DNA of 64,000 nucleotides from an uncultured Phycicoccus sp. (GTDB lineage: Bacteria > Actinomycetota > Actinomycetes > Actinomycetales > Dermatophilaceae). This document shows, in pieces, positions 1 through 64,000 of the stretch. The notes beneath the pieces were generated by a model that did not search any database, had not been told where the DNA came from, and saw nothing but the letters and a program-made list of their open reading frames with translations. The first letter of the stretch is position 1; every line of letters begins with the position of its first letter. The DNA lies in assembly GCF_947495705.1 (NCBI RefSeq), contig NZ_CANLZR010000006.1, forward strand, positions 1 through 64,000. The letters run 5' to 3'. Made by a program: the position numbers and the translations under genes.

Positions 1-1032
1 GACGGCGTCTGTGAGCGGATCGACCGGGCCCGCGCCAAGGCCCTCACCGACCTCGTCACCGGCCAGGCCACCATCGACGTCCAGGTCGTCCTCACCACCG
101 CGGCCACAGCGGCCACCCCAGCCACCGCGGACACGTCGGCTACCGCCACCGCGACCACGCCAGGCACGACATCCCTCGCCCATGACACCCCAGCCGCTGC
201 GGCCACCCCGGGTAGCACGGAGCCACCAGCCACCACCGCACGCGTCGCTCCCCCAGCACGCCCGGCCCTGGCGCCGGACCCCGCGGTGGTGACGACCGCG
301 TCCGCCGCGGATGACCTCGTCGAGGTGACCGGGCCGGCGGCCGCCGACCCGGTCCTGGTCCCGCGCGGCTGGCTGGAGGACGCCATCCGCGCCACCACCA
401 CCGGCCGGGACAGCCTCGGCCGGGCCCGGGTCGTGCCGTGCCACCCCGGCACCGGGGCCCTCACCGACCTCGGCGACGCCCTGGCCACCACCGCCTACCG
501 ACCCGGCGCCGCCCTCACCGCGCTCGTCAGGGCCCGCGACCGGCACTGCCGGTTCCCCGGCTGCCACGTCGCCGCCCGGTTCTGCGACCTCGACCACGTC
601 ACCCCCTGGCCCACCGGCCCCACCACTGCCACCAACCTCGCCACCCTCTGCCGCCGCCACCACCGCACCAAACAACGCCCCGGCTGGCGCGCCACCCTGC
701 ACCCCGACGCCACCATGACCTGGACCGACCCCACCGGCCGGCACCGCACCACCCACCCCACCGACCACCGCCACCACGCCACCCTCCCCGACACCGGCAC
801 CGACCCCACCCCGCCGGCACCAGGCACCCCCAGCCTCGCCGTCCCCGACGGCCCCCACTCCCCCCTCGACTTCACCCTCGAACACCACCTAAGCGGCGCA
901 CTCACCGCCCCCCGCTGCCGCGTCGACCTCCACGACCTCACCGCCCGCAACCTCCACCTCGACCCCCGACCCCCACACCGGCGCCGACGCTCACGCGCCC
1001 GCCCCTCGGCCACCGACCCGCCACCCTTCTAG
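1..1032 (+). CDS. DUF222/HNH endonuclease domain protein, 5' end missing
   Basis: The reading frame is open from the first base, so the gene begins outside the window and 343 C-terminal residues are visible. A Thr/Ala/Pro-rich linker (about residues 30-95 of the visible part) leads to an HNH nuclease core encoded around 547-675. It has a CxxxxC pair, a D-L-D-H box, an Asn and a C-x2-HH end, as in the HNH domains of the actinobacterial DUF222 (13E12 repeat) family. These proteins are abundant multicopy nucleases of unknown role. The C-terminal tail is Pro/Arg-rich and low in complexity. Its TAG stop shares the palindrome CTAG with the convergent downstream gene. An internal start at 286 is possible, but the upstream frame is clearly coding. 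Confidence 0.85.
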   Translation, partial: DGVCERIDRARAKALTDLVTGQATIDVQVVLTTAATAATPATADTSATATATTPGTTSLAHDTPAAAATPGSTEPPATTARVAPPARPALAPDPAVVTTASAADDLVEVTGPAAADPVLVPRGWLEDAIRATTTGRDSLGRARVVPCHPGTGALTDLGDALATTAYRPGAALTALVRARDRHCRFPGCHVAARFCDLDHVTPWPTGPTTATNLATLCRRHHRTKQRPGWRATLHPDATMTWTDPTGRHRTTHPTDHRHHATLPDTGTDPTPPAPGTPSLAVPDGPHSPLDFTLEHHLSGALTAPRCRVDLHDLTARNLHLDPRPPHRRRRSRARPSATDPPPF

Positions 1033-1931
1033 CCTGCGGTGCTGAGCCATCGGCCCAGCCACGTCGCGACGCTCGCGGTGAAGCTCGGCGCGAGTGCGTC
1101 CTCCTCCTGCCCTGCGTAGTCGGGGTGACTGCTGCCGACCACCGGCCAGTGCCCGCAACCCGGCAGGTCGACGAGGGTGACGTCTGCGCCGGACTCCTGC
1201 CATCGGTCGCGGCTCACCTCGCGGGGCACGCACTCCTCGTCCTCTCCCCAGATGGCCAGGACCGGGACTCGGACCGCGCCGAAGGACGGGACTGGGTCGA
1301 AGTCCATGTCGTCCCACCCCGACGAGCCGGGCGGCACCGCCGACGGCAGGTAGGACACGGGGAACCACGGTTCGCGTGCCGCCGCACGCAGGTCGGCGTC
1401 CAGCGCGTCGCGCACCGACCGGTCGAGGACGGGCTGCCGCAGGTGGTCCTCGAGTCTGAGACGCAGCTCGCGGTTCCGGCCCCGTTCACGGTCGGAGAAC
1501 CCGCGGCGCCGCAGCAGCTCATCGGTGTGGAAGCGCATCTGTTCGGCAGGGGTGACGCCACTACAGCCGAGGACGACGAGGAAGCCGACCGCATCGTCGG
1601 CGGCCGCCAGCGCCGCAGCCCACGCGCCCTGGCTGAACCCGGACACGCCCACCGGGCGTCCCAGCCGGGCCTGCAGGGCTCGCACGGCACCGACCGCGTC
1701 TGCTGCCTGCACACGAAGTGGGGTGTCGCCGCCGGCCACGGCGCGGCGCTCGTAGCCGAGGGCAGCGATGCCCAGAGGCGCCAGAGCCGCGGCCAGCCCG
1801 TCGAACAGCGGCTGACGAGCACGGCCGTCGCTCGCCCCGTGCAGCATGACCAGGCCCGCGGAGACAGCGCCGTCCGGCAGCCGAAGGACGGCGGCACCGG
1901 GGGCGCCGTCCCACTCGAGGCCCTCGTCCAT
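1029..1931 (-). CDS. Alpha/beta hydrolase family protein
   Basis: The 300-residue protein has the alpha/beta-hydrolase layout: an oxyanion H-G near residues 31-32, nucleophile elbow G-F-S-Q-G with Ser100, an acidic residue in G-E-D-E near 231, and catalytic His near 261 in G-C-G-H-W. Together these support a cytosolic serine hydrolase or esterase of unknown substrate. There is no signal peptide. A TAGGGT hexamer ends 6 nt before the ATG, so a leaderless message is likely. It converges on the HNH gene with a 4-base overlap. Dienelactone hydrolase or BAAT-type thioesterase are alternatives; the substrate cannot be read from the sequence. Confidence 0.85.
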   Translation of the reverse strand: MDEGLEWDGAPGAAVLRLPDGAVSAGLVMLHGASDGRARQPLFDGLAAALAPLGIAALGYERRAVAGGDTPLRVQAADAVGAVRALQARLGRPVGVSGFSQGAWAAALAAADDAVGFLVVLGCSGVTPAEQMRFHTDELLRRRGFSDRERGRNRELRLRLEDHLRQPVLDRSVRDALDADLRAAAREPWFPVSYLPSAVPPGSSGWDDMDFDPVPSFGAVRVPVLAIWGEDEECVPREVSRDRWQESGADVTLVDLPGCGHWPVVGSSHPDYAGQEEDALAPSFTASVATWLGRWLSTAG

Positions 1932-1937
1932 CGCGTC

Positions 1938-1943
1938 ACCCTA
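1938..1943 (-). promoter_or_regulatory. Predicted -10 (TAGGGT) of the alpha/beta hydrolase gene
   Basis: TAGGGT on the minus strand, 6 nt before the ATG ending at 1931. Spacing predicts transcription starting at the start codon. No convincing -35 seen. Confidence 0.6.
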
Positions 1944-2026
1944 GAGCCCCGATCGGTCTGGCGCAGAGGGGACGACGCGTGGCGTCCACTCCACGTGGCC
2001 TCCGGGTCGCCCGCTCGCGGCGACGG

Positions 2027-2032
2027 TAGGGT
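2027..2032 (+). promoter_or_regulatory. Predicted -10 (TAGGGT) of the aldo/keto reductase gene
   Basis: TAGGGT with a 7-nt gap to the ATG at 2040. There is no Shine-Dalgarno sequence, which fits a leaderless transcript. Confidence 0.6.
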
Positions 2033-2039
2033 CGCCCGC

Positions 2040-2984
2040 ATGCTGACCCGCCGCCTCGGGGCCACCGGGCTCACCGTGTCGCGGCTCGCCCTCGGGACGA
2101 TGGCCTGGGGCACCCGCACCTCCCCCGAGGACGCCCGCGACCTCCTCACCGCGTTCCGGGCCGCCGGGGGCACCCTCGTCGACACCGCGCACGGCTACGC
2201 GGGCGGTGCGGCCGAGGACCTGCTCGGCGACCTGCTCGAAGGGCCCGACCGGGGCGAGGTCGTCATCGTCACCAAGTCCGGCATCAGCCGCGCCTCGGGT
2301 GAGCGCGTAGTCGACTGCTCCAGGCGCACGATGCTCGCGCAGCTCGACCTGTCGTTGCGGCGCCTGCGCACCGACCACGTCGACGTCTGGCTCGCCCACA
2401 CCTGGGACGACGACACCCCGCTCGAGGAGACCGTCGGCGCCCTCGTCCACGCCTGGCGCAGCGGTCGCGCACGCTACGTCGGGGTGTCGAACCACGTCGG
2501 CTGGCAGGCGGCCCGCGCGATGTCGCTCCTGGCCGCCGAGGGCGTCCCGCTCGCCGCGAACTCCGTCGAGTACAGCCTCGTCGAGCGGCGCCCCGAGCGT
2601 GAGCTCGTCGCCGCGTCCGCCTCCCTCGGCTTCGGGCTGCTCCCCTGGTCCCCGCTCGGCCGCGGGGTCCTCGCGGGGCGCTACCGCACCGGCGTCCCCG
2701 CCGACTCCCGCCTCGCCTCGGACGAGTTCGCTCGGTTCACCGGCCGGCACGCCGGGGACCACACCAAGGGCGTCGTCGAGGCGGTGCGTACCGCGGCCGA
2801 CGGGCTCGGGGTCTCACCCGCCGTGCTGGCCCTCACCTGGGTCCGCGACCGACCCGGGGTCACCGCGCCGATCATCGGCCCCCGCACGGCCGCCCAGCTG
2901 GCGGTCCTCCTGACGTCCGAGGAGGTCGAGCTGCCGCGGCAGATCATCGACGCCCTCGACGAGGTCTCGCTCGACCACTCCTGA
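2040..2984 (+). CDS. Aldo/keto reductase
   Basis: The 314-residue protein is an AKR-superfamily NADPH-dependent reductase with a TIM-barrel fold. The catalytic tetrad is visible: Asp48 (V-D-T-A), Tyr53 (H-G-Y), Lys79 (V-T-K-S) and His120 (L-A-H-T). The C-terminal NADP-binding segment with P-I-I-G-P-R is present. The frame stays open far upstream, but ATG 2040 was chosen because similarity to AKR proteins starts there (L-x2-R-x-L-G-x-T-G) and a -10 hexamer sits just before it. It is monocistronic and faces the acidic-tail gene. The substrate is unknown; the subgroup resembles the general oxidoreductases acting on carbonyls. Confidence 0.93.
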   Translation: MLTRRLGATGLTVSRLALGTMAWGTRTSPEDARDLLTAFRAAGGTLVDTAHGYAGGAAEDLLGDLLEGPDRGEVVIVTKSGISRASGERVVDCSRRTMLAQLDLSLRRLRTDHVDVWLAHTWDDDTPLEETVGALVHAWRSGRARYVGVSNHVGWQAARAMSLLAAEGVPLAANSVEYSLVERRPERELVAASASLGFGLLPWSPLGRGVLAGRYRTGVPADSRLASDEFARFTGRHAGDHTKGVVEAVRTAADGLGVSPAVLALTWVRDRPGVTAPIIGPRTAAQLAVLLTSEEVELPRQIIDALDEVSLDHS

Positions 2985-3005
2985 CGAGCGGCGCGGCCGG
3001 CCGGC

Positions 3006-3365
3006 TCAGTCGTCCTCGTCGTCCTCGAAGTCGACGTCGTCGCCGTCGAGGCCCGCGTAGGTCCGGCTGTCGTCGCCGTCCTCGTCGTCGTGGTCGTCGA
3101 CGCCGTCCTCGTCGTCGTCGTCGTCATCGTCGTCGTCGTCGTCGTCATCGTCGCCGTTGTCGTCGGCACCGTAGATGTCGAGCGGCGTCATCTCGCTGTA
3201 GGCCTCGTACAGCGAGGCGTCGTACTCCTCGAACGCGTCGGCCAGGTCGTCGTACGCGGCGACGACGTTCGGGTCGTCGTCCCCGCGGCGCGTGCTGCAC
3301 ACCTCGAGGTGGCGCTCGAACGCCGAGATGAGCTGGGCCAGAGCGGCACGCGGATCCGTGGTCAT
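3006..3365 (-). CDS. Small protein with poly-aspartate C-terminus
   Basis: This is a 119-residue protein of unknown function. Residues 1-70 look like a helical domain. The C-terminal 50 residues are almost entirely Asp/Glu, including a run of 14 Asp encoded by a GAC/GAT triplet repeat. The long acidic tail suggests an intrinsically disordered, DNA-mimic-like or cation-binding segment, but no family function is recognised. A TACGGT hexamer lies 7 nt before the ATG, so it is probably leaderless. The start overlaps the promoter area of the divergent DUF5703 gene. Acidic actinobacterial proteins of this type are sometimes labelled primosomal, without evidence I can see here. Confidence 0.7.
   Translation of the reverse strand: MTTDPRAALAQLISAFERHLEVCSTRRGDDDPNVVAAYDDLADAFEEYDASLYEAYSEMTPLDIYGADDNGDDDDDDDDDDDDDDEDGVDDHDDEDGDDSRTYAGLDGDDVDFEDDEDD
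3111..3152. repeat. GTC/GAC trinucleotide microsatellite inside the acidic-tail gene
   Basis: Fourteen consecutive triplets, twelve GTC and two ATC on the + strand, read as fourteen Asp codons on the minus strand. Repeat-unit changes would stay in frame and alter only tail length. Confidence 0.9.
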
Positions 3366-3372
3366 GCATCGA

Positions 3373-3378
3373 ACCGTA
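3373..3378 (-). promoter_or_regulatory. Predicted -10 (TACGGT) of the acidic-tail gene
   Basis: TACGGT on the minus strand with a 7-nt gap to the ATG ending at 3365. Confidence 0.5.
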
Positions 3379-3390
3379 CCGGTCCTGGCG

Positions 3391-3396
3391 CAGAAT
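3391..3396 (+). promoter_or_regulatory. Weak -10 candidate (CAGAAT) of the DUF5703 gene
   Basis: CAGAAT ends 6 nt before GTG 3403. It keeps the conserved second A and final T but not the first T, so it is weaker than the other hexamers in this window. Confidence 0.3.
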
Positions 3397-3402
3397 GTGG
3401 TG

Positions 3403-3603
3403 GTGGCCGACTACGAGTACCTCGTCCTGAACTTCGGGCGTGAGGCGGACCGTTCCGCCATCTGCCGCACGCTCACCGAGCACGCCGAGTACGGCCACTG
3501 GGAGCTCGCTCGCACCCGCACCTACGTGGGCGGCCGGACCCGGACCTGGTTGCGCCGCCGCATCATCCGCGCCCGCCGGACCTCGGTGGCCTCCGGCTGG
3601 TGA
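3403..3603 (+). CDS. DUF5703 family small protein
   Basis: The 66-residue protein matches the actinobacterial DUF5703 pattern: an N-terminal D-Y-E-Y strand, a central L-T-E-H-A-E-Y-G-H-W-E-L-A-R core, and a basic R-R-x-I-I-R tail. Function is unknown. Three consecutive GTG codons (3397, 3400, 3403) could start it. 3403 gives the usual A-D-Y-E-Y beginning and sits 6 nt after a -10-like hexamer. An ATG at 3364 is in frame but would add residues not seen in relatives and would lie within the divergent gene's start. It converges on the M20 peptidase gene. Confidence 0.75.
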   Translation: MADYEYLVLNFGREADRSAICRTLTEHAEYGHWELARTRTYVGGRTRTWLRRRIIRARRTSVASGW

Positions 3604-3613
3604 CCCGCGCCGG

Positions 3614-4936
3614 TCAGCAGGTCCCGAGCAGGCGACCCAGCACGCGGGCGCCGAAGCGCAGCGAGTCGGTGGGCACCCGCTCGTCGATGCCGTGGAACAT
3701 CGGGGCGAAGTCGAGGTCGGCCGGGAGCCGGAGCGGCGCGAACCCGTAGCCGGTGATGCCGAGCAGCGACAGCGCCTTGTTGTCGGTGCCACCCGACAGG
3801 CAGTACGGCAGCACCTCGGCCTCGGGGTCCTCGGTGCGCAGCGCCTCGACCATCCGCTCCACGAGGTCCCCCTCGAACGGGGCGTCGAGGGCGATGTCCC
3901 GGTGCAGCACCTCCACCTGCACGTGCTCGCCGGCCAGCTCCCGGATCGTGTCGAGCAGGTCCTCCTCGTGGCCGGGGAGGAAGCGGCAGTCGACGTTCGC
4001 CGAGGCGTGCTGCGGGATGACGTTGTGCTTGTAGCCCGCGTCGAGCATCGTGACGTTGCTCGTGTCCTGCAGCGTGCCGCGCACGAACCCCTGGGCGCCG
4101 CCGAGGTGGGCGAGCAGCTCCTCGAGGTCCTCGTCGGACCACCCGGTGCCGGTCAGCTCCGAGAGGCCGTCGAGCAGCGTGCGCACCGACGGGATGTACT
4201 CCCGCGGCCACTTGTGCTCGGCGATCCGGGCGATGGCCTCGGCGAGCCGGACGATGGCGTTCTCGTCGTTCGGCACCGACCCGTGGCCCGCCCGGCCGTC
4301 GGCGGTGAGCCGCAGCCAGGCGATGCCCTTCTCGGCCGTCTGGAGCAGGTAGGTGCGCTTCTCGTCACCGTGCCGGTCGGTGACGGTCACGCTGTAGCCG
4401 CCCACCTCGCTGATCGCCTCGGTGACGCCCTCGAACACCTCGGGGTGCTGCTCGACCATGAAGTGCGACCCCTTGACCCCGCCGGCCTCCTCGTCGGCGA
4501 AGAAGACGACGACGAGGTCGCGCGGCGGCACGACCCCGCGCCGGGCGATGTCGCGGACGCACGCGAGCATCATCGCGTCCATGTCCTTCATGTCGACGGC
4601 ACCGCGCCCCCAGACGCAGCCGTCGCGCTCCTCCCCCGCGAACGGGTCGACGGACCAGTCGGCCGCGTTCGCCGGGACGACGTCGAGGTGGCCGTGCACG
4701 CACAGCGCGCCGCGCTCGGGGTCGGCCCCGGGGATCCGGACGGCGACGCTGACCCGCCCCGGGTCCGACTCGTAGGTCTGCGGCTCCAGGCCCACCTCGC
4801 GCAGCTGCGCGACGACGTAGGCGGCCGCCTCGGCCTCCCCCGGCCCGCTGCCGTCGCCGTAGTTGCTCGTGTCGATCCGGATCAGCTCCTGGCAGATCCG
4901 GACGACCTCGTCCTCGGGGCGCAGCGTGTCGGTCAT
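3614..4936 (-). CDS. M20/M25/M40 family metallopeptidase
   Basis: The 440-residue protein belongs to the dizinc M20 family (ArgE/DapE/carboxypeptidase G2 type) and is predicted to hydrolyse amide bonds of small N-acylated or dipeptide substrates. Visible metal-site residues are H-L-D-V-V-P (His83, Asp85), bridging Asp115 in G-A-V-D-M-K, the catalytic Glu149-Glu150 pair in A-D-E-E-A-G, and a C-terminal M-F-H-G-I-D ligand. The central dimerisation domain is intact. The start was placed at M-T-D-T, which lies 7 nt after a TAGGGT hexamer. The 17 codons further upstream are non-homologous. It has no signal peptide. The specific substrate is undetermined. Confidence 0.92.
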   Translation of the reverse strand: MTDTLRPEDEVVRICQELIRIDTSNYGDGSGPGEAEAAAYVVAQLREVGLEPQTYESDPGRVSVAVRIPGADPERGALCVHGHLDVVPANAADWSVDPFAGEERDGCVWGRGAVDMKDMDAMMLACVRDIARRGVVPPRDLVVVFFADEEAGGVKGSHFMVEQHPEVFEGVTEAISEVGGYSVTVTDRHGDEKRTYLLQTAEKGIAWLRLTADGRAGHGSVPNDENAIVRLAEAIARIAEHKWPREYIPSVRTLLDGLSELTGTGWSDEDLEELLAHLGGAQGFVRGTLQDTSNVTMLDAGYKHNVIPQHASANVDCRFLPGHEEDLLDTIRELAGEHVQVEVLHRDIALDAPFEGDLVERMVEALRTEDPEAEVLPYCLSGGTDNKALSLLGITGYGFAPLRLPADLDFAPMFHGIDERVPTDSLRFGARVLGRLLGTC

Positions 4937-4943
4937 GGCACCC

Positions 4944-4949
4944 ACCCTA
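4944..4949 (-). promoter_or_regulatory. Predicted -10 (TAGGGT) of the M20 peptidase gene
   Basis: TAGGGT on the minus strand, 7 nt before the ATG ending at 4936. This predicts a leaderless mRNA. Confidence 0.6.
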
Positions 4950-4998
4950 GGAGGGACGCGGACGCCGGGTCGATTTCGGTTCCACACGCAGGACCGTG

Positions 4999-5004
4999 TA
5001 TCGT
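4999..5004 (+). promoter_or_regulatory. Possible -10 (TATCGT) for tRNA-Leu
   Basis: TATCGT about 46 nt before the mature tRNA 5' end. No clear -35 is visible, so support is weak. Confidence 0.35.
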
Positions 5005-5050
5005 TCCGGGTCGCAGGAGGCCCTCCCCAGGGGCCGCTCCCGCACCACTC

Positions 5051-5138
5051 GTCCGGGTGGCGGAATTGGCAGACGCGCTAGCTTGAGGTGCTAGTGCCCG
5101 TATAGGGCATGGGGGTTCAAGTCCCCCCTCGGACACCA
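5051..5138 (+). tRNA. tRNA-Leu (anticodon GAG)
   Basis: A complete class II tRNA. The acceptor arms pair 5051-5057 with 5128-5134. The D-loop contains A-A-T-T-G-G-C. A 5-bp anticodon stem (5078-5082 with 5090-5094) encloses the 7-nt loop with GAG at 5085-5087. The long variable arm (TGCCC...GGGCA) is typical of leucine tRNAs. The T-arm is 5111-5115/5123-5127 with T-T-C-A-A-G-T in the loop. The discriminator is A, and CCA is encoded at 5136-5138. It reads CUC/CUU codons. Confidence 0.97.
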
Positions 5139-5140
5139 GC

Positions 5141-5177
5141 ACGAAGGCCCCGAACCACACAGGTTCGGGGCCTTCGT
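5141..5177 (+). terminator. Strong hairpin terminator behind tRNA-Leu
   Basis: A perfect 16-bp inverted repeat (5141-5156 with 5162-5177) with a 5-nt loop starts 2 nt after the tRNA CCA. No T-run follows. It can act for the tRNA and also for the convergent kinase gene. Confidence 0.85.
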
Positions 5178-5190
5178 CGTGCGGGCCCGC

Positions 5191-6690
5191 TCAGCCGCCG
5201 ACGTAGGTGTCGACCGCGTCCGAGAAGCCCTGGACGAGCGGGTCGAGCCGGGCGCTGCCCTCGGCGGGGATGACGCCCTCGTCGACGGCCTCGCGGTAGT
5301 CCTCGAGCAGGGAGTCCCGGGCCTCGACGAGCGCCTCCTGGTCGTCCTCCCGCAGGGCCTTGTCGACGTCCTTGAGCGGGTCCTCGACCGTCTTGGCGCC
5401 GTCCTTGTCGATGACGTCCTCCTGCTGGAGCGCCTTGACCTCCTCGCCCAGCGCCTGCCGGGCGTCGGCGACCGGGGCCGGGTCCGGCGCCTCCTCGGTG
5501 GGCGTCGGCGAGGGCTCGGTCGTCGACGGGGTGGGCTCCGGCTCGGTCGTCGACGGGGCGGGCTCCGGGGACGTCGCCGTCGGGGTCACCGACGGCGCCG
5601 GCTCCCCACCCGTGTCGTCCCCACCGAAGACCTGCCACGCGACGAGAGCGAGCGCCAGCAGCGCCGCGGCGGCCAGGACCCACAGCGCCGCCGAGGACCC
5701 GCCACGGGCCCGCTCCGGGGGCGGCAGCGCCGTCGACGGCGACGTGGGCGGCGGCGGTGGCGGCGCGGGAGTGGGGTCGAGGCGCTGGGTCGGGTCCGCG
5801 CCGGAGGCCGGCAGGACGGACGTGGCCGCCGCCGCTGCACCGGCCGCAGCGGCTCCCGACGGGGCACGTCGCGACGCGAGCGCGGTGACGAGGGCCGCGG
5901 CGTCCTCGGGGCGGTCGGCGGGGTCCTTGGCGAGCAGCCCCCGCACGACCCCCACGAGCCAGGCGGGCGCGTCGGGGCGCAGCGCCTGCAGGTCGGGGAC
6001 GGGGTCGTTGGCGTGCATCATCATCGTCGCCACGGGGGTGGCGCCGCGGAAGGGGGCCTTCCCGGTGAGCAGCGCGAACAGGACGCAGCCGAGCGCGTAG
6101 AGGTCGGCGCGACCGTCGACCCGCCCGCCCGTGGCCTGTTCCGGGGCGAGGTACTCCGCGGTGCCCATGACGGTGTGCGTGGCGGTCAACGCCTGCTCGG
6201 CGCCGGCCTCCCCGAGCTGGGTGATGCCGAAGTCGACGACGCGCACGCGGTCGTCCGCGGCGTACACGAGGTTCGCCGGCTTGATGTCACGGTGCACCAG
6301 CCCCCGCCGGTGCGCCGCGTCCAGGGCGGAGGCGACCTGCCGGCCCACCTCGACGACCTCCTCGACGGGCAGCGGCCCCTCGGCCAGGCGGTCGGCCAGG
6401 CTCGGGCCGGGCAGCAGCTCCATGACGAGGTAGGCGGTGTCGCCCTCGACGCCGGTGTCGTGGACGGTCACGATGTTGGGGTGGCTCATCCCAGCGGTGA
6501 CCTTCGCCTCCCGCTCGAACCGGGCCGCGCCGCTCTCGTCCGGCACCCGCCGCAGGTCGATGGTCTTGATCGCCACCTGGCGGCCGAGGACGGTGTCGGT
6601 GGCCCGCCAGACCTCTCCCATGCCGCCCCGGCCGATGGGAGTGTCGAGGACGTAGCGGTCCGCGAGAGGGCGCGTGTCGTCGGTGCTCAC
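5191..6690 (-). CDS. Membrane-anchored PknB-like Ser/Thr protein kinase
   Basis: The 499-residue protein has a cytosolic Hanks-type kinase domain (about 13-272): glycine loop G-R-G-G-M-G-E-V, Lys42 in V-A-I-K, H-R-D at 133-135 with K-P-A-N, D-F-G at 153-155 and A-P-E at 182-184. A Pro/Ala-rich linker (275-330) leads to one transmembrane helix (about 334-356). An extracellular part follows: a Thr/Pro/Glu-rich stalk and a helical domain of roughly 100 residues. That domain is not PASTA, so the ligand is unknown. GTG 6690 was chosen because it lies 7 nt after TAGGCT and directly precedes the kinase fold. It diverges from the HipA-like kinase gene across 66 bp. Confidence 0.92.
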   Translation of the reverse strand: MSTDDTRPLADRYVLDTPIGRGGMGEVWRATDTVLGRQVAIKTIDLRRVPDESGAARFEREAKVTAGMSHPNIVTVHDTGVEGDTAYLVMELLPGPSLADRLAEGPLPVEEVVEVGRQVASALDAAHRRGLVHRDIKPANLVYAADDRVRVVDFGITQLGEAGAEQALTATHTVMGTAEYLAPEQATGGRVDGRADLYALGCVLFALLTGKAPFRGATPVATMMMHANDPVPDLQALRPDAPAWLVGVVRGLLAKDPADRPEDAAALVTALASRRAPSGAAAAGAAAAATSVLPASGADPTQRLDPTPAPPPPPPTSPSTALPPPERARGGSSAALWVLAAAALLALALVAWQVFGGDDTGGEPAPSVTPTATSPEPAPSTTEPEPTPSTTEPSPTPTEEAPDPAPVADARQALGEEVKALQQEDVIDKDGAKTVEDPLKDVDKALREDDQEALVEARDSLLEDYREAVDEGVIPAEGSARLDPLVQGFSDAVDTYVGG

Positions 6691-6697
6691 CCACGGC

Positions 6698-6703
6698 AGC
6701 CTA
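6698..6703 (-). promoter_or_regulatory. Predicted -10 (TAGGCT) of the Ser/Thr kinase gene
   Basis: TAGGCT on the minus strand with a 7-nt gap to GTG ending at 6690. It faces the promoter of the HipA-like gene within a 66-bp intergene. Confidence 0.55.
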
Positions 6704-6744
6704 GTGACGAGGTGCTCCCGGTCGGCACCGAGGACCGGCATCGC

Positions 6745-6750
6745 TAACCT
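6745..6750 (+). promoter_or_regulatory. Predicted -10 (TAACCT) of the HipA-like/DUF3037 operon
   Basis: TAACCT with a 6-nt gap to GTG 6757. No ribosome-binding site lies between them, so the operon is probably leaderless. Confidence 0.6.
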
Positions 6751-6756
6751 GGGGGC

Positions 6757-7521
6757 GTGCTCGAGACCGTCACCGCCGTCCGGTACGTGAGCCCGCTCCG
6801 CGAGGGCGGCTCGCTGCCGGGGCTCGTCGAGGCCGACGACCTCGGCACGTACGTCGTGAAGTTCAGCGGCGCCGGCCAGGGCCGCAAGGTCCTCGTCGCC
6901 GAGGTGATCGTCGGGGAGATCGCGCGCCGGCTCGACATCCCGACGCCGCGACTGGCCGTCGTCGACCTCCCGAGCGCCATCGCCCGCTACGAGGCCGACG
7001 AGGAGGTCCAGGACCTGCTCACCGCGAGCCCGGGGCACAACCTCGGCGTCGACTTCCTCCCCGGTGCGTTCGGCTACGACGGGTCCCGCCCGCCGACGGC
7101 GCAGGACGCCGGCGCGATCCGCTGGCTCGACGCCTACACCGCCAACGTCGACCGCACCTGGGCCAACCCGAACCTGCTCGTCTGGCACGGGCGCACCTGG
7201 GCCATCGACCACGGCGCCGCGCTGTGGTTCCACCACGCGTGGCCCAGCCGGCCCCCGGACGTGGGCCGGTTCGTCGGCCAGCCGTTCGACGACAGCGGCC
7301 ACGTCCTGGCCCCGGTGGCGGCCCCGTTGCGCGAGACGCACGACCGCCTCGCACCCCGGCTCACCGCGGACGTCCTGCGCGACGTCGTCGCCGAGGTGCC
7401 CGAGCAGTGGCTCGAGACCACGGCGAGCCTGCCCGACCTCGACACGGTCCGGGCCACCTACCTCGAGCACCTCGTCCTGCGGCTCGAGCAGCCCGACGCC
7501 TGGCTCGGAGGTGCCGCATGA
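6757..7521 (+). CDS. HipA-like kinase domain protein
   Basis: The 254-residue protein is a short relative of the HipA Ser/Thr kinase fold. A candidate ATP-binding Lys35 sits in Y-V-V-K-F with Glu49 behind it. The catalytic loop N-V-D-R-T-W-A-N-P-N supplies Asp132 and Asn137/139. A metal-binding Asp151 sits in A-I-D-H-G. All the residues expected of an active kinase are therefore present. It lacks the N-terminal subdomain of classical HipA, and there is no hipB-like helix-turn-helix gene next to it. Its TGA overlaps the ATG of the DUF3037 gene as ATGA, so the two are translationally coupled. Targets and phenotype are unknown. Confidence 0.85.
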   Translation: MLETVTAVRYVSPLREGGSLPGLVEADDLGTYVVKFSGAGQGRKVLVAEVIVGEIARRLDIPTPRLAVVDLPSAIARYEADEEVQDLLTASPGHNLGVDFLPGAFGYDGSRPPTAQDAGAIRWLDAYTANVDRTWANPNLLVWHGRTWAIDHGAALWFHHAWPSRPPDVGRFVGQPFDDSGHVLAPVAAPLRETHDRLAPRLTADVLRDVVAEVPEQWLETTASLPDLDTVRATYLEHLVLRLEQPDAWLGGAA

Positions 7522-7895
7522 GCCACCCCTACCAGTACGTCGTCATCCGCTTCGTCCCGCGCGTCGACCGGGGCGAGTGCCTCAACGTCGGGGTCGTGCT
7601 GCACTCCCAGTCCGCCGGGGTGCTCCAGTGCGCCTGGCACGTCGACGACGACCGCATCCGCGCGGTCGCTCCCGACGCCGACCTGGAGGTGCTGCGGGCG
7701 GCCCTCGACGCCGTCGCCGAGATGTGTCACACCCCACCCCCGGGCGTCGACGCGACGCTGACGACCCAGGGCAAGCGCTTCGGCTGGCTCAGCGCCCCCC
7801 GCTCGACGGTGCTGCAGCCCGGCCCGGTCCACGGGGGCGCCACCGACGACCCGGACGCCGAGGTGCAGCGACTCCTCGACCGCCTCGTCCGCTAG
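7518..7895 (+). CDS. DUF3037 family protein, partner of the HipA-like kinase
   Basis: The 125-residue protein has the DUF3037 signature: an opening Y-Q-Y-V-V-I-R-F-V-P strand, then G-E-x-L-N-V-G-V-V-L, and a C-terminal helix with P-D-A-E-V-Q-R-L-L-D. There is no transmembrane segment or DNA-binding motif. The family is uncharacterised but recurs beside short HipA-like kinases, which points to a substrate, inhibitor or adaptor. That role is inferred from linkage only. The ATG lies inside the stop of the kinase gene. It ends in a TAG that shares CTAG (7892-7895) with the convergent methyltransferase gene. Confidence 0.85.
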   Translation: MSHPYQYVVIRFVPRVDRGECLNVGVVLHSQSAGVLQCAWHVDDDRIRAVAPDADLEVLRAALDAVAEMCHTPPPGVDATLTTQGKRFGWLSAPRSTVLQPGPVHGGATDDPDAEVQRLLDRLVR

Positions 7896-8707
7896 CCGGC
7901 AGGCACCCGCAGCGCCCACGCCGCGACGGCGCCTGCGGCCGCGACGTTGAGCGAGTCGACGCCGCCACGCATCGGGATCCGCACGACGGTGTCCACCGAT
8001 GCGACGGTGCGCGTCGACAGCCCGTCGCCCTCGGTACCGAGCACGAGCGCCAGCCGCTCCGGAGGGTCGGCGGCCAGGGCGTCCAGGCCCACGGAGTCGT
8101 CGGACAGCGCGAGGGCCGCCACGTGGAAGCCGAGGCGGTGCAGGTCCGCGATGCCGCCCGGCCACGGGTCGATACGCGTCCACGGCACCTGGAACACCGT
8201 CCCCATCGAGACCCGGATCGCCCGGCGGTACAGCGGGTCCGCGCACCGTGGCGTGACGAGGACGGCGTCCACCCCGAGAGCCGCTGCGCTCCGGAAGACC
8301 GCGCCGACATTGGTGTGGTCGACGACGTCCTCGAGCACCAGCACCCGCCGCGCCCCGTCCAGGGCCGACGCCACGGTGGGCAGCACCGGGCGGTGCATCG
8401 CGGCGAGGGCTCCCCGGTGGAGGTGGAAGCCGGTGAGCGACTCGATGATCTCGTGGTCCCCGACGAACACCGGGACGCCGTCGGCCTCCGCGGCGTCGAC
8501 GAGGTCGGCGAGGTCGGTGAGCCAGCGCTCCGCCATGAGGTAGGAGCGCGGGCGGTGACCCGCGGCCAGCGCCCGGCGGATGACCTTCTCGGACTCGGCG
8601 ATGTACAGGCCGCGATCGGGCTCGGTGCGACGGCGCAGCGCGACGTCGGTGAGTCCGACGTAGTCCAGCAGACGCGGGTCGGCGGGATCCTCGATCAGCG
8701 TCGGCAC
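7892..8707 (-). CDS. SpoU/TrmH family RNA 2'-O-methyltransferase
   Basis: The 271-residue protein is a SPOUT-class, SAM-dependent methyltransferase of rRNA or tRNA ribose. A substrate-binding L30e-like N-terminus is followed by the SpoU motifs: motif 1 N-V-G-A-V-F-R-S with Asn133 and Arg139, motif 2 G-T-E-G-D-G-L at 224-230, and motif 3 R-I-P-M...D-S-L-N-V near 243-255. The trefoil knot is complete. The GTG start lies 7 nt after TAGCCT, whose bases include the stop codon of the upstream permease gene. Which nucleotide it methylates cannot be decided from sequence. Confidence 0.92.
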   Translation of the reverse strand: MPTLIEDPADPRLLDYVGLTDVALRRRTEPDRGLYIAESEKVIRRALAAGHRPRSYLMAERWLTDLADLVDAAEADGVPVFVGDHEIIESLTGFHLHRGALAAMHRPVLPTVASALDGARRVLVLEDVVDHTNVGAVFRSAAALGVDAVLVTPRCADPLYRRAIRVSMGTVFQVPWTRIDPWPGGIADLHRLGFHVAALALSDDSVGLDALAADPPERLALVLGTEGDGLSTRTVASVDTVVRIPMRGGVDSLNVAAAGAVAAWALRVPAG

Positions 8708-8714
8708 GCCCGCA

Positions 8715-8720
8715 AGGCTA
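8715..8720 (-). promoter_or_regulatory. Predicted -10 (TAGCCT) of the methyltransferase gene
   Basis: TAGCCT on the minus strand, 7 nt before GTG ending at 8707. Its first TAG is also the stop codon of the permease gene upstream. Confidence 0.5.
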
Positions 8721-9437
8721 GGCCAGGGCCGCGCGGGCGATGACGGTGAGCCCCGCCACGACGCAGAACGCGAGGACGGCCCGGCGGAAGAGGCCTTCGT
8801 CGACCCGGGCCCGGACGGGCGCGGCCGCGGCGTACCCGAGCAGGGCGAAGGGCACCCACACCAGGTCGGTGAGGAGCTGCTCGCGCGTCACCGCGCCCCA
8901 GACGGCCAGCCCGCCCACCGCCAGCAGCGAGCCGGCCGTGAAGAAGACCGCGAGGGTCGAGCGCGCCCGGTCGGGGCGCTCGTGCTGCAGGACGAGCGCG
9001 AGGAACGGGCCCCCGATCGCGGCCGCCGTGCCCGAGACGCCGGACACCGCCCCGGCGACGACGGCGTTGCGCGGGGTGGCCCGCAGGTGGAGGGACCGCA
9101 CGGACAGCACCACCGTGACGAGGATGAGCACCCCGACGAGGGCGCCGATCGCCCGGGGCGAGAACCACACGACGATGGCGACCCCGACCGGGACGAACAG
9201 CGCGCGGGCGCCGAGCGCCCAGCCCAGGGGCCGCCACGCGATGTCGCGGACGCCGTGCGTGAGCTGGAGCAGCGGCAACGTCACCCCGGGGACGAGCAGG
9301 GCCGCCGGCATGAGCTCAGGGGCCAGGAGCACGACGGCCGGGGCCGCGACGACAGCCATCCCGAACCCGATGCTCGACTGCACGACGGCGCCGCCGAGCA
9401 CCGCCACCCCGAGGGTGAGGACGACCGGCCAGTCCAT
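8718..9437 (-). CDS. TauE/SafE family membrane permease (second of pair)
   Basis: The 239-residue protein is almost entirely hydrophobic, with seven or eight predicted membrane spans. It shows the repeated small-residue motifs of the sulfite/organosulfonate exporter family TauE/SafE, such as G-x-V-V-Q-S-S-I-G-F-G-M near residues 16-27 and S-G-V-S-G-T-A-A-A near 135. Members move sulfite, sulfoacetate or related anions across the plasma membrane. Its ATG overlaps the stop of the upstream paralogue by one base (TGATG), so the two are co-translated. The substrate is unknown and no sulfur-metabolism gene adjoins. Confidence 0.85.
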   Translation of the reverse strand: MDWPVVLTLGVAVLGGAVVQSSIGFGMAVVAAPAVVLLAPELMPAALLVPGVTLPLLQLTHGVRDIAWRPLGWALGARALFVPVGVAIVVWFSPRAIGALVGVLILVTVVLSVRSLHLRATPRNAVVAGAVSGVSGTAAAIGGPFLALVLQHERPDRARSTLAVFFTAGSLLAVGGLAVWGAVTREQLLTDLVWVPFALLGYAAAAPVRARVDEGLFRRAVLAFCVVAGLTVIARAALA

Positions 9438-10210
9438 CAGGGGAAGAGGACGAGCTTGGCGACGGCGACGAGTCCGACGACGACGATGACGCCCCGCAGG
9501 ACCGGGGTCGGGAGCCGCCGGCCGACGGTGGCGCCGACGACGCCCCCGACCGTCGCGCCAACGGCGATGAGGAGCACGACGACCCAGTCGATCCGGTCGG
9601 GCGCCACGACGATGAAGACGAGCGCCGCGACTGCGTTGACGACCGTCCCGAGGACGTTCTTGTAGCCGTTGAGGCGCTGCAGCGGCTCGCTCGACAGGGC
9701 GCCCAGGATGCCCATGAGGATGACGCCCTGAGCCGCCCCGAAGTAGCCGCCGTACACCCCGGCTCCGAGGATCCCGCCGCGCATGACGAGGAGGTGGGTG
9801 CGTTCGGACCCGTCGCCGGACTCGCGGCGGCGCAGCGCCCAGGCGTTGACCCGCGGCCCGACGAGGACGAGGACGACCCCGAGGAGGATGAGCACCGGGA
9901 CCACGGTGCGGAACACGGCGGGGTCGAGCACGAGCAGCAGGACGGCCCCGCCGAGCGCACCGACGAGGGACATCGGCACGAGCCGGCGCAGCGCGGGCGC
10001 CGCCCCGGCGAGCTCGGCGCGGTACCCGACGGCCCCCGTGAGGCTGCCGGGGACGAGCCCGATGTTGTTCGAGATGTTGGCCGTCACGGGCGGCACCCCG
10101 AGCAGCAGCAGGGTCGGGAAGGTGAGAAGCGTCCCCGACCCGACGATGGTGTTGATCGTGCCCGCCCCGATGCCGGCGAGCACGACGAGGAGGGCTTCAC
10201 CGACGGACAC
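9437..10210 (-). CDS. TauE/SafE family membrane permease (first of pair)
   Basis: The 257-residue protein is a TauE/SafE-type permease with about eight membrane spans. The N-terminal family repeat is visible as A-G-T-I-N-T-I-V-G-S-G-T-L-L-T-F-P, followed by A-N-I-S-N-N-I-G. GTG 10210 lies 6 nt after a TAGGGT -10 and sits inside one arm of a 12-bp inverted repeat, which suggests regulated expression. It overlaps the next permease gene, and the two similar-sized paralogues could form a heteromeric transporter. The substrate is not identifiable; anion or sulfite export is the family default. Confidence 0.88.
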   Translation of the reverse strand: MSVGEALLVVLAGIGAGTINTIVGSGTLLTFPTLLLLGVPPVTANISNNIGLVPGSLTGAVGYRAELAGAAPALRRLVPMSLVGALGGAVLLLVLDPAVFRTVVPVLILLGVVLVLVGPRVNAWALRRRESGDGSERTHLLVMRGGILGAGVYGGYFGAAQGVILMGILGALSSEPLQRLNGYKNVLGTVVNAVAALVFIVVAPDRIDWVVVLLIAVGATVGGVVGATVGRRLPTPVLRGVIVVVGLVAVAKLVLFP

Positions 10211-10257
10211 CCGGACACCCTATGTCCGGGTGTCCGGGTGTTCGGGTGTCGGTGTCC
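10205..10257. promoter_or_regulatory. Inverted repeat plus octamer repeats over the permease promoter: candidate operator
   Basis: A perfect 12-bp inverted repeat (10205-10216 with 10224-10235, 7-nt spacer) is centred on the TAGGGT -10 at 10217-10222 and covers the start codon. The octamer TCCGGGTG follows twice (10225-10240), then a one-mismatch copy (10241-10248) and a partial one, covering the -35 area. This is the layout expected of a repressor site. Confidence 0.6.
10217..10222 (-). promoter_or_regulatory. Predicted -10 (TAGGGT) of the permease operon
   Basis: TAGGGT on the minus strand, 6 nt before GTG ending at 10210, inside the spacer of the inverted repeat. Confidence 0.6.
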
Positions 10258-10267
10258 GCGAACGGAC

Positions 10268-11428
10268 TCAGCGGTCCGCGGGGGGCTCCTCCGCAGGTGC
10301 CGCGGGGGGCGGCGGCGGGGTCTGGGCGGGCGGCGCCTGGCGCGGCGGGACCGCGTCGGCCCCGGGCCGCACCGGCGGCTGGACCCGTGACGCCGGCTGC
10401 GCGTGCTCCTCGGCCTCCTTGCTGGACTGCGCGGCCTGGCCCCGGGCCTCCGCCAGCGCGGTGGCCGGGTCGGCGAGGGTGGTCTCCTCGAAGGCGTTGC
10501 TGATGGCCTGCTCGGGCTCCACCCAGTCGTCGTCGTCGCCGTCGGCGCCGGGCTTGGTGGCACCGAGCGCGCCGCCGATGCCCCGCAGGGCGTCGGTGAG
10601 CTCGCTGGGGATGATCCACATCTTGTTCGAGTCGCCACGGGCGATCTGGGGCAGCACCTGAAGGTACTGGTAGGCGAGCAGCTTCTGGGTCGGCTTGCCC
10701 CGGTGGATCGCGTCGAACACCTGTTGGATGGCCCGCGCCTGGCCCTGGGCCTCGAGGATGCGGGCCTGGGCCGAGCCCTCGGCGCGCAGGATCTGGCTCT
10801 GCTTCTCACCCTCGGCGGTGAGGATCTGGCTGGCCTTGGAGCCCTCGGCGGTGAGAATGATGGCGCGGCGCTCCCGCTCGGCCTTCATCTGCTTCTCCAT
10901 CGACTCCTGGATCGAGGCCGGCGGGTCGATCGCCTTGAGCTCGACCCGGTTGACGCGGATGCCCCACTTGCCGGTGGCCTCGTCGAGGACCCCGCGCAGC
11001 TGGCCGTTGATCTGGTCGCGGCTCGTCAGGGTCTGCTCGAGGTCGAGGGAGCCGATGACGTTACGCAGCGTCGTCACCGTGAGCTGCTCGATGCCGGCGA
11101 TGAAGTTCGCGATCTCGTAGACCGCCGACTTGGCGTCGATCACCTGGTAGTAGATGACGGTGTCGATGGACACGACGAGGTTGTCGCTGGTGATGACCGG
11201 CTGCGGCGGGAACGAGACGACCTGCTCACGCAGGTCGATGTTGGCCCGGACGATGTCGACGAACGGGACGAGGAAGTGCAGCCCGCCGGTCAGGGTCCGC
11301 GAGTACCGGCCCAGCCGTTCGATGATGAGCGCCGTCTGCTGCGGCACGATCCGCACCGTGCGGACGAGCACGATGACGGCGAACGCCGCGAGCAGCAGGA
11401 TGACGATGAGCGGACCGATGCCGTCCAT
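10268..11428 (-). CDS. SPFH/Band 7 (stomatin-like) membrane protein
   Basis: The 386-residue protein has an N-terminal transmembrane helix (about 5-25) and a Band 7/SPFH domain (about 28-200) opening with R-I-V-P-Q-Q-T-A. A long charged helical region (E-R-E-R-R-A..., A-E-G-E-K-Q) follows, typical of stomatin oligomerisation, and then a Pro-rich tail from about 330. SPFH proteins form large ring assemblies in membranes and usually act with NfeD partners. Here the NfeD gene lies 33 nt upstream on the same strand, supporting a membrane-quality or microdomain complex. A-A-A-G-G ribosome-binding bases sit 7 nt before the ATG. Confidence 0.93.
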   Translation of the reverse strand: MDGIGPLIVILLLAAFAVIVLVRTVRIVPQQTALIIERLGRYSRTLTGGLHFLVPFVDIVRANIDLREQVVSFPPQPVITSDNLVVSIDTVIYYQVIDAKSAVYEIANFIAGIEQLTVTTLRNVIGSLDLEQTLTSRDQINGQLRGVLDEATGKWGIRVNRVELKAIDPPASIQESMEKQMKAERERRAIILTAEGSKASQILTAEGEKQSQILRAEGSAQARILEAQGQARAIQQVFDAIHRGKPTQKLLAYQYLQVLPQIARGDSNKMWIIPSELTDALRGIGGALGATKPGADGDDDDWVEPEQAISNAFEETTLADPATALAEARGQAAQSSKEAEEHAQPASRVQPPVRPGADAVPPRQAPPAQTPPPPPAAPAEEPPADR

Positions 11429-11461
11429 GGTGGAGCCTTTCCGTGAGCGCCGGAGCGCGGG

Positions 11462-11929
11462 TCAGGTGGTCGGGGTGGCTGGGGGCACGGGCGCGACGAT
11501 GGCGGTCGCCCCGTGGATGGCGATGACACGCACCTGGTCGCCGGGCTCGACGGGTGTGCTGCCGGTGGCGAGACGGGCCGACCAGGTCTCGCCGGCGAGC
11601 TTGACCCGGCCGTCGGTCTCGGTGACGGCCTGGAGGACCCAGGCCTCGCGCCCGACGAGGCTCGAGGCACCGATGTGGTGGTCGGTCTCGGTGTCCATGA
11701 ACTTGCTCTTGAGGATGGGGCGCACGACGAGGAGGAAGAGCACCGCCGCGGCGACGCCGATGATCACCTGGAAGATGAACGGCGCGCCCAGGGCGGCGGC
11801 GATGGCGGCCGCCAGCGCTCCCCCGGCGAACATGACGAACACGAAGTCGACCGTAGCGGCCTCGATCGCCGCCAGGACCAGCGCGACCCCGAGCCAGCCG
11901 AGCCAGGCGTTCTCGGTCAGCCACTCCAT
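11462..11929 (-). CDS. NfeD family membrane protein
   Basis: The 155-residue protein has two or three hydrophobic helices (about 8-75), including the G-W-L-G-x-A-L-V-L-A-A-I-E start typical of short NfeD proteins. A C-terminal OB-fold (about 88-150, from V-G-R-E-A-W-V to V-x-V-I-A-I-H-G) follows. Short NfeD proteins lack the ClpP-like protease domain and partner with SPFH proteins, consistent with the gene immediately downstream. A G-G-G-G-A ribosome-binding site precedes the ATG, so unlike many neighbours this unit has a leader. Confidence 0.9.
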   Translation of the reverse strand: MEWLTENAWLGWLGVALVLAAIEAATVDFVFVMFAGGALAAAIAAALGAPFIFQVIIGVAAAVLFLLVVRPILKSKFMDTETDHHIGASSLVGREAWVLQAVTETDGRVKLAGETWSARLATGSTPVEPGDQVRVIAIHGATAIVAPVPPATPTT

Positions 11930-11989
11930 CGGCTTCCCCTTTCCGTTATCGGTCCGACGTGTGGGGACCGGGTGAAGTTCCGCCGGTGC

Positions 11990-12772
11990 TCAGCGCGCCC
12001 GGGCGGCATAGCGACCCCCGCGCACTTCCAGCTCCAGGGGCATCCCGAAGGTCGCCTCGAGGTTGCGCTCGGTGAGCGTGATCTCGAGGGGGCCCTGCGC
12101 GACGATCCGGCCCTCCCGCATGAGGAGGACGTCGGTGAAGTTCGGGGGGATCTCCTCGACGTGGTGGGTGACGAGGACGAGGGCCGGGGCGGTGAGGTCG
12201 GCGGCGAGGTCCCCGAGCCGGCGCACGAGGTCCTCGCGCCCCCCGAGGTCGAGCCCGGCGGCGGGCTCGTCGAGGAGCATGAGCTCGGGGTCGGTCATCA
12301 GCGCCCGGGCGATCTGGACACGCTTGCGCTCACCCTCGGACAGGGTGCCGTAGCGGCGGTCGACGAGGTGGCTCGCCCCGAGCGCGTCGAGCAGCTCGGC
12401 GGCGCGGCCCTCGTCGAGCCGGTCGTAGGCCTCCCGCCAACGGCCCACGACCCCGTAGGAGGCCGTGACGACGACGTCGCGCACGAGCTCGCGGGCCGGG
12501 ATGCGGTCGGCGAGGGCCACGCTCGACAGCCCGATGCGCGGACGCAGCTCGAAGACGTCGACGGCGCCGAGCACCTCCCCGAGCACGCCGGCGACGCCGG
12601 TGCTCGGGTGGATCCGCGCGGCGGCGAGCTGGAGCAGCGTCGTCTTGCCCGCCCCGTTGGGCCCGAGGACGACCCAGCGCTGGCCCTCCTCGACCTCCCA
12701 CGAGACGTCGTCGAGGATCGTGGTGTCCCCGCGCACGACGCTGACGCCTGCGAGGGCCAGGACGTCGCTCAT
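11990..12772 (-). CDS. ABC transporter ATP-binding protein (stand-alone)
   Basis: The 260-residue protein is a single nucleotide-binding domain: Walker A G-P-N-G-A-G-K-T at 37-44, signature L-S-E-G-E at 144-148, Walker B L-M-L-L-D-E-P at 164-170, and an H-loop T-H-H-V-E-E-I-P-P. The Glu-Glu-Ile-Pro segment after the switch His resembles the YlmA/iron-type ABC ATPases of actinobacteria. No permease gene adjoins, so its membrane partner, if any, is elsewhere. The ATG lies 7 nt after TAGGGT. Substrate unknown. Confidence 0.9.
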   Translation of the reverse strand: MSDVLALAGVSVVRGDTTILDDVSWEVEEGQRWVVLGPNGAGKTTLLQLAAARIHPSTGVAGVLGEVLGAVDVFELRPRIGLSSVALADRIPARELVRDVVVTASYGVVGRWREAYDRLDEGRAAELLDALGASHLVDRRYGTLSEGERKRVQIARALMTDPELMLLDEPAAGLDLGGREDLVRRLGDLAADLTAPALVLVTHHVEEIPPNFTDVLLMREGRIVAQGPLEITLTERNLEATFGMPLELEVRGGRYAARAR

Positions 12773-12779
12773 GGAGCCG

Positions 12780-12785
12780 ACCCTA
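12780..12785 (-). promoter_or_regulatory. Predicted -10 (TAGGGT) of the ABC ATPase gene
   Basis: TAGGGT on the minus strand with a 7-nt gap to the ATG ending at 12772. Confidence 0.6.
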
Positions 12786-12818
12786 GTTGACGCTCCCCGA
12801 ACCGGATCGGCGGCACGC

Positions 12819-13304
12819 TCAGTGCCCGCGCATCGGTCCGCCGGGACGGCCGTGGGCGTCGGCGACGATCTCGGCCATGACCGACAACGCGATCTCGCCG
12901 GCCGAGCCGCCCCCGATCGACAGACCCGCCGGTACATGGAGGCGCGCCAGCTGCGCGTCGTCGAACCCCTCGGCCCGCAGCATCTCGAGCAGCGCCGCCG
13001 AGCGGTGCCGGCTCGCCATCATCGCCACGTACGGGACCCCGGCGGTCATGGCCCGCCGCAGCAGGTCGTACGCACCCGCACCGTCGTGGTTGCACACGAC
13101 GAGCGCGTCGACGCCGTCCATCGCGCCGGGGTCGTCCCCGGCGGGCGCCGCCGCCAGGGTGGTCACCGCCCAGCCGGTCGCCCCGGCGATGGCGCCCAGC
13201 GCGGAGGCGATGTGGTTGTCGAAGACGACGACGAGCCGACCGAGCGGGCCGTCGACGGGCCTCGCTCCGCTCCCCCGGACCGGGTCGTGGCGGGTGTCGC
13301 TCAC
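12819..13304 (-). CDS. XdhC C-terminal (Rossmann) domain protein
   Basis: The 161-residue protein matches only the C-terminal NAD(P)-binding-like half of XdhC/CoxI molybdenum-cofactor insertion factors. It shows D-A-L-V-V-C-N-H-D, then Y-V-A-M-M-A-S-R-H-R, G-F-D-D-A-Q-L-A-R-L-H-V-P-A-G-L and E-I-A-L-S-V-M-A-E-I-V-A. The N-terminal XdhC domain with its Cys is absent, so it may not bind molybdenum cofactor in the usual way. The GTG start overlaps the glgA stop as GTGA, implying translational coupling to glycogen synthesis. No xanthine dehydrogenase genes are nearby. Function uncertain. Confidence 0.8.
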   Translation of the reverse strand: MSDTRHDPVRGSGARPVDGPLGRLVVVFDNHIASALGAIAGATGWAVTTLAAAPAGDDPGAMDGVDALVVCNHDGAGAYDLLRRAMTAGVPYVAMMASRHRSAALLEMLRAEGFDDAQLARLHVPAGLSIGGGSAGEIALSVMAEIVADAHGRPGGPMRGH

Positions 13305-14494
13305 TGACCGAGCACCGCGCGGTAGACCTCCATCGTGCGGTCGCCGATGGTCTCCCACGAGAACGACTCGACCGCCCGCTCCCGGCCGGCCCGCCCCATC
13401 CGCTGGGCCCGGTCGAGGTCGGCGACGGCGTTGTTCATCGCCGCCGCGAGGTCCGCGACGAACCGGTCCTCGTCGACCGGGATGCCCGTGCCGTCCTGGA
13501 CCTGCTCGATGGGCACGAGCCACCCGGTCTCGCCGTCGACGACGACCTCCGGGATCCCGCCGGTGGCGGTCGCGACGACGGGCAGCCCGCACGCCATGGC
13601 CTCGAGGTTGACGATGCCGAGGGGCTCGTACACCGACGGGCACAGGAACACCGACGCGCCGCTGAGCACGGCGACGACCTCGTCGCGCGGCAGCATCTCG
13701 GGAACCCACACGACGCCGTCCCGCTGCGCCCGGAGCCCCTCGATGAGCGCCTCGACCTCGGCCTTGATCTCCGGGGTGTCGGGCGCGCCGGCGAGGAGGA
13801 CGAGCTGGACCTCGGGGGGCAGCTCGGCCGCGGCCCGCAGGAGGTAGGGCAGCCCCTTCTGGCGGGTGATCCGGCCGACGAACACCGCACTGGGGCGGTC
13901 CGGGTCGATGCCGTGCCGGCGGACCGCGTCGGGGTCGGGGCGCGGCTGCCACAGCTGGGAGTCGATGCCGTTGTGGACGACCTTGACCTTCTCGGGGTCC
14001 ACGCTCGGGTAGGAGCGCAGGATGTCCTCGCGCATGCCGGCGCTGACGGCGATGACGGCCGCGGCCCCCTCGTACGCCGTCCGCTCGACCCACGACGAGA
14101 GCCGGTACCCCCCGCCCAGCTGCTCGGCCTTCCAGGGGCGCATCGGCTCCAGGCTGTGGGCGGACAGCACGTGCGGCACCCCCTCGAGCAGGCCCGCAAC
14201 GTGCCCGGCGAAGTTGGCGTACCAGGTGTGCGAGTGGACCAGGTCGGTGCCGGCGCACGCGGCCGCCATCGTCAGGTCCACCCCGAGCGTGGACAGCGCG
14301 GCGTTCGTGCCGTCGAGCTGCGGCAGGTCGGGGTGGCTCGTCGTCCCCTCCTCGTCCCGGGGGCCGCCGAACGCGTGGACCCGCACGTCGGTGTCGCCGC
14401 GCGATCGCAGCGCCCGGGTCAGCTCGGCGACGTGGACGCCGGCTCCTCCGTAGATCGAGGGCGGGTACTCCTTGGACAGGATGTCGATGCGCAC
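13301..14494 (-). CDS. glgA: Glycogen synthase / GT4 glucosyltransferase (GlgA, GlgM type)
   Basis: The 397-residue protein is a GT-B glycosyltransferase of family GT4. It has an N-terminal K-E-Y-P-P...G-G-A-G-V-H loop (8-20), phosphate-binding G-R-I-T-R-Q-K-G (207-214), and the E-x7-E motif E-P-L-G-I-V-N-L-E (290-298). Actinobacterial members transfer glucose from ADP-glucose either to glycogen or to glucose-1-phosphate, giving maltose-1-phosphate (GlgM). The divergent glgC, which makes ADP-glucose, lies 62 bp away, as in Mycobacterium. Sequence alone does not separate the two activities. GTG is 6 nt after TACGGT, suggesting a leaderless mRNA. Confidence 0.93.
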   Translation of the reverse strand: MRIDILSKEYPPSIYGGAGVHVAELTRALRSRGDTDVRVHAFGGPRDEEGTTSHPDLPQLDGTNAALSTLGVDLTMAAACAGTDLVHSHTWYANFAGHVAGLLEGVPHVLSAHSLEPMRPWKAEQLGGGYRLSSWVERTAYEGAAAVIAVSAGMREDILRSYPSVDPEKVKVVHNGIDSQLWQPRPDPDAVRRHGIDPDRPSAVFVGRITRQKGLPYLLRAAAELPPEVQLVLLAGAPDTPEIKAEVEALIEGLRAQRDGVVWVPEMLPRDEVVAVLSGASVFLCPSVYEPLGIVNLEAMACGLPVVATATGGIPEVVVDGETGWLVPIEQVQDGTGIPVDEDRFVADLAAAMNNAVADLDRAQRMGRAGRERAVESFSWETIGDRTMEVYRAVLGQ

Positions 14495-14500
14495 CTTTTC

Positions 14501-14506
14501 ACCGTA
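14501..14506 (-). promoter_or_regulatory. Predicted -10 (TACGGT) of glgA
   Basis: TACGGT on the minus strand, 6 nt before GTG ending at 14494. Confidence 0.55.
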
Positions 14507-14544
14507 GTGGGCGTCCGGGCCTCCCGGCGAGGGCGCCGACCCAA

Positions 14545-14550
14545 TAGCGT
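14545..14550 (+). promoter_or_regulatory. Predicted -10 (TAGCGT) of glgC
   Basis: TAGCGT, 6 nt before ATG 14557. The glgA -10 lies 38 bp away on the other strand, so the two promoters share one short divergent region. Confidence 0.6.
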
Positions 14551-14556
14551 GGGGTC

Positions 14557-15810
14557 ATGGCGTACCGCAGCGGAGGTCCGAAGGTTCTTGTCATCGTCCT
14601 CGCGGGTGGGGAGGGGAAGCGGCTCATGCCGCTGACGCGGGACCGGGCCAAGCCGGCCGTTCCGTTCGGCGGCATCTACCGCCTCATCGACTTCGCGCTG
14701 TCGAACGTCGTGAACTCCGGCTACCTCAAGATCGTCGTCCTCACCCAGTACAAGTCGCACAGCCTCGACCGGCACGTGACCAAGACGTGGCGGATGAGCA
14801 CGATGCTCGGCAACTATGTGGCGCCGATCCCCGCGCAGCAGCGCATCGGCAAGTCCTGGTACATGGGCAGCGCGGACGCCATCTTCCAGAGCCTCAACAC
14901 CATCACCGACGAGCGCCCCGACATCGTCGTCGTCGTCGGCGCCGACCACGTGTACCGGATGGACTTCTCGCAGATGGTCGAGCAGCACATCGCCACCGGG
15001 GCCGGGGTCACCGTCGCCGCGATCCGGCAGCCGAAGTCGACCTCCGACCAGTTCGGGGTCATCGACGTCGAGCCCGAGGACCCGCAGCGGATCCGCGCCT
15101 TCCTCGAGAAGCCGACCGACCCCGACGGCCTGCCGGACTCGCCCGACGAGATCCTCGCGAGCATGGGCAACTACGTCTTCACCGCCGACGCCCTCGTCGA
15201 CGCCGTGACGGCCGACTCCACGCTCGAGGGCAGCAAGCACGACATGGGCGGCGACATCGTGCCGGCCCTCGTCGAGCAGGGCGCCGCCTACGCCTACGAC
15301 TTCAAGAACAACGTGGTCCCCGGCGGCACCGAGCGCGACATGGGCTACTGGCGCGACGTCGGGACGATGGACAGCTACTACGACGCCCACATGGACCTGG
15401 TGTCGATCCACCCGGTCTTCAACCTCTACAACTACGACTGGCCGCTCTACACGACGTACGGTTACTTCCCGCCCGCCAAGTTCGTCCACGGCGCCAACGG
15501 GCGCTTCGGCGAGGCGCTCAACTCGGCCGTGTCGCCGGGTGTGGTCATCTCGGGCGCGCGGGTCAACGGGTCGGTCATCTCCCCCGACGTCCACGTGCAC
15601 AGCTACACCGAGATCGACGACAGCGTCGTCCTCGACGGCGTCCAGGTCGGGCGGCACTGCCACATCCAGAAGGCCGTCATCGACAAGAACGTCGTCATCC
15701 CCGACGGCACCTCGATCGGGCTCGACCACGAGCACGACCTCGCGCGCGGCTTCTCGATCACCGAGTCGGGCATCGTCGTCGTCGGCAAGGGCCACGAGAT
15801 CACGGCGTGA
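14557..15810 (+). CDS. glgC: Glucose-1-phosphate adenylyltransferase
   Basis: The 417-residue protein makes ADP-glucose from glucose-1-phosphate and ATP, the committed step of glycogen synthesis. The N-terminal nucleotidyltransferase loop G-G-E-G-K-R-L (17-23) continues into P-L-T-x2[10 protein letters not shown]. The catalytic-domain sequence Y-M-G-S-A-D-A and V-V-V-G-A-D-H-V-Y are present. A left-handed beta-helix C-terminus carries hexapeptide repeats. Length is normal. Its TGA overlaps the GTG of the following oxidoreductase gene (GTGA), giving a two-gene operon. Confidence 0.97.
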
Positions 15811-16622
15811 GCGGTTCCGACCGGCCCGTCCGGATCGGCGCCCAGCTCCAGCCGCAGCACGCGTCGTATCCCGAGATCAGGCGCGCCTGCGCCCGGCTCG
15901 AGGAGCTCGGCGTCGACGTGCTCTTCAACTGGGACCACTTCTTCCCGCTCTACGGCGACCGCGACGGGGCGCACTTCGAGTGTTGGACGATGCTCGCCGC
16001 GTGGGCGGAGGCCACCGAGCGGGTCGAGATCGGTGCCCTCGTCACGTGCAACAGCTACCGCAACCCGCAGCTGCTCGCCGACATGGCGCGCACCGTCGAC
16101 CACATCAGCGACGGCCGGCTCATCCTCGGGATCGGGTCGGGCTGGTTCGAGCGCGACTACGACGAGTACGGGTACGAGTTCGGCACGGCGGGCGGGCGGC
16201 TCGACGCACTGGCACGCGACCTGCCGCTCATCGAGCAGCGTTGGGCACGGCTCAACCCCGCGCCCACCCGCGACATCCCCGTGCTCATCGGCGGCGGCGG
16301 CGAGCGGAAGACGCTGCGCATCGTCGCCGAGCACGCCGACATCTGGCACGGCTTCGGGGGCCCCGAGACCATCGCCCACAAGCACGCCGTCCTCGACGAG
16401 TGGTGCGCGAAGGTGGGCCGGAACCCGGCCGAGATCGAACGGTCCGCCGGGGTGTCCGCCCGGCCGGGTCGGCTCCCGGAGGACGTCGCGGACTACGCCG
16501 CGGGTGCGCAAGCCCTGTACGAGGTCGGCACCCGGCTCTTCACCGTCGGGCTGAGCGGCCCGCACTACGACCCCGGTCCGATCCGCGACCTCGTCGCGTG
16601 GCGGAACGCCGGGCGCGGCTAA
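15807..16622 (+). CDS. LLM-class F420-dependent oxidoreductase
   Basis: The 271-residue protein is a luciferase-like TIM-barrel oxidoreductase of the F420-using actinobacterial subgroup: R-I-G-A-Q-L-Q-P near the start, [10 protein letters not shown], and [16 protein letters not shown], followed by an [10 protein letters not shown] phosphate loop. It probably catalyses hydride transfer from F420H2 to an unknown substrate. The GTG start overlaps the glgC stop by four bases. No F420-biosynthesis gene is visible here, so cofactor use (F420 versus FMN) is a family inference. Its TAA stop contributes to the -10 hexamer of serB. Confidence 0.9.
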
Positions 16623-16625
16623 CCT
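16620..16625 (+). promoter_or_regulatory. Predicted -10 (TAACCT) of serB
   Basis: TAACCT begins with the TAA stop codon of the preceding oxidoreductase gene and ends 6 nt before GTG 16632. Confidence 0.55.
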
Positions 16626-16631
16626 GCGGGC

Positions 16632-17861
16632 GTGCCCTCCCCCGAGCCACCGCTCCTCCCTCCGCAGCCCGATCCCACGGCGCGCACGCTCCTGGTGTCG
16701 CTGAGCGGCCGGGACCGCCCGGGCGTCACGAGCGCCGTCTTCGAGGCCGCGTCCACGGTCGGCGCCACCGTCCTGGACGTCGAGCAGGTCGTCGTCCGCG
16801 GCCACCTCGCGCTGTCGGTGCTCCTCTCCCCCGGCACCGACGAGAACGTGCTCACCGACCGGCTGACCCGGGCCGGTGAGGCCCTCGGGATGACCGTCGA
16901 CCTCGTCGTCGGACGCGGCGACAACGCCCGGCGGCGCACGGGCCGCGCGGCGGTCGTCGTCATGGGCGCCCCCCTCGAGACCCGGCACGTCGCCGCGGTC
17001 GCACGGTCGGTGGCCGAGCACGGCGCCAACATCGACCGGATCCGGCGGCTCTCCCGCTGGCCCGTCACGACCGTCGAGCTGGACGTCTCGGGTGCCGACC
17101 TGCCCCGAATGCGCCGCGACCTGGCGCTCGTGTCGGCCGAGACCGGCTGTGACATCGCCGTGGCGCCCGCCGGCCTGGCCCGCCGCGGAGCCCGGCTCGT
17201 CGTCCTGGACGTCGACTCCACGCTCATCCAGGACGAGGTCATCGAGCTCATCGCCGAGCACGCGGGGACGGCGGCGGAGGTCGCCGCCGTCACCGAGCGG
17301 GCCATGGCCGGCGAGCTCGACTTCGCCGAGAGCCTGCACGCCCGGGTCGCGACGCTCGCGGGGCTGCCGGTCGCGGTGCTCGACGAGGTGCGGGGCTCGG
17401 TGCGGCTCAGCCCGGGGGCCCGCACGCTCGTCCGCACCCTCAAGGCCCTCGGCTTCACGGTGGCGCTCGTCTCGGGCGGCTTCGCCGAGGTCGTCGAGCC
17501 CATCGGCGCCGAGCTCGGCGTCGACCACGTCCGCGCCAACCGGCTCGAGGTGCGGGACGGGGTCCTGACCGGACGCGTCGTCGGGACCGTCGTCGACCGC
17601 CCGGGCAAGGCCGCGGCGCTGCGCGAGTTCGCCGAGATCGAGGGGCTCCCCCTCTCCCGGACCGTCGCCATCGGGGACGGCGCCAACGACCTCGACATGC
17701 TCGGGGTGGCCGGGCTCGGGGTGGCCTTCAACGCCAAGCCGGTCGTCCGCGAGCAGGCCGACACCTCGGTGAACGTGCCCTACCTCGACACCGTCCTCTT
17801 CCTGCTCGGCGTGAGCCGGGAGGAGATCGAGGACGCCGAGGGCCTCACCGAGCCGGGCTGA
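16632..17861 (+). CDS. serB: Phosphoserine phosphatase with ACT domains
   Basis: The 409-residue protein performs the last step of serine synthesis. Two N-terminal ACT-like regulatory domains (about 19-90 and 106-180) precede a HAD phosphatase with nucleophile D-V-D-S-T (Asp193, Asp195), V-S-G-G-F for phosphate binding, and the G-D-G-A-N-D-L-D-M motif near residue 340. This SerB2 layout is common in actinobacteria, where the ACT domains sense serine. GTG lies 6 nt behind TAACCT and no ribosome-binding site is seen. It converges on fabI. Confidence 0.95.
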   Translation: MPSPEPPLLPPQPDPTARTLLVSLSGRDRPGVTSAVFEAASTVGATVLDVEQVVVRGHLALSVLLSPGTDENVLTDRLTRAGEALGMTVDLVVGRGDNARRRTGRAAVVVMGAPLETRHVAAVARSVAEHGANIDRIRRLSRWPVTTVELDVSGADLPRMRRDLALVSAETGCDIAVAPAGLARRGARLVVLDVDSTLIQDEVIELIAEHAGTAAEVAAVTERAMAGELDFAESLHARVATLAGLPVAVLDEVRGSVRLSPGARTLVRTLKALGFTVALVSGGFAEVVEPIGAELGVDHVRANRLEVRDGVLTGRVVGTVVDRPGKAAALREFAEIEGLPLSRTVAIGDGANDLDMLGVAGLGVAFNAKPVVREQADTSVNVPYLDTVLFLLGVSREEIEDAEGLTEPG

Positions 17862-17884
17862 CCGGCCGGACCACGACCGCGCGC

Positions 17885-18643
17885 TCAGGCGCCGATCGCG
17901 TGGTACCCGCCGTCGACGTGGACGATCTCGCCGGTCGTCGCCGGGAACCAGTCCGAGAGCAGCGCCACGCAGGCCCGGGCGGCCGGCTCGGCGTCGCGCA
18001 CGTCCCAGCCCAGCGGCGCCCGGCTGCCCCAGGCCTCCTCGAACTGCTCGAACCCGGGGATGGACTTCGCCGCCGTCGTGCGGATCGGGCCGGCGGAGAC
18101 GAGGTTGCAGCGGATCCCCTGCGGCCCCATGTCCCGGGCGAGGTAGCGGTTCGTGGACTCGAACGCCGCCTTGGCGACCCCCATCCAGTCGTAGACCGGC
18201 CAGGCGTACTTCGCGTCGAAGGTGAGCCCGACGACCGAGCCGCCCGCCGACATCAGCGGCAGCGCGGCCTTGGTGAGCGCCGCGAGGGAGAAGGCCGAGA
18301 TCTGGACCGCCGTCGACACGTCCTCCCAGGTGGCGTCCAGGAAGGTGAAGGCGCCCTGGGGCGCGAAGCCGATCGAGTGGACCACCCCGTCGATGTGGTC
18401 GACGTGCTCACGGAGCCGGTCGGCCAGGGCGGCGAGGTCCTCGTCGTTGCTGACGTCGAGCTCGACGACCGGCGCGGGCTTGGGCAGCCGGCGCGCGATC
18501 GCGGTCGTGATCTTCGTCGTCCGGCCGAAGGAGGTGAGGACGACCTCGGCGCCCTGCTCCTGGGCGAGCCGGGCGACGTGGAAGGCGATCGAGGAGTCCA
18601 TGAGGACTCCGGTGACGAGCAGCGTCTTGCCCTCGAGCAGCAT
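17885..18643 (-). CDS. fabI: Enoyl-ACP reductase, InhA-type
   Basis: The 252-residue protein is an NADH-dependent enoyl-[acyl-carrier-protein] reductase, the final step of each fatty-acid elongation round. The FabI/InhA dinucleotide pattern T-G-V-x5-I-A is present at 11-20. The catalytic Y-x6-K pair is Tyr151 and Lys158 in V-Y-D-W-M-G-V-A-K, with a Phe corresponding to InhA Phe149 at 142. The substrate loop G-P-I-R-T-T-A-A follows. The gene follows fabG by 46 nt with a G-A-A-A-G-G ribosome-binding site, reproducing the mabA-inhA order of mycobacteria. Confidence 0.95.
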   Translation of the reverse strand: MLLEGKTLLVTGVLMDSSIAFHVARLAQEQGAEVVLTSFGRTTKITTAIARRLPKPAPVVELDVSNDEDLAALADRLREHVDHIDGVVHSIGFAPQGAFTFLDATWEDVSTAVQISAFSLAALTKAALPLMSAGGSVVGLTFDAKYAWPVYDWMGVAKAAFESTNRYLARDMGPQGIRCNLVSAGPIRTTAAKSIPGFEQFEEAWGSRAPLGWDVRDAEPAARACVALLSDWFPATTGEIVHVDGGYHAIGA

Positions 18644-18689
18644 GTGGGGACCTTTCGTCGGCAGGGTCTGGGGGTGGGGTGGTCAGCGG

Positions 18690-19421
<732 letters not shown>

Positions 19422-19505
19422 CTACCCGGCGGTAGTCGTGCCGCGTCCCGTCCACCGGCTGTCGAACCTCGCCCCGGCGACCGGGGCGCACGGGCCCGCC
19501 GGACG

Positions 19506-19511
19506 TACAGT
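19506..19511 (+). promoter_or_regulatory. Predicted -10 (TACAGT) of the DUF3099 gene
   Basis: TACAGT with a 6-nt gap (GGAGAG) to GTG 19518. Confidence 0.55.
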
Positions 19512-19517
19512 GGAGAG

Positions 19518-19841
19518 GTGCCCCTGACCCACAGTCACCGCCCCGTCACCCAGTCGGTGACGACGGCCGCGCAGTCCCGCTCCGAGGACCAGGTGCACCG
19601 GCTGCGGCAGTACCTCGCGACGATGTCGGTGCGCACGGTGTGCTTCGTGCTCGCCATCGTCACCGACGGCTGGGTCCGCTGGGTCTTCGCGGCCGCGGCC
19701 ATCCTGCTGCCCTTCTTCGCGGTCGTCGCGGCGAACGCCGTGGCCCCGCGGATCCGTGGCCGGGTGCGGCCCGTCGTCCCGGTGCGGGACGACACCCCGC
19801 AGATCACCGACCGCTTCCACCCGGACGACCCGGCGCGCTGA
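19518..19841 (+). CDS. DUF3099 family membrane protein
   Basis: The 107-residue protein has a soluble N-terminus, a conserved R-x-Y-L-A-T-M-S-V-R-T block (30-40), and two closely spaced hydrophobic helices (about 39-52 and 55-75). A charged C-terminus follows, fitting the actinobacterial DUF3099 family of small inner-membrane proteins. Function is unknown. The GTG start is fixed by the -10 hexamer 6 nt upstream and by the family's usual length. It converges on moaA, and the two stop codons lie in the arms of a short imperfect hairpin. Confidence 0.85.
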   Translation: MPLTHSHRPVTQSVTTAAQSRSEDQVHRLRQYLATMSVRTVCFVLAIVTDGWVRWVFAAAAILLPFFAVVAANAVAPRIRGRVRPVVPVRDDTPQITDRFHPDDPAR

Positions 19842-19859
19842 GGCCGCCCTCGGCCCCGG

Positions 19860-20861
19860 TCAGCCGCCGATGGCGGACATCGGCCGGTCGGGCTGCACGA
19901 AGTCGGGGCGGTCGATGCCGTGGCCGGCCTTCTTGGCCCACATCTCGCCGACGACGAGCGCGGCGACCTCCTCGTCGGAGGCACCATCGCGCAGCGGCCC
20001 CCGCAGGTCGATCTCGGACCGCGAGAACAGGCAGTTGCGCAGCTGGCCGTCGGCCGTCAGGCGCACCCGGTCACAGGCCGCGCAGAAGGGCGCCGACACG
20101 CTCGCGATGACGCCCACCGTCTCGGGGCCACCGTCGACGAGGAACAGCTCGGCCGGGGCGCTCCCGCGCTCCTGCACCGGCGTGAGCCGGAAACGCTCAC
20201 CGAGCCGCTCGAGGATCTCGGCCTGGGACACCATCTGGGTGCGGTCCCAGGCGTGCTGGGCGTCCAGCGGCATCTGCTCGATGAAGCGCAGCGCGTACCC
20301 GCGGTCGAGGCACCACTGCAGCAGCTCGGCGACGCCGGTGTCGTTGACCCCGCGCATCGCGACCGCGTTGACCTTCACCGGGGTGAGCCCGGCGTCGGCG
20401 GCCGCCTTGAGGCCCGCCTCGACCCCGGCGAACCGGTCGCGCCGGGTGAGGTCGCGGAACTGCTGCGGGTCGACGGTGTCGAGGCTGACGTTGACCCGGT
20501 CCAGGCCGGCATCCGCCAGCGGCGCGGCGAGGCGGTCGAGGCCGATGCCGTTGGTCGTCATCGCGATCCGGGGCCGCGGCTCGAGCGCGGCGACCGCGCG
20601 CACGACGTCGACGAGGCTGCGGCGCAGCAGCGGCTCGCCCCCGGTGAGGCGGACGTTGGTGACCCCGAGGCCGACCATGACCCGCACGACCCGGACGAGC
20701 TCGTCGTCGGTGAGCATCTCGGGCTTCGGCAGCCAGTCCAGCCCCTCGGCGGGCATGCAGTACGTGCAGCGGAGGTTGCACCGGTCCGTGACCGACACGC
20801 GCAGGTCCCTCCCGACGCGGCCGAAGCGGTCGAGGAGGCGGGGTTCGGGGAGGTCGGTCAT
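19860..20861 (-). CDS. moaA: GTP 3',8-cyclase
   Basis: The 333-residue radical-SAM enzyme converts GTP to the 8,3'-cyclised intermediate in the first step of molybdenum-cofactor synthesis. The N-terminal cluster motif C-x3-C-x2-C is Cys28, Cys32 and Cys35 (R-C-N-L-R-C-T-Y-C). The second cluster is bound by a C-terminal C-x2-C pair and a further Cys in N-C-L-F. The protein ends with the essential Gly-Gly. No other moa or moe gene is present in the window. It diverges from the SURF1 gene across 33 bp, with an inward-facing -10 hexamer for each. Confidence 0.96.
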   Translation of the reverse strand: MTDLPEPRLLDRFGRVGRDLRVSVTDRCNLRCTYCMPAEGLDWLPKPEMLTDDELVRVVRVMVGLGVTNVRLTGGEPLLRRSLVDVVRAVAALEPRPRIAMTTNGIGLDRLAAPLADAGLDRVNVSLDTVDPQQFRDLTRRDRFAGVEAGLKAAADAGLTPVKVNAVAMRGVNDTGVAELLQWCLDRGYALRFIEQMPLDAQHAWDRTQMVSQAEILERLGERFRLTPVQERGSAPAELFLVDGGPETVGVIASVSAPFCAACDRVRLTADGQLRNCLFSRSEIDLRGPLRDGASDEEVAALVVGEMWAKKAGHGIDRPDFVQPDRPMSAIGG

Positions 20862-20869
20862 AGGAGGCC

Positions 20870-20875
20870 AGCGTA
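20870..20875 (-). promoter_or_regulatory. Predicted -10 (TACGCT) of moaA
   Basis: TACGCT on the minus strand, 8 nt before the ATG ending at 20861. It is only 7 bp from the opposing SURF1 hexamer. Confidence 0.5.
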
Positions 20876-20882
20876 CGACGGG

Positions 20883-20888
20883 TAGCGT
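20883..20888 (+). promoter_or_regulatory. Predicted -10 (TAGCGT) of the SURF1 gene
   Basis: TAGCGT with a 6-nt gap to GTG 20895. Confidence 0.55.
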
Positions 20889-20894
20889 GACGGG

Positions 20895-21683
20895 GTGTTG
20901 CGCCGGCTCGTATCGCCTCGATGGGTGGGTGCCCTCGTCCTCTCGGCCCTCTTCGCCGTCGCGTCCTACCACCTCGGGTACTGGCAGTACCACCGCCACG
21001 AGGCCAAGGCCGAACGCAACGCCCTGCTCGACGCCCACTACCGCGCGGACCCCGTCCCGGTCACCGAGGTCCTGACCCCCGAGGGGATCACGCCCGGCGA
21101 GGAGTGGACCCGGGTCACCGCCACCGGCAGGTACCTGGCGGGCCCGCTCTTCGCCCGCGGCCGGCCCAACGACGGCGAGGTCGGGCTGGAGGCGCTGTGG
21201 GTGTTCGCGCCCGACGCCGGCGGCCCCGACGTGCTCGTCGACCGCGGCTGGGTCCCGGCGTCCGACCGGGGCGCCAGCGTCCTGCCCGAGGTCGAGCCCG
21301 CCCCGGCGGGGCCAGTCACCGTCGTCGGGTGGGTGCGCCAGTCGGAGGAGTCGCGGGGCAAGCCGCCCTCGCCGGGGCAGATCGCCAACGTGTCGGTGCC
21401 GGACGCGGCCCAGGCCCTCGGCGCCACCGTCGCCCCCGACTACGTGCTCCTCCAGGACGAGATCCTGCCGGGCGGCTCGACCCCGCCGCGGCCGGCCGCG
21501 CTCGCCGCGCCCGACCGGAGCCTCGGCCCGCACCTGGCCTACGCCTACCAGTGGTGGATCTCCTCGGTGCTCGGGTTCGTTCTCGTCGGGTTCGGGGTGC
21601 GCCGCGAGGAGCGGCTGTCGGACCCGGTGAAGTACCCGCCGAAGCCGAAGAAGGTCCGGGTGTGGGACGAGGAGGACGCCTGA
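20895..21683 (+). CDS. SURF1 family cytochrome oxidase assembly protein
   Basis: The 262-residue protein has the SURF1 plan: one N-terminal transmembrane helix (about 9-27), a periplasmic-side domain with G-R-Y-L-A-G and V-D-R-G-W-V-P, then W-V-R-Q-S-E near 150, and a second helix (about 220-240, Y-Q-W-W-I-S-S-V-L-G-F). SURF1 proteins help insert heme a into cytochrome c oxidase, which fits the presence of ctaA and ctaB further along the window. It ends opposite an ABC exporter gene, with both stop codons inside one hairpin. Confidence 0.93.
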   Translation: MLRRLVSPRWVGALVLSALFAVASYHLGYWQYHRHEAKAERNALLDAHYRADPVPVTEVLTPEGITPGEEWTRVTATGRYLAGPLFARGRPNDGEVGLEALWVFAPDAGGPDVLVDRGWVPASDRGASVLPEVEPAPAGPVTVVGWVRQSEESRGKPPSPGQIANVSVPDAAQALGATVAPDYVLLQDEILPGGSTPPRPAALAAPDRSLGPHLAYAYQWWISSVLGFVLVGFGVRREERLSDPVKYPPKPKKVRVWDEEDA

Positions 21684-21698
21684 GCGGGCTCCCGCTCA
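21681..21698. terminator. Bidirectional hairpin containing both convergent stop codons
   Basis: A perfect 8-bp inverted repeat (21681-21688 with 21691-21698, 2-nt spacer). The left arm starts with the SURF1 TGA and the right arm ends with the reversed TGA of the ABC exporter. No T-run. Confidence 0.6.
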
Positions 21699-23570
21699 GG
21701 CGGTGAGGTCGGCGGCCTGCTCGGCGAACTGGGTGCGGTAGAGGTCGGCGTAGAGGCCGCCGCGCTCGACGAGCTCGGCGTGCGTGCCGCGCTCGAGGAT
21801 GCGCCCGTCGTCGACGACGAGGATCTCGTCGGCGTGCCGCACCGTGGACAGGCGGTGCGCGATGACCAGGGCGGTCCGGTCGCGCAGCGCCTCGTCGAGG
21901 GCCCGCTGCAGGGCCTGCTCGGACTCGCTGTCGAGGTGCGCGGTCGCCTCGTCGAGGACGATGAGGCCCGGGCCCTTGAGCAGCAGGCGGGCGATGGCCA
22001 GGCGCTGCTTCTCGCCGCCGGACAGCCGGTGCCCGCGGTCGCCGACGACGGTGTCCAGGCCGGACGGCAGGGAGTCGACCAGACCCCACACCTGCGCGGC
22101 GCGCAGCGCGGCCTCCATCTGCTCGTCGGTGGCCCCGGGGGCCGCGTAGTCGAGGTTGGCCCGGATCGTGTCGTGGAAGAGGTGGGCCTCCTGGGTGACG
22201 ACGCCGACGGCCTCCTGGAGGGACTCGAGCGTCGCTTCGCGCAGGTCGACGCCGTTGATCCGGATGGACCCGCTCGTGGGGTCGTAGAGCCGGGCGACGA
22301 GCGAGGTGATGGTGGTCTTGCCGGCGCCGCTGGGCCCGACGAGCGCGACGAGGGAGCCGGGCTCGACCGAGAAGGAGACGTCGCGCAGGACCGGGCCGCC
22401 GGCCCGGCGGTCGCCGGAGGCAGCGGACTCGAGCGACGCCAGCGACACCTCGTCGGCGGCCGGGTAGGAGAACGAGACGCCGTCGACGTCGACCCGGACG
22501 GGCCCGGGCGGAAGCGCCCGGGCGTCCTCGGCCTCGGCGACGAGGGGCTTGAGGTCGAGGACCTCGAAGACCCGCTCGAACGAGACGAGCGCCGTCATGA
22601 CGTCGACCCGGACGTTGGAGATGGCGGTGAGCGGCCCGTAGAGGCGGGCGAGCAGGGCCGCCAGCGCCAGGAGGGTGCCGACGGTGAGGGTCCCCCCGAC
22701 GGCCATGACGCCGCCGACGCCGTAGATCATCGCCGTCGCGAGGGAGGCGATCATCGTGAGCGCCACGAAGAACAAGGACCGGTTGAGGGCGATCGTGACG
22801 CCGATGTCGCGGACGCGGGAGGCCCGCTCGCCGTACTCGGCGTCCTCGGTGCTCGGCCGCCCGAACAGCTTGACGAGCAGCGCGCCGGCGACGTTGAACC
22901 GCTCGTTCATCCGGGTGCCGAGGTCGGCGTTCACCGTCATCTGCTCGTGCGTGAGCGTGGCGAGGCGCCGGCCCATGAGCCGGGCCGGGATGACGAAGAA
23001 CGGGACGAGGACCAGGGCGGCCAGGGTGAGCTGCCACGACAGGGTCATCATCGTGATGACGATGACGACGAGCGAGATGGCGTTGCTCACGACGTTGGAC
23101 AGCACCGAGGTGAAGGCCTGCTGGGCGCCGATGACGTCGTTGCCGAGCCGCGTCACGAGGGCGCCCGTCTGGGCGCGGGTGAAGAACGCCACCGGCTGGC
23201 GCATCACGTGCCCGAACACCTCGGTGCGCAGGTCGTAGATGAGCCCCTCGCCGATGCGCGCCGAGAACCAGCGCTGGACCAGCGTCAGCGCACCCTCGAC
23301 GAGGGCGAGCACCGCGACGACGATCGACAGGCGCACGACGACGCTGGAGTCCTGCGGGATGACCCCGTCGTCGATGATCGACTTGAACAGCAGCGGCACC
23401 GCGACCACGAGCATGGCGTCGAGGACGACGAGCAGCAGGAACCAGCCGATCTGACGCCGGTAGGGCCGCGCGTACTGCAGCACGCGCCGCCGGGTGCCGG
23501 GGGCGAGCCTCCGCTCGGCCACGCTGGAGTCCTTGGTCATCGAGTGCATGACCTGCCAGTTCATACTCAC
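21696..23570 (-). CDS. ABC exporter, fused membrane and ATPase domains (ABCB type)
   Basis: The 624-residue half-transporter has six membrane helices (about 40-320) followed by an ATPase domain (about 345-610): Walker A G-P-S-G-A-G-K-T near 411, signature L-S-G-G-E-K-Q-R, Walker B L-I-V-L-D-E-A and switch His in I-A-H-R-L-S-T. It resembles multidrug or lipid exporters of the MsbA/LmrA class and would act as a homodimer. The GTG start is preceded by a G-G-A-G-G ten bases upstream; an ATG six bases later is an alternative. It is not paired with another ABC gene. Substrate unknown. Confidence 0.92.
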   Translation of the reverse strand: MSMNWQVMHSMTKDSSVAERRLAPGTRRRVLQYARPYRRQIGWFLLLVVLDAMLVVAVPLLFKSIIDDGVIPQDSSVVVRLSIVVAVLALVEGALTLVQRWFSARIGEGLIYDLRTEVFGHVMRQPVAFFTRAQTGALVTRLGNDVIGAQQAFTSVLSNVVSNAISLVVIVITMMTLSWQLTLAALVLVPFFVIPARLMGRRLATLTHEQMTVNADLGTRMNERFNVAGALLVKLFGRPSTEDAEYGERASRVRDIGVTIALNRSLFFVALTMIASLATAMIYGVGGVMAVGGTLTVGTLLALAALLARLYGPLTAISNVRVDVMTALVSFERVFEVLDLKPLVAEAEDARALPPGPVRVDVDGVSFSYPAADEVSLASLESAASGDRRAGGPVLRDVSFSVEPGSLVALVGPSGAGKTTITSLVARLYDPTSGSIRINGVDLREATLESLQEAVGVVTQEAHLFHDTIRANLDYAAPGATDEQMEAALRAAQVWGLVDSLPSGLDTVVGDRGHRLSGGEKQRLAIARLLLKGPGLIVLDEATAHLDSESEQALQRALDEALRDRTALVIAHRLSTVRHADEILVVDDGRILERGTHAELVERGGLYADLYRTQFAEQAADLTA

Positions 23571-23737
23571 GTGCGGTCGGGCCTCCTGTCGGTGTCGTCC
23601 GCGTCAGTCAACCACCGCGCGCCGACAGGTGTTCCGCGCCGGCGCTGGACGCCCCCTTGTGACGCGGCGCCGCGCGGCCGAGGATGGCGGCACCATCGTT
23701 CGCACCATCGTCGACGCCGACGCCCCGGAGGCTCCCC

Positions 23738-25123
23738 GTGACCGACCCGCTGCGCCACAAGATCCTGCTCGACGAGGACGAGATGCCGACGCGCTGGTAC
23801 AACATCCTCGCCGACCTGCCGACCCCGCCGCCGCCGCCGCTGCACCCGGGCACCGGGCAGCCCGTCGGCCCGGACGACCTCGCGGCGATCTTCCCGATGG
23901 ACCTCATCGCACAGGAGGTCACCACGGAGCGCTACGTCGACATCCCCGAGGAGGTCCTCGACGTCTACCGGCTGTGGCGACCCTCGCCGCTGTACCGGGC
24001 GCACCGCCTCGAGAAGGCGCTCGGGACCCCCGCCCGGATCTACTACAAGTACGAGGGCGTCTCCCCCGCCGGGTCGCACAAGCCGAACACCGCCGTCCCG
24101 CAGGCCTACTACAACGCGAAGGCCGGCGTCCGCCGGCTCACCACCGAGACCGGCGCGGGCCAGTGGGGAACCGCCCTGGCGTTCGCCTGTGCCCAGTTCG
24201 GCCTCGAGTGCGAGGTGTGGCAGGTCCGGGCGTCCTACGACGCCAAGCCGTACCGGCGCATCATGATCGAGACCTTCGGCGGCACGGTCCACCCGAGCCC
24301 GTCGGACCTCACCGAGGCCGGGCGCGCGATCCTCGCCGCCGACCCCGACTCCCCCGGCTCGCTCGGGGTAGCGATCAGCGAGGCCGTCGAGGTCGCGGCC
24401 CAGGACCCCAGCGCCAACTACGCGCTCGGCTCGGTGCTCAACCACGTCCTCCTGCACCAGACCGTCATCGGTGAGGAGGCACTGCTCCAGCTCGCGAAGG
24501 TCGGCGAGACGGTCGACCTCATCGTCGGCTGCACCGGCGGCGGCTCGAACTTCGGCGGTCTCGTCTTCCCGTTCCTGCGCGAGAAGCTCGCCGCCGGGGG
24601 TGCCGGCCCCGTCATCCGGGCCGTGGAGCCGGCGTCGTGCCCCTCGCTGACCCAGGGCACGTACGCCTACGACTTCGGCGACGTCGCGGGGCTCACGCCG
24701 ATGATGAAGATGCACACCCTCGGGCACGACTTCATCCCGGACCCGATCCACGCGGGCGGGCTGCGGTACCACGGGATGAGCCCCCTCATCAGCCACCTCT
24801 ACGAGGAGCGGCTCATCGAGGCCAGCGCCAAGACCCAGAAGGACTGCTTCGCCGCCGGGGTGCTCTTCGCCCGGACCGAGGGCATCGTCCCGGCGCCGGA
24901 GCCCACGCACGCCCTCGCGGCGGCGGTCGACGAGGCCATCGCCTGCATCGAGACCGGCGAGGAGAAGGTGATCCTCACGGCGCTGTGCGGCCACGGCCAC
25001 CTCGACCTGCCGGCCTACGACGCCTACCTGCGCGGCGACCTCGTCGACCACACCTGGGCCGACACCGAGCTCCAGGAGTCCGTGGCCCGGGCCCTCACCC
25101 GGCTGCCGGCCGTGCCGGGCTGA
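23738..25123 (+). CDS. TrpB-like (TrpB2-type) PLP-dependent enzyme
   Basis: The 461-residue protein belongs to the TrpB2 branch of tryptophan synthase beta chains. It has an N-terminal extension with R-W-Y-N-I, PLP lysine Lys115 in G-S-H-K-P-N-T-A, the E-T-G-A-G-Q-W-G substrate loop, and the phosphate-binding G-C-T-G-G-G-S-N. TrpB2 can join serine (or phosphoserine) and indole to give tryptophan without TrpA. No trpA or other trp gene adjoins, so it may scavenge indole or act on another nucleophile. GTG 23738 was chosen for the GGAG six bases upstream; the upstream open frame is not conserved. Confidence 0.92.
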
Positions 25124-25126
25124 CCC

Positions 25127-25150
25127 GCCCGGGTCGGTGCGCTCCCGGGC
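25127..25150. terminator. Candidate bidirectional terminator between convergent genes
   Basis: A 7-bp GC-only stem (25127-25133 with 25144-25150) with a 10-nt loop lies between the TrpB2-like and phosphoesterase stop codons. No T-run. Confidence 0.4.
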
Positions 25151-25154
25151 GCCG

Positions 25155-26234
25155 TCACGGTCGGCGCAGCTCGACGGTGTCCGAGAACGCCGCGCCCTCC
25201 ACGGCCTCGAAGGTCGCGGTCAGCGTGTCGGGTCGCACCGTCACCGCCAGCGAGCCGTGGGCGGGGTTCTCGTTGGCCGCGCTGACCGCCCGGAAGTACG
25301 GGCGTTCCGGGTCCCCCGGCGAGGAGTCGCGCAGGGACTTCCCGCCGGTTCCGACGGTGATGAAGGTCGTGCCCCCCGACGGGGCGAGGCAGCCCGGCTC
25401 GTACCGGCCTGGCTCGATCCTCGGGCAGCCCGCCCCCAGCGCCAGCGCTGCGGAGCGCTGGTACATGTGCTCGTGGCCGGTGAGGACGAGGTCGACCCCT
25501 TCCCGGACGAGGAGGTTCGTCAGGTCGGGTCCCGGGTCGCAGTCGTACTTGCCCACCGACAGGCAGGGCTTGTGCATACCGACGACGAGCCAGGGCACGC
25601 CGGTCGCCCGGGCCGAGCGGATCGCGTCCTCGGTCCACCGGTAGTGCTCGGTGCCCTCGGCGTAGGACAGGTGGCCCTGGCCGAAGTCGAGGCCGGGCGA
25701 GACCAGAACGACCCGCACGAGGGGGCGCCCGGCCGGGAGGTCGACGTACCACTGCCGCCCGTAGTCGCCGACGAGGCCGGGCAGCCGGTTCGGGAGGCAG
25801 GCCGTGAAGGCGTCGATGACCCCGTTCGGCCCGTCGTCGTCGTGGTTCCCCGCGACGATCTGGAACGGGTACTCCGCGCCGAGCCGGTCCGTGACGAACC
25901 GGCACCACTGCGCCTCGGCCCCGGTGTCCCCGTACGACAGGTCACCGACGGCCAGGGTGAGGTCGTCCTGGCGGGCGGCGATGCTCTCGAGCACCGCGGA
26001 CGCCGACCCGCCGTCCCCCACGTCCCCGAGCACCGACAGGCGCAGCTCACCGGCGGGCGGCGTGGCCGTCGGCCCGGTCGGGGCCGGCTCGGTCGGGCTC
26101 GGCACAGCGGCGGACGGCGAGGTGGGGCTCGACGACACCGCCGGGACGGGTGGGTCGGGCGCGCAGCCCACCAGCGCCGCGCCGACGACCACCGCCGCCG
26201 CGGCCCTTCCCGCTGCGGACAGCCGGGGCCCCAT
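25155..26234 (-). CDS. Lipoprotein metallophosphoesterase (purple acid phosphatase-like)
   Basis: The 359-residue protein begins with a lipoprotein signal (positively charged start, hydrophobic core, lipobox L-V-G-C with Cys24). A Ser/Thr/Pro-rich tether to about 60 follows. The calcineurin-like catalytic domain shows Asp71 in L-G-D-V-G-D, G-D-L-S-Y-G-D (97-103), G-N-H-D (129-132), G-M-H-K (His221) and G-H-E-H (253-256). These make a dinuclear metal site for phosphomonoester hydrolysis outside the cell. Start 26234 was preferred over an ATG eight codons upstream because it fits the signal peptide and lies 6 nt after a CATACT hexamer. Confidence 0.92.
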   Translation of the reverse strand: MGPRLSAAGRAAAAVVVGAALVGCAPDPPVPAVSSSPTSPSAAVPSPTEPAPTGPTATPPAGELRLSVLGDVGDGGSASAVLESIAARQDDLTLAVGDLSYGDTGAEAQWCRFVTDRLGAEYPFQIVAGNHDDDGPNGVIDAFTACLPNRLPGLVGDYGRQWYVDLPAGRPLVRVVLVSPGLDFGQGHLSYAEGTEHYRWTEDAIRSARATGVPWLVVGMHKPCLSVGKYDCDPGPDLTNLLVREGVDLVLTGHEHMYQRSAALALGAGCPRIEPGRYEPGCLAPSGGTTFITVGTGGKSLRDSSPGDPERPYFRAVSAANENPAHGSLAVTVRPDTLTATFEAVEGAAFSDTVELRRP

Positions 26235-26240
26235 CCCCGG

Positions 26241-26246
26241 AGTATG
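26241..26246 (-). promoter_or_regulatory. Possible -10 (CATACT) of the phosphoesterase gene
   Basis: CATACT on the minus strand, 6 nt before the ATG ending at 26234. One mismatch to TANNNT. Confidence 0.4.
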
Positions 26247-26295
26247 GTCCACCGGCATGCCCCGGGGCCAGGGTGACGGTGGCGCGGGAGGCCCG

Positions 26296-27204
26296 TCAGG
26301 TCGGCTCGAGGCACGGCTGGGAGGCGTACCGTTCCGCCTCCTCGACGACCCGGCGCAGGGTGCGCCCGACCAGGTCCGGGTCGGCGTCGAAGCGCCGGAA
26401 CCGCGGCACGACGCTCGTCTCCAGCCACCGCCACCGGTCCTCGAACCGGGTGACTCGCGGCACCGTCCGGGTCCGGACCGCACCGGAGAACCCCCGCGTG
26501 AGCGAGTACAGCGAGAAGGACGTGAAGTACCTGACCTCCTGGCGGAGACCGCGCACCTCGAACGTCGTCGTCGAGCCCATCGAGATCAGCCGGGCGAAGG
26601 TCCCGGACAGGCGGTCGAAGAGCGGCTGCACCACGGCGCGCTGCTCGTGCTGGAGCAGGGCGAGGTTCCCGGCCCAGACCAGGTCGGCGGCCGCCCGGCG
26701 CGCAGCGTCCGTGGCCGTCTCGTCCGCCAGGACCACCCGCCCCCGGTCGATCGCCTCGAAGGCCGTGAGCAGCGGCGCCCGCTCGGGATACGGGCCGAGC
26801 AGCCGCCGCAGCGTCCCGATCCCGTCCTGGGCGCCGAGATAGGCGAGGTGGACCCACACGATGTCGTCGTAGATCGCGTTGTTGACCTCGCGCATGGTGT
26901 TCGCGTCGTCGGTCAGCATCCGCCGGCGGCTCAGGCTGCGGGGAAGGTCCACGTAGCCGGTGCGGTCCGCGTCGAGGCGGAACGGGTAGAGCACGAGGCG
27001 GACGTGGTGCGACGCGATCGCGGCCATGGCCGCCCACTTGAAGTACGTGGGCTGCTGGGAGTGGAGCCAGGCGTAGCGGGAGGAGATCTCCATGTTGCGG
27101 TGGAACGTGCAGCACGGGGGGCTCAGCAGCGCGTCGGCCGCGGCCCGCCAGCCCGCCACGGTGTCCGGGGCGCCGCCCGCGAGCGTGCGGTCCACAGCTC
27201 CCAC
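26296..27204 (-). CDS. Conserved hypothetical protein
   Basis: The 302-residue protein is one I cannot assign with confidence. It is mainly helical and soluble, with notable aromatic and His motifs: C-C-T-F-H-R-N-M-E-I-S-S-R-Y-A-W-L near 30-47, F-K-W-A-A-M-A-A-I-A-S-H-H-V near 55-68, and a Y-F-T-S-F-S-L-Y segment near 230. It carries no signal peptide or membrane span. The layout loosely recalls DUF2515-type proteins, but I regard that as a guess. The GTG start has an A-A-G-G-G-T-G-G ribosome-binding site. It precedes the phosphoesterase gene on the same strand by about 60 bp, so co-transcription is possible. Confidence 0.7.
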   Translation of the reverse strand: MGAVDRTLAGGAPDTVAGWRAAADALLSPPCCTFHRNMEISSRYAWLHSQQPTYFKWAAMAAIASHHVRLVLYPFRLDADRTGYVDLPRSLSRRRMLTDDANTMREVNNAIYDDIVWVHLAYLGAQDGIGTLRRLLGPYPERAPLLTAFEAIDRGRVVLADETATDAARRAAADLVWAGNLALLQHEQRAVVQPLFDRLSGTFARLISMGSTTTFEVRGLRQEVRYFTSFSLYSLTRGFSGAVRTRTVPRVTRFEDRWRWLETSVVPRFRRFDADPDLVGRTLRRVVEEAERYASQPCLEPT

Positions 27205-27320
27205 GGTCGGCCACCCTTCTCGCTGACGGGCACCACGCTCCGGGGCGCCGGACGTCCACTCCAGTCTGCGCCCCGCAGGCTCGGTCGCACCACGACCGGG
27301 TCCTTACGGTCCGCCGACGT

Positions 27321-28919
27321 TCAGGCCAGGGTGATGAGCTCCTTGTAGTCCGCGCCCCAGAGGTCCTCGACCCCGTCGGGCAGCAGCAGGATGCGCTCGG
27401 GCTCCAGCGCGTCCACGGCTCCCTCGTCGTGGGTGACGAGCACGACCGCGCCCTCGTAGGTGCTCAGCGCCCCGAGGATCTCGTCGCGGGAGGCCGGGTC
27501 CAGGTTGTTCGTCGGCTCGTCGAGCAGCAGGACGTTGGCCGAGGACACGACGAGCAGGGCCAGCGACAGCCGCGTCTTCTCGCCGCCGGAGAGCACCCCG
27601 GCCGGCTTGAGGGCGTCGTCACCGCTGAAGAGGAACGACCCGAGGACCTTGCGCACCTCGGTCTCGCCGAGGTCCGGCGCGGCCGACTTCATGTTCTCGA
27701 GCACGGTCCGGTCGACGTCGAGGTTCTCGTGCTCCTGGGCGTAGTAGCCGAGCTTGAGCCCGTGCCCGGGCTCGACCTGCCCGGTGTCGGGCTGGTCGAC
27801 TCCGGCCAGCAGCCGCAGCAGGGTGGTCTTCCCGGCCCCGTTGAGCCCGAGGACGACGACGCGCGAGCCCCGGTCGATGGCGAGGTCGACGTCCGTGAAG
27901 ACCTCGGCGGAGCCGTACGAGCGGGACAGCCCGGTGGCGCGCAGCGGGGTCTTGCCGCACGGCGAGGGCTTGGGGAAGCGGAGCCGGGCCACCTTGTCGT
28001 GGGCCCGCTCGGCCTCCAGGCCGGACATGAGCCGCTCGGCCCGCCGCGCCATGTTCTGGGCGGCCACCGTCTTGGTCGCCTTCGCGCGCATCTTGTCGGA
28101 CTGCGCCATGAGGGCCGAGGCCTTCTTCTCGGCGTTGGCCCGCTCGCGCTTGCGGCGCCGCTCGTCGGTCTCGCGCTGCTGGAGGTAGGCCTTCCAGCCG
28201 AGGTTGTACTGGTCCAGCTCGCCGCGGTTGGCGTCGAGGTGGAAGACCTTGTTGACGACGACCCCCAGGAGGTCGACGTCGTGGCTGATGATGACGAGAC
28301 CGCCCCTGTAGCCCTTGAGGTGGTCCCGCAACCAGACGATCGAGTCGGCGTCGAGGTGGTTCGTCGGCTCGTCGAGCAGCAGTGTCTCGGCGCCCGAGAA
28401 GAGGATGCGGGTGAGCTCGACGCGGCGCCGCTGCCCGCCGGACAGGGTGCCGATCTCCTGGTCGAGGTGCCGCTCCTCCAGGCCGAGGGCGGCCGCGATC
28501 TGCGCGGCCTCGGACTCGGCGGCGTAGCCGCCGGCGGCGGTGAACTCGGCGTCGAGCCGGCCGTAGCGGCGCATCGCGCGCTCCTGCTTCTCGCCGGTCT
28601 CGGTGGCCATCGCCTGCTCGGCGGCCCGTAGGTCGCGGACGATGGTGTCCAGGCCCCGCGCCGACAGCACCCGGTCGCGCGCCGACACGTGCAGGTCACC
28701 GGTCCTGGGGTCCTGCGGCAGGTACCCCACCTCGCCGGAGCGGGTGATGGTGCCGGCCGCCGGCTGGGTGACCCCGGCCAGGGTCTTGGTGAGGGTCGTC
28801 TTGCCCGCGCCGTTGCGACCGACGAGGCCGATCCGGTCGCCCGGGGCCACGCGGAAGGTCGCACCGTCCAGGAGCAGGCGGGAGCCCGCTCGCAGCTCGA
28901 CGGAGGCAGCGGTGAGCAC
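27321..28919 (-). CDS. ABC-F family ATPase (ribosome-associated)
   Basis: The 532-residue protein has two ATPase domains and no membrane part. The first carries Walker A G-R-N-G-A-G-K-T and signature L-S-G-G-Q; the second carries G-L-N-G-A-G-K-T and L-S-G-G-E. Both Walker B boxes read L-L-L-D-E-P-T-N. An intervening basic linker with K-R-E-R-A-N-A-E-K-K-A corresponds to the P-site-reaching arm of ABC-F translation factors. Such proteins resolve stalled ribosomes or give antibiotic resistance. GTG 28919 was chosen because G-A-A-G-G-A lies 8 nt upstream and relatives begin there; ATG 28958 is an in-frame alternative lacking a ribosome-binding site. Confidence 0.92.
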   Translation of the reverse strand: MLTAASVELRAGSRLLLDGATFRVAPGDRIGLVGRNGAGKTTLTKTLAGVTQPAAGTITRSGEVGYLPQDPRTGDLHVSARDRVLSARGLDTIVRDLRAAEQAMATETGEKQERAMRRYGRLDAEFTAAGGYAAESEAAQIAAALGLEERHLDQEIGTLSGGQRRRVELTRILFSGAETLLLDEPTNHLDADSIVWLRDHLKGYRGGLVIISHDVDLLGVVVNKVFHLDANRGELDQYNLGWKAYLQQRETDERRRKRERANAEKKASALMAQSDKMRAKATKTVAAQNMARRAERLMSGLEAERAHDKVARLRFPKPSPCGKTPLRATGLSRSYGSAEVFTDVDLAIDRGSRVVVLGLNGAGKTTLLRLLAGVDQPDTGQVEPGHGLKLGYYAQEHENLDVDRTVLENMKSAAPDLGETEVRKVLGSFLFSGDDALKPAGVLSGGEKTRLSLALLVVSSANVLLLDEPTNNLDPASRDEILGALSTYEGAVVLVTHDEGAVDALEPERILLLPDGVEDLWGADYKELITLA

Positions 28920-28994
28920 GGCAGGGTCCTTCGGGTCGGGGTCTGCGCACACGGACATGGGCAGCGGAGGGGCCCACCGGCGCGCGGTCCCCCC

Positions 28995-29001
28995 TAGTCT
29001 A
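28995..29001. promoter_or_regulatory. Overlapping divergent -10 hexamers (TAGTCT and TAGACT)
   Basis: The 7-bp sequence TAGTCTA holds TAGTCT on + (28995-29000) for the zinc peptidase gene and TAGACT on - (29001-28996) for the ABC-F gene. Each predicts a leader of tens of nucleotides. Confidence 0.45.
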
Positions 29002-29049
29002 AGGCGGGCCGGGGACTGCTCCGGTACGAAGGACCACGGAGGCCGCGGG

Positions 29050-29964
29050 ATGAGCTTCAACGAGAACGTCACGCTCGACACCTCACAGGTGCGCTCGGGC
29101 GGGGGCGGGGGCGGCCCGGGCGGCCTCGTCGTGGGCGGCGGGCTCGGCGGCATCGTCCTGCTCATCGTCGCGATGATCTTCGGGATCGACCCGTCGTCCA
29201 TCCCCACCGGGGGCGGCCAGCTGGACCCCGGGCAGGTCCAGGCCGGCGGTGAGCAGGACGCGAACGCGTTCTCGGAGTGCCGCACCGGGGCCGACGCCAA
29301 CGCCAACGTCGAGTGCCGGGTCATCGGGACCGTCAACTCGGTGCAGGCGTTCTGGGAGGGCGAGCTCTCCCGCTCCAAGTACCGCTGGCAGCAGACCCCC
29401 ACCGTCCTGTACAGCGGCTCCACCCAGTCCGGGTGTGGCACGGCGAGCAACCAGGTCGGCCCCTTCTACTGCCCCCTCGACAAGAGCGTGTACATCGACG
29501 CGAGCTTCTTCGACCTGCTCACCTCGCGGTTCGGGGCCGACGACGGCGCCCTGGCCCAGGAGTACGTCGTCGCCCACGAGTACGGGCACGCCCTCCAGGA
29601 CCAGCTCGGCCTGCTCGGCCGGGCCCAGCAGGACCCCCAGGGCGCGGAGTCGGGGGCCGTCCGGATCGAGCTGATGGCGGACTGCCTCGCCGGGGTGTGG
29701 GCCCAGCACGCGAGCGCCGTGCCCGACGAGGACACCGGCACGCCCTTCCTCAAGCCGCTGACCGACGCCGACATCGCCTCCGCGCTGTCCGCGGCAGCGG
29801 CGGTCGGCGACGACAGCATCCAGGAGGCCACCTCCGGCCAGGTCAACCCGGAGTCGTGGACGCACGGGTCCTCGGAGGCCCGCCAGCAGTGGTTCATGCG
29901 CGGCTTCCAGACCGGGGACCTCAACCGGTGCGACACCTTCGCCGTCGGGTCGGTCTACGAGTGA
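29050..29964 (+). CDS. Neutral zinc metallopeptidase (YpfJ family)
   Basis: The 304-residue protein is a membrane-anchored putative zinc protease. It has a short cytosolic start ending in a Gly-rich stretch (17-35), one transmembrane helix (about 33-46), and an extracytoplasmic domain with H-E-Y-G-H (176-180) and a downstream E-L-M-A-D (207-211) that would complete the zinc site. Conserved Cys residues in the external domain suggest disulfides. It matches the family annotated as KPN_00809/YpfJ, whose substrates are unknown. G-G-A-G-G lies upstream of the ATG. It converges on the acVLRF1 gene, with both stop codons inside a perfect hairpin. Confidence 0.9.
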   Translation: MSFNENVTLDTSQVRSGGGGGGPGGLVVGGGLGGIVLLIVAMIFGIDPSSIPTGGGQLDPGQVQAGGEQDANAFSECRTGADANANVECRVIGTVNSVQAFWEGELSRSKYRWQQTPTVLYSGSTQSGCGTASNQVGPFYCPLDKSVYIDASFFDLLTSRFGADDGALAQEYVVAHEYGHALQDQLGLLGRAQQDPQGAESGAVRIELMADCLAGVWAQHASAVPDEDTGTPFLKPLTDADIASALSAAAAVGDDSIQEATSGQVNPESWTHGSSEARQQWFMRGFQTGDLNRCDTFAVGSVYE

Positions 29965-29979
29965 CCCTGCGGGTCACTC
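29959..29979. terminator. Bidirectional hairpin containing both convergent stop codons
   Basis: A perfect 9-bp stem (29959-29967 with 29971-29979) and 3-nt loop. One arm holds the metallopeptidase TGA and the other the reversed TGA of the acVLRF1 gene. Confidence 0.65.
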
Positions 29980-30495
29980 CTCGATGGTGACCAGGACCGC
30001 ACGAGCGCGCCGGAGCGCCTCCTCGAGCACCGCGAACCTGGGGTCCGGCAGGTCGTAGAGCTCGCGCCGGGGCAGGTCCCGCAGCTCCGCGAGGCGGTCG
30101 TCCTCCAGGACGGCCTCGGCCAGGGCGCGGTCGCCCCCGAGGACGAGCCCGCGCGCCCCGCTCCCCCGCAGCAGCCGCACCGCGTGCTCGGCGACCGCAC
30201 CGACGAGCTCGTCGGCCTGGTTGGCGCGTCGACGCGCGAACCGCTGCTGGCTCCACCCGCCGGCGGCGGTCCTGGACTGCACGTACCGGGTGCCCGCCTT
30301 GTGCGACGTCAGCCGGCCCCCGGCGGCCGTGCCCGTGGCGTAGCCGCCGCGCCGGACGAGCAGGAGCGCCAGCGGGTCGTGCTCGAAACGCGAGACCCCG
30401 ACGACCCGCTGGGGGCCGTCGGGGTTGTTCGCGTCGAAGCGCTCGCGCCACCGGTCGTACCGCTCGGGTGCGACCTCGACGGCGCGGGTGCCCAC
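29974..30495 (-). CDS. acVLRF1-family peptidyl-tRNA hydrolase (ribosome rescue)
   Basis: The 173-residue protein fits the actinobacterial VLRF1 group, relatives of Vms1/ANKZF1 that release nascent chains from peptidyl-tRNA on obstructed large subunits. The diagnostic segment G-G-W-S-Q-Q-R-F-A-R-R-R-A-N-Q provides the GSQ-like Gln expected at the catalytic position. Flanking strands (V-V-G-V-S-R, L-A-L-L-L-V-R-R-G-G-Y) match an eRF1-domain-2-like fold. GTG 30495 begins 2 nt after the sufT stop, making it the last gene of the suf transcript. The assignment rests on the motif and length. Confidence 0.82.
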   Translation of the reverse strand: MGTRAVEVAPERYDRWRERFDANNPDGPQRVVGVSRFEHDPLALLLVRRGGYATGTAAGGRLTSHKAGTRYVQSRTAAGGWSQQRFARRRANQADELVGAVAEHAVRLLRGSGARGLVLGGDRALAEAVLEDDRLAELRDLPRRELYDLPDPRFAVLEEALRRARAVLVTIEE

Positions 30496-30497
30496 GC

Positions 30498-30824
30498 TCA
30501 GATGTTGAAGCCGAGGGCGCGCAGCTGCTCGCGGCCGTCGTCGGTGATCTTGTCCGGGCCCCACGGGGGCATCCAGACCCAGTTGATGCGGTGGCCGGTG
30601 ACGAGGCCCTCGAGGGTCTGCGCCACCTGGTCCTCGATGACGTCGGTCAGCGGGCAGGCCGCGGACGTGAGGGTCATGTCGATGACGGCGTGGTTCTGCG
30701 GGTCGACGGTGATCCCGTAGACGAGGCCGAGGTCGACGACGTTGATCCCGAGCTCGGGGTCGACGACGTCGCGCATGGCCTCCTCGACGTCCGCGACGTT
30801 GGCTGGCGTGGTGGTCTGGGTCAC
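30498..30824 (-). CDS. sufT: SufT / MIP18-family Fe-S assembly protein
   Basis: The 108-residue protein is a DUF59/MIP18-type Fe-S maturation factor: E-A-M-R-D-V-V-D-P-E-L-G-I-N near residues 15-28, V-D-L-G-L-V-Y-G, and a conserved Cys in T-S-A-A-C-P-L. SufT helps deliver clusters made by the SUF machinery to target proteins. The GTG overlaps the sufU stop as GTGA, placing it in the same operon. Length and motifs are normal for the actinobacterial type. Confidence 0.93.
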   Translation of the reverse strand: MTQTTTPANVADVEEAMRDVVDPELGINVVDLGLVYGITVDPQNHAVIDMTLTSAACPLTDVIEDQVAQTLEGLVTGHRINWVWMPPWGPDKITDDGREQLRALGFNI

Positions 30825-31266
30825 TGCTTCGCTCCTTCGGCCTGGTACAGGGCATCGGTGAACGCGGCCCACGAGAGGAGGGCGCACTTGACGCGGGCGG
30901 GGTACTTCGCGACGCCGGAGAGCGCGACGCCGTCGCCGATCTCGTCCTCGTCGCCGGGGTCCGCACCCTTGCTCGTCAGCATCCGGCGCATCGCCTCGTA
31001 GGTGGCGCGGGCGTGCGCGACGCTGCGCCCGGTGACCTCCTCGGCGAGGATCGAGGCGGAGGCGACGCTGATGGAGCAGCCCATCGAGTCGTACGAGACG
31101 TCCTCGACGACCGCGTCCGGCCCGGTGCCGGCGACGCGGACCCGCAGGGTCACCTCGTCGCCGCACGTCGGGTTGACCTGGTGGCTCTGGGCGTCGAACG
31201 GCTCGCGCAGGCCCGCCCGGACCGGGTTCTTGTAGTGGTCGAGGATCAGCTCCTGGTACAGGTCCA

Positions 31267-31267
<1 letters not shown>
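30821..31267 (-). CDS. sufU: SufU sulfur-acceptor protein
   Basis: The 148-residue protein is the zinc-dependent sulfur transferase that accepts persulfide sulfur from SufS. Zinc and sulfur ligands Cys35, Asp37, Cys64 and Cys128 are all present (N-P-T-C-G-D, S-M-G-C-S-I-S and V-K-C-A-L). The insertion between the second and third Cys marks SufU rather than an IscU scaffold. ATG overlaps the sufS stop by one base (TGATG). Confidence 0.96.
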
Positions 31268-33326
<2,059 letters not shown>

Positions 33327-33332
33327 GGCAGC

Positions 33333-33674
33333 TCAGCTCTCTTCGGACAGGGCGACATGGACGTCGTCGCCCTCGATACGGACGGTGTGGACGGCGATGG
33401 GCTCGGTGGCGGGCAGCCCGGTGGGCCGGCCGGTGAGCAGGTCGAAGCGCGAGCCGTGCAGCCAGCACTCGAGGGTGCAGCCGTCGAGCTCGCCCTCGGA
33501 CAGCGAGACGTTGGCGTGGCTGCACGTGTCGTCGACGCAGTGGACCGCGCCGTCCTCGGTGCGGACCAGGGCGACCCGGCGGCCGTGGATGTCGGCGGCC
33601 GCGGCCCCGACGGCGGGGAGCTCGTCGAGGGCGCAGACCCGCACGAATCCCTGTTCGGTCAGCTGCTCGCTCAT
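33333..33674 (-). CDS. Rieske-type non-heme ferredoxin in the suf operon
   Basis: The 113-residue protein is a soluble Rieske [2Fe-2S] protein. C-S-H (Cys51, His53) and C-W-L-H (Cys70, His73) give the two-Cys/two-His ligand set. It resembles the small ferredoxin component of ring-hydroxylating dioxygenases, but its position between sufD and sufC, with ATGA overlap to sufD, points to a role in Fe-S assembly, such as electron supply or a client check. This placement recurs in actinobacterial suf operons; the exact function is not established. Confidence 0.93.
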   Translation of the reverse strand: MSEQLTEQGFVRVCALDELPAVGAAAADIHGRRVALVRTEDGAVHCVDDTCSHANVSLSEGELDGCTLECWLHGSRFDLLTGRPTGLPATEPIAVHTVRIEGDDVHVALSEES

Positions 33675-34849
33675 GCGACACCTGCCGAGAGCTCGCGCTC
33701 GATGGCCTCCATGAGGTGCTCCTGCACCTCGGGGACGCCGATCCGGGCGACGACACTGGCGAAGAAGCCCCGCACGACGAGGCGCCGGGCCTCGTCCTCG
33801 GGGATACCGCGGGCCATGAGGTAGAACAGCTGCTCGTCGTCGAAGCGGCCCGTGGCCGACGCGTGCCCCGCGCCCTCGATCTCGCCGGTCTCGATCTCGA
33901 GGTTCGGCACCGAGTCGGCGCGCGCGCCGTCGGTGAGGATGAGGTTGCGGTTCAGCTCGTAGGTGTCGGTGCCCTCGGCGCTCGCCCGGATGAGGACGTC
34001 ACCGACCCACACGGTGCGTGCGGTGTCGCCCTGGAGGGCGCCCTTGTACTCGACGTTGCTCCGGCAGTGCGGGGCCTCGTGGTCGACGAACAGGCGGTGC
34101 TCCAGGTGCTGGCCGGCGTCGGCGAAGTACACCCCGAGGCCCTCGAAGGACCCGCCGGGCCCGGTGTACGACGTGTTGGTGTTGAGCCGCACGACGCCGC
34201 CCCCGAGGGTGACGGCGATGTGCCGTGCGCTCGCGTCCCGGCCCACGACGACGTCGTGCTGCGCGAGGTGGTGGCTGCGGTCGTCCCACTCCTGGACGGA
34301 GACGAGCGTGACGTCGCTGCCGTCGCCCGCGAGGACGGTGAGCATCTCGGAGTAGTCGGCGACACCGGAGTGCTCGAGCACGACGGTGGCCCGGCTGAAC
34401 CGGCCCACCCGCACGAGCAGGTGCCCATGGACCAGCTGCTCGGGCGCGCCCGACAGCCGGATGCGGACCGGCTCGGAGAGCTCGGTGTCGGCCGGCACGT
34501 CGACGACGGCCACGCCGCCGCTGTGCTCGGCGGCGACGACGGCGGCCCGGTCCTGGGGCTGCGGGACACCGAGGTCACGCCACTCCTGGACCGGCATCGT
34601 CGTCAGCGTGACGCCCGCGGGCAGGTCCTGGGACCAGTCCAGGCACGCACCCGTGGCCTCGTCACGGAAGAACCGGCCGAGGCGGTCGACGGGGGTGAAC
34701 CGCCACTCCTCCTCGCGCCCGGCCGGGACCGGGAAGGCGGAGACGTCGAAGGACGACGTGCGTTCGGCGCGCGACTGGTCGGGGACCATCGTCGCGGCGC
34801 TGTCGGTGTGCGCCCCGTCGGCGGGGCGCTGTGGGGTCAGCAGGCTCAT
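33671..34849 (-). CDS. sufD: SufD scaffold subunit
   Basis: The 392-residue protein is the SufD partner of SufB in the SufBC2D Fe-S scaffold. Diagnostic features are the N-terminal E-E-W-R-F-T segment, a right-handed beta-helix core, and the C-terminal block G-H-A-S-A-T-G-R-F-D-D-E-Q-L-F-Y-L-M-A-R-G-I containing the conserved SufD His. ATG 34849 was chosen because the 45 codons upstream are intergenic in character. It is separated from sufB by 85 nt holding a small hairpin, the only sizeable gap in the operon. Confidence 0.95.
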   Translation of the reverse strand: MSLLTPQRPADGAHTDSAATMVPDQSRAERTSSFDVSAFPVPAGREEEWRFTPVDRLGRFFRDEATGACLDWSQDLPAGVTLTTMPVQEWRDLGVPQPQDRAAVVAAEHSGGVAVVDVPADTELSEPVRIRLSGAPEQLVHGHLLVRVGRFSRATVVLEHSGVADYSEMLTVLAGDGSDVTLVSVQEWDDRSHHLAQHDVVVGRDASARHIAVTLGGGVVRLNTNTSYTGPGGSFEGLGVYFADAGQHLEHRLFVDHEAPHCRSNVEYKGALQGDTARTVWVGDVLIRASAEGTDTYELNRNLILTDGARADSVPNLEIETGEIEGAGHASATGRFDDEQLFYLMARGIPEDEARRLVVRGFFASVVARIGVPEVQEHLMEAIERELSAGVA

Positions 34850-34895
34850 CGTGTGGGGTCCTCGCGAAGTATCTGGGGGAGCGGAGCGGAGCGGG

Positions 34896-34914
34896 TCCCA
34901 CGGTCTGCGTGGGA
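34896..34914 (-). other. Stem-loop between sufB and sufD
   Basis: A 7-bp perfect stem (34896-34902 with 34908-34914) with a 5-nt loop lies in the 85-nt sufB-sufD gap. It may be an mRNA-processing or stability element. No T-run follows on the minus strand, so full termination is unlikely. Confidence 0.45.
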
Positions 34915-34934
34915 AGAACTTCGTGGGGTGCACA

Positions 34935-36356
34935 TCAGCCGACCGCTCCTTCCATCTGCAGCTCGATGAGTCGGTTGAGCTCAAGGGCGTACTCCATGGG
35001 GAGCTCCTTGGCGATGGGCTCGACGAAGCCGCGCACGATCATCGCCATCGCCTCCTCCTCGGTCATCCCGCGGGACATGAGGTAGAACATCTGGTCCTCG
35101 GACACCTTCGAGACCGTGGCCTCGTGGCCCATCTGGACGTCGTCCTCGCGGATGTCGACGTACGGGTAGGTGTCGGAGCGGCTGATCGTGTCGACGAGCA
35201 GGGCGTCGCACACGACCGAGCTCTTCGAGCCGGTGGCGCCCTCCAGGATCTGGACCAGCCCCCGGTACGAGGTGCGCCCGCCGCCGCGTGCGACCGACTT
35301 GCTGACGATCGAGCTCGACGTGTTGGGCGCGGCGTGGACCATCTTGGACCCGGCGTCCTGGTGCTGGCCCTCGCCCGCGAAGGCGATCGAGAGCGTCTCG
35401 CCCTTGGCGTGCTCGCCGAGGAGGAAGACCGCCGGGTACTTCATCGTGACCTTGGAGCCGATGTTGCCGTCGATCCACTCCATCGTCGCGCCCTCGGCGC
35501 ACGTGGCGCGCTTGGTGACGAGGTTGTAGACGTTGTTCGACCAGTTCTGGATCGTCGTGTAGCGGACGCGGGCGTTCTTCTTCACGACGATCTCGACGAC
35601 CGCGGAGTGCAGCGAGTCGGACTTGTAGATGGGCGCGGTGCAGCCCTCGACGTAGTGCACGTAGGAGCCCTCGTCGGCGATGATCAGCGTCCGCTCGAAC
35701 TGGCCCATGTTCTCGGTGTTGATCCGGAAGTACGCCTGCAGCGGGATGTCGACGTGGACGCCCGGGGGTACGTAGATGAACGAGCCGCCGGACCAGACCG
35801 CGGTGTTGAGGGCGGCGAACTTGTTGTCGCCCGCGGGGATCACGGAGGTGAAGTACTCGCGGAACAGGTCCTCGTGCTCGCGCAGCCCGGTGTCGGTGTC
35901 GACGAAGATGACGCCCTTCTCCTCCAGGTCCTCACGGATCTGGTGGTAGACGACCTCGGACTCGTACTGGGCCGCGACGCCGGCGACCAGACGCTGCTTC
36001 TCGGCCTCGGGGATGCCGAGCCGGTCGTAGGTGTTCTTGATGTCCTCGGGCAGGTCCTCCCAGCTGGTGGCCTGCTTCTCGGTGGACTTCACGAAGTACT
36101 TGATGTTCTGGAAGTCGATGCCGGTGAGGTCGCTGCCCCAGGTCGGCATGGGCTTCTTCTCGAACAGCCGGAGCGACTTGTGGCGCAGGTCCTGCATCCA
36201 CTGCGGCTCGCTCTTGCGGTCGGAGATGTCCTGGACGACCTCGGCGGACAGGCCCCGCCGCGCGGTCTCGCCGGCGGTGTCGCTGTCGGCCCAGCCGAAC
36301 GCGTACTTCCCGAGGTCCTTCAGACCGGGGTTGAGCTCTTCGATGTGGCTCGTCAT
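34935..36356 (-). CDS. sufB: SufB scaffold subunit
   Basis: The 473-residue protein is the core scaffold on which the SUF Fe-S cluster is built. The family signature is clear: [11 protein letters not shown] near 50, [13 protein letters not shown] near 190, Y-V-E-G-C-T-A-P with a conserved Cys, and the C-terminal [21 protein letters not shown]. The ATG overlaps the sufR stop as ATGA, so SufR and SufB are coupled. No intein is present, unlike some mycobacterial SufB genes. Confidence 0.97.
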
Positions 36357-37048
36357 CGCGATGGCCTCTCAGTGGTGGGGGTCGGGACGAACGTGGTGCA
36401 GACGTGGTCGCCGTGGGCGAGGGTCGCCAGGCGTTGGACGTGGACGCCGAGGAGGCGGGAGAACGCCTCGGTCTCGGCCTCGCACAGCTCGGGGAACTCG
36501 GTCGCGACGTGCTGGACCGGGCAGTGACCCTGGCACAGCTGCACCCCGGTGAGCGCTGCGGGGGCGCCAGGTGTTCCCACCGGGCGGGCGGAGGCGGCGT
36601 AGCCCTCGGCGTTGAGCGCCTCGACGAGCGCGTCGGTGCGCGCCTCGGCGTCCTCGCCCGCCGCGTCGACGCGGTCGGCGAGGCGGTCCTCGAGACCGGC
36701 CATCCGCTCGACGGCGAAGGCGTGGACGGCGTCCTCGCCCCCGGTGCGGCGCAGGAAGCGCAGCGCCTCGCCGGCAAGGTCGTCGTAGCCCGAGGCGAGT
36801 GCCCGGTGGCCGGCCTCGGTGAGGACCCACACCTTGGCGGGCCGGCCCCGGCGGCGCGGCCCCCCGGCCTCGCGGGACTCCACGAGCCCGGCGGCGTGCA
36901 GGTTGTCGACGTGGCGGCGCACCGCGGTCTCGGTGAAGCCGAGGGTCTCGACGAGAGCGGTGATGCTGACCGGGCCCTCCTGGCTCACGACACGCAGCAG
37001 CCGGTCGCGGGTGCGCGACTCATCGGTGCGGGTGTCGGTATTAACCAC
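36353..37048 (-). CDS. sufR: SufR Fe-S-responsive repressor of the suf operon
   Basis: The 231-residue protein has an N-terminal winged helix-turn-helix (about 11-75, with [13 protein letters not shown] recognition helix) and a C-terminal effector domain with Cys172, Cys176 and Cys189 (C-Q-G-H-C...L-C) plus Cys217, the ligand set proposed for SufR iron-sulfur clusters. In relatives, cluster-bound SufR represses the operon and loss of the cluster derepresses it. It is the first gene of the suf operon, and autoregulation is expected. The GTG start lies 6 nt after TAACAT. Confidence 0.94.
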
Positions 37049-37054
37049 ACACCC

Positions 37055-37060
37055 ATGTTA
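37055..37060 (-). promoter_or_regulatory. Predicted -10 (TAACAT) of the suf operon
   Basis: TAACAT on the minus strand with a 6-nt gap to GTG ending at 37048. An imperfect dyad of TAAC and GTTA half-sites spans the -10 and the start codon and could be the SufR operator. Confidence 0.5.
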
Positions 37061-37095
37061 GGTAATTGCGGGGACGACGTCCAAGGAAGGGTGCC

Positions 37096-38049
37096 CTAAC
37101 CGGTCGGTCCGGGTGCGTCCCGGACGCCGCTGGGCTCCGGGTCCGGCCCGTCGGCGGTGTCGTCGTCCTCGATCGAGAGGAAGACCGAGGGCATCCGCCG
37201 GCGGGGCGGGGCCACCGACTCCGCCCCGAAGACCCGCTCCCGCAGCGGCGCCGACATGACCCCCAGCGGCGCGGTGAGGACGTAGCCGTAGGCGACGACG
37301 ACGAGGGTGAGGCCCGGTGCGAGGGCGAGCCCGAGGAGCACGGCGACGACGACGGCCGCGGTGCCCACGCGGGCCCGGGGCGTCTCGGGCGAGAGCAGGT
37401 TGCGGAAGGACCGGAACCGGATCGTCATGATCATGAGCAGGGCCGGCACGATGCTGACGAGCAGCGGGAACCACGCGCGCCACGGCCCGGTGCCCGGCCC
37501 CCAGTGCGGTGAGTCGAGCGCGAAGATCGTCGCGATGACGACGGCGGCCGCACCGGGCGAGGGCAGCCCGACGAAGTAGCGCTTGTCCTCGGCCGGGTCG
37601 ATGGTGACGTTGAACCGCGCCAGCCGGAAGGCAGCGCACGCCAGCCAGAGGAACGCGACGAGCCAGGCCAGGATCGGCCACTCGTCCAGGGCCCAGGTGT
37701 GCACGAGCACGGCCGGGGCCACCCCGAACGAGATGAGGTCGGCGAGCGAGTCGAGCTGCAGGCCGAACGGCGATGTCGCGCCGACGAGCCGCGCCACGAA
37801 GCCGTCGGCGATGTCGAGGACGATCGACAGCGCGATGAGGACGGCGGCGGCGGTGAAATGCCCACGGAACGCGAGCAGCACCGACGCGAAGCCGCTCATC
37901 AGGTTGAACGTCGTGAACGTGCTCGGTGCGAGCAACCGGGCGCGTTCGCGCTTGGGCAGCTGGCGGAGCGAGACGACCTGGGCCCCGGTCGGCGACACGA
38001 GCCGCCAGCGGTCCAGGATCCGCCGGCGCGGGGCCGGGTCGCCGCTCAC
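37096..38049 (-). CDS. pssA: CDP-diacylglycerol-serine O-phosphatidyltransferase
   Basis: The 317-residue membrane enzyme forms phosphatidylserine from CDP-diacylglycerol and serine. The CDP-alcohol phosphotransferase signature is complete: Asp79, Asp82-Gly83, Ala86-Arg87, Gly96, Asp100, Asp104. About eight hydrophobic helices follow a basic N-terminal segment, and the tail is Asp/Pro-rich. GTG overlaps the psd stop as GTGA, so the pathway genes are coupled in reverse order of the reactions. Confidence 0.95.
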   Translation of the reverse strand: MSGDPAPRRRILDRWRLVSPTGAQVVSLRQLPKRERARLLAPSTFTTFNLMSGFASVLLAFRGHFTAAAVLIALSIVLDIADGFVARLVGATSPFGLQLDSLADLISFGVAPAVLVHTWALDEWPILAWLVAFLWLACAAFRLARFNVTIDPAEDKRYFVGLPSPGAAAVVIATIFALDSPHWGPGTGPWRAWFPLLVSIVPALLMIMTIRFRSFRNLLSPETPRARVGTAAVVVAVLLGLALAPGLTLVVVAYGYVLTAPLGVMSAPLRERVFGAESVAPPRRRMPSVFLSIEDDDTADGPDPEPSGVRDAPGPTG

Positions 38050-38720
38050 GTGGTCGCCGCCGCAGCCGAGGCGGGCCAGCGCGCGATGACGGTCTCCCCC
38101 GCGACGACCCGCTGCCCGACGGTGACGAGGAGCTCGCACTCGGGCGGGACGAAGACGTCCATCCGGGAGCCGAACTTCATGAGGCCGATGCGCTGCCCGG
38201 TGCTCAGCTCGTCGCCGGGCGCCACCCGGGTCACGACCCGGCGCGCCATGAGTCCCACGATCTGGCGCACGTGCACCCGGCGGGTCGCCCCGTCGACCTC
38301 GCGCTCGAGGGTGATCTCGGACCGCTCGTTGAGGTGCGCGCTCTCGTGCCGGTAGGCCGCGAACCAGCGGCCCGGCTTCTGCACCACCTCGGTGACCCGC
38401 CCCCCGTAGGGCGAGCGGTTCATGTGGACGTCGAAGGCCGACAGGAAGATGCTCACCTGCTGCCAGTCCCCCTCGGGAGCGACACCGTCCTGGCCGTCCC
38501 CGGCGTACATGACCTTGCCGTCGGCCGGGGAGAGCACGTCGTCGACCGGGACCGGGGTGTGGTCGGGCGTGCGGTCCGGGTCGCGGAAGAACGCGGCCAC
38601 GGCCAGGGGCAGGGCTCCCAGGACGAGCGCCGCGCCGGGGCGGCGTGCGAGGAGGGCGAGGGCGGCGGGCACGGCGGCGACCGCTGTGGCGGGTCCGGCC
38701 TCCCGGTCGATGCGTGGCAT
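38046..38720 (-). CDS. psd: Phosphatidylserine decarboxylase proenzyme
   Basis: The 224-residue proenzyme converts phosphatidylserine to phosphatidylethanolamine at the membrane. Self-cleavage between Gly184 and Ser185 (M-K-F-G-S-R-M) would create the pyruvoyl prosthetic group. The conserved D-x-V-L-S-P-A-D-G-K block (60-69) and D-V-H-M-N (His99) are present. One or two N-terminal helices (13-45) anchor it. It is the short actinobacterial/PSD-B-like type. The ATG lies 7 nt after TAGGGT, and that hexamer overlaps the -10 of the divergent ABC gene. Confidence 0.95.
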   Translation of the reverse strand: MPRIDREAGPATAVAAVPAALALLARRPGAALVLGALPLAVAAFFRDPDRTPDHTPVPVDDVLSPADGKVMYAGDGQDGVAPEGDWQQVSIFLSAFDVHMNRSPYGGRVTEVVQKPGRWFAAYRHESAHLNERSEITLEREVDGATRRVHVRQIVGLMARRVVTRVAPGDELSTGQRIGLMKFGSRMDVFVPPECELLVTVGQRVVAGETVIARWPASAAAATT

Positions 38721-38727
38721 GGGCCCA

Positions 38728-38733
38728 ACCCTA
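38728..38733 (-). promoter_or_regulatory. Predicted -10 (TAGGGT) of psd-pssA
   Basis: TAGGGT on the minus strand, 7 nt before the ATG ending at 38720. Its first two bases are the same base pairs as the first two of the opposing -10. Confidence 0.6.
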
Positions 38734-38737
38734 GGAT
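38732..38737 (+). promoter_or_regulatory. Predicted -10 (TAGGAT) of the ABC-2 exporter operon
   Basis: TAGGAT with an 8-nt gap to ATG 38746. It shares its TA base pairs with the psd hexamer. Confidence 0.55.
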
Positions 38738-38745
38738 GAGCAGCC

Positions 38746-39453
38746 ATGACGGTGGTGGCGGCGGTGCGCGAGCTCCGCCGCGTGTTCGGCGGGACGGTCG
38801 CGGTCGACGGCGCCGGGTGGAGCGCCGCAGCGGGCTCGGTCACCGCGGTGCTCGGCCCGAACGGGGCCGGCAAGACCACGACCATCGAGTGCCTCGAAGG
38901 CCTCCAGCGCCCCGACGCCGGGTCGGTCCGGGTCCTGGGAGCCGACCCGTGGCGGGCACCGGCCGAGCACCGCGCGCGGGTGGGGGTGATGCTCCAGGAG
39001 GGCGGGCTCCCCACGACCGCCCGCCCCCTGCCCCTGCTGGTCCATCTCGCCGCGTTGCACAACACGCCACGGTCCGTCGACGACCTCGCGGCGCGGCTCG
39101 GCATCCACGAGTTCGCCCGCACCGCGGTGCGCCGGATGTCGGGGGGTCAGCGGCAGCGGGTCGCCCTCGCCGCCGCCCTCGTCGGCACCCCCGACGTCCT
39201 CTTCCTCGACGAGCCCACGGCCGGGCTGGACCCGCACGCCCGCCTCGACGTGTGGGACCTCGTCCGCGAGGAGTCCCGGCGCGGCGCCGGGGTCGTCCTC
39301 ACGACGCACTCCTTCGAGGAGGCCGAGCGGCTCGCCGACCGGGTCGTCGTGATGGCCCGCGGCCGGGTCGTCGCCGACGGCACGCTCGACGAGGTGCGCA
39401 GCGGCAGCCGGCTCGAGGATGTCTACTTCGCCCTGACCCGGGACGCCCGATGA
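38746..39453 (+). CDS. ABC-2 exporter ATPase subunit
   Basis: The 235-residue ATPase has Walker A G-P-N-G-A-G-K-T (37-44), signature M-S-G-G-Q-R-Q-R, Walker B V-L-F-L-D-E-P-T-A-G-L-D and switch His in L-T-T-H-S-F, matching drug/ABC-2 type exporters of the CcmA/DrrA class. The TGA overlaps the permease ATG as ATGA, so the two form a complete exporter. In many actinobacteria a similar exporter lies just before ctaA, as here, and a link to heme or oxidase assembly is possible but not proven. Confidence 0.93.
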   Translation: MTVVAAVRELRRVFGGTVAVDGAGWSAAAGSVTAVLGPNGAGKTTTIECLEGLQRPDAGSVRVLGADPWRAPAEHRARVGVMLQEGGLPTTARPLPLLVHLAALHNTPRSVDDLAARLGIHEFARTAVRRMSGGQRQRVALAAALVGTPDVLFLDEPTAGLDPHARLDVWDLVREESRRGAGVVLTTHSFEEAERLADRVVVMARGRVVADGTLDEVRSGSRLEDVYFALTRDAR

Positions 39454-40196
39454 CCGCGACCCCCGCGCCGGCCCGCCGGCGCGTCCTCGCCCAGGCGCGG
39501 TTCGAGACCCGCACGCTCCTCGCCAACGGCGAACAGCTGCTCGTCTCACTCGTCCTGCCCGCCCTGGCGCTGGCCGGGCTCACCCTCGCCGCCGTGCCCG
39601 ACCTGGGCCCGAGCCGTCGGGTCGACGTCGCCACGGCCGGCGCGCTCGCGCTCGCGGTCCTGTCGACGGCCTTCACCGGCCAGGCCATCGCGACCGGCTT
39701 CGACCGCCGGGCCGGCGTCCTGCGCCTGTTCGGGACGACGCCGCTCGGGCGCGGCGGGCTGCTCGCGGGGAAGGCCGTGGCGGTGCTGACGGTGCTGGCC
39801 CTCCAGGTCCTCGTCATCGGTGCGCTCGGCGCGGCGCTCGGGTGGCGACCGGACCCGGGCGGGCTGTTGCCGGCCCTCCTCGGCCTGCTGCTCGGCGCCG
39901 GCACGTTCGTCGCGCTCGCGCTGCTCCTCGCCGGGACGGTCCGCGCGGAGGCGGTCCTCGCCCTCGCGAACCTCGCGTGGATCCTGCTGCTGGGCCTCGG
40001 CGTGCTCCTGCCGACCGCCGAGCTGCCGGACGCCCTGGGGGGCGTGGCCCGGGCGCTGCCGTCCGGGGCGCTCGGGGACGCGGTGCGCGCCTCGCTGCTC
40101 GACGGGACCTGGCCCTGGCAGCAATGGCTCGTCCTGACGGCCTGGGGCCTCGCGGCCGCAGCAGCCGCCGGCCGCTGGTTCCGCTGGTCCGGCTGA
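39450..40196 (+). CDS. ABC-2 exporter permease subunit
   Basis: The 248-residue protein has about six hydrophobic helices after a short basic N-terminus, an ABC-2 fold with no catalytic motifs. It starts inside the stop codon of the ATPase gene. The protein is rich in Leu, Ala and Gly and ends with a Trp-rich segment. It should form the membrane channel for the ATPase subunit. Substrate unknown. Confidence 0.88.
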   Translation: MTATPAPARRRVLAQARFETRTLLANGEQLLVSLVLPALALAGLTLAAVPDLGPSRRVDVATAGALALAVLSTAFTGQAIATGFDRRAGVLRLFGTTPLGRGGLLAGKAVAVLTVLALQVLVIGALGAALGWRPDPGGLLPALLGLLLGAGTFVALALLLAGTVRAEAVLALANLAWILLLGLGVLLPTAELPDALGGVARALPSGALGDAVRASLLDGTWPWQQWLVLTAWGLAAAAAAGRWFRWSG

Positions 40197-40231
40197 GGCG
40201 GAGCCCGTCCGGGCGACGAGCGCCCCCGACG

Positions 40232-40237
40232 TACCAT
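40232..40237 (+). promoter_or_regulatory. Predicted -10 (TACCAT) of ctaA
   Basis: TACCAT with a 7-nt gap to GTG 40245. Confidence 0.5.
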
Positions 40238-40244
40238 CGATGCT

Positions 40245-41171
40245 GTGACCGCGACGCTCCTGCCACAGTCCGTCTCGTCCGTGTGGGTGCGGCGCTGGAC
40301 CTGGGCGACGCTCGTCGCGAACGTCGTCATCATCCTCACCGGCGGGCTCGTCCGGCTGACCGGTTCGGGCCTCGGCTGCCCCACGTGGCCGCGCTGCACG
40401 GACGACTCGTTCGTCCCGCACCGCGAGCTCGGCGCGCACGGCCTCATCGAGTTCGGCAACCGGCTCCTCACCTACGTCCTCATCGCCATCGTCCTCGCCA
40501 CCGTCGTCGCCGTGTGGCGCTGGGCCGGCACGAGCCGGTCGCTGCGTCAGCACGCCGTCGTGCTCGCGTTCGGCATCCCGCTCCAGGGCGTCGTCGGCGG
40601 CATCACCGTCCTCACCGACCTCAACCCGTGGATCGTCGCCGTCCACCTCCTGCTCTCCCTCGTCCTCGTCGCGCTCTCGGTGTGGCTCGTCGTGCGCGTC
40701 CGCGGTGTCGCGGGGCCGGCCGCGGACCGCGGCGTCCGACGGCTCGCCGCCGCCCTGTACGCGCTGGTGTGGGTCGCCGTGTACCTCGGCACCGTCGTCA
40801 CGGGCAGCGGGCCGCACGCCGGTGACGCGAACGCCCCCCGCAACGGGCTCTCCCCCGAGACCTGGAGCCACATCCACGCCGTCGCCGTGTACGCCCTCGT
40901 GGCCGTGACCCTCGCTCTCTGGTGGGCCGTGCGGGGCACCCCGTTGCGCCGCGCCGCCACCGTCGTCCTCGGCGTCGAGCTCGCCCAGGGAGCGGTCGGG
41001 TTCGTCCAGTACTGGACCGGCCTGCCCGTGCCCCTCGTGACCCTGCACCTGCTCGGAGCCGCGGCGCTCGTGGCCGCCGCGACGTGGCTGGTCCTGCTCG
41101 TGAACGGCGCCCCGGGCGCACGACACGACGACGCCGAGCAGCACCGCGTCCGCTCCGGCGCGGAGCGCTGA
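40245..41171 (+). CDS. ctaA: Heme A synthase (COX15/CtaA family)
   Basis: The 308-residue integral membrane protein oxidises the methyl group of heme O to give heme A for cytochrome c oxidase. It has eight predicted helices. Conserved His residues lie in H-G-L-I-E-F-G-N-R, V-H-L-L-L-S, H-I-H-A-V-A and L-H-L-L-G, the heme-coordinating positions of the family. The Cys pair in the first loop (G-C-P-T-W-P-R-C) matches the Bacillus-like type. The partner ctaB lies on the far side of a LuxR-type regulator gene. Confidence 0.94.
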   Translation: MTATLLPQSVSSVWVRRWTWATLVANVVIILTGGLVRLTGSGLGCPTWPRCTDDSFVPHRELGAHGLIEFGNRLLTYVLIAIVLATVVAVWRWAGTSRSLRQHAVVLAFGIPLQGVVGGITVLTDLNPWIVAVHLLLSLVLVALSVWLVVRVRGVAGPAADRGVRRLAAALYALVWVAVYLGTVVTGSGPHAGDANAPRNGLSPETWSHIHAVAVYALVAVTLALWWAVRGTPLRRAATVVLGVELAQGAVGFVQYWTGLPVPLVTLHLLGAAALVAAATWLVLLVNGAPGARHDDAEQHRVRSGAER

Positions 41172-41183
41172 TCCGCGCGGGTC

Positions 41184-44060
41184 TCAGCGGGGGCGGTCCC
41201 CCAGCAGCCCACGGGACCGGGCGACGGCGACGGCCTCACCGCGGGACGAGGCCCCGAGCTTGGCGAGGATGTTCGACACGTGGACGCTGGCGGTCTTCGT
41301 GCTGATGAACAGGGCCCGGCCGATCTCGCCGTTGGAGCGGCCCAGGGCCAGGAGGTCCAGCACCTCCGCCTCCCGTGCGGTGAGGGTGCCCGGTGCGCTG
41401 CGGACGCGCAGCGCGTCGACGGCGGCGACCAGCGGCGCCGCTCCGAGCTCGACGGCGGTCGCGCGGGCGCGGTCGAGCTCGTCCCCGGCCCCGGGGTCGC
41501 CCGAGGCGAGCAGCACCTCCCCGAGGCGGGCCCGGGCCCGCGCCTCCTCGTAGGGCTCCCCGTACCGGGCGAAGAGGTCACGGACCTCGCGCGCGGCCCG
41601 GACGAGGTCGTCCGGCCGCACGTCCTGCCCGGCCAGCCACCGCGCCCGGGCCGCCTCAGCCGCGACACGCGCCTGCCACGCCCGCCCTTCGAGCAGCGGA
41701 GGGGGGAGCACCGAGCCGGGGCCCCAGACGGCCCGCGCCTCGGCCTCGAGCCGGTCCACCTCGGCGAGCAGCTCGACCCGCCGGCCCGGGGCCTGCGTGC
41801 GGACCGCCGTGCCGAGGTGCCCGATGCCCAGCGCGGCGAGGCGCACCTCGGCAGCGATGCAGCCCACGCCCCAGATACCGCGGAGGAAGCTCACGACCTC
41901 CTCGTGCAGCGCGAGCATCCGGTCGAGCTCGCCGGCCCGTCCGAGCGCGTCGAGAGCAGCCGCGCCGGCCTGCACCGCGACCCGCCCGTCGCTGGACCAC
42001 CAGGGCCGGGTGGCGGCGAGGACCTCGTCCGCCGAGGCCAGGCCGCGGCCGACGCGCACGCCGGCCGCCGCGGCGTCGACGTTGGCCGCCGCCGACGCCG
42101 GGATCTCCGGTTCCGCCCCGTGGTCGGCCACGGACAGCGCGAGGTCCCACTCGCCCATCTCGTACGCGGTCGTCACGAGCAGCGCGCGAGCGTGCACCCC
42201 GAAGGCCGACCACTCCAGTCCCGCCCGCCGCGCCGCGCCGAGGGCGCGCTCGAAGCCCGCACGCGCCGCCGCGTGGTCACCGTGGCGGTGGTGCACCGCG
42301 GCGAGGATGTCCATCGCCCGCAGGACCGCCAGGTCCGGCGCGCTCGTCCAGGCGGCCACGGCGCCCTCCAGCCGCCGGATCGACTCGTCCGGGTCCCCCG
42401 CCGAGTCGCTGAGCCGCGCGAGGATCGCAGCGAGGTCGGTCCGGTCGACGGTGAGGTCGTGCTCGGCGGCCAGGGCCATCGCGTCGTCTGCGACGACCAG
42501 TGCCTCGGCGGAGGATCCGGCGTCCATCAGCGCCTCGGCGTGCCGGGCGAGCAGGGAGACCCGCAGCCGCACCGGGGCGTCGTCGGTGAGCAGGGCCAGC
42601 GCCTCTTCGGTCACCGCGAGCCGGTCCACCGGCTCCTCGGTCATCCGGGCGGCGAACGCGAGCGCGCCCAGCAGCTCGGCCCGGTGCAGCGGGGTCGGCG
42701 CCGGCCCCGCGAGCGCGCCCCGCAGCAGGGCCATCGCTCGCTCCGGGCGGCCGCTGCCGTTCGCCGCGACCGCCGCCCGCAGGGTCAGGTCATGGACCCG
42801 GGCCGGATCCTCGGCAGCCAGCCGCAGGGCGGTCTCGTAGTGGCTCAGGGCCTCCGCGGGGCCACCCATCCGGGCGGCGTGCTCACCGGCCTCGACGGAG
42901 GCGTCCAGCCCCGTCCGGGTGTCCCCGGAGGCCAGCGCGTGCCGCGCGAGGTCGGCGGCCGTGCCCAGGTCGGGGTCCTCGCGCAGTGCCTCGGCGCAGG
43001 TGCGGTGCAGCTGGAGCCGTTCCGTCGGCAGGAGGTCGTCGGACACCGCCTCGGCCAGGAGCGCGTGCCGGAAGGCGTACCCGCCTTCGCCCCAGGGCTC
43101 CAGGACGTGGTGCTCCACCGCGGCGCGGAGCCCGGCCCGCAGCGCCTGGCCGTCGACGCCCGCGACGCGTTCGAGGAGGGCGTGCGGCACCCGCCGGCCG
43201 ATGACCGCGGCGACCCGCACGAGGGCCTGTGCCTCCTCGTCGAGCCGGTCCACCCGCGCGAGGAGCAGGCGGCCGAGGTCCCCGGGGGCGGCCCTCCCGG
43301 TGCCGGTCGCCGCCGCGAGCTCCTCGGCGAAGTACGCGTTGCCCTCGGCCCGGCGGGCCGCGTCCTCGACCGCGCCGGCGGGCAGGTCGGGGCGGGCCCG
43401 CCGCACGATCTGCTGGAGGTCCGCCTCGGAGAGCGGACCCAGGTCGATGCGCGCGAGGTCCGGGAGCCGGGACCAGACGGCGAGCGGGCCCGACAGCGGG
43501 TGCCGGCGGTGGACGTCGTCGCTGCGCCAGGTCACGAGCAGGCTGACGCCCTCCAGGCGCCGCCGGGTGAAGAGGACGGTGAGGAGCTCGCGCGTGGACT
43601 CGTCGGCCCAGTGGACGTCCTCGACGACGACGAGCAGCGGCCCGCGTCGGCCGAGGTCGGCGAGCGCCCCGTGGACCGCCTCGACGAGCCCGGCCCGGTC
43701 GGTGTCGTCGCGGGCCCCGAGCCCGATCCGCGGGACGAGCGGCGCCAGCCCCGGGTGGGCCGCGACGAGCTCGTCGACGAGGTCACGCTCGCGGGCGTCG
43801 AGCGCGGCGAAGGCCTCGACGACGGGCAGGTAGGAGAGGCTCGCGCCGACGTCCCCGACGCAGTGGCCGACGAGGACCCGCCGGTCGGTGGCCGCGTCGA
43901 CGAGGCGCCCGACGAGGGCCGTCTTGCCGATGCCGGCGTCGCCGCCGAGCAGGACGGCGCCGCCGGCACCGGCCCACCCGAGGGCCTCGGTGAGCCGACC
44001 GACCTCACGGTCTCGGCCGACGAGCTCGGACGCGGACACGGGGGACACGGTCCCGATCAT
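41184..44060 (-). CDS. Large LuxR-family ATP-binding transcriptional regulator (LAL type)
   Basis: The 958-residue protein has an N-terminal AAA/STAND ATPase with Walker [10 protein letters not shown] (39-47) and Walker [14 protein letters not shown] long helical TPR-like middle (about 330-880) follows, then a C-terminal LuxR helix-turn-helix (about 893-955, with L-T-A-R-E-A-E-V-L and [11 protein letters not shown]). Such regulators switch on transcription when a ligand binds the STAND module. It lies between ctaA and ctaB, and a small gene precedes it by 8 nt. Targets and ligand are unknown. ATG 44060 is preferred; GTG 44072 is possible. Confidence 0.92.
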
Positions 44061-44068
44061 GGCACCGG

Positions 44069-44278
44069 TCACGGGTGGCGGGGGTGCCTCATCGCGGGGA
44101 CCCCTCGAGGAGCGGGTGCAGGGCGGAGGTGGCGGTGCCGGGACCGCCAGCGCCGCCAGGGCCCGGCCGGCGGGGGCCACGCCCCGGTGTGGGCGCCCGG
44201 GCCCCCGACGCCGTACCGCTCCAGGCGGTAGGCGACCTCGGCACGGACGAACAACGGGTCGGAGTACAGGCTGCTCAT
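44069..44278 (-). CDS. Small basic protein upstream of the LuxR regulator
   Basis: A 69-residue open frame of unrecognised function. An A-A-A-G-G-G ribosome-binding site lies 9 nt before the ATG. The N-terminal 25 residues ([10 protein letters not shown]... then Y-R-L-E-R) look like a genuine helical peptide. The rest is Pro/Arg/His-rich with weak coding character. It ends 8 nt before the regulator start and is probably co-transcribed with it. The region 44279-44390 upstream holds no other gene. Confidence 0.5.
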
Positions 44279-44390
44279 GGCTGGCGCCCTTTCGAACGGA
44301 GCCGGTGGCCGGGTGCCACCGACACCGTCCACGGTCGCCGGGTGAGGCACCCCGCCACATCGGGCGAACTGCGTGACCTGGAGCCGCACC

Positions 44391-44416
44391 GAGCGCCTGA
44401 GGTACCTCAGGCGCTC
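44391..44416. terminator. Perfect 26-bp palindrome behind ctaB
   Basis: The 26 bases at 44391-44416 equal their own reverse complement, giving an 11-bp stem with a GTAC loop. It begins 4 nt after the ctaB stop, so it is best read as the ctaB terminator. A protein-binding site cannot be excluded. Confidence 0.65.
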
Positions 44417-44419
44417 AGG

Positions 44420-45364
44420 TCAGCCGATCGGCAGGTACACCAGCGGGTCGACCGCGACGGCGAGGAACACGACCGTCACGTACGTGATCGAGTAGTGGAA
44501 GAGCCGCATCGGCTTCAGGGCCGGGCCCACGACGCCGCGCTTGGCCGCCCCGAGCAGGCGGTGCGCCTCGGCGATGAACAGCGCGCCCGCGACGACGGCG
44601 GTGCCCGCGTACAGCCAGCCCATCGGGGCCACCGGGACGAGCACGAGCGAGGTCGCCACCATGACCCACGAGTAGGCGACGATCTGCCGGCCGACCGCCA
44701 CCGGCCCCCGCTCGACGGGGAGCATCGGCACCTCGGCCGTGGCGTAGTCGTCGCGGAACGCCATCGACAACGGCCAGTAGTGCGGGGGCGTCCAGAAGAA
44801 GATGACGAGGAAGAGCACGACCGCCGGCCAGGCCACCGACCCGGTGACCGCGGACCAGCCGATGAGGGTGGGCATGCAGCCCGCGATGCCACCCCAGACG
44901 ATGTTCTGCGACGTGCGGCGCTTCAGCAGCATCGTGTAGCCGACGGCGTACAGCGCGATCGCCAGCAGCGACAGCGCCGCCGACACGAGGTTGACGACGA
45001 GCGCGAACCACACCGTCGACGCGACGGTGAGGACCCCGCCGAAGACGAGCGCGGCCCGGACGCCGACCTCGCCGGTCACCATCGGGCGGCTGCTCGTGCG
45101 GTGCATGAGCCGGTCGATGTCGCGGTCGTACACCGAGTTGAAGGTGTTGGCCGCGGCCGCGCTCATGATGCCGCCGACGAGCGTGGCGACGACGAGCCAC
45201 AGCGACGGGACGCCCCGCTCGGCCAGGAACATGACCGGCACCGTCGTGACGAGCAGCAGCTCGATGATCCGGGGCTTGGTGAGGGCGACGAACGCCGCGA
45301 CCCGCCTGCGTGCGGACAGCGTGGTGGCAGCCGCGGGTGCGGTCGTCACGGGGGTGGTGGCCAC
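44420..45364 (-). CDS. ctaB: Protoheme IX farnesyltransferase (heme O synthase)
   Basis: The 314-residue UbiA-family membrane protein farnesylates heme B to heme O, the step before CtaA. The prenyl-diphosphate motif [12 protein letters not shown] (73-84) and the second Asp-rich loop in [11 protein letters not shown]...D-D-Y are present, with about nine helices. GTG 45364 was chosen: A-G-G-A lies 4-5 nt upstream and the frame before it is not conserved. A TAGAAT hexamer at 45400-45405 predicts a leader of about 30 nt. It diverges from tkt. Confidence 0.95.
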
Positions 45365-45399
45365 GTCGTCCTTCGGGTCGACCGGTTCGGTGCCCGCCG

Positions 45400-45405
45400 A
45401 TTCTA
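45400..45405 (-). promoter_or_regulatory. Predicted -10 (TAGAAT) of ctaB
   Basis: TAGAAT on the minus strand. Unlike most promoters here it lies far enough upstream (about 35 nt) to leave a short leader. Confidence 0.5.
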
Positions 45406-45462
45406 TCTGCCGAGGCGCACGGCCGTCCCGACCACCCCTGACCGCACGGCCCATGTCGGGAC

Positions 45463-45468
45463 TAGGGT
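45463..45468 (+). promoter_or_regulatory. Predicted -10 (TAGGGT) of the tkt operon
   Basis: TAGGGT about 80 nt before TTG 45547, leaving a leader of about 70 nt. This drives the long tkt-to-pgl operon. Confidence 0.45.
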
Positions 45469-45546
45469 GGTCGACAGCTGCGTCACACGGCGCCCTCACA
45501 GCCGGTGGCGACGTCCGAAAGCACGTCCCCGCGAGAGAGGTTCCCC

Positions 45547-47832
45547 TTGAGCACCACCAGCCGCACGCGCTCCGACTCCCCCCTGGCCGGCCGCTCCCCG
45601 GAGCTGAGCCGGCCGGTCGCGAAGAAGGCGAAGTGGAGCGACCTCGACGTCCGCGCCGTCGACACCGCTCGCGTCCTCGCCGCCGACGCCGTCCAGCGGA
45701 CCGGCAACGGCCACCCCGGCACCGCGATGAGCCTGGCGCCGGTCGCCTACCTCCTCTACCAGCAGGTGATGCGGCACGACCCGTCCGACCCGGCCTGGCT
45801 CGGGCGCGACCGGTTCGTCCTGTCCTGCGGGCACTCGTCGCTCACCCAGTACGTCCAGCTCTTCCTCTCGGGCTACGGCCTCGAGCTCGGCGACCTCAAG
45901 GCGCTGCGCACCTGGGGCTCGCTCACCCCCGGCCACCCCGAGGTGCATCACACGACCGGCGTCGAGATCACCACCGGGCCGCTCGGCTCCGGGCTCGCCT
46001 CCGCCGTCGGGATGGCCATGGCCCAGCGCCGGCAGCGCGGCCTCCTCGACCCGGACGCCAAGCCCGGGCAGAGCCCGTTCGACCACCACGTCTGGGTGCT
46101 CGCCTCCGACGGCGACCTCATGGAGGGCGTGGCCTCGGAGGCCTGCTCGCTGGCCGGCCACCAGGAGCTCGGCAACCTCACCGTCGTCTACGACGCCAAC
46201 CAGATCTCCATCGAGGACGACACCGACATCGCGTTCAGCGAGGACGTCGCCAAGCGCTTCGAGGCCTACGGCTGGGACGTCGTCGACGTCGACTGGCGCC
46301 AGTCCGACGACCCCGCGGGGACCCCGGGGTACACCGAGGACGTCGACGCGCTCCTCGTCGCCCTCGAGAAGAGCCGCCGGCCCGGCAAGCGCCCGACGCT
46401 CGTCCGGCTGCACACGGTCATCGCGTGGCCGGCACCGAACGCCCGGGGCACCGGCAAGGCGCACGGCTCGGCCCTCGGCGACGACGAGGTGGCCGCCACC
46501 AAGGAGCTCCTCGGGTTCGACCCGGCCAAGACCTTCGAGGTCGACAAGACCGTCCTCACCCACGCCCGCGAGGTGAAGAAGCGCGGCCGCGCGGCCCACC
46601 GCGAGTGGGACAAGACGTACAAGGCGTGGCGGACGGGCAACCCCGATACCGCGGCCCTGCTCGACCGGCTGGTCTCCGGCGAGCTGCCCGCGGACTTCGC
46701 CAAGGCCCTGCCGACGTTCGACGCCGACCCCAAGGGCATCGCGACCCGAGCCGCGTCCGGCAAGGTGCTCAGCGCCCTCGGCGAGGTCGTCCCCGAGCTG
46801 TGGGGCGGCTCCGCCGACCTCGCCGAGTCGAACAACACGACGATGGCCGGCGCGCAGTCCTTCATCCCCACCGGCAAGCAGACCGCGGAGTGGAAGGGCG
46901 GCCCGTACGGCCGCACCCTGCACTTCGGCATCCGCGAGAACGGCATGGGCATGATCCTCAACGGGATCGCCCTCGAGGGCCTCACCCGCCCGTACGGCGG
47001 CACCTTCCTCGTCTTCTCCGACTACATGCGCCCCGCCGTGCGGCTCGCGGCGATCCAGCAGCTGCCCGTGACCTTCGTCTGGACCCATGACTCGGTCGGG
47101 CTCGGTGAGGACGGCCCGACGCACCAGCCGGTCGAGCACCTCGCCTCGCTGCGGGCCATCCCCCAGCTCGACGTCGTCCGGCCGGCCGACGCGAACGAGA
47201 CGGCCGAGGCGTGGGCCGAGATCCTGCGGCGTCGGCGCACGGCAGGGCTCGCGCTCTCGCGGCAGGCCCTGCCGACGGTCGACCGCTCCACGCACGCCAA
47301 GGCGAGCGGAGTCCGCAAGGGCGCCTACGTCCTCGTCGACGGCGGGCCCGGTGGCGACCAGGCGCCCGAGGTGATCCTCGTCGCCACCGGGTCGGAGGTC
47401 TCCATCGCGCTCGCGGCCCGCGAGAAGCTCGAGAACGCGCAGATCAGCACCCGCGTCGTCTCGATGCCCTGCCGGGAATGGTTCGAGGAGCAGCCGCGCT
47501 CCTACCAGAGCAAGGTGCTGCCCCCCGAGGTCAAGGCTCGCGTCAGCGTCGAGGCGGGCGTCTCGATGGGGTGGCACGACATCGTCGGCGACTCCGGCCG
47601 CTGCGTCAGCCTCGAGCACTTCGGTGCCTCGGCCGACGGTGCGCGGCTCTTCCGCGAGTTCGGGTTCACCCCCGAGGCCGTCGTCAAGGCGGCGAAGGAC
47701 TCGCTGAAGGCGGCCCGCGCTGCCGGCGGCGTCCCCGCTGTCACCGACACCGCACCCCGAGCCAAGGAGTCTCGCGCCGGTGGGGCCTCCACCCCGCCGA
47801 GCCGTAAGAGTGCCGCCTCGAAGAGGAAGTGA
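45547..47832 (+). CDS. tkt: Transketolase
   Basis: The 761-residue thiamine-diphosphate enzyme moves two-carbon units between pentose phosphate and glycolytic sugars. Seen motifs are [10 protein letters not shown] near the start, [10 protein letters not shown], the ThDP-binding G-D-G-D-L-M-E-G...[10 protein letters not shown], and R-E-N-G-M-G in the pyrimidine domain. TTG 45547 has a G-A-G-A-G-G six nt upstream; in-frame GTG 45505 is an alternative. The Ser/Lys-rich C-terminal tail is longer than usual. It is first in an operon with tal, 1 nt apart. Confidence 0.95.
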
Positions 47833-47833
47833 C

Positions 47834-48955
47834 GTGAACATGACCATTCCCCAGCCCATCCAGGACCTCGCCGCCCACGGCGTCTCGGTCTGGCTCGACG
47901 ACCTCTCGCGGGAGCGCATCTCCACCGGCAACCTCCAGGAGCTCATCGACGAGCGGGGGGTCGTCGGCGTGACGACGAACCCGTCGATCTTCCAGGCGGC
48001 CCTGGCCGAGGGCGACGCCTACGACGCCCAGGTCGACGAGCTGGCCCGCGACGCGACTCCGGTCGACGAGGCCGTCTTCGCCCTGACCACCAAGGACGTC
48101 CGCGACGCCTGCGAGATCATGAAGCCGGTCTTCGAGCGCACCGACGGGGAGGACGGGCGGGTGTCGATCGAGGTCGACCCGCGGGTGGCCCACGACACCG
48201 CCAAGACCGTCGCCGAGGCCAAGGCGCTCGCCGCGGCCGTCGACCAGCCGAACGTCTTCATCAAGATCCCGGCGACCGTCGAGGGCCTGTCGGCGATCTC
48301 GCAGGTGCTCGCCGAGGGCATCTCGGTCAACGTCACGCTCATCTTCAGCCTCGACCGCTACCGCGCCGTCATGAACGCGTTCCTCACCGGCCTCGAGCAG
48401 GCCCGGGAGCACGGCAAGGACCTCTCGACGATCCGCTCGGTCGCGTCGTTCTTCGTCTCCAGGGTCGACAGCGAGGTCGACAAGCGGCTCGACGCCATCG
48501 GCACCGACGAGGCCAGGTCCGTCCGGGGCAAGGCCGGCATCGCCAACGCGCGGCTGGCGTACCAGGCGTACGAGGAGGTCTTCTCGACGCCGCGCTGGGC
48601 CTCGCTGGAGTCCGCGGGAGCCCACCCGCAGCGGCCGCTGTGGGCGTCCACCGGGGTCAAGGACCCCGACTACCCGGACACGATGTACGTCACCGAGCTC
48701 GTGGCGCCCGGCACCGTCAACACGATGCCCGAGAAGACCCTGGACGCGACGGCGGACCACGGCGAGATCACCGGCGACACCGTCACCGGCGCGTACGCGG
48801 AGGCCGCCGAGGTCCTCGACACCCTCGAGCGGCTCGGCATCTCCTACTCGGAGGTCGTCGACCTGCTCGAGCGCGAGGGCGTCGAGAAGTTCGAGAAGTC
48901 CTGGGAGGAGCTGCTCCAGGGCGTGGCGCACGAGCTCGAGAAGGCCGTGGCGTGA
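47834..48955 (+). CDS. tal: Transaldolase
   Basis: The 373-residue Schiff-base aldolase transfers dihydroxyacetone units between sedoheptulose-7-phosphate and glyceraldehyde-3-phosphate. The N-terminal W-L-D-D-L-S-R, T-T-N-P-S-I-F and catalytic Lys region F-I-K-I-P-A-T place it in the long actinobacterial transaldolase type. GTG 47834 lies 6 nt after A-G-G-A; ATG 47840 is possible. Its stop overlaps pgi by four bases, and in some bacteria these two activities are fused in a single Tal-Pgi protein. Confidence 0.95.
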
Positions 48956-50577
48956 GCACCCTCGACGTCGCCGCCGTGGGCGCGGCGGCCGACGCGGTGG
49001 CCGCGCACGTCCCCACCCTCGTCGCCGACCGGGTCGCGAGCAGGCTCTTCGCGCAGGACCCCACGCTGTGGGGTCCGGCCGCCGAGGACGAGGCGTCCAA
49101 GCGTCTCGCCTGGACCGCACTCCCCCGCACCTCCCGGCCCCTCGTCGGCGAGGTCGCCGCGCTCAAGGCCGAGCTCGAGGACGTCGGCTACGACCGCGTC
49201 GTCCTCTGCGGGATGGGCGGCTCCTCGCTCGCCCCCGAGGTCATCTGCGCCACCGCCGGCGTCCCGATCGTCATCCTCGACTCCTCGGACCCCGACGTCG
49301 TCCGGGCGGGCCTCACCGACCTCGACCGCACCGTCGTCGTCGTGTCGAGCAAGTCCGGGTCCACCGTCGAGACCGACAGCCAGCGCCGGGCCTTCGTGCA
49401 GGCCTTCCGTGACGCCGGCCTGGACCCCACCGACCGGATGGTCGTCGTGACCGACCCGGGGAGCCCGCTCGAAGAGCAGTCCCGCGGCGACGGCTTCCGG
49501 GTCGTGCGCGCCGACCCGGCGGTCGGCGGCCGCTACTCCGCGCTCACCGCCTTCGGGCTCGTCCCCAGCGGGCTGGCCGGGGCCGACATCGAGGCCCTGC
49601 TCGACGACGCCGAGGCCGTGGCCGACCTCCTGGCGGAGGACGACGACGCCAACCCCGCGCTGCGGCTCGGTGCCGCCATGGCGGGCACCCGTCCGCTGCG
49701 CGACAAGCTCGTCCTCGTCGACGCCGGCACCGAGAACGTCGGCTTCGCCGCGTGGGCCGAGCAGCTCATCGCCGAGTCGACGGGCAAGGAGGGCACCGGC
49801 ATCCTCCCCGTCGTCGCGATCGGCGACCAGCCGGCCACCCTGTACCCCGACGGCACCGTCGTCCGGCTCGTGTCGAGCGAGGCCGACGACGCCCCGGAGT
49901 CCGGGGCGGGCCTGGACTCGCTCGTCACGGTGGCGGGCCCGCTCGGGGCCCAGCTGCTGCTGTGGGAGGCGGCCACGGCCGTCGCCGGGCGGCTGCTCTC
50001 GATCAACCCCTTCGACCAGCCCGACGTCGAGAGCGCCAAGTCCGCGGCCCGGGACCTGCTCGGCGAGGGCATCGGCTCGGGCGACGCCCCGGCCTTCACC
50101 GACGGGGCCGTCGAGGTCCGCGCCCTCGGCGGGGACTGGCTCGGCGACGCGGCGAGCCTCGACGACGCGCTGGCGGCGCTGCTCGGCCGGCTCGACCCCG
50201 ACCGCGGCTACCTCGCCGTCATGGCCTACCTCGACCGCGAGGCCGACGCCGACCTCGAGCACCTCGCCCGGGACCTGTTCGAGCGCACCGGGCGACCGGT
50301 GACCTTCGGGTGGGGTCCGCGGTTCCTGCACTCCACGGGGCAGTACCACAAGGGTGGCCCCGCCACCGGGGTGTACCTCCAGGTCACGTCCACCCCCGCG
50401 CAGGACCTGCCGGTCCCCGGCCGGGACTTCACCTTCGGCGAGTTCATCGCGGCCCAGGCGGCCGGCGATGCGCGGGTGCTGGCCGAGCACGACCGGCCCG
50501 TGCTGCGGCTCCACCTCGTCACGCACGACGCCGGGCTCGCCCAGGTCCGCTCCTTGCTCGGCCAGGGCGGCGAATGA
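48952..50577 (+). CDS. pgi: Glucose-6-phosphate isomerase (Tal-Pgi fusion type)
   Basis: The 541-residue protein interconverts glucose-6-phosphate and fructose-6-phosphate. Two SIS-like sugar-isomerase domains are visible: [10 protein letters not shown] near residue 81, then [12 protein letters not shown], and a C-terminal half with [11 protein letters not shown] containing catalytic His and Lys. The sequence is closer to the isomerase half of bifunctional Tal-Pgi proteins than to classical Pgi. GTG overlaps the tal stop (GTGA), and its own TGA overlaps the zwf ATG. Confidence 0.93.
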
Positions 50578-52118
50578 GGCCAGCACGGGTGACCGCGGAC
50601 GCCAACCCGCTGCGCGACCCTCGTGACAAGCGGCTCCCGCGGATCGCGGGGCCGTGCTCGATGGTCCTCTTCGGCGTCACCGGCGACCTCGCCCGCAAGA
50701 AGCTGCTGCCGGCGATCTACGACCTCGCCAACCGTGGCCTGCTCCCTCCGGGCTTCTCGCTCGTCGGCTTCGCACGCCGCGACTGGGCCGACCAGGACTT
50801 CGGCAAGATCGTCTACGAGGCGGTCAAGGAGCGCGCCCGCACGCCGTTCCGGGAGGAGGTGTGGCGCACCCTGGCCGAAGGGTTCCGCTTCGTCCCCGGC
50901 ACCTTCGACGACGACGCCGCCTTCGACCTGCTCGCCGCGACGGTCGCCGACCTCGACGAGCAACGGGGCACCGGCGGTAACCACGCCTTCTACCTGTCGA
51001 TCCCGCCGGGCTCGTTCGCGACGGTGAGCCAGCAGCTCGAGCGCTCGGGGCTGTCCCAGCCGCACGAAGGGTCCTGGCGCCGGGTCGTCATCGAGAAGCC
51101 CTTCGGCCACGACCTGGCCTCCGCTCGCGAGCTCAACAACATCGTCGAGAAGGTCTTCCCCGCCGACTGCGTCTTCCGGATCGACCACTACCTCGGCAAG
51201 GAGACCGTCCAGAACCTCCTCGCGCTCCGGTTCGCGAACCAGATGTTCGAGCCGGTGTGGAACGCCAACTACGTCGACCACGTGCAGATCACGATGGCCG
51301 AGGACATCGGCATCGGGGCCCGGGCCGGGTACTACGACGGCATCGGCGCCGCCCGCGACGTCATCCAGAACCACCTGCTCCAGCTCCTCGCGCTCACCGC
51401 GATGGAGGAGCCGGTGTCGTTCGACGCCCACGGCCTGCGCCTCGAGAAGGAGAAGGCGCTGGCGGCCGTCCGCCTCCCCGACGACCTCGCGACCGGCACG
51501 GCCCGCGGCCAGTACGCCGCCGGGTGGCAGGGTGGCGAGAAGGTGGTCGGCTACCGCCAGGAGGAGGGGGTGCCCGAGGGCTCGACGACCGAGACCTACG
51601 CCGCCGTCCGGCTGGACGTCGACACGCGCCGCTGGGCGGGCGTGCCGTTCTACCTCCGCACGGGCAAGCGGCTCGGCAAGCGTGTCACCGAGATCGCGGT
51701 CGTGTTCAAGCAGGCCCCGCACCTGCCGTTCAACGACACGGCCACCGAGGAGCTCGGCCAGAACGCGGTCGTCATCAGGGTGCAGCCCGACGAGGGGGTG
51801 ACGATGCGGTTCGGCGCGAAGGTCCCCGGTGCCCAGATGGAGGTCCGCGACGTCACGATGGACTTCGGCTACGGGCGCTCCTTCACCGAGTCCTCGCCCG
51901 AGGCGTACGAACGGCTCATCCTCGACGTGCTGCTCGGGGACCCGCCGCTCTTCCCCCGGCACGAGGAGGTCGAGCTCTCCTGGCAGATTCTCGACCCCAT
52001 CGAGCGCTACTGGGCCCGCAACGGCAAGGCCCCCGAGCCGTACCCGGCCGGTGGGTGGGGGCCGGAGTCGGCCGACGAGCTCATGCGCCGCGACGGCCGC
52101 CAGTGGAGGCTCCCGTGA
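50574..52118 (+). CDS. zwf: Glucose-6-phosphate dehydrogenase
   Basis: The 514-residue enzyme oxidises glucose-6-phosphate to 6-phosphogluconolactone and makes NADPH. The Rossmann G-V-T-G-D-L-A-R-K-K (34-43), E-K-P-F-G-H-D, and the active-site R-I-D-H-Y-L-G-K-E (about 202-210) are present. ATG 50574 overlaps the pgi stop (ATGA); GTG 50589 is an alternative start. It is followed by opcA, its usual activating partner, with a GTGA overlap. Confidence 0.97.
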   Translation: MRPARVTADANPLRDPRDKRLPRIAGPCSMVLFGVTGDLARKKLLPAIYDLANRGLLPPGFSLVGFARRDWADQDFGKIVYEAVKERARTPFREEVWRTLAEGFRFVPGTFDDDAAFDLLAATVADLDEQRGTGGNHAFYLSIPPGSFATVSQQLERSGLSQPHEGSWRRVVIEKPFGHDLASARELNNIVEKVFPADCVFRIDHYLGKETVQNLLALRFANQMFEPVWNANYVDHVQITMAEDIGIGARAGYYDGIGAARDVIQNHLLQLLALTAMEEPVSFDAHGLRLEKEKALAAVRLPDDLATGTARGQYAAGWQGGEKVVGYRQEEGVPEGSTTETYAAVRLDVDTRRWAGVPFYLRTGKRLGKRVTEIAVVFKQAPHLPFNDTATEELGQNAVVIRVQPDEGVTMRFGAKVPGAQMEVRDVTMDFGYGRSFTESSPEAYERLILDVLLGDPPLFPRHEEVELSWQILDPIERYWARNGKAPEPYPAGGWGPESADELMRRDGRQWRLP

Positions 52119-53251
52119 TCGTCGACCTGCCGAACACCTCGACCGCGGCCGTCTCGAAACGGCTCGTCAAGCTGCGCTCCGACACCGGCGCGATGGCGCT
52201 CTCGCGGGTCCTCACCCTCGTCGTCGTCGTCGACGAGGCGGAGGCCGAGGACGCCATCGACGTGGCGAACGACGCCAGCAGGCAGCACCCGTGCCGCATC
52301 ATCGTCGTCGTCATGGGCAACCGTCGCGGGTCCGCCCGGCTCGACGGCCAGATCCGGGTCGGTGGCGACGCCGGCGCGTCCGAGGTGGTCGTGCTGCGCC
52401 TCTACGGCCCGCTGGCCAAGCACGGGCGTTCGGTCGTCACCCCCCTGCTGCTCGCCGACTCCCCGATCGTCGTGTGGTGGCCCACCGACGGCCCCAAGGA
52501 CCCGGCCGCCGACCCGATCGGGGCCATGGCCCAGCGGCGGATCACCGACTCGGCACGCGCGAGCATCGCGCCGCGAGCGACCCTCAAGCGGCTCGCCGCG
52601 TCCTACGCCCCCGGCGACACCGACCTCGCGTGGTCCCGGGTGACGCTGTGGCGCGCGTTGCTCGCCGCCGCCCTCGACCAGCCGCCCTTCGAGCCGGTGA
52701 CGGCCGCTACCGTCGTCGCGGCCCCCGACTCGCCCTCCGGGGAGCTGCTCGCGGGGTGGCTCGCGGCCCGGCTGCGCTGCCCGGTGTCCCTGCCCCGCGC
52801 CCGCCAGGGCACGGGCATCATCTCGGTGCGCCTCGAGCGCGCCAGCGGCTCGGTCGACCTCGTCCGGCCGCTCGACGGCAACACCGCGATGCTGCGCCAG
52901 CCCGGGCAGCCCGACCGCACCCTCGCCCTGCACCATCGCAGCGACGCGGAGTGCCTCGCCGACGAGCTGCGCCGACTGGACCCCGACGAGGTGTACGCCG
53001 AGGCCCTGACGACCGGGCTCGCCGGTGTCCGTCGCTCCTCGCGCACCGCCAGCGAGGCCGTCCGCGCCGGGGTGGCGCCCTCCCCCGCCGAGGCCGAGGA
53101 GGCCACCCAGCGGCTGCGCCGCGAGGCGCGGGCCGCGGGGAGCAGCGCGATGGTCGAGAAGATGCCGATGCCCGCCGACGGCGCCGACACCGAGACCGTG
53201 AAGAAGGCTGCCGCCACCCAGCTCGCCGAGGCCAAGGAGCGTCGATCATGA
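52115..53251 (+). CDS. opcA: Glucose-6-phosphate dehydrogenase assembly protein OpcA
   Basis: The 378-residue protein is the OpcA factor that allosterically activates or assembles Zwf. It carries the family's N-terminal H-P-C-R-I-I-V-V-V segment, P-L-L-L-A-D-S-P-I-V-V-W-W-P, and a C-terminal helical region with A-E-A-T-Q-R-L-R-R-E. Catalytic residues are not expected. It sits directly behind zwf with a four-base overlap and in front of pgl, the standard actinobacterial order. Confidence 0.95.
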   Translation: MIVDLPNTSTAAVSKRLVKLRSDTGAMALSRVLTLVVVVDEAEAEDAIDVANDASRQHPCRIIVVVMGNRRGSARLDGQIRVGGDAGASEVVVLRLYGPLAKHGRSVVTPLLLADSPIVVWWPTDGPKDPAADPIGAMAQRRITDSARASIAPRATLKRLAASYAPGDTDLAWSRVTLWRALLAAALDQPPFEPVTAATVVAAPDSPSGELLAGWLAARLRCPVSLPRARQGTGIISVRLERASGSVDLVRPLDGNTAMLRQPGQPDRTLALHHRSDAECLADELRRLDPDEVYAEALTTGLAGVRRSSRTASEAVRAGVAPSPAEAEEATQRLRREARAAGSSAMVEKMPMPADGADTETVKKAAATQLAEAKERRS

Positions 53252-53982
53252 GCCCAACACCTGCCACCGTCGTGGTCCACCCGTCGAAGCAGGCTCTGGC
53301 GGACGCCGGCGCGGCCCGGCTCGTCGTCGCCCTCGTCGACGCGCTCAGCGCCCGCGGCGTCGCGCACATGTCGATGACCGGGGGGTCGATGGGATCCGAG
53401 ATCGTCCGCTCGCTCGCGGCCGAGCCGGGGCGGCACGCGGTCGACTGGGGCCGGGTCCACGTGTGGTGGGGTGACGAGAGGTACCTGCCCGCCGGGGACC
53501 CCGACCGCAACGACACCCAGAACGACGCCGCCGGCCTGGCGTCCCTCGGGCTCGACCCGGCGAACGTGCACCGGGTGGCCGGACCCGACGAGGCGGACTC
53601 CACCGAGGACGCTGCCTCGAGGTACGCCCAGGCGGTGCGCGCGGCCGGCCACGACGCGTTCGACGTCATGGTCCTCGGGGTCGGCCCCGACGGCCACATC
53701 GCCTCACTGTTCCCACACCACCCCGCGGCGGGGACCACGGGCGCCATCGCGGTCGCCGTCCACGACTCCCCCAAGCCCCCGCCCGACCGGGTCTCGCTGA
53801 CCCTGGAGTGCCTCGAGCGCTCCCGCGAGGTGTGGTTCCTCGTCAGCGGGGCCGACAAGGCGGACGCCGTGCGGCGCGGCGTGGCGGGCGCACCGTTCGC
53901 GGAGACGCCGGCCGCCCACGTGCACGGCCGGGAGCGCACACTCTGGCTCGTGGACACCGACGCCGCCACGGACCTGGACTGA
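53248..53982 (+). CDS. pgl: 6-phosphogluconolactonase
   Basis: The 244-residue enzyme hydrolyses 6-phosphogluconolactone made by Zwf. NagB-like fold motifs are S-M-T-G-G-S near residue 42, V-W-W-G-D-E-R-Y-L near 75 and L-G-V-G-P-D-G-H-I-A-S-L-F-P near 150, with the catalytic His in G-P-D-G-H. ATG overlaps the opcA stop (ATGA). It is the last recognisable metabolic gene of the tkt operon. Confidence 0.96.
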   Translation: MSPTPATVVVHPSKQALADAGAARLVVALVDALSARGVAHMSMTGGSMGSEIVRSLAAEPGRHAVDWGRVHVWWGDERYLPAGDPDRNDTQNDAAGLASLGLDPANVHRVAGPDEADSTEDAASRYAQAVRAAGHDAFDVMVLGVGPDGHIASLFPHHPAAGTTGAIAVAVHDSPKPPPDRVSLTLECLERSREVWFLVSGADKADAVRRGVAGAPFAETPAAHVHGRERTLWLVDTDAATDLD

Positions 53983-53987
53983 GCCCG

Positions 53988-54464
53988 ATGGGACTCCTGG
54001 ACCGGTGGCGCCGGCGCGACGAGCCTGCAGCGTCGGGGCCCGATCCCGTCGTGGACGACTCGCTCGACGACGAGCCCCCCGAGGAGGTCGCGACCCGTCC
54101 GCTGACCGCGGAGGAGGAGGCGCGTCTCGAGGCGTACCGGCTGCGCTACGAGCCACGAGGCATCGACCCCGCGGACCTCGCGAGCATCGCGGCTGCATGG
54201 GACCGCGCGGTGGCGGCGGGGAACGAGGCGGAGGCCGCCGAGGTCGTGACGGTCGTCGCGACGGCGATCGGCGACCACCTCGTCGGCACGGGCTACCGGT
54301 GGGTCATGAGCACCGACCCGTTCGGGACCGACATCGCGGTCGAGCCGCCCCGTCGGGGGGTCCCGGTCGTCGTCCGCACCCTCGTGGCGCTGCGCTGGAT
54401 GCAGCGCGAGACCGGGTGGATCGACGGGGTCGTCGGGCACCTCGCGCGGATCGCGCGAGGCTGA
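53988..54464 (+). CDS. Hypothetical protein, possibly DUF3806-like
   Basis: The 158-residue soluble protein starts 5 nt after pgl and so is probably co-transcribed. Residues 1-50 are charged and disordered-looking (D-D-E-P-P-E-E). A compact domain from about 55 carries G-D-H-L-V-G-T-G-Y-R-W-V, then D-P-F-G-T-D-I-A-V, and ends in a helix with W-M-Q-R-E-T-G-W-I. The G-Y-R-W-V...D-x-F-G-T pattern loosely resembles DUF3806 proteins. Function unknown; linkage to the pentose-phosphate operon is the only clue. Confidence 0.75.
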   Translation: MGLLDRWRRRDEPAASGPDPVVDDSLDDEPPEEVATRPLTAEEEARLEAYRLRYEPRGIDPADLASIAAAWDRAVAAGNEAEAAEVVTVVATAIGDHLVGTGYRWVMSTDPFGTDIAVEPPRRGVPVVVRTLVALRWMQRETGWIDGVVGHLARIARG

Positions 54465-54488
54465 CGTCGCGGGACGCGGGTCAGCGCC

Positions 54489-54839
54489 TCACTGGATGAG
54501 GCCGCGGTCGCGCAGCGTCTCGAGCGCCTCTTCGAGGATCGCGGCGCCGTCCTCGTCGGAGCGGCGCTCCTTCACGTAGGCGAGGTGGGTCTTGTACGGC
54601 TCCACCTTGGGCGCCGCCGGGGGGTTGTCCTGGTCCTGCCCGGCCGGGAGCCCGCAGCGCGGGCAGTCCCAGTTCTCGGGGACGACGAGCCCGGACTCCT
54701 CGGCGAAGCTCGGCCGGGTCTCGTGCCCGTTGGAGCACCAGAACGAGACGAAGCGCCGCGGGGCGGCGTCGCCGCGCTCGGCCTCGCCCATGGGGCCCGC
54801 CCCGACGCGCGAGCCACGGATCGCGTTACCACCAGCCAT
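54489..54839 (-). CDS. rbpA: RNA polymerase-binding protein RbpA
   Basis: The 116-residue protein matches RbpA, the actinobacterial transcription activator that binds group 1 sigma factors and stabilises open complexes. The N-terminal tail (N-A-I-R-G-S-R-V-G), zinc-binding core with F-W-C and C-P-R-C, and the C-terminal sigma-interaction helix (K-T-H-L-A-Y-V-K-E-R-R-S) are all visible. An A-A-G-G lies just upstream of the ATG. It follows secG by 13 nt, so the pair is likely co-transcribed. Confidence 0.97.
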   Translation of the reverse strand: MAGGNAIRGSRVGAGPMGEAERGDAAPRRFVSFWCSNGHETRPSFAEESGLVVPENWDCPRCGLPAGQDQDNPPAAPKVEPYKTHLAYVKERRSDEDGAAILEEALETLRDRGLIQ

Positions 54840-54852
54840 CGTCGAACCCTTC

Positions 54853-55095
54853 TTAGGCGAATCGCTCGAGAACGCCGAGACCGACGATCGTCGTGAACCA
54901 GATGAGCGCGACGCCGACCGTGATCCGGTCGAGGTTGCGCTCGGCGACGGACGACCCGCCGAGTGAGCTGGACATCCCGCCGCCGAACATGTCCGACAGA
55001 CCGCCACCCTTGCCCTTGTGCAACAGGATGAGCAGGGTGATGAAGAGGCCGGACAGGACCAGGAGGACCTGGAGGCCGATGCGAACCGCGTCCAC
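54853..55095 (-). CDS. secG: Preprotein translocase subunit SecG
   Basis: The 80-residue protein has two transmembrane helices (about 5-25 and 58-76) separated by a Gly/Ser-rich loop with G-K-G-G-G-L-S-D-M-F-G-G-G, the SecG signature. It supports SecYEG-dependent export. GTG 55095 has an A-A-G-G-A seven nt upstream. The nearby glycolytic genes are a usual actinobacterial neighbourhood, but a hairpin separates it from tpiA. Confidence 0.95.
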   Translation of the reverse strand: MDAVRIGLQVLLVLSGLFITLLILLHKGKGGGLSDMFGGGMSSSLGGSSVAERNLDRITVGVALIWFTTIVGLGVLERFA

Positions 55096-55160
55096 GGATG
55101 GTTCCTTCGGGTGGGGGTCGGGACAACCGGTCAAGGATAACCGCTGACCGGCTCGGTCAC

Positions 55161-55183
55161 CGCGACCCCCGGCCGGGGGCGCG
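55161..55183 (-). terminator. GC-rich hairpin between tpiA and secG
   Basis: CCCCC-GGCC-GGGGG (55166-55179) extended by CGCG on both sides with one bulged base. It lies 13 nt after the tpiA stop and could end the gap-pgk-tpiA transcript. No T-run. Confidence 0.5.
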
Positions 55184-55195
55184 GCGACCGGTGCG

Positions 55196-55993
55196 TCAGG
55201 ACGTCGCGAGGTGGTCCCGGAAGCGGCAGATGGCCGCGAACTCGGGGGCCTCGAGGGAGGCGCCGCCGACGAGCGCTCCGTCGACGTCCTCCTTGGCCAT
55301 GATCGCCGCGATGTTGCCGGACTTCACCGAGCCCCCGTAGAGGACGCGGATGCCGTCGGCGACGTCGCCGCTGTACAGCTCGGCGAGCCGGGTCCGGATG
55401 GCGGCGCACACCTCCTGGGCGTCCTCGGGCGTGGCGACCTCGCCGGTGCCGATCGCCCAGACGGGCTCGTACGCGACGACGATGCTCTTGGCCTGCTCGG
55501 CGGTGATGCCCTGGAGCCCGGCCTCGACCTGGGCGAGCACGTGCTCGACGTGGGTGCCGGCCTGGCGGATCTCGAGGCCCTCGCCGACGCAGAAGATCGG
55601 GGTGAGGCCGTGCCGGTACGCGGCCTGGAGCTTGGCGTTGACGACCGCGTCGTCCTCGGCGTGGTACTCGCGCCGCTCGCTGTGGCCCACGGTGACGTAG
55701 GTGCATCCGAGCTTGGCGAGGAAGGCCCCGCTGATCTCGCCGGTGTAGGCGCCGGAGTCGTGCACGGAGAGGTCCTGCGCCCCGTGCTTGAGCTCGAGGC
55801 GGTCCCCGTCGATGAGGGTCTGGACGCTGCGGATGTCGGTGAACGGCGGCAGGACGGCGACCTCGACGGCGCCGAAGTCGTGCTTGCCGTCGCGCAGGGT
55901 CCAGTCGAGCTTCTGCACGAGGTGGGTGGCCTGGAGGTGGTCCAGGTTCATCTTCCAGTTCCCCGCCATGAGGGGGGTGCGGCCGGTGGCCAT
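55196..55993 (-). CDS. tpiA: Triose-phosphate isomerase
   Basis: The 265-residue TIM barrel interconverts dihydroxyacetone phosphate and glyceraldehyde-3-phosphate. Seen are G-N-W-K-M-N (Asn, Lys) at 11-16, the catalytic His in V-G-H-S-E-R-R, and catalytic Glu in [11 protein letters not shown], with the flexible loop following. It begins 3 nt after the pgk stop, forming the gap-pgk-tpiA cluster. Confidence 0.97.
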
Positions 55994-55996
55994 GGG

Positions 55997-57202
55997 TCAG
56001 TTCTCCTTCGTGAGGATCGCGATACCGGGGAGCTCCTTGCCCTCGAGGTACTCGAGGGAGGCGCCACCGCCGGTGGAGATGTGGCCGAACTGCTCGTCGG
56101 TGAAGCCGAGCTGCCGGACGGCGGCAGCGGAGTCGCCACCGCCGACGACGGTGAGCGCGCCGCGGCTCGTCGCGTCGACGAGGGCCTGGGCCACGGCCTG
56201 GGTGCCGGCCGCGAACGGCGCCATCTCGAACGCACCCATCGGGCCGTTCCAGAACACCGTCTCGGCGTCGGCGAGCTTGGCGGCGTAGATCTCGGCCGAG
56301 CGGGGGCCGATGTCCAGGCCCATCGTGTCGGCCGGGATGGCACCCGCGTCGACGGTGGCGGTCTCGGTGTCCGCCGAGAAGTCCTTCCCGACGACGATGT
56401 CGACGGGGAGGATGATCTCGACGCCCTGGGCCTCGGCACGCTCGAGGTAGCCCGCGCACGCGTCGAGGCTGTCGGCGTCGTACAGGCTCTTGCCGATCTC
56501 GTGGCCCTGCGCGGCGAGGAACGTGAAGACCATCCCGCCGCCGATGAGAAGGCGGTCGGCGGTGCCCATGAGGTTGTCGATGACGGCGAGCTTGTCGGCC
56601 ACCTTCGCGCCCCCGAGCACGACGGCGTACGGGCGGGCGGGGTCCTCGGTGAGGCGCTCGAGCACCTCGACCTCGTCCCGGACCAGCCCGCCCATCGCCG
56701 CCGGCAGCCGGGTCGCGACGTCGTAGACCGACGCCTGCTTGCGGTGCACGACCCCGAAACCGTCGGACACGTAGGCGTCCGCGAGCGAGGCCAGCGCGTC
56801 GGCGAACTCGGCGCGGTCGCCCTCGGCCTTGGCGGTCTCCCCCGCGTTGAAGCGGAGGTTCTCGAGAAGGACGACGTCGCCGTCGGCCATCGCGTCGACC
56901 GCCGCCCGGGCGGACGGCCCGACGGTGTCGTCGGCGAAGGTCACCGGCCGGTCGAGGAGCTCGGCGAGCCGCCCGGCGACCGGCCGGAGGCTGTACTTCG
57001 GCTCCGGCTCGCCCTTGGGCCGCCCGAGGTGGGCGCACACGATGACGCGTGCGCCCGCCTCGGAGAGCTCGGCGATGGTCGGGGCCGACGCCCGGATGCG
57101 GCCGTCGTCGGTGATCGTCGTGCCGTCGAGGGGCACGTTGAGGTCTGACCGGACGAGGACGCGCTTGCCGCGCAGGTCGCCCAGTGCGGCGATGTCAGCC
57201 AT
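55997..57202 (-). CDS. pgk: Phosphoglycerate kinase
   Basis: The 401-residue glycolytic kinase transfers phosphate from 1,3-bisphosphoglycerate to ADP. N-terminal R-S-D-L-N-V-P and H-L-G-R-P-K-G bind substrate. G-G-A-K-V-A-D-K and G-G-G-D-S-A-A-A in the C-terminal lobe bind nucleotide. ATG 57202 matches the family start. No strong ribosome-binding site is seen in the 20-nt gap after gap, so translation may depend on coupling. Confidence 0.97.
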
Positions 57203-57222
57203 GGGTCGGTCGGCCCCGGCCG

Positions 57223-58296
<1,074 letters not shown>

Positions 58297-58350
58297 GACC
58301 CCGTGCCCGAGGGTCGATCAACCGTCCGGAGTACGGGCGGGTAACCGCTG

Positions 58351-59331
58351 TCAGCCGTCGAGCATGTCGGCCGTCAGCCCGGCCTCGGTGTTCGGGATGC
58401 CGTCGTCGTCGGCCTTCTTGTCGGCCATCGCGAGCAGTCGGCGGATGCGCCCGGCGACGGCGTCCTTGGTCATCGGCGGGCTCGCCAGCTGGCCGAGCTC
58501 CTCGAGGGAGGCCTGCTTGTGCTGGAGCCGCAGCTCGCCGGCCTCGCGCAGGTGGTCCGGGACGTCCTCGGCGAGGATCTCGAGCGCCCGCTCGACGCGG
58601 GCCCCGGCGGCGACGGCGGCACGCGCCGACCGGCGCAGGTTGGCGTCATCGAAGTTGGCGAGCCGGTTGGCCGTGGCACGGACCTCGCGGCGGATGCGGC
58701 GCTCCTCCCAGGCGAGGACGGCGTCGTGGGCTCCGAGACGGGTGAGCATCGCCCCGATCGCGTCGCCGTCGCGGATGACGACGCGGTCGACGCCACGCAC
58801 CTCGCGGGCCTTGGACTGGATCCCCATCCGGCGGGCCGCGCCGACGAGCGCGAGTGCCGCCTCCGGGCCCGGGCAGGTGACCTCGAGCGCCGACGAACGG
58901 CCCGGCTCGGTGAGCGACCCGTGGGCGAGGAACGCGCCGCGCCAGGCCGCCTCGGCGTCGCACACCGACCCGCTGACCACCTTCGCGGGCAGGCCGCGCA
59001 CGGGACGGCCACGGCTGTCGATGAGCCCGGTCTGCCGCGCGAGGGCCTCGCCGTCGTTGACGACGCGCACGACGTACCGGCTCCCCTTGCGCAACCCGCC
59101 GGCCGCCAGGACGAGGACCTCCGGAGTGTGCCCGTACACCTCGGTGAGCTCGCGCCGCAGCCGGCGAGCCGCGTTCGCGGTGTCGAGCTCGGCTTCGACG
59201 ACGATGCGCCCACCGATGATGTGCAACCCCCCGGCGAACCGCAGCATCGCGGCCACCTCTGCCTTGCGGCAACAGGGCTTGGTCACGACGTGCCTGCTCA
59301 GCTCGTCCTTCACCTTCGCCGTCATCGCCAT
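58351..59331 (-). CDS. whiA: Sporulation/division regulator WhiA
   Basis: The 326-residue protein has an N-terminal LAGLIDADG-like pair of domains ([13 protein letters not shown] at about 20-32) and a C-terminal helix-turn-helix (about 240-310, with [11 protein letters not shown] and [11 protein letters not shown]). WhiA is a transcription factor controlling cell division genes in actinobacteria. ATG 59331 ([11 protein letters not shown]) was chosen because a C-A-G-G lies 9 nt upstream; ATG 59340 would leave no room for a ribosome-binding site. It follows yvcK by 20 nt. Confidence 0.96.
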
Positions 59332-59351
59332 GTTCGTCATCCTGCCACGCG

Positions 59352-60308
59352 TCAGCGGCCCGGACGCGGGCTGTACAGGATGTCCCGCAGCGCCGCGGCG
59401 TATCGGAGGGCGTCGTGCTCGCCGCGGTGGTCGCGGCGGGCGACCGGGACGACGTGCAGGGCCGCCCCGAGGCGCGCCGCCTGCTCCGCGAGGGCCGGGC
59501 CGTCGTCGATGGCCTCGGGGTCGGCGAGTACGGCGTCCAGCCGCAGCCCCGGCGCCATCGCCGCGAAAGTCTCGAGGTGCCGGGCGGCCCCGAACCCCTC
59601 GGTCTCACCGGACGCCGGGTCGAGGTTGAGCACGAGGAGCCGACGGGCCCGGGTCACCTCGAGGGCCTCGCGGACCTCCGGGACGAGCAGGTGCGTGGTC
59701 ACCGACGTGAACCACGAGCCCGGCCCGAGGATCACCCAGTCGGCGGACCGGATGGCCGCCACCGACTCGGGGTACGCCGGCGGGTCGGCGGGGTCGAGCC
59801 GGACCTCCTCGACGGTGCCGGGGGTGCGGGCGACCTGGGCCTGGCCGCGCACGACGGTGCGGGCGGCCGGGTCGGCGGGGTCGAGCCCGCTCACCTCCGC
59901 TTCGATGACGAGCGGGACCGCCGCGGCCGGCAGCACCCGCCCCTGCGCCTGCAGCAGACGCCCGACGAGGTCGAGCCCGGCGACGGGGTCGTCGTGCAGC
60001 TCCCACAGGGCGACGATGAGGAGGTTGCCCAGGGCGTGGCCGCCGAGCGGGCCGTCCCCTGCGAACCGGTGCTGCAGGACGTCGCGCCAGGTGTGGCCCC
60101 ACTCGCTGTCGCTGCACAGCGCGGCGAGGGCCATCCGCAGGTCACCGGGCGGCAGGACGCCGAACTCCTCGCGCAGCCGCCCGCTGGACCCCCCGTCGTC
60201 GGCGACGGTGACGACCGCGGTGACGTCGTCGGTGACGAACCGCAGCGCGGTCAGTGTCGCGGCCAGCCCGTGCCCACCGCCGAGGGCGGTGACGACGGGG
60301 CCGCTCAC
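59352..60308 (-). CDS. yvcK: YvcK/CofD-like protein (gluconeogenesis factor family)
   Basis: The 318-residue protein has the UPF0052/CofD-like fold: G-G-G-H-G-L near residues 10-15, [12 protein letters not shown], and P-G-D-L-R-M-A-L. YvcK proteins bind UDP-sugars and influence peptidoglycan synthesis and carbon use. The CofD motif should not be read as an F420 enzyme here, because the rapZ-yvcK-whiA linkage identifies the subgroup. GTG overlaps the rapZ stop as GTGA. Confidence 0.94.
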
Positions 60309-61201
60309 TCGCGCCCCAGGTCCCGGTGGACGACGAAGGTGGCCGTGTCGTCGTCCGCGAGCCGTGCCGACAGGGCCTGTGCGACGGCCACCGACCGGTG
60401 CTTGCCGCCGGTGCACCCGACGGCGATCGTGGCGTACCGGCGCCCCTCGCGGCGGTACCCCGCCGTGACCGGCTCCATGACGCTGACCACCCGGTCGAGA
60501 AAGGACCCGGCGCCCTCCTGGGCGAGGACGAACTCGGAGACGGGCGCGTCGACCCCGGTGAGCGAGCGCAGCTCGGGCACCCAGAACGGGTTGGGCAGGA
60601 AGCGCATGTCGAAGACGAAGTCGGCGTCGAGGGGGACGCCGTACTTGAAGCCGAACGACATGACCGCCAGACGGAGGCTGGGGCCACCCGCGACCCCGAC
60701 GATCGGGGTGAGCTTGCGCCCGAGCTGGTGGACGTTCAGGCCTGAGGTGTCAATGACGACGTGCGCGTCGGCGCGGAGGTCGCCGAGCACCTCGCGTTCG
60801 GCCTGGATCCCGTCGAGCAGCCGCCCCTCGCCCTGGAGCGGGTGCGGGCGGCGGACGCTCTCGAAGCGGCGCACGAGGGCCTCGTCGGTGGCGTCGAGGA
60901 ACATCAGCTGGGGCCGCCAGCCGTGCTCACGCACCGCGGCCAGCCCCTCCTGCAGCTCGCTGCTGAACGGGCGGGTCCGCACGTCGACGACCGCCGCGAT
61001 CCGCAGGTCACGGTGGCCGTCGTCGCGGGCCTGCGTCGCGAGCACGCCCATGGCGGGGATGAGCTGTGGGGGGAGGTTGTCGACGACGTACCAGCCGTGG
61101 TCCTCGAGCACGTTCGCCGCGGTGGAGCGGCCCGCGCCGCTCATCCCCGTGACGACGAGGAAGTCCGCCCGGTCCTCCGGCTCCGCCGGTGCCTCAGCCA
61201 C
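60305..61201 (-). CDS. rapZ: RNase adapter/nucleotide-binding protein RapZ (YvcJ)
   Basis: The 298-residue P-loop protein has Walker A G-M-S-G-A-G-R-S-T near residue 20 (Arg in place of Lys, usual for this family), a D-N-L-P motif, the R-R-P-H-P-L region, F-G-F-K-Y-G-x-P, D-M-R-F-L-P-N-P and C-T-G-G-x-H-R-S-V near the C-terminus. In E. coli it guides RNase E to a small RNA; in actinobacteria the role is less clear. GTG 61201 has a strong A-A-G-G-A-G five nt upstream. Confidence 0.95.
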   Translation of the reverse strand: MAEAPAEPEDRADFLVVTGMSGAGRSTAANVLEDHGWYVVDNLPPQLIPAMGVLATQARDDGHRDLRIAAVVDVRTRPFSSELQEGLAAVREHGWRPQLMFLDATDEALVRRFESVRRPHPLQGEGRLLDGIQAEREVLGDLRADAHVVIDTSGLNVHQLGRKLTPIVGVAGGPSLRLAVMSFGFKYGVPLDADFVFDMRFLPNPFWVPELRSLTGVDAPVSEFVLAQEGAGSFLDRVVSVMEPVTAGYRREGRRYATIAVGCTGGKHRSVAVAQALSARLADDDTATFVVHRDLGRE

Positions 61202-61211
61202 TGCTGCTCCT

Positions 61212-63152
61212 TCAGTCCTCGATGACCTCGCCGGTGGCGGGGTCGACCGCCGGGGTCCCGGTGTCGGTCGACCCCAACTCTGCCGCAACCACGCCTGCGA
61301 GCGCAGGCCCGATGCCCGGAACGTCCGCCAGCTCCTCCACGGAGGCGGCCCGGATGCGCTTGACCGACCCGAACCGGGCGAGCAGCGCCTTGCGGCGCTT
61401 CTCGCCGAGTCCCGGGATCGCGTCGAGGGCGCTCGAGGTCATGGCCTTGGACCGCCGCTGGCGGTGGAAGGTGATCGCGAACCGGTGCGCCTCGTCGCGG
61501 AGGCGCTGGAGCAGGTAGAGGCCTTCGCTCGTGCGGGGCAGGACCATCGGGTGCTGGTCCCCCGGCACCCAGACCTCCTCGAGGCGCTTGGCGAGTCCGA
61601 CGACGGCCACGTCGACGACCCCGGCGTCCTCGAGGGCACGGGCTGCGGCGTTGACCTGGGGCAGGCCACCGTCGACGACGACGAGGTTGGGCCGGTAGGC
61701 GAACCGCGCCGGGCGGTCGCGGCCTTCGGCGACCTCCTGCTCGTGCTCCTCGGCCTCCTTGCGGCCGCGACGGAACCGGCGGGTGAGCACCTCGTGCATC
61801 GCGGCGGTGTCGTCGGTGGCGCCGGTCTCGTCGCCGCGGACGATGAAGCGCCGGTACTCGGACTTGCGCGGCAGGCCGTCCTCGAAGACGACCATCGAGC
61901 CGACGACCTGGGTGCCCTGGACGTGGCTGATGTCGAAGCACTCGATGCGCAGCGGGGCGTCCTCGAGGTCGAGCGCCTCCTGGAGCTGCTGCAGGGCCTG
62001 GCTCCGGTTGGTGAGGTCGCCCGCGCGGGTCACCTTGTGGCGGGCCAGGCTCTGGGTGGCGTTGCGGGCGACGGTCTCCATGAGGGCGCGCTTGTCGCCA
62101 CGCTGCGGTACCCGGACCGCGACCCGGCCGCCCCGGATGCCGGTGAGCCAGGCCGACAGGGCGTCGGCGTCGTCGGGCAGCACCGGGACGAGCACCTCGC
62201 GCGGGACGCCCTCGCTGGACTCGCCGCCGTAGACCTGCTGCAGCAGGTGCTCGACGACCTCGGGGGTGGTCTCGGCGGCGCGCTCGGCCACCCACCCGCG
62301 CTGGCCGCGCACCCGGCCGCCCCGGACGTGGAAGAGCTGGACGGCGACCTCGAGCTCGTCCTCGGCGAGGCCGAACACGTCGGCGTCGGTGGCGTCCGGG
62401 AGGACGACGGCCGACTTCTCGAGCACCTTCTCGAGGGCGCCGATGTCGTCGCGGATCCGGGCCGCCCGCTCGAAGTCGAGCTCGCCGGCGGCCTCCTTCA
62501 TCTCGCGCGTCATCCGGGACAGGAACCGCCCGCTGTTGCCGGCCATGAAGTCGCAGAAGTCCTCGGCGATCTCGCGGTGGCGCGCGGCATCGACCCGCTC
62601 GACGCACGGGGCGCTGCACTTGTCGATGTAGCCGAGCAGGCACGGCCGCCCGACCTGGCCGGCCCGCTTGAACACGCCCGCCGAGCAGGTCCGCATCGGG
62701 AAGACCCGCATCGCGAGGTCGAGCGTCTCGCGGATCGCCCAGGCGTGGGCGTAGGGCCCGAAGTACCGGGTGCCCTTCTTCTTCGAGCCCCGCATGACCA
62801 TCGCCCGGGGGAACTCCTCCCCCATCGTCACCGCGAGGTAGGGGTAGGACTTGTCGTCGCGGTACTTGACGTTGAAGCGGGGGTCGAACTCCTTGATCCA
62901 GGCGTACTCGAGCTGGAGGGCCTCGACCTCGGTGCCGACCACGGTCCACTCGACGCTGGCGCCGGTGCGCACCATCGACGCCGTGCGGTGGTGGAGCGCG
63001 GAGATGTCCTGGAAGTAGGACGACAGCCGTGAGCGGAGGTTCTTGGCCTTGCCGACGTAGATGACCCGCCCGTCGACGTCGCGGAACCGGTAGACACCCG
63101 GGTCGGTGGGGATCTCGCCCGGACGGGGGCGGTACGTCGACGGGTCGGCCAC
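61212..63152 (-). CDS. uvrC: Excinuclease ABC subunit C
   Basis: The 646-residue nuclease makes both incisions in nucleotide-excision repair. An N-terminal GIY-YIG domain (about 15-95; G-V-Y-R-F and [10 protein letters not shown]) makes the 3' cut. A UVR motif near 205-240 binds UvrB. The RNase H-like domain (about 390-555; E-C-F-D-I-S-H and V-V-V-D-G-G) makes the 5' cut. A helix-hairpin-helix pair ends the protein. GTG 63152 is 6 nt after TAGGGT. It leads the uvrC-rapZ-yvcK-whiA unit. Confidence 0.97.
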
Positions 63153-63158
63153 CCGCCA

Positions 63159-63164
63159 ACCCTA
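63159..63164 (-). promoter_or_regulatory. Predicted -10 (TAGGGT) of uvrC
   Basis: TAGGGT on the minus strand with a 6-nt gap to GTG ending at 63152. Confidence 0.6.
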
Positions 63165-63190
63165 AGCCGCTCCCCCGACAGGCGGGCCCG

Positions 63191-64000
63191 TCACCCCGCC
63201 GCGTCCCGCATCGCCGGCGAGACGTAGATCGTCGTGACGCGAACCCCGTCGAGCCACGCTGTGAGCCGCTCGGCCTCGGCGTCGAGGGCTCGGCGTCCGG
63301 CGGCCGGCACGTCGTCGAGCAGACCGAGCCGCACCGAGGCGTCCTCGGCCTGCGCCCAGCAGCCGACGACCCGCCCGTCCCACCACGCCGTGGTCCCCGC
63401 GTTGCCCACGGTGTCGACGAGCGCCGGGCCGTGGTCGCCCAGGTAGAAGCCCCGCCCGCGCCAGCCCATCACCGTGGGGTCGAGGGTCGGCAGCAGGGCC
63501 GCCCACGGGTCGGGCGGCTCGACGGGCTCGAGGTCGTCGGGCAGCAGCCAGCCCACCACGGCGGAGCCGTCGAGCGAGACCGGGACGACCCCGAGGTCCG
63601 CGAGGGCCCCACGCACGGTCCCGAGCGTGCCGCCGAGCCACCACCGCAGGTCGTCCTCGGTACCGGGGCCGAACGCGTGGAGCCACCGGCGGACGACCTC
63701 GGCGTGGGCCGCCCGCGGCTCGAGCGGCTCCGGCCGCTCGCCGAGCCAGGACTCCACCGTGGCGTACCGCGGCCTGGAGAGTCGCCAGTGCCCGGCGTTG
63801 CCGGCCCGGACCGCCCGCCCCTGGGCGGTGAGCACCCACAGCACCTGGGGCACGACGGGGACGCTCGCCCCCCACCGCGTGCCCGGGGAGCGGTCGATGG
63901 TCACGTCGAGGTCGGGGACGGCCTCGCGGACCTCGGGTGCGGTCAGCTCGCCCTCGCCGAGAGCCTCGAGCACCGTGGCCCGGGCCTCCTCGAGCCAGCG
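63191..64000 (-). CDS. Winged helix DNA-binding domain protein (HTH_42), N-terminus missing
   Basis: The frame is open to the right edge, so the N-terminal part lies outside the window and 269 residues are visible. The segment from R-W-L-E-E-A-R through T-R-W-G-A-S-V-P-V-V-P-Q-V-L-W-V-L to P-R-Y-A-T-V matches the winged-helix family that includes YcaQ-like proteins. The later D-L-R-W-W-L-G and W-D-G-R-V-V-G-C-W motifs also fit. Members are linked to DNA crosslink repair or alkylation sensitivity, but this subgroup is uncharacterised. It lies upstream of uvrC on the same strand, which is compatible with a DNA-repair role. Confidence 0.85.
   Translation of the reverse strand, partial: RWLEEARATVLEALGEGELTAPEVREAVPDLDVTIDRSPGTRWGASVPVVPQVLWVLTAQGRAVRAGNAGHWRLSRPRYATVESWLGERPEPLEPRAAHAEVVRRWLHAFGPGTEDDLRWWLGGTLGTVRGALADLGVVPVSLDGSAVVGWLLPDDLEPVEPPDPWAALLPTLDPTVMGWRGRGFYLGDHGPALVDTVGNAGTTAWWDGRVVGCWAQAEDASVRLGLLDDVPAAGRRALDAEAERLTAWLDGVRVTTIYVSPAMRDAAG

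Follow-up and report, generated by a model that had tools for sequence, protein, structure and literature searches.

A resident HipA_2 kinase-DUF3037 gene pair of Dermatophilaceae as a probable relative of the HipAD toxin-antitoxin system

The analyzed stretch of DNA (the window) comprises 64,000 nucleotides of contig NZ_CANLZR010000006.1 from an uncultured Phycicoccus sp. of the family Dermatophilaceae. Its forward strand carries a gene for a HipA_2 (PF20613) kinase of the HipA/PI4K fold (positions 6757 to 7521, GTG start, 254 amino acids [aa]) and a DUF3037 (PF11236) gene (7518 to 7895, 125 aa), with the kinase stop codon and the DUF3037 start codon joined in an ATGA overlap (7518 to 7521, + strand) at which translational coupling is expected. 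Both the open reading frames (ORFs) and the Pfam matches agree with the original prediction of a HipA-like kinase gene overlapping a DUF3037 gene in this way. A -10-type box of the TANNNT pattern, TAACCT (6745 to 6750, + strand), precedes the start codon of the kinase by 6 bases. A PknB-like Ser/Thr kinase gene (5191 to 6690, - strand; Pfam) starts at 6690 and diverges from the pair over 66 bp, as predicted, and a gene for a SpoU-family rRNA methylase (PF00588; 7892 to 8707, - strand) converges on the pair and marks the conserved locus. These two neighbors are regarded as context and not as parts of the system.

The window's genome contains a single HipA_2 match and a single DUF3037 match, and the pair matches the two profiles of the PADLOC system PDC-M66, the kinase being named PDC-M66A and the partner PDC-M66B. 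With a PF20613 score above the curated cutoff (E value of 2.4e-12 and 47.1 bits versus 27) and with the Lys, the catalytic Asp, and the metal-binding Asn and Asp intact, the kinase is classed as a member of the HipA_2 family by its sequence. In a quick tree of 40 kinases, in which deep joins lie on long branches and the order is unsure, 24 short-form kinases and four unpaired copies from Streptomyces-like genomes (an inferred label) fall on one side of a starred branch with a support of 97 and a length of 2.77; the short side also has a single long-form kinase, from Pseudorhodobacter, attached at its base. The length of the partner tracks the clade, being 122 to 142 aa in 21 short-form proteins and 270 to 284 aa in all 11 long-form ones. 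The window pair is placed by these comparisons in a separate "short" clade, in which the partner lacks the C-terminal half of HipD, the long-form partner.

All of the kinase residues named in the original prediction (Lys35, Asp132, Asn137/139, and Asp151) are present in the window protein. K35, D132, N139, and D151 are identical in the 28 short-clade kinases (24 paired and 4 unpaired copies); in the long form, D132, N139, and D151 occur in 11 of 11 kinases and K35 in 9 of 11. N137 is invariant across one 50-row alignment and is replaced by Ser in one unpaired Streptomyces-like copy. The positions common to the 28 short-clade and 11 long-form kinases include G17, K35, E49, D125, N130, D132, R133, N139, D151, and H152. 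Residue 19, beside the presumed Gly-rich loop, is Ser in 28/28 short-clade kinases and Thr in 10/11 long-form kinases. An AlphaFold2 model of the kinase built from 50 of the 81 available alignment rows had a pLDDT of 94.1, and its closest solved fold was Helicobacter CtkA (3akk; Z of 16.4 over 211 residues, root mean square deviation [rmsd] of 3.2), with lower values for PI4KII-alpha (Z of 13.3) and Shewanella HipA (4pu4; Z of 11.1 over 185 residues, model residues 16 to 253 on HipA residues 149 to 428). Because HipA aligned only from residue 149, its N-terminal subdomain has no counterpart in the window kinase. The conserved residues together with the predicted kinase fold indicate that the protein is probably an active enzyme.

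The partner matches PF11236 with an E value of 1.6e-38 and 131.9 bits (cutoff of 22.6) over profile positions 1 to 118 of 118, and it is identified by this match as DUF3037 across the full domain; its PDC-M66B match covers only profile positions 2 to 128 of 281. The DUF3037 model was built from 64 of the 81 available rows, L160, L199, L210, and others being left out because their starts had been badly placed by script, and it had a pLDDT of 86.5, with residues 71 to 100 uncertain (57 to 65 per block of ten). Conservation peaks in blocks 11 to 20 and 91 to 100 (mean commonest-residue frequencies of 0.82 and 0.83, respectively), the latter of which lies within the uncertain stretch, while the first part of that stretch (71 to 90) is poorly conserved. 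Residues 85 to 112, a range picked after inspection, average 0.80, compared with 0.61 elsewhere. Ser96 is identical in the 21 short-form proteins compared and aligns to Glu in 10 of the 11 long-form proteins. No Foldseek match below an E value of 0.95 and no clear solved-structure match were obtained for the predicted DUF3037 fold, the best being VIA with a Z of 3.7. The conserved segment may be the part of DUF3037 that acts on the kinase.

The pair had also been predicted to stand behind its own promoter. A scan for sigma-70 consensus promoters and for terminators gave no match, but the TAACCT box is conserved in relatives and is the probable leaderless promoter of the pair. With the first choice of starts, a TANNNT box was found 5 to 9 bases before the kinase start, nearly always at 6 to 7 bases, in 30 of 33 loci (the window, 31 family loci, and 1 other), compared with an expectation of about 0.003 per gene; the count rose to 31 of 33 once in-frame starts up to 20 codons away were allowed, and it was 46 of 80 in named loci with script-chosen starts. 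No such box precedes DUF3037 in any of the 33 loci. Other genes of the locus with the box are those for TSUP2 (25/27), the PknB-like kinase (11/13), the methylase (13/28), and an unmatched small protein (13/13), and it is missing before the SPFH (0/19) and NfeD (0/20) genes. Leaderless-type starts thus appear to be common at the locus, with one predicted for the kinase and none for DUF3037, as coupled translation of DUF3037 would predict. The same 4-base overlap occurs in 29 of the 33 loci and in 60 of the 80 named loci, the starts of which were chosen by script. Toxin-antitoxin transcripts of Mycobacterium tuberculosis are predominantly leaderless according to the accessible text of PMC8485053, which offers an analogy for the window pair.

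In the window, the PknB-like gene has its own leaderless-type box, TAGGCT (6698 to 6703, - strand), 7 bases before its start, and the boxes of the two kinases stand back-to-back within the 66 bp between positions 6690 and 6757. The proposed control of two kinases by one region is a local arrangement, and in the window each gene has a -10 box of its own. Of the 31 family loci, 12 have a PknB-like match upstream, in 11 of them with no called gene between; 10 of these 11 belong to the window's genus and 1 to another genome. The PknB-like kinase strongly matches the PADLOC PD-T4-6 profiles (best E value of 2.8e-102), a match that was not counted as evidence of a defense locus because these profiles may be general ones for Ser/Thr kinases. 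A SpoU-type methylase gene is found downstream of the pair, either next to it or no more than about 5 kb away, in 29 of the 31 family loci (the window's own aside).

Of nine window ORFs near the pair that were scanned with Pfam, seven matched families, namely, a peptidase, an rRNA methylase, two TauE transporters, Band 7, NfeD, and an ABC transporter, and two had no family match. No helix-turn-helix or HipB-type match was found among these nine ORFs, in agreement with the predicted lack of a hipB-type antitoxin, and the window's genome has no classical HipA_C (PF07804) match. Among adjacent-gene proteins of the family loci, 9 of 10 scanned match ordinary families, one of them an integrase, and the sole PADLOC match among 8 scanned is a weak SduA match on a response regulator. 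The integrase is of the phage type and comes from a single family genome, where its gene is directly upstream of the pair (L062, positions 5742 to 7007). In locus L070, from the window's genus, genes for a PAS hybrid histidine kinase, a molybdopterin-oxidoreductase-like protein, and a response regulator are inserted between DUF3037 and the methylase (9029 to 13147), and L077 and L081 carry inserts of similar size.

In a first sample, which included the window's genome, DUF3037 was present in 32 of 36 genomes of the family, compared with 1 of 22 genomes belonging to the same order but to other families. In a larger sample of the family, DUF3037 was found in 93 of 119 genomes and HipA_2 in 94 of 119, each pair being single copy. 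All 93 genomes with DUF3037 also had HipA_2, adjacent in 92 and split over contigs in 1; the HipA_2 matches of a further family genome, G369, were weak and partial only (29.1 and 23 bits). The 26 genomes without DUF3037 include one-contig assemblies of 99 to 100% completeness, and DUF3037 is therefore dispensable. In 13 family genomes without DUF3037, the 1.5-kb stretches flanking the methylase gene contained neither gene, and 11 of the 13 keep another window neighbor there, which points to joint absence of the pair.

HipA-like kinases standing apart from DUF3037, which would speak against the coupling originally proposed, were a minority at the level of the phylum. Across 296 phylum genomes, all 41 DUF3037 matches (40 genomes) lay beside HipA_2, and 41 of the 50 HipA_2 matches (43 genomes) adjoined DUF3037. 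The nine others were six second copies in Streptomyces-like genomes, one at a contig end (G207), and two weak partial matches (G208 and G197). Among named relatives, which number at least 587 and include Tetrasphaera, Janibacter, Austwickia, Mobilicoccus, Nocardioides, Actinomadura, and Streptomyces, DUF3037 was directly downstream in 80/80 of the best 80. No natural HipA_2-DUF3037 fusion occurred among 239 loci. The extra HipA_2 copies were found in 6 of 8 Streptomyces-like genomes, and the kinase is therefore not absolutely tied to DUF3037. Second copies at L139, L142, L146, and L148 retain the main kinase residues, have a longer C terminus, and lack an adjacent DUF3037 gene; the gene downstream on the opposite strand presumably encodes malate synthase. 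In the kinase tree, the unpaired Streptomyces-like copies branch beside a paired copy from Streptomyces (support of 85, not starred).

Both genes are under purifying selection, with median dN/dS values of 0.20 for the kinase and 0.23 for DUF3037 in 55 same-genus pairs. For 24 genomes with all four genes (L092, from another family of the same order, was left out), the tree of the pair shared 7 of 21 splits with a tree of two neighbor genes, compared with a mean of 0.13 and a maximum of 3 after shuffling. No supported split of the pair tree conflicted with one of the neighbor tree, and the kinase tree alone had one supported conflict. The mirror-tree partial correlation of the pair was 0.44 to 0.64, depending on the choice of controls, and values for neighbors were similar (0.48 to 0.62 for kinase and methylase), so that co-evolution values do not set the pair apart from neighboring genes.

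The original prediction regarded the pair as uncharacterized and of a new type. This view was rejected because PADLOC and published relatives already contain the pairing; the system corresponds to PDC-M66, or HipAD. PMC12548924 and PMC13092281 are cited below for the accessible parts of their texts. The E. coli prophage system DS-6, renamed HipAD, has a partner consisting of DUF3037 and DUF1829, an AlphaFold3 interface between kinase and partner with an ipTM of 0.76 to 0.79, and a kinase mutant that loses defense (PMC13092281); the primary HipAD paper is that of Brenes and Laub (2025), and the record of phage PhiR5_1 (PV340545.1) annotates a HipA toxin and a HipD antitoxin. In Retron-Sda1, deletion of HipA abolishes defense and deletion of DUF3037 is toxic, and the HipA/DUF3037 pair defends without the retron, with DUF3037 neutralizing the kinase (PMC12548924). 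By analogy, the earlier idea that DUF3037 may be a neutralizer fits these genetic data (PMC12548924 and PMC13092281). The DUF3037 of PMC6711988 was set aside, as the accessible text uses the name for IPR022542, in the ARM-repeat protein RST1 and Focadhesin.

In HipAD, as in the window pair, the gene for a HipA_2 kinase precedes and overlaps a DUF3037 gene, and the catalytic and DUF3037 signature residues are shared. However, the C-terminal part of HipD (about 150 aa, DUF1829 in the accessible text of PMC13092281) is missing from the 125-aa window partner; DUF1829 was not reported by Pfam in the long-form partners scanned. The Retron-Sda1 pair has the same two domains as well, but it belongs to a retron operon and its DUF3037 has a C-terminal region resembling a retron DNA-binding protein (PMC12548924), both of which the window lacks. 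Classical HipBA shares the kinase fold, as seen with Shewanella HipA, whereas the window has no HipB found, no N-terminal HipA subdomain, and no HipA_C, and the overlapping partner is DUF3037. The minimal kinase CtkA, the top fold match, is of comparable compact size but has 10% identity to the window kinase. The string "Actino" is absent from the main text of one of PMC12548924 and PMC13092281 and occurs once, in a reference title, in the other. A literature search found no paper on actinobacterial HipAD or HipD members and, supplements and subscription papers aside, no description of a resident, short, near-fixed actinobacterial clade.

HipAD is carried by phages and plasmids, and the phage HipAD DNA matches 283 of 5,426 E. 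coli genomes, in every case on the chromosome, whereas the window pair occupies a conserved chromosomal locus. In counts that compare loosely, because query reach differs and contig scans rest on short peptide patterns, the phage kinase query matched 34 viral contigs, 3 of 50,697 phage records, and 23 of 72,556 plasmid records (the partner was read in part of these, and that from Peribacillus had none), and the short-form queries gave no kinase from viral contigs in a pattern scan, 1 weak DUF3037 match in viral contigs, 6 (kinase) and 7 (DUF3037) matches in plasmid records, some chromosome-like or long form, and 2 matches in phage records, both long form. The long form is mobile, and the short form is a conserved chromosomal resident. 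The prophage or plasmid carriage of HipAD therefore has no parallel in the window pair, given its conserved neighborhood and the lack of short-form kinases from viral contigs. Likewise, the pair as a mobile defense gene in the window's genome is not favored by the conserved locus, the presence in 93/119 family genomes, the congruent trees, and the ordinary neighbors.

The pair is probably a vertically inherited resident that is related to the HipAD (PDC-M66, DS-6) kinase toxin-antitoxin and in which DUF3037 restrains the kinase. HipA_2 would act as an ATP-dependent protein kinase with the HipA/CtkA/PI4K fold, and coupled translation of the same leaderless message would yield DUF3037, which would bind the kinase and keep it off; upon loss, titration, or modification of the partner, the kinase would phosphorylate a cell target, and growth would slow or stop. 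The window pair displays the gene structure, the catalytic residues, the predicted fold, the strict pairing, the joint absence, the conserved locus, and the conserved promoter box. Kinase-dependent phage defense and toxicity upon removal of DUF3037 come from relatives (accessible parts of PMC12548924 and PMC13092281), and the short form may share by analogy their working mode, with its target, its trigger, its leaderless message, and its use in phage defense or stress control inferred. Pairing, joint absence, purifying selection, the catalytic core shared with the long form, the fold, the PADLOC matches, and the published genetics argue for a relative of HipAD. The long branch between the short clade and the long form, the missing C-terminal half of HipD, the extra HipA_2 copies of Streptomyces-like genomes, and mirror-tree values no higher for the pair than for its neighbors argue against it, as does the occurrence of only one copy, at the same locus, in about 78% of family genomes, since mobile toxin-antitoxin genes usually behave otherwise.

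An alternative is a housekeeping signaling pair, in which HipA_2 is a regulatory kinase of normal Actinomycetota physiology and DUF3037 is its activator, adaptor, or substrate and not an antitoxin; the mobile HipAD would then be a toxin version derived from it, or the derivation would run the other way. This possibility, which we consider rather unlikely, draws on the near-core, single-copy distribution at a conserved position, the congruence with neighbors (7 of 21 splits versus a shuffled maximum of 3, no supported conflict of the pair tree), the ordinary families of 9 of 10 adjacent-gene proteins (though one is an integrase), the few plasmid records and the lack of short-form kinases in the pattern scan of viral contigs, and the HipA_2 copies without DUF3037 in Streptomyces-like genomes. 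However, the homologous pair is toxic upon deletion of DUF3037 (PMC12548924, accessible text), an inhibitor would give strict co-occurrence too, the 26 of 119 family genomes without DUF3037 make it dispensable, and the kinase tree alone has its one supported conflict. That the pair is instead a resident phage-defense module, fixed in the lineage and aborting infection through kinase release like HipAD, appears unlikely: the PADLOC matches and the defense demonstrated for relatives (accessible parts of PMC12548924 and PMC13092281) are set against the conserved locus and near-core distribution, the weak SduA match as the sole PADLOC match among 8 adjacent-gene proteins, and the position of the phage HipAD relative in the long form. 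It is more speculative still, and quite doubtful, that the short pair is a resident Actinomycetota growth-control switch distinct from phage defense, with mobile HipAD as its long sister form, and that DUF3037 residues of about 91 to 107 (APRS96T...PGPVHGG) act on the kinase active site with Ser96 as a phosphorylation switch. In GC-rich DNA, chance ORFs that overlap one another are frequent, but DUF3037 as an unrelated passenger ORF overlapping the kinase gene is scarcely conceivable given its 131.9-bit match, and it is refuted by adjacency in three samples (80/80 of the best 80 of at least 587 relatives, 41/41, and 92/93).

The pairing of kinase and DUF3037 is already known from mobile toxin-antitoxin systems that act against phages, and what differs here is its simpler form as a fixed, single-copy resident. 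HipAD has so far been a defense toxin-antitoxin associated with prophages or retrons (accessible parts of PMC12548924 and PMC13092281), and the near-fixed short pair is a minimal version in which the control of the kinase by DUF3037 can be studied. It also raises the question of whether a defense toxin was domesticated for housekeeping or, conversely, a resident regulator became a weapon, and it suggests a likely function class for genes annotated as "HipA family kinase" or "DUF3037" in Streptomyces, Nocardioides, Actinomadura, and others.

Two plasmid loci depart from the usual gene order. On the Peribacillus plasmid (L296, positions 2486 to 3262), HipA_2 has no DUF3037 annotated beside it and adjoins glycosyltransferase and dTDP-rhamnose genes. 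On a Leptolyngbya plasmid (L235, 3742 to 4414), DUF3037 is preceded by only a C-terminal stretch of HipA_2, possibly a case of kinase decay with the partner kept.
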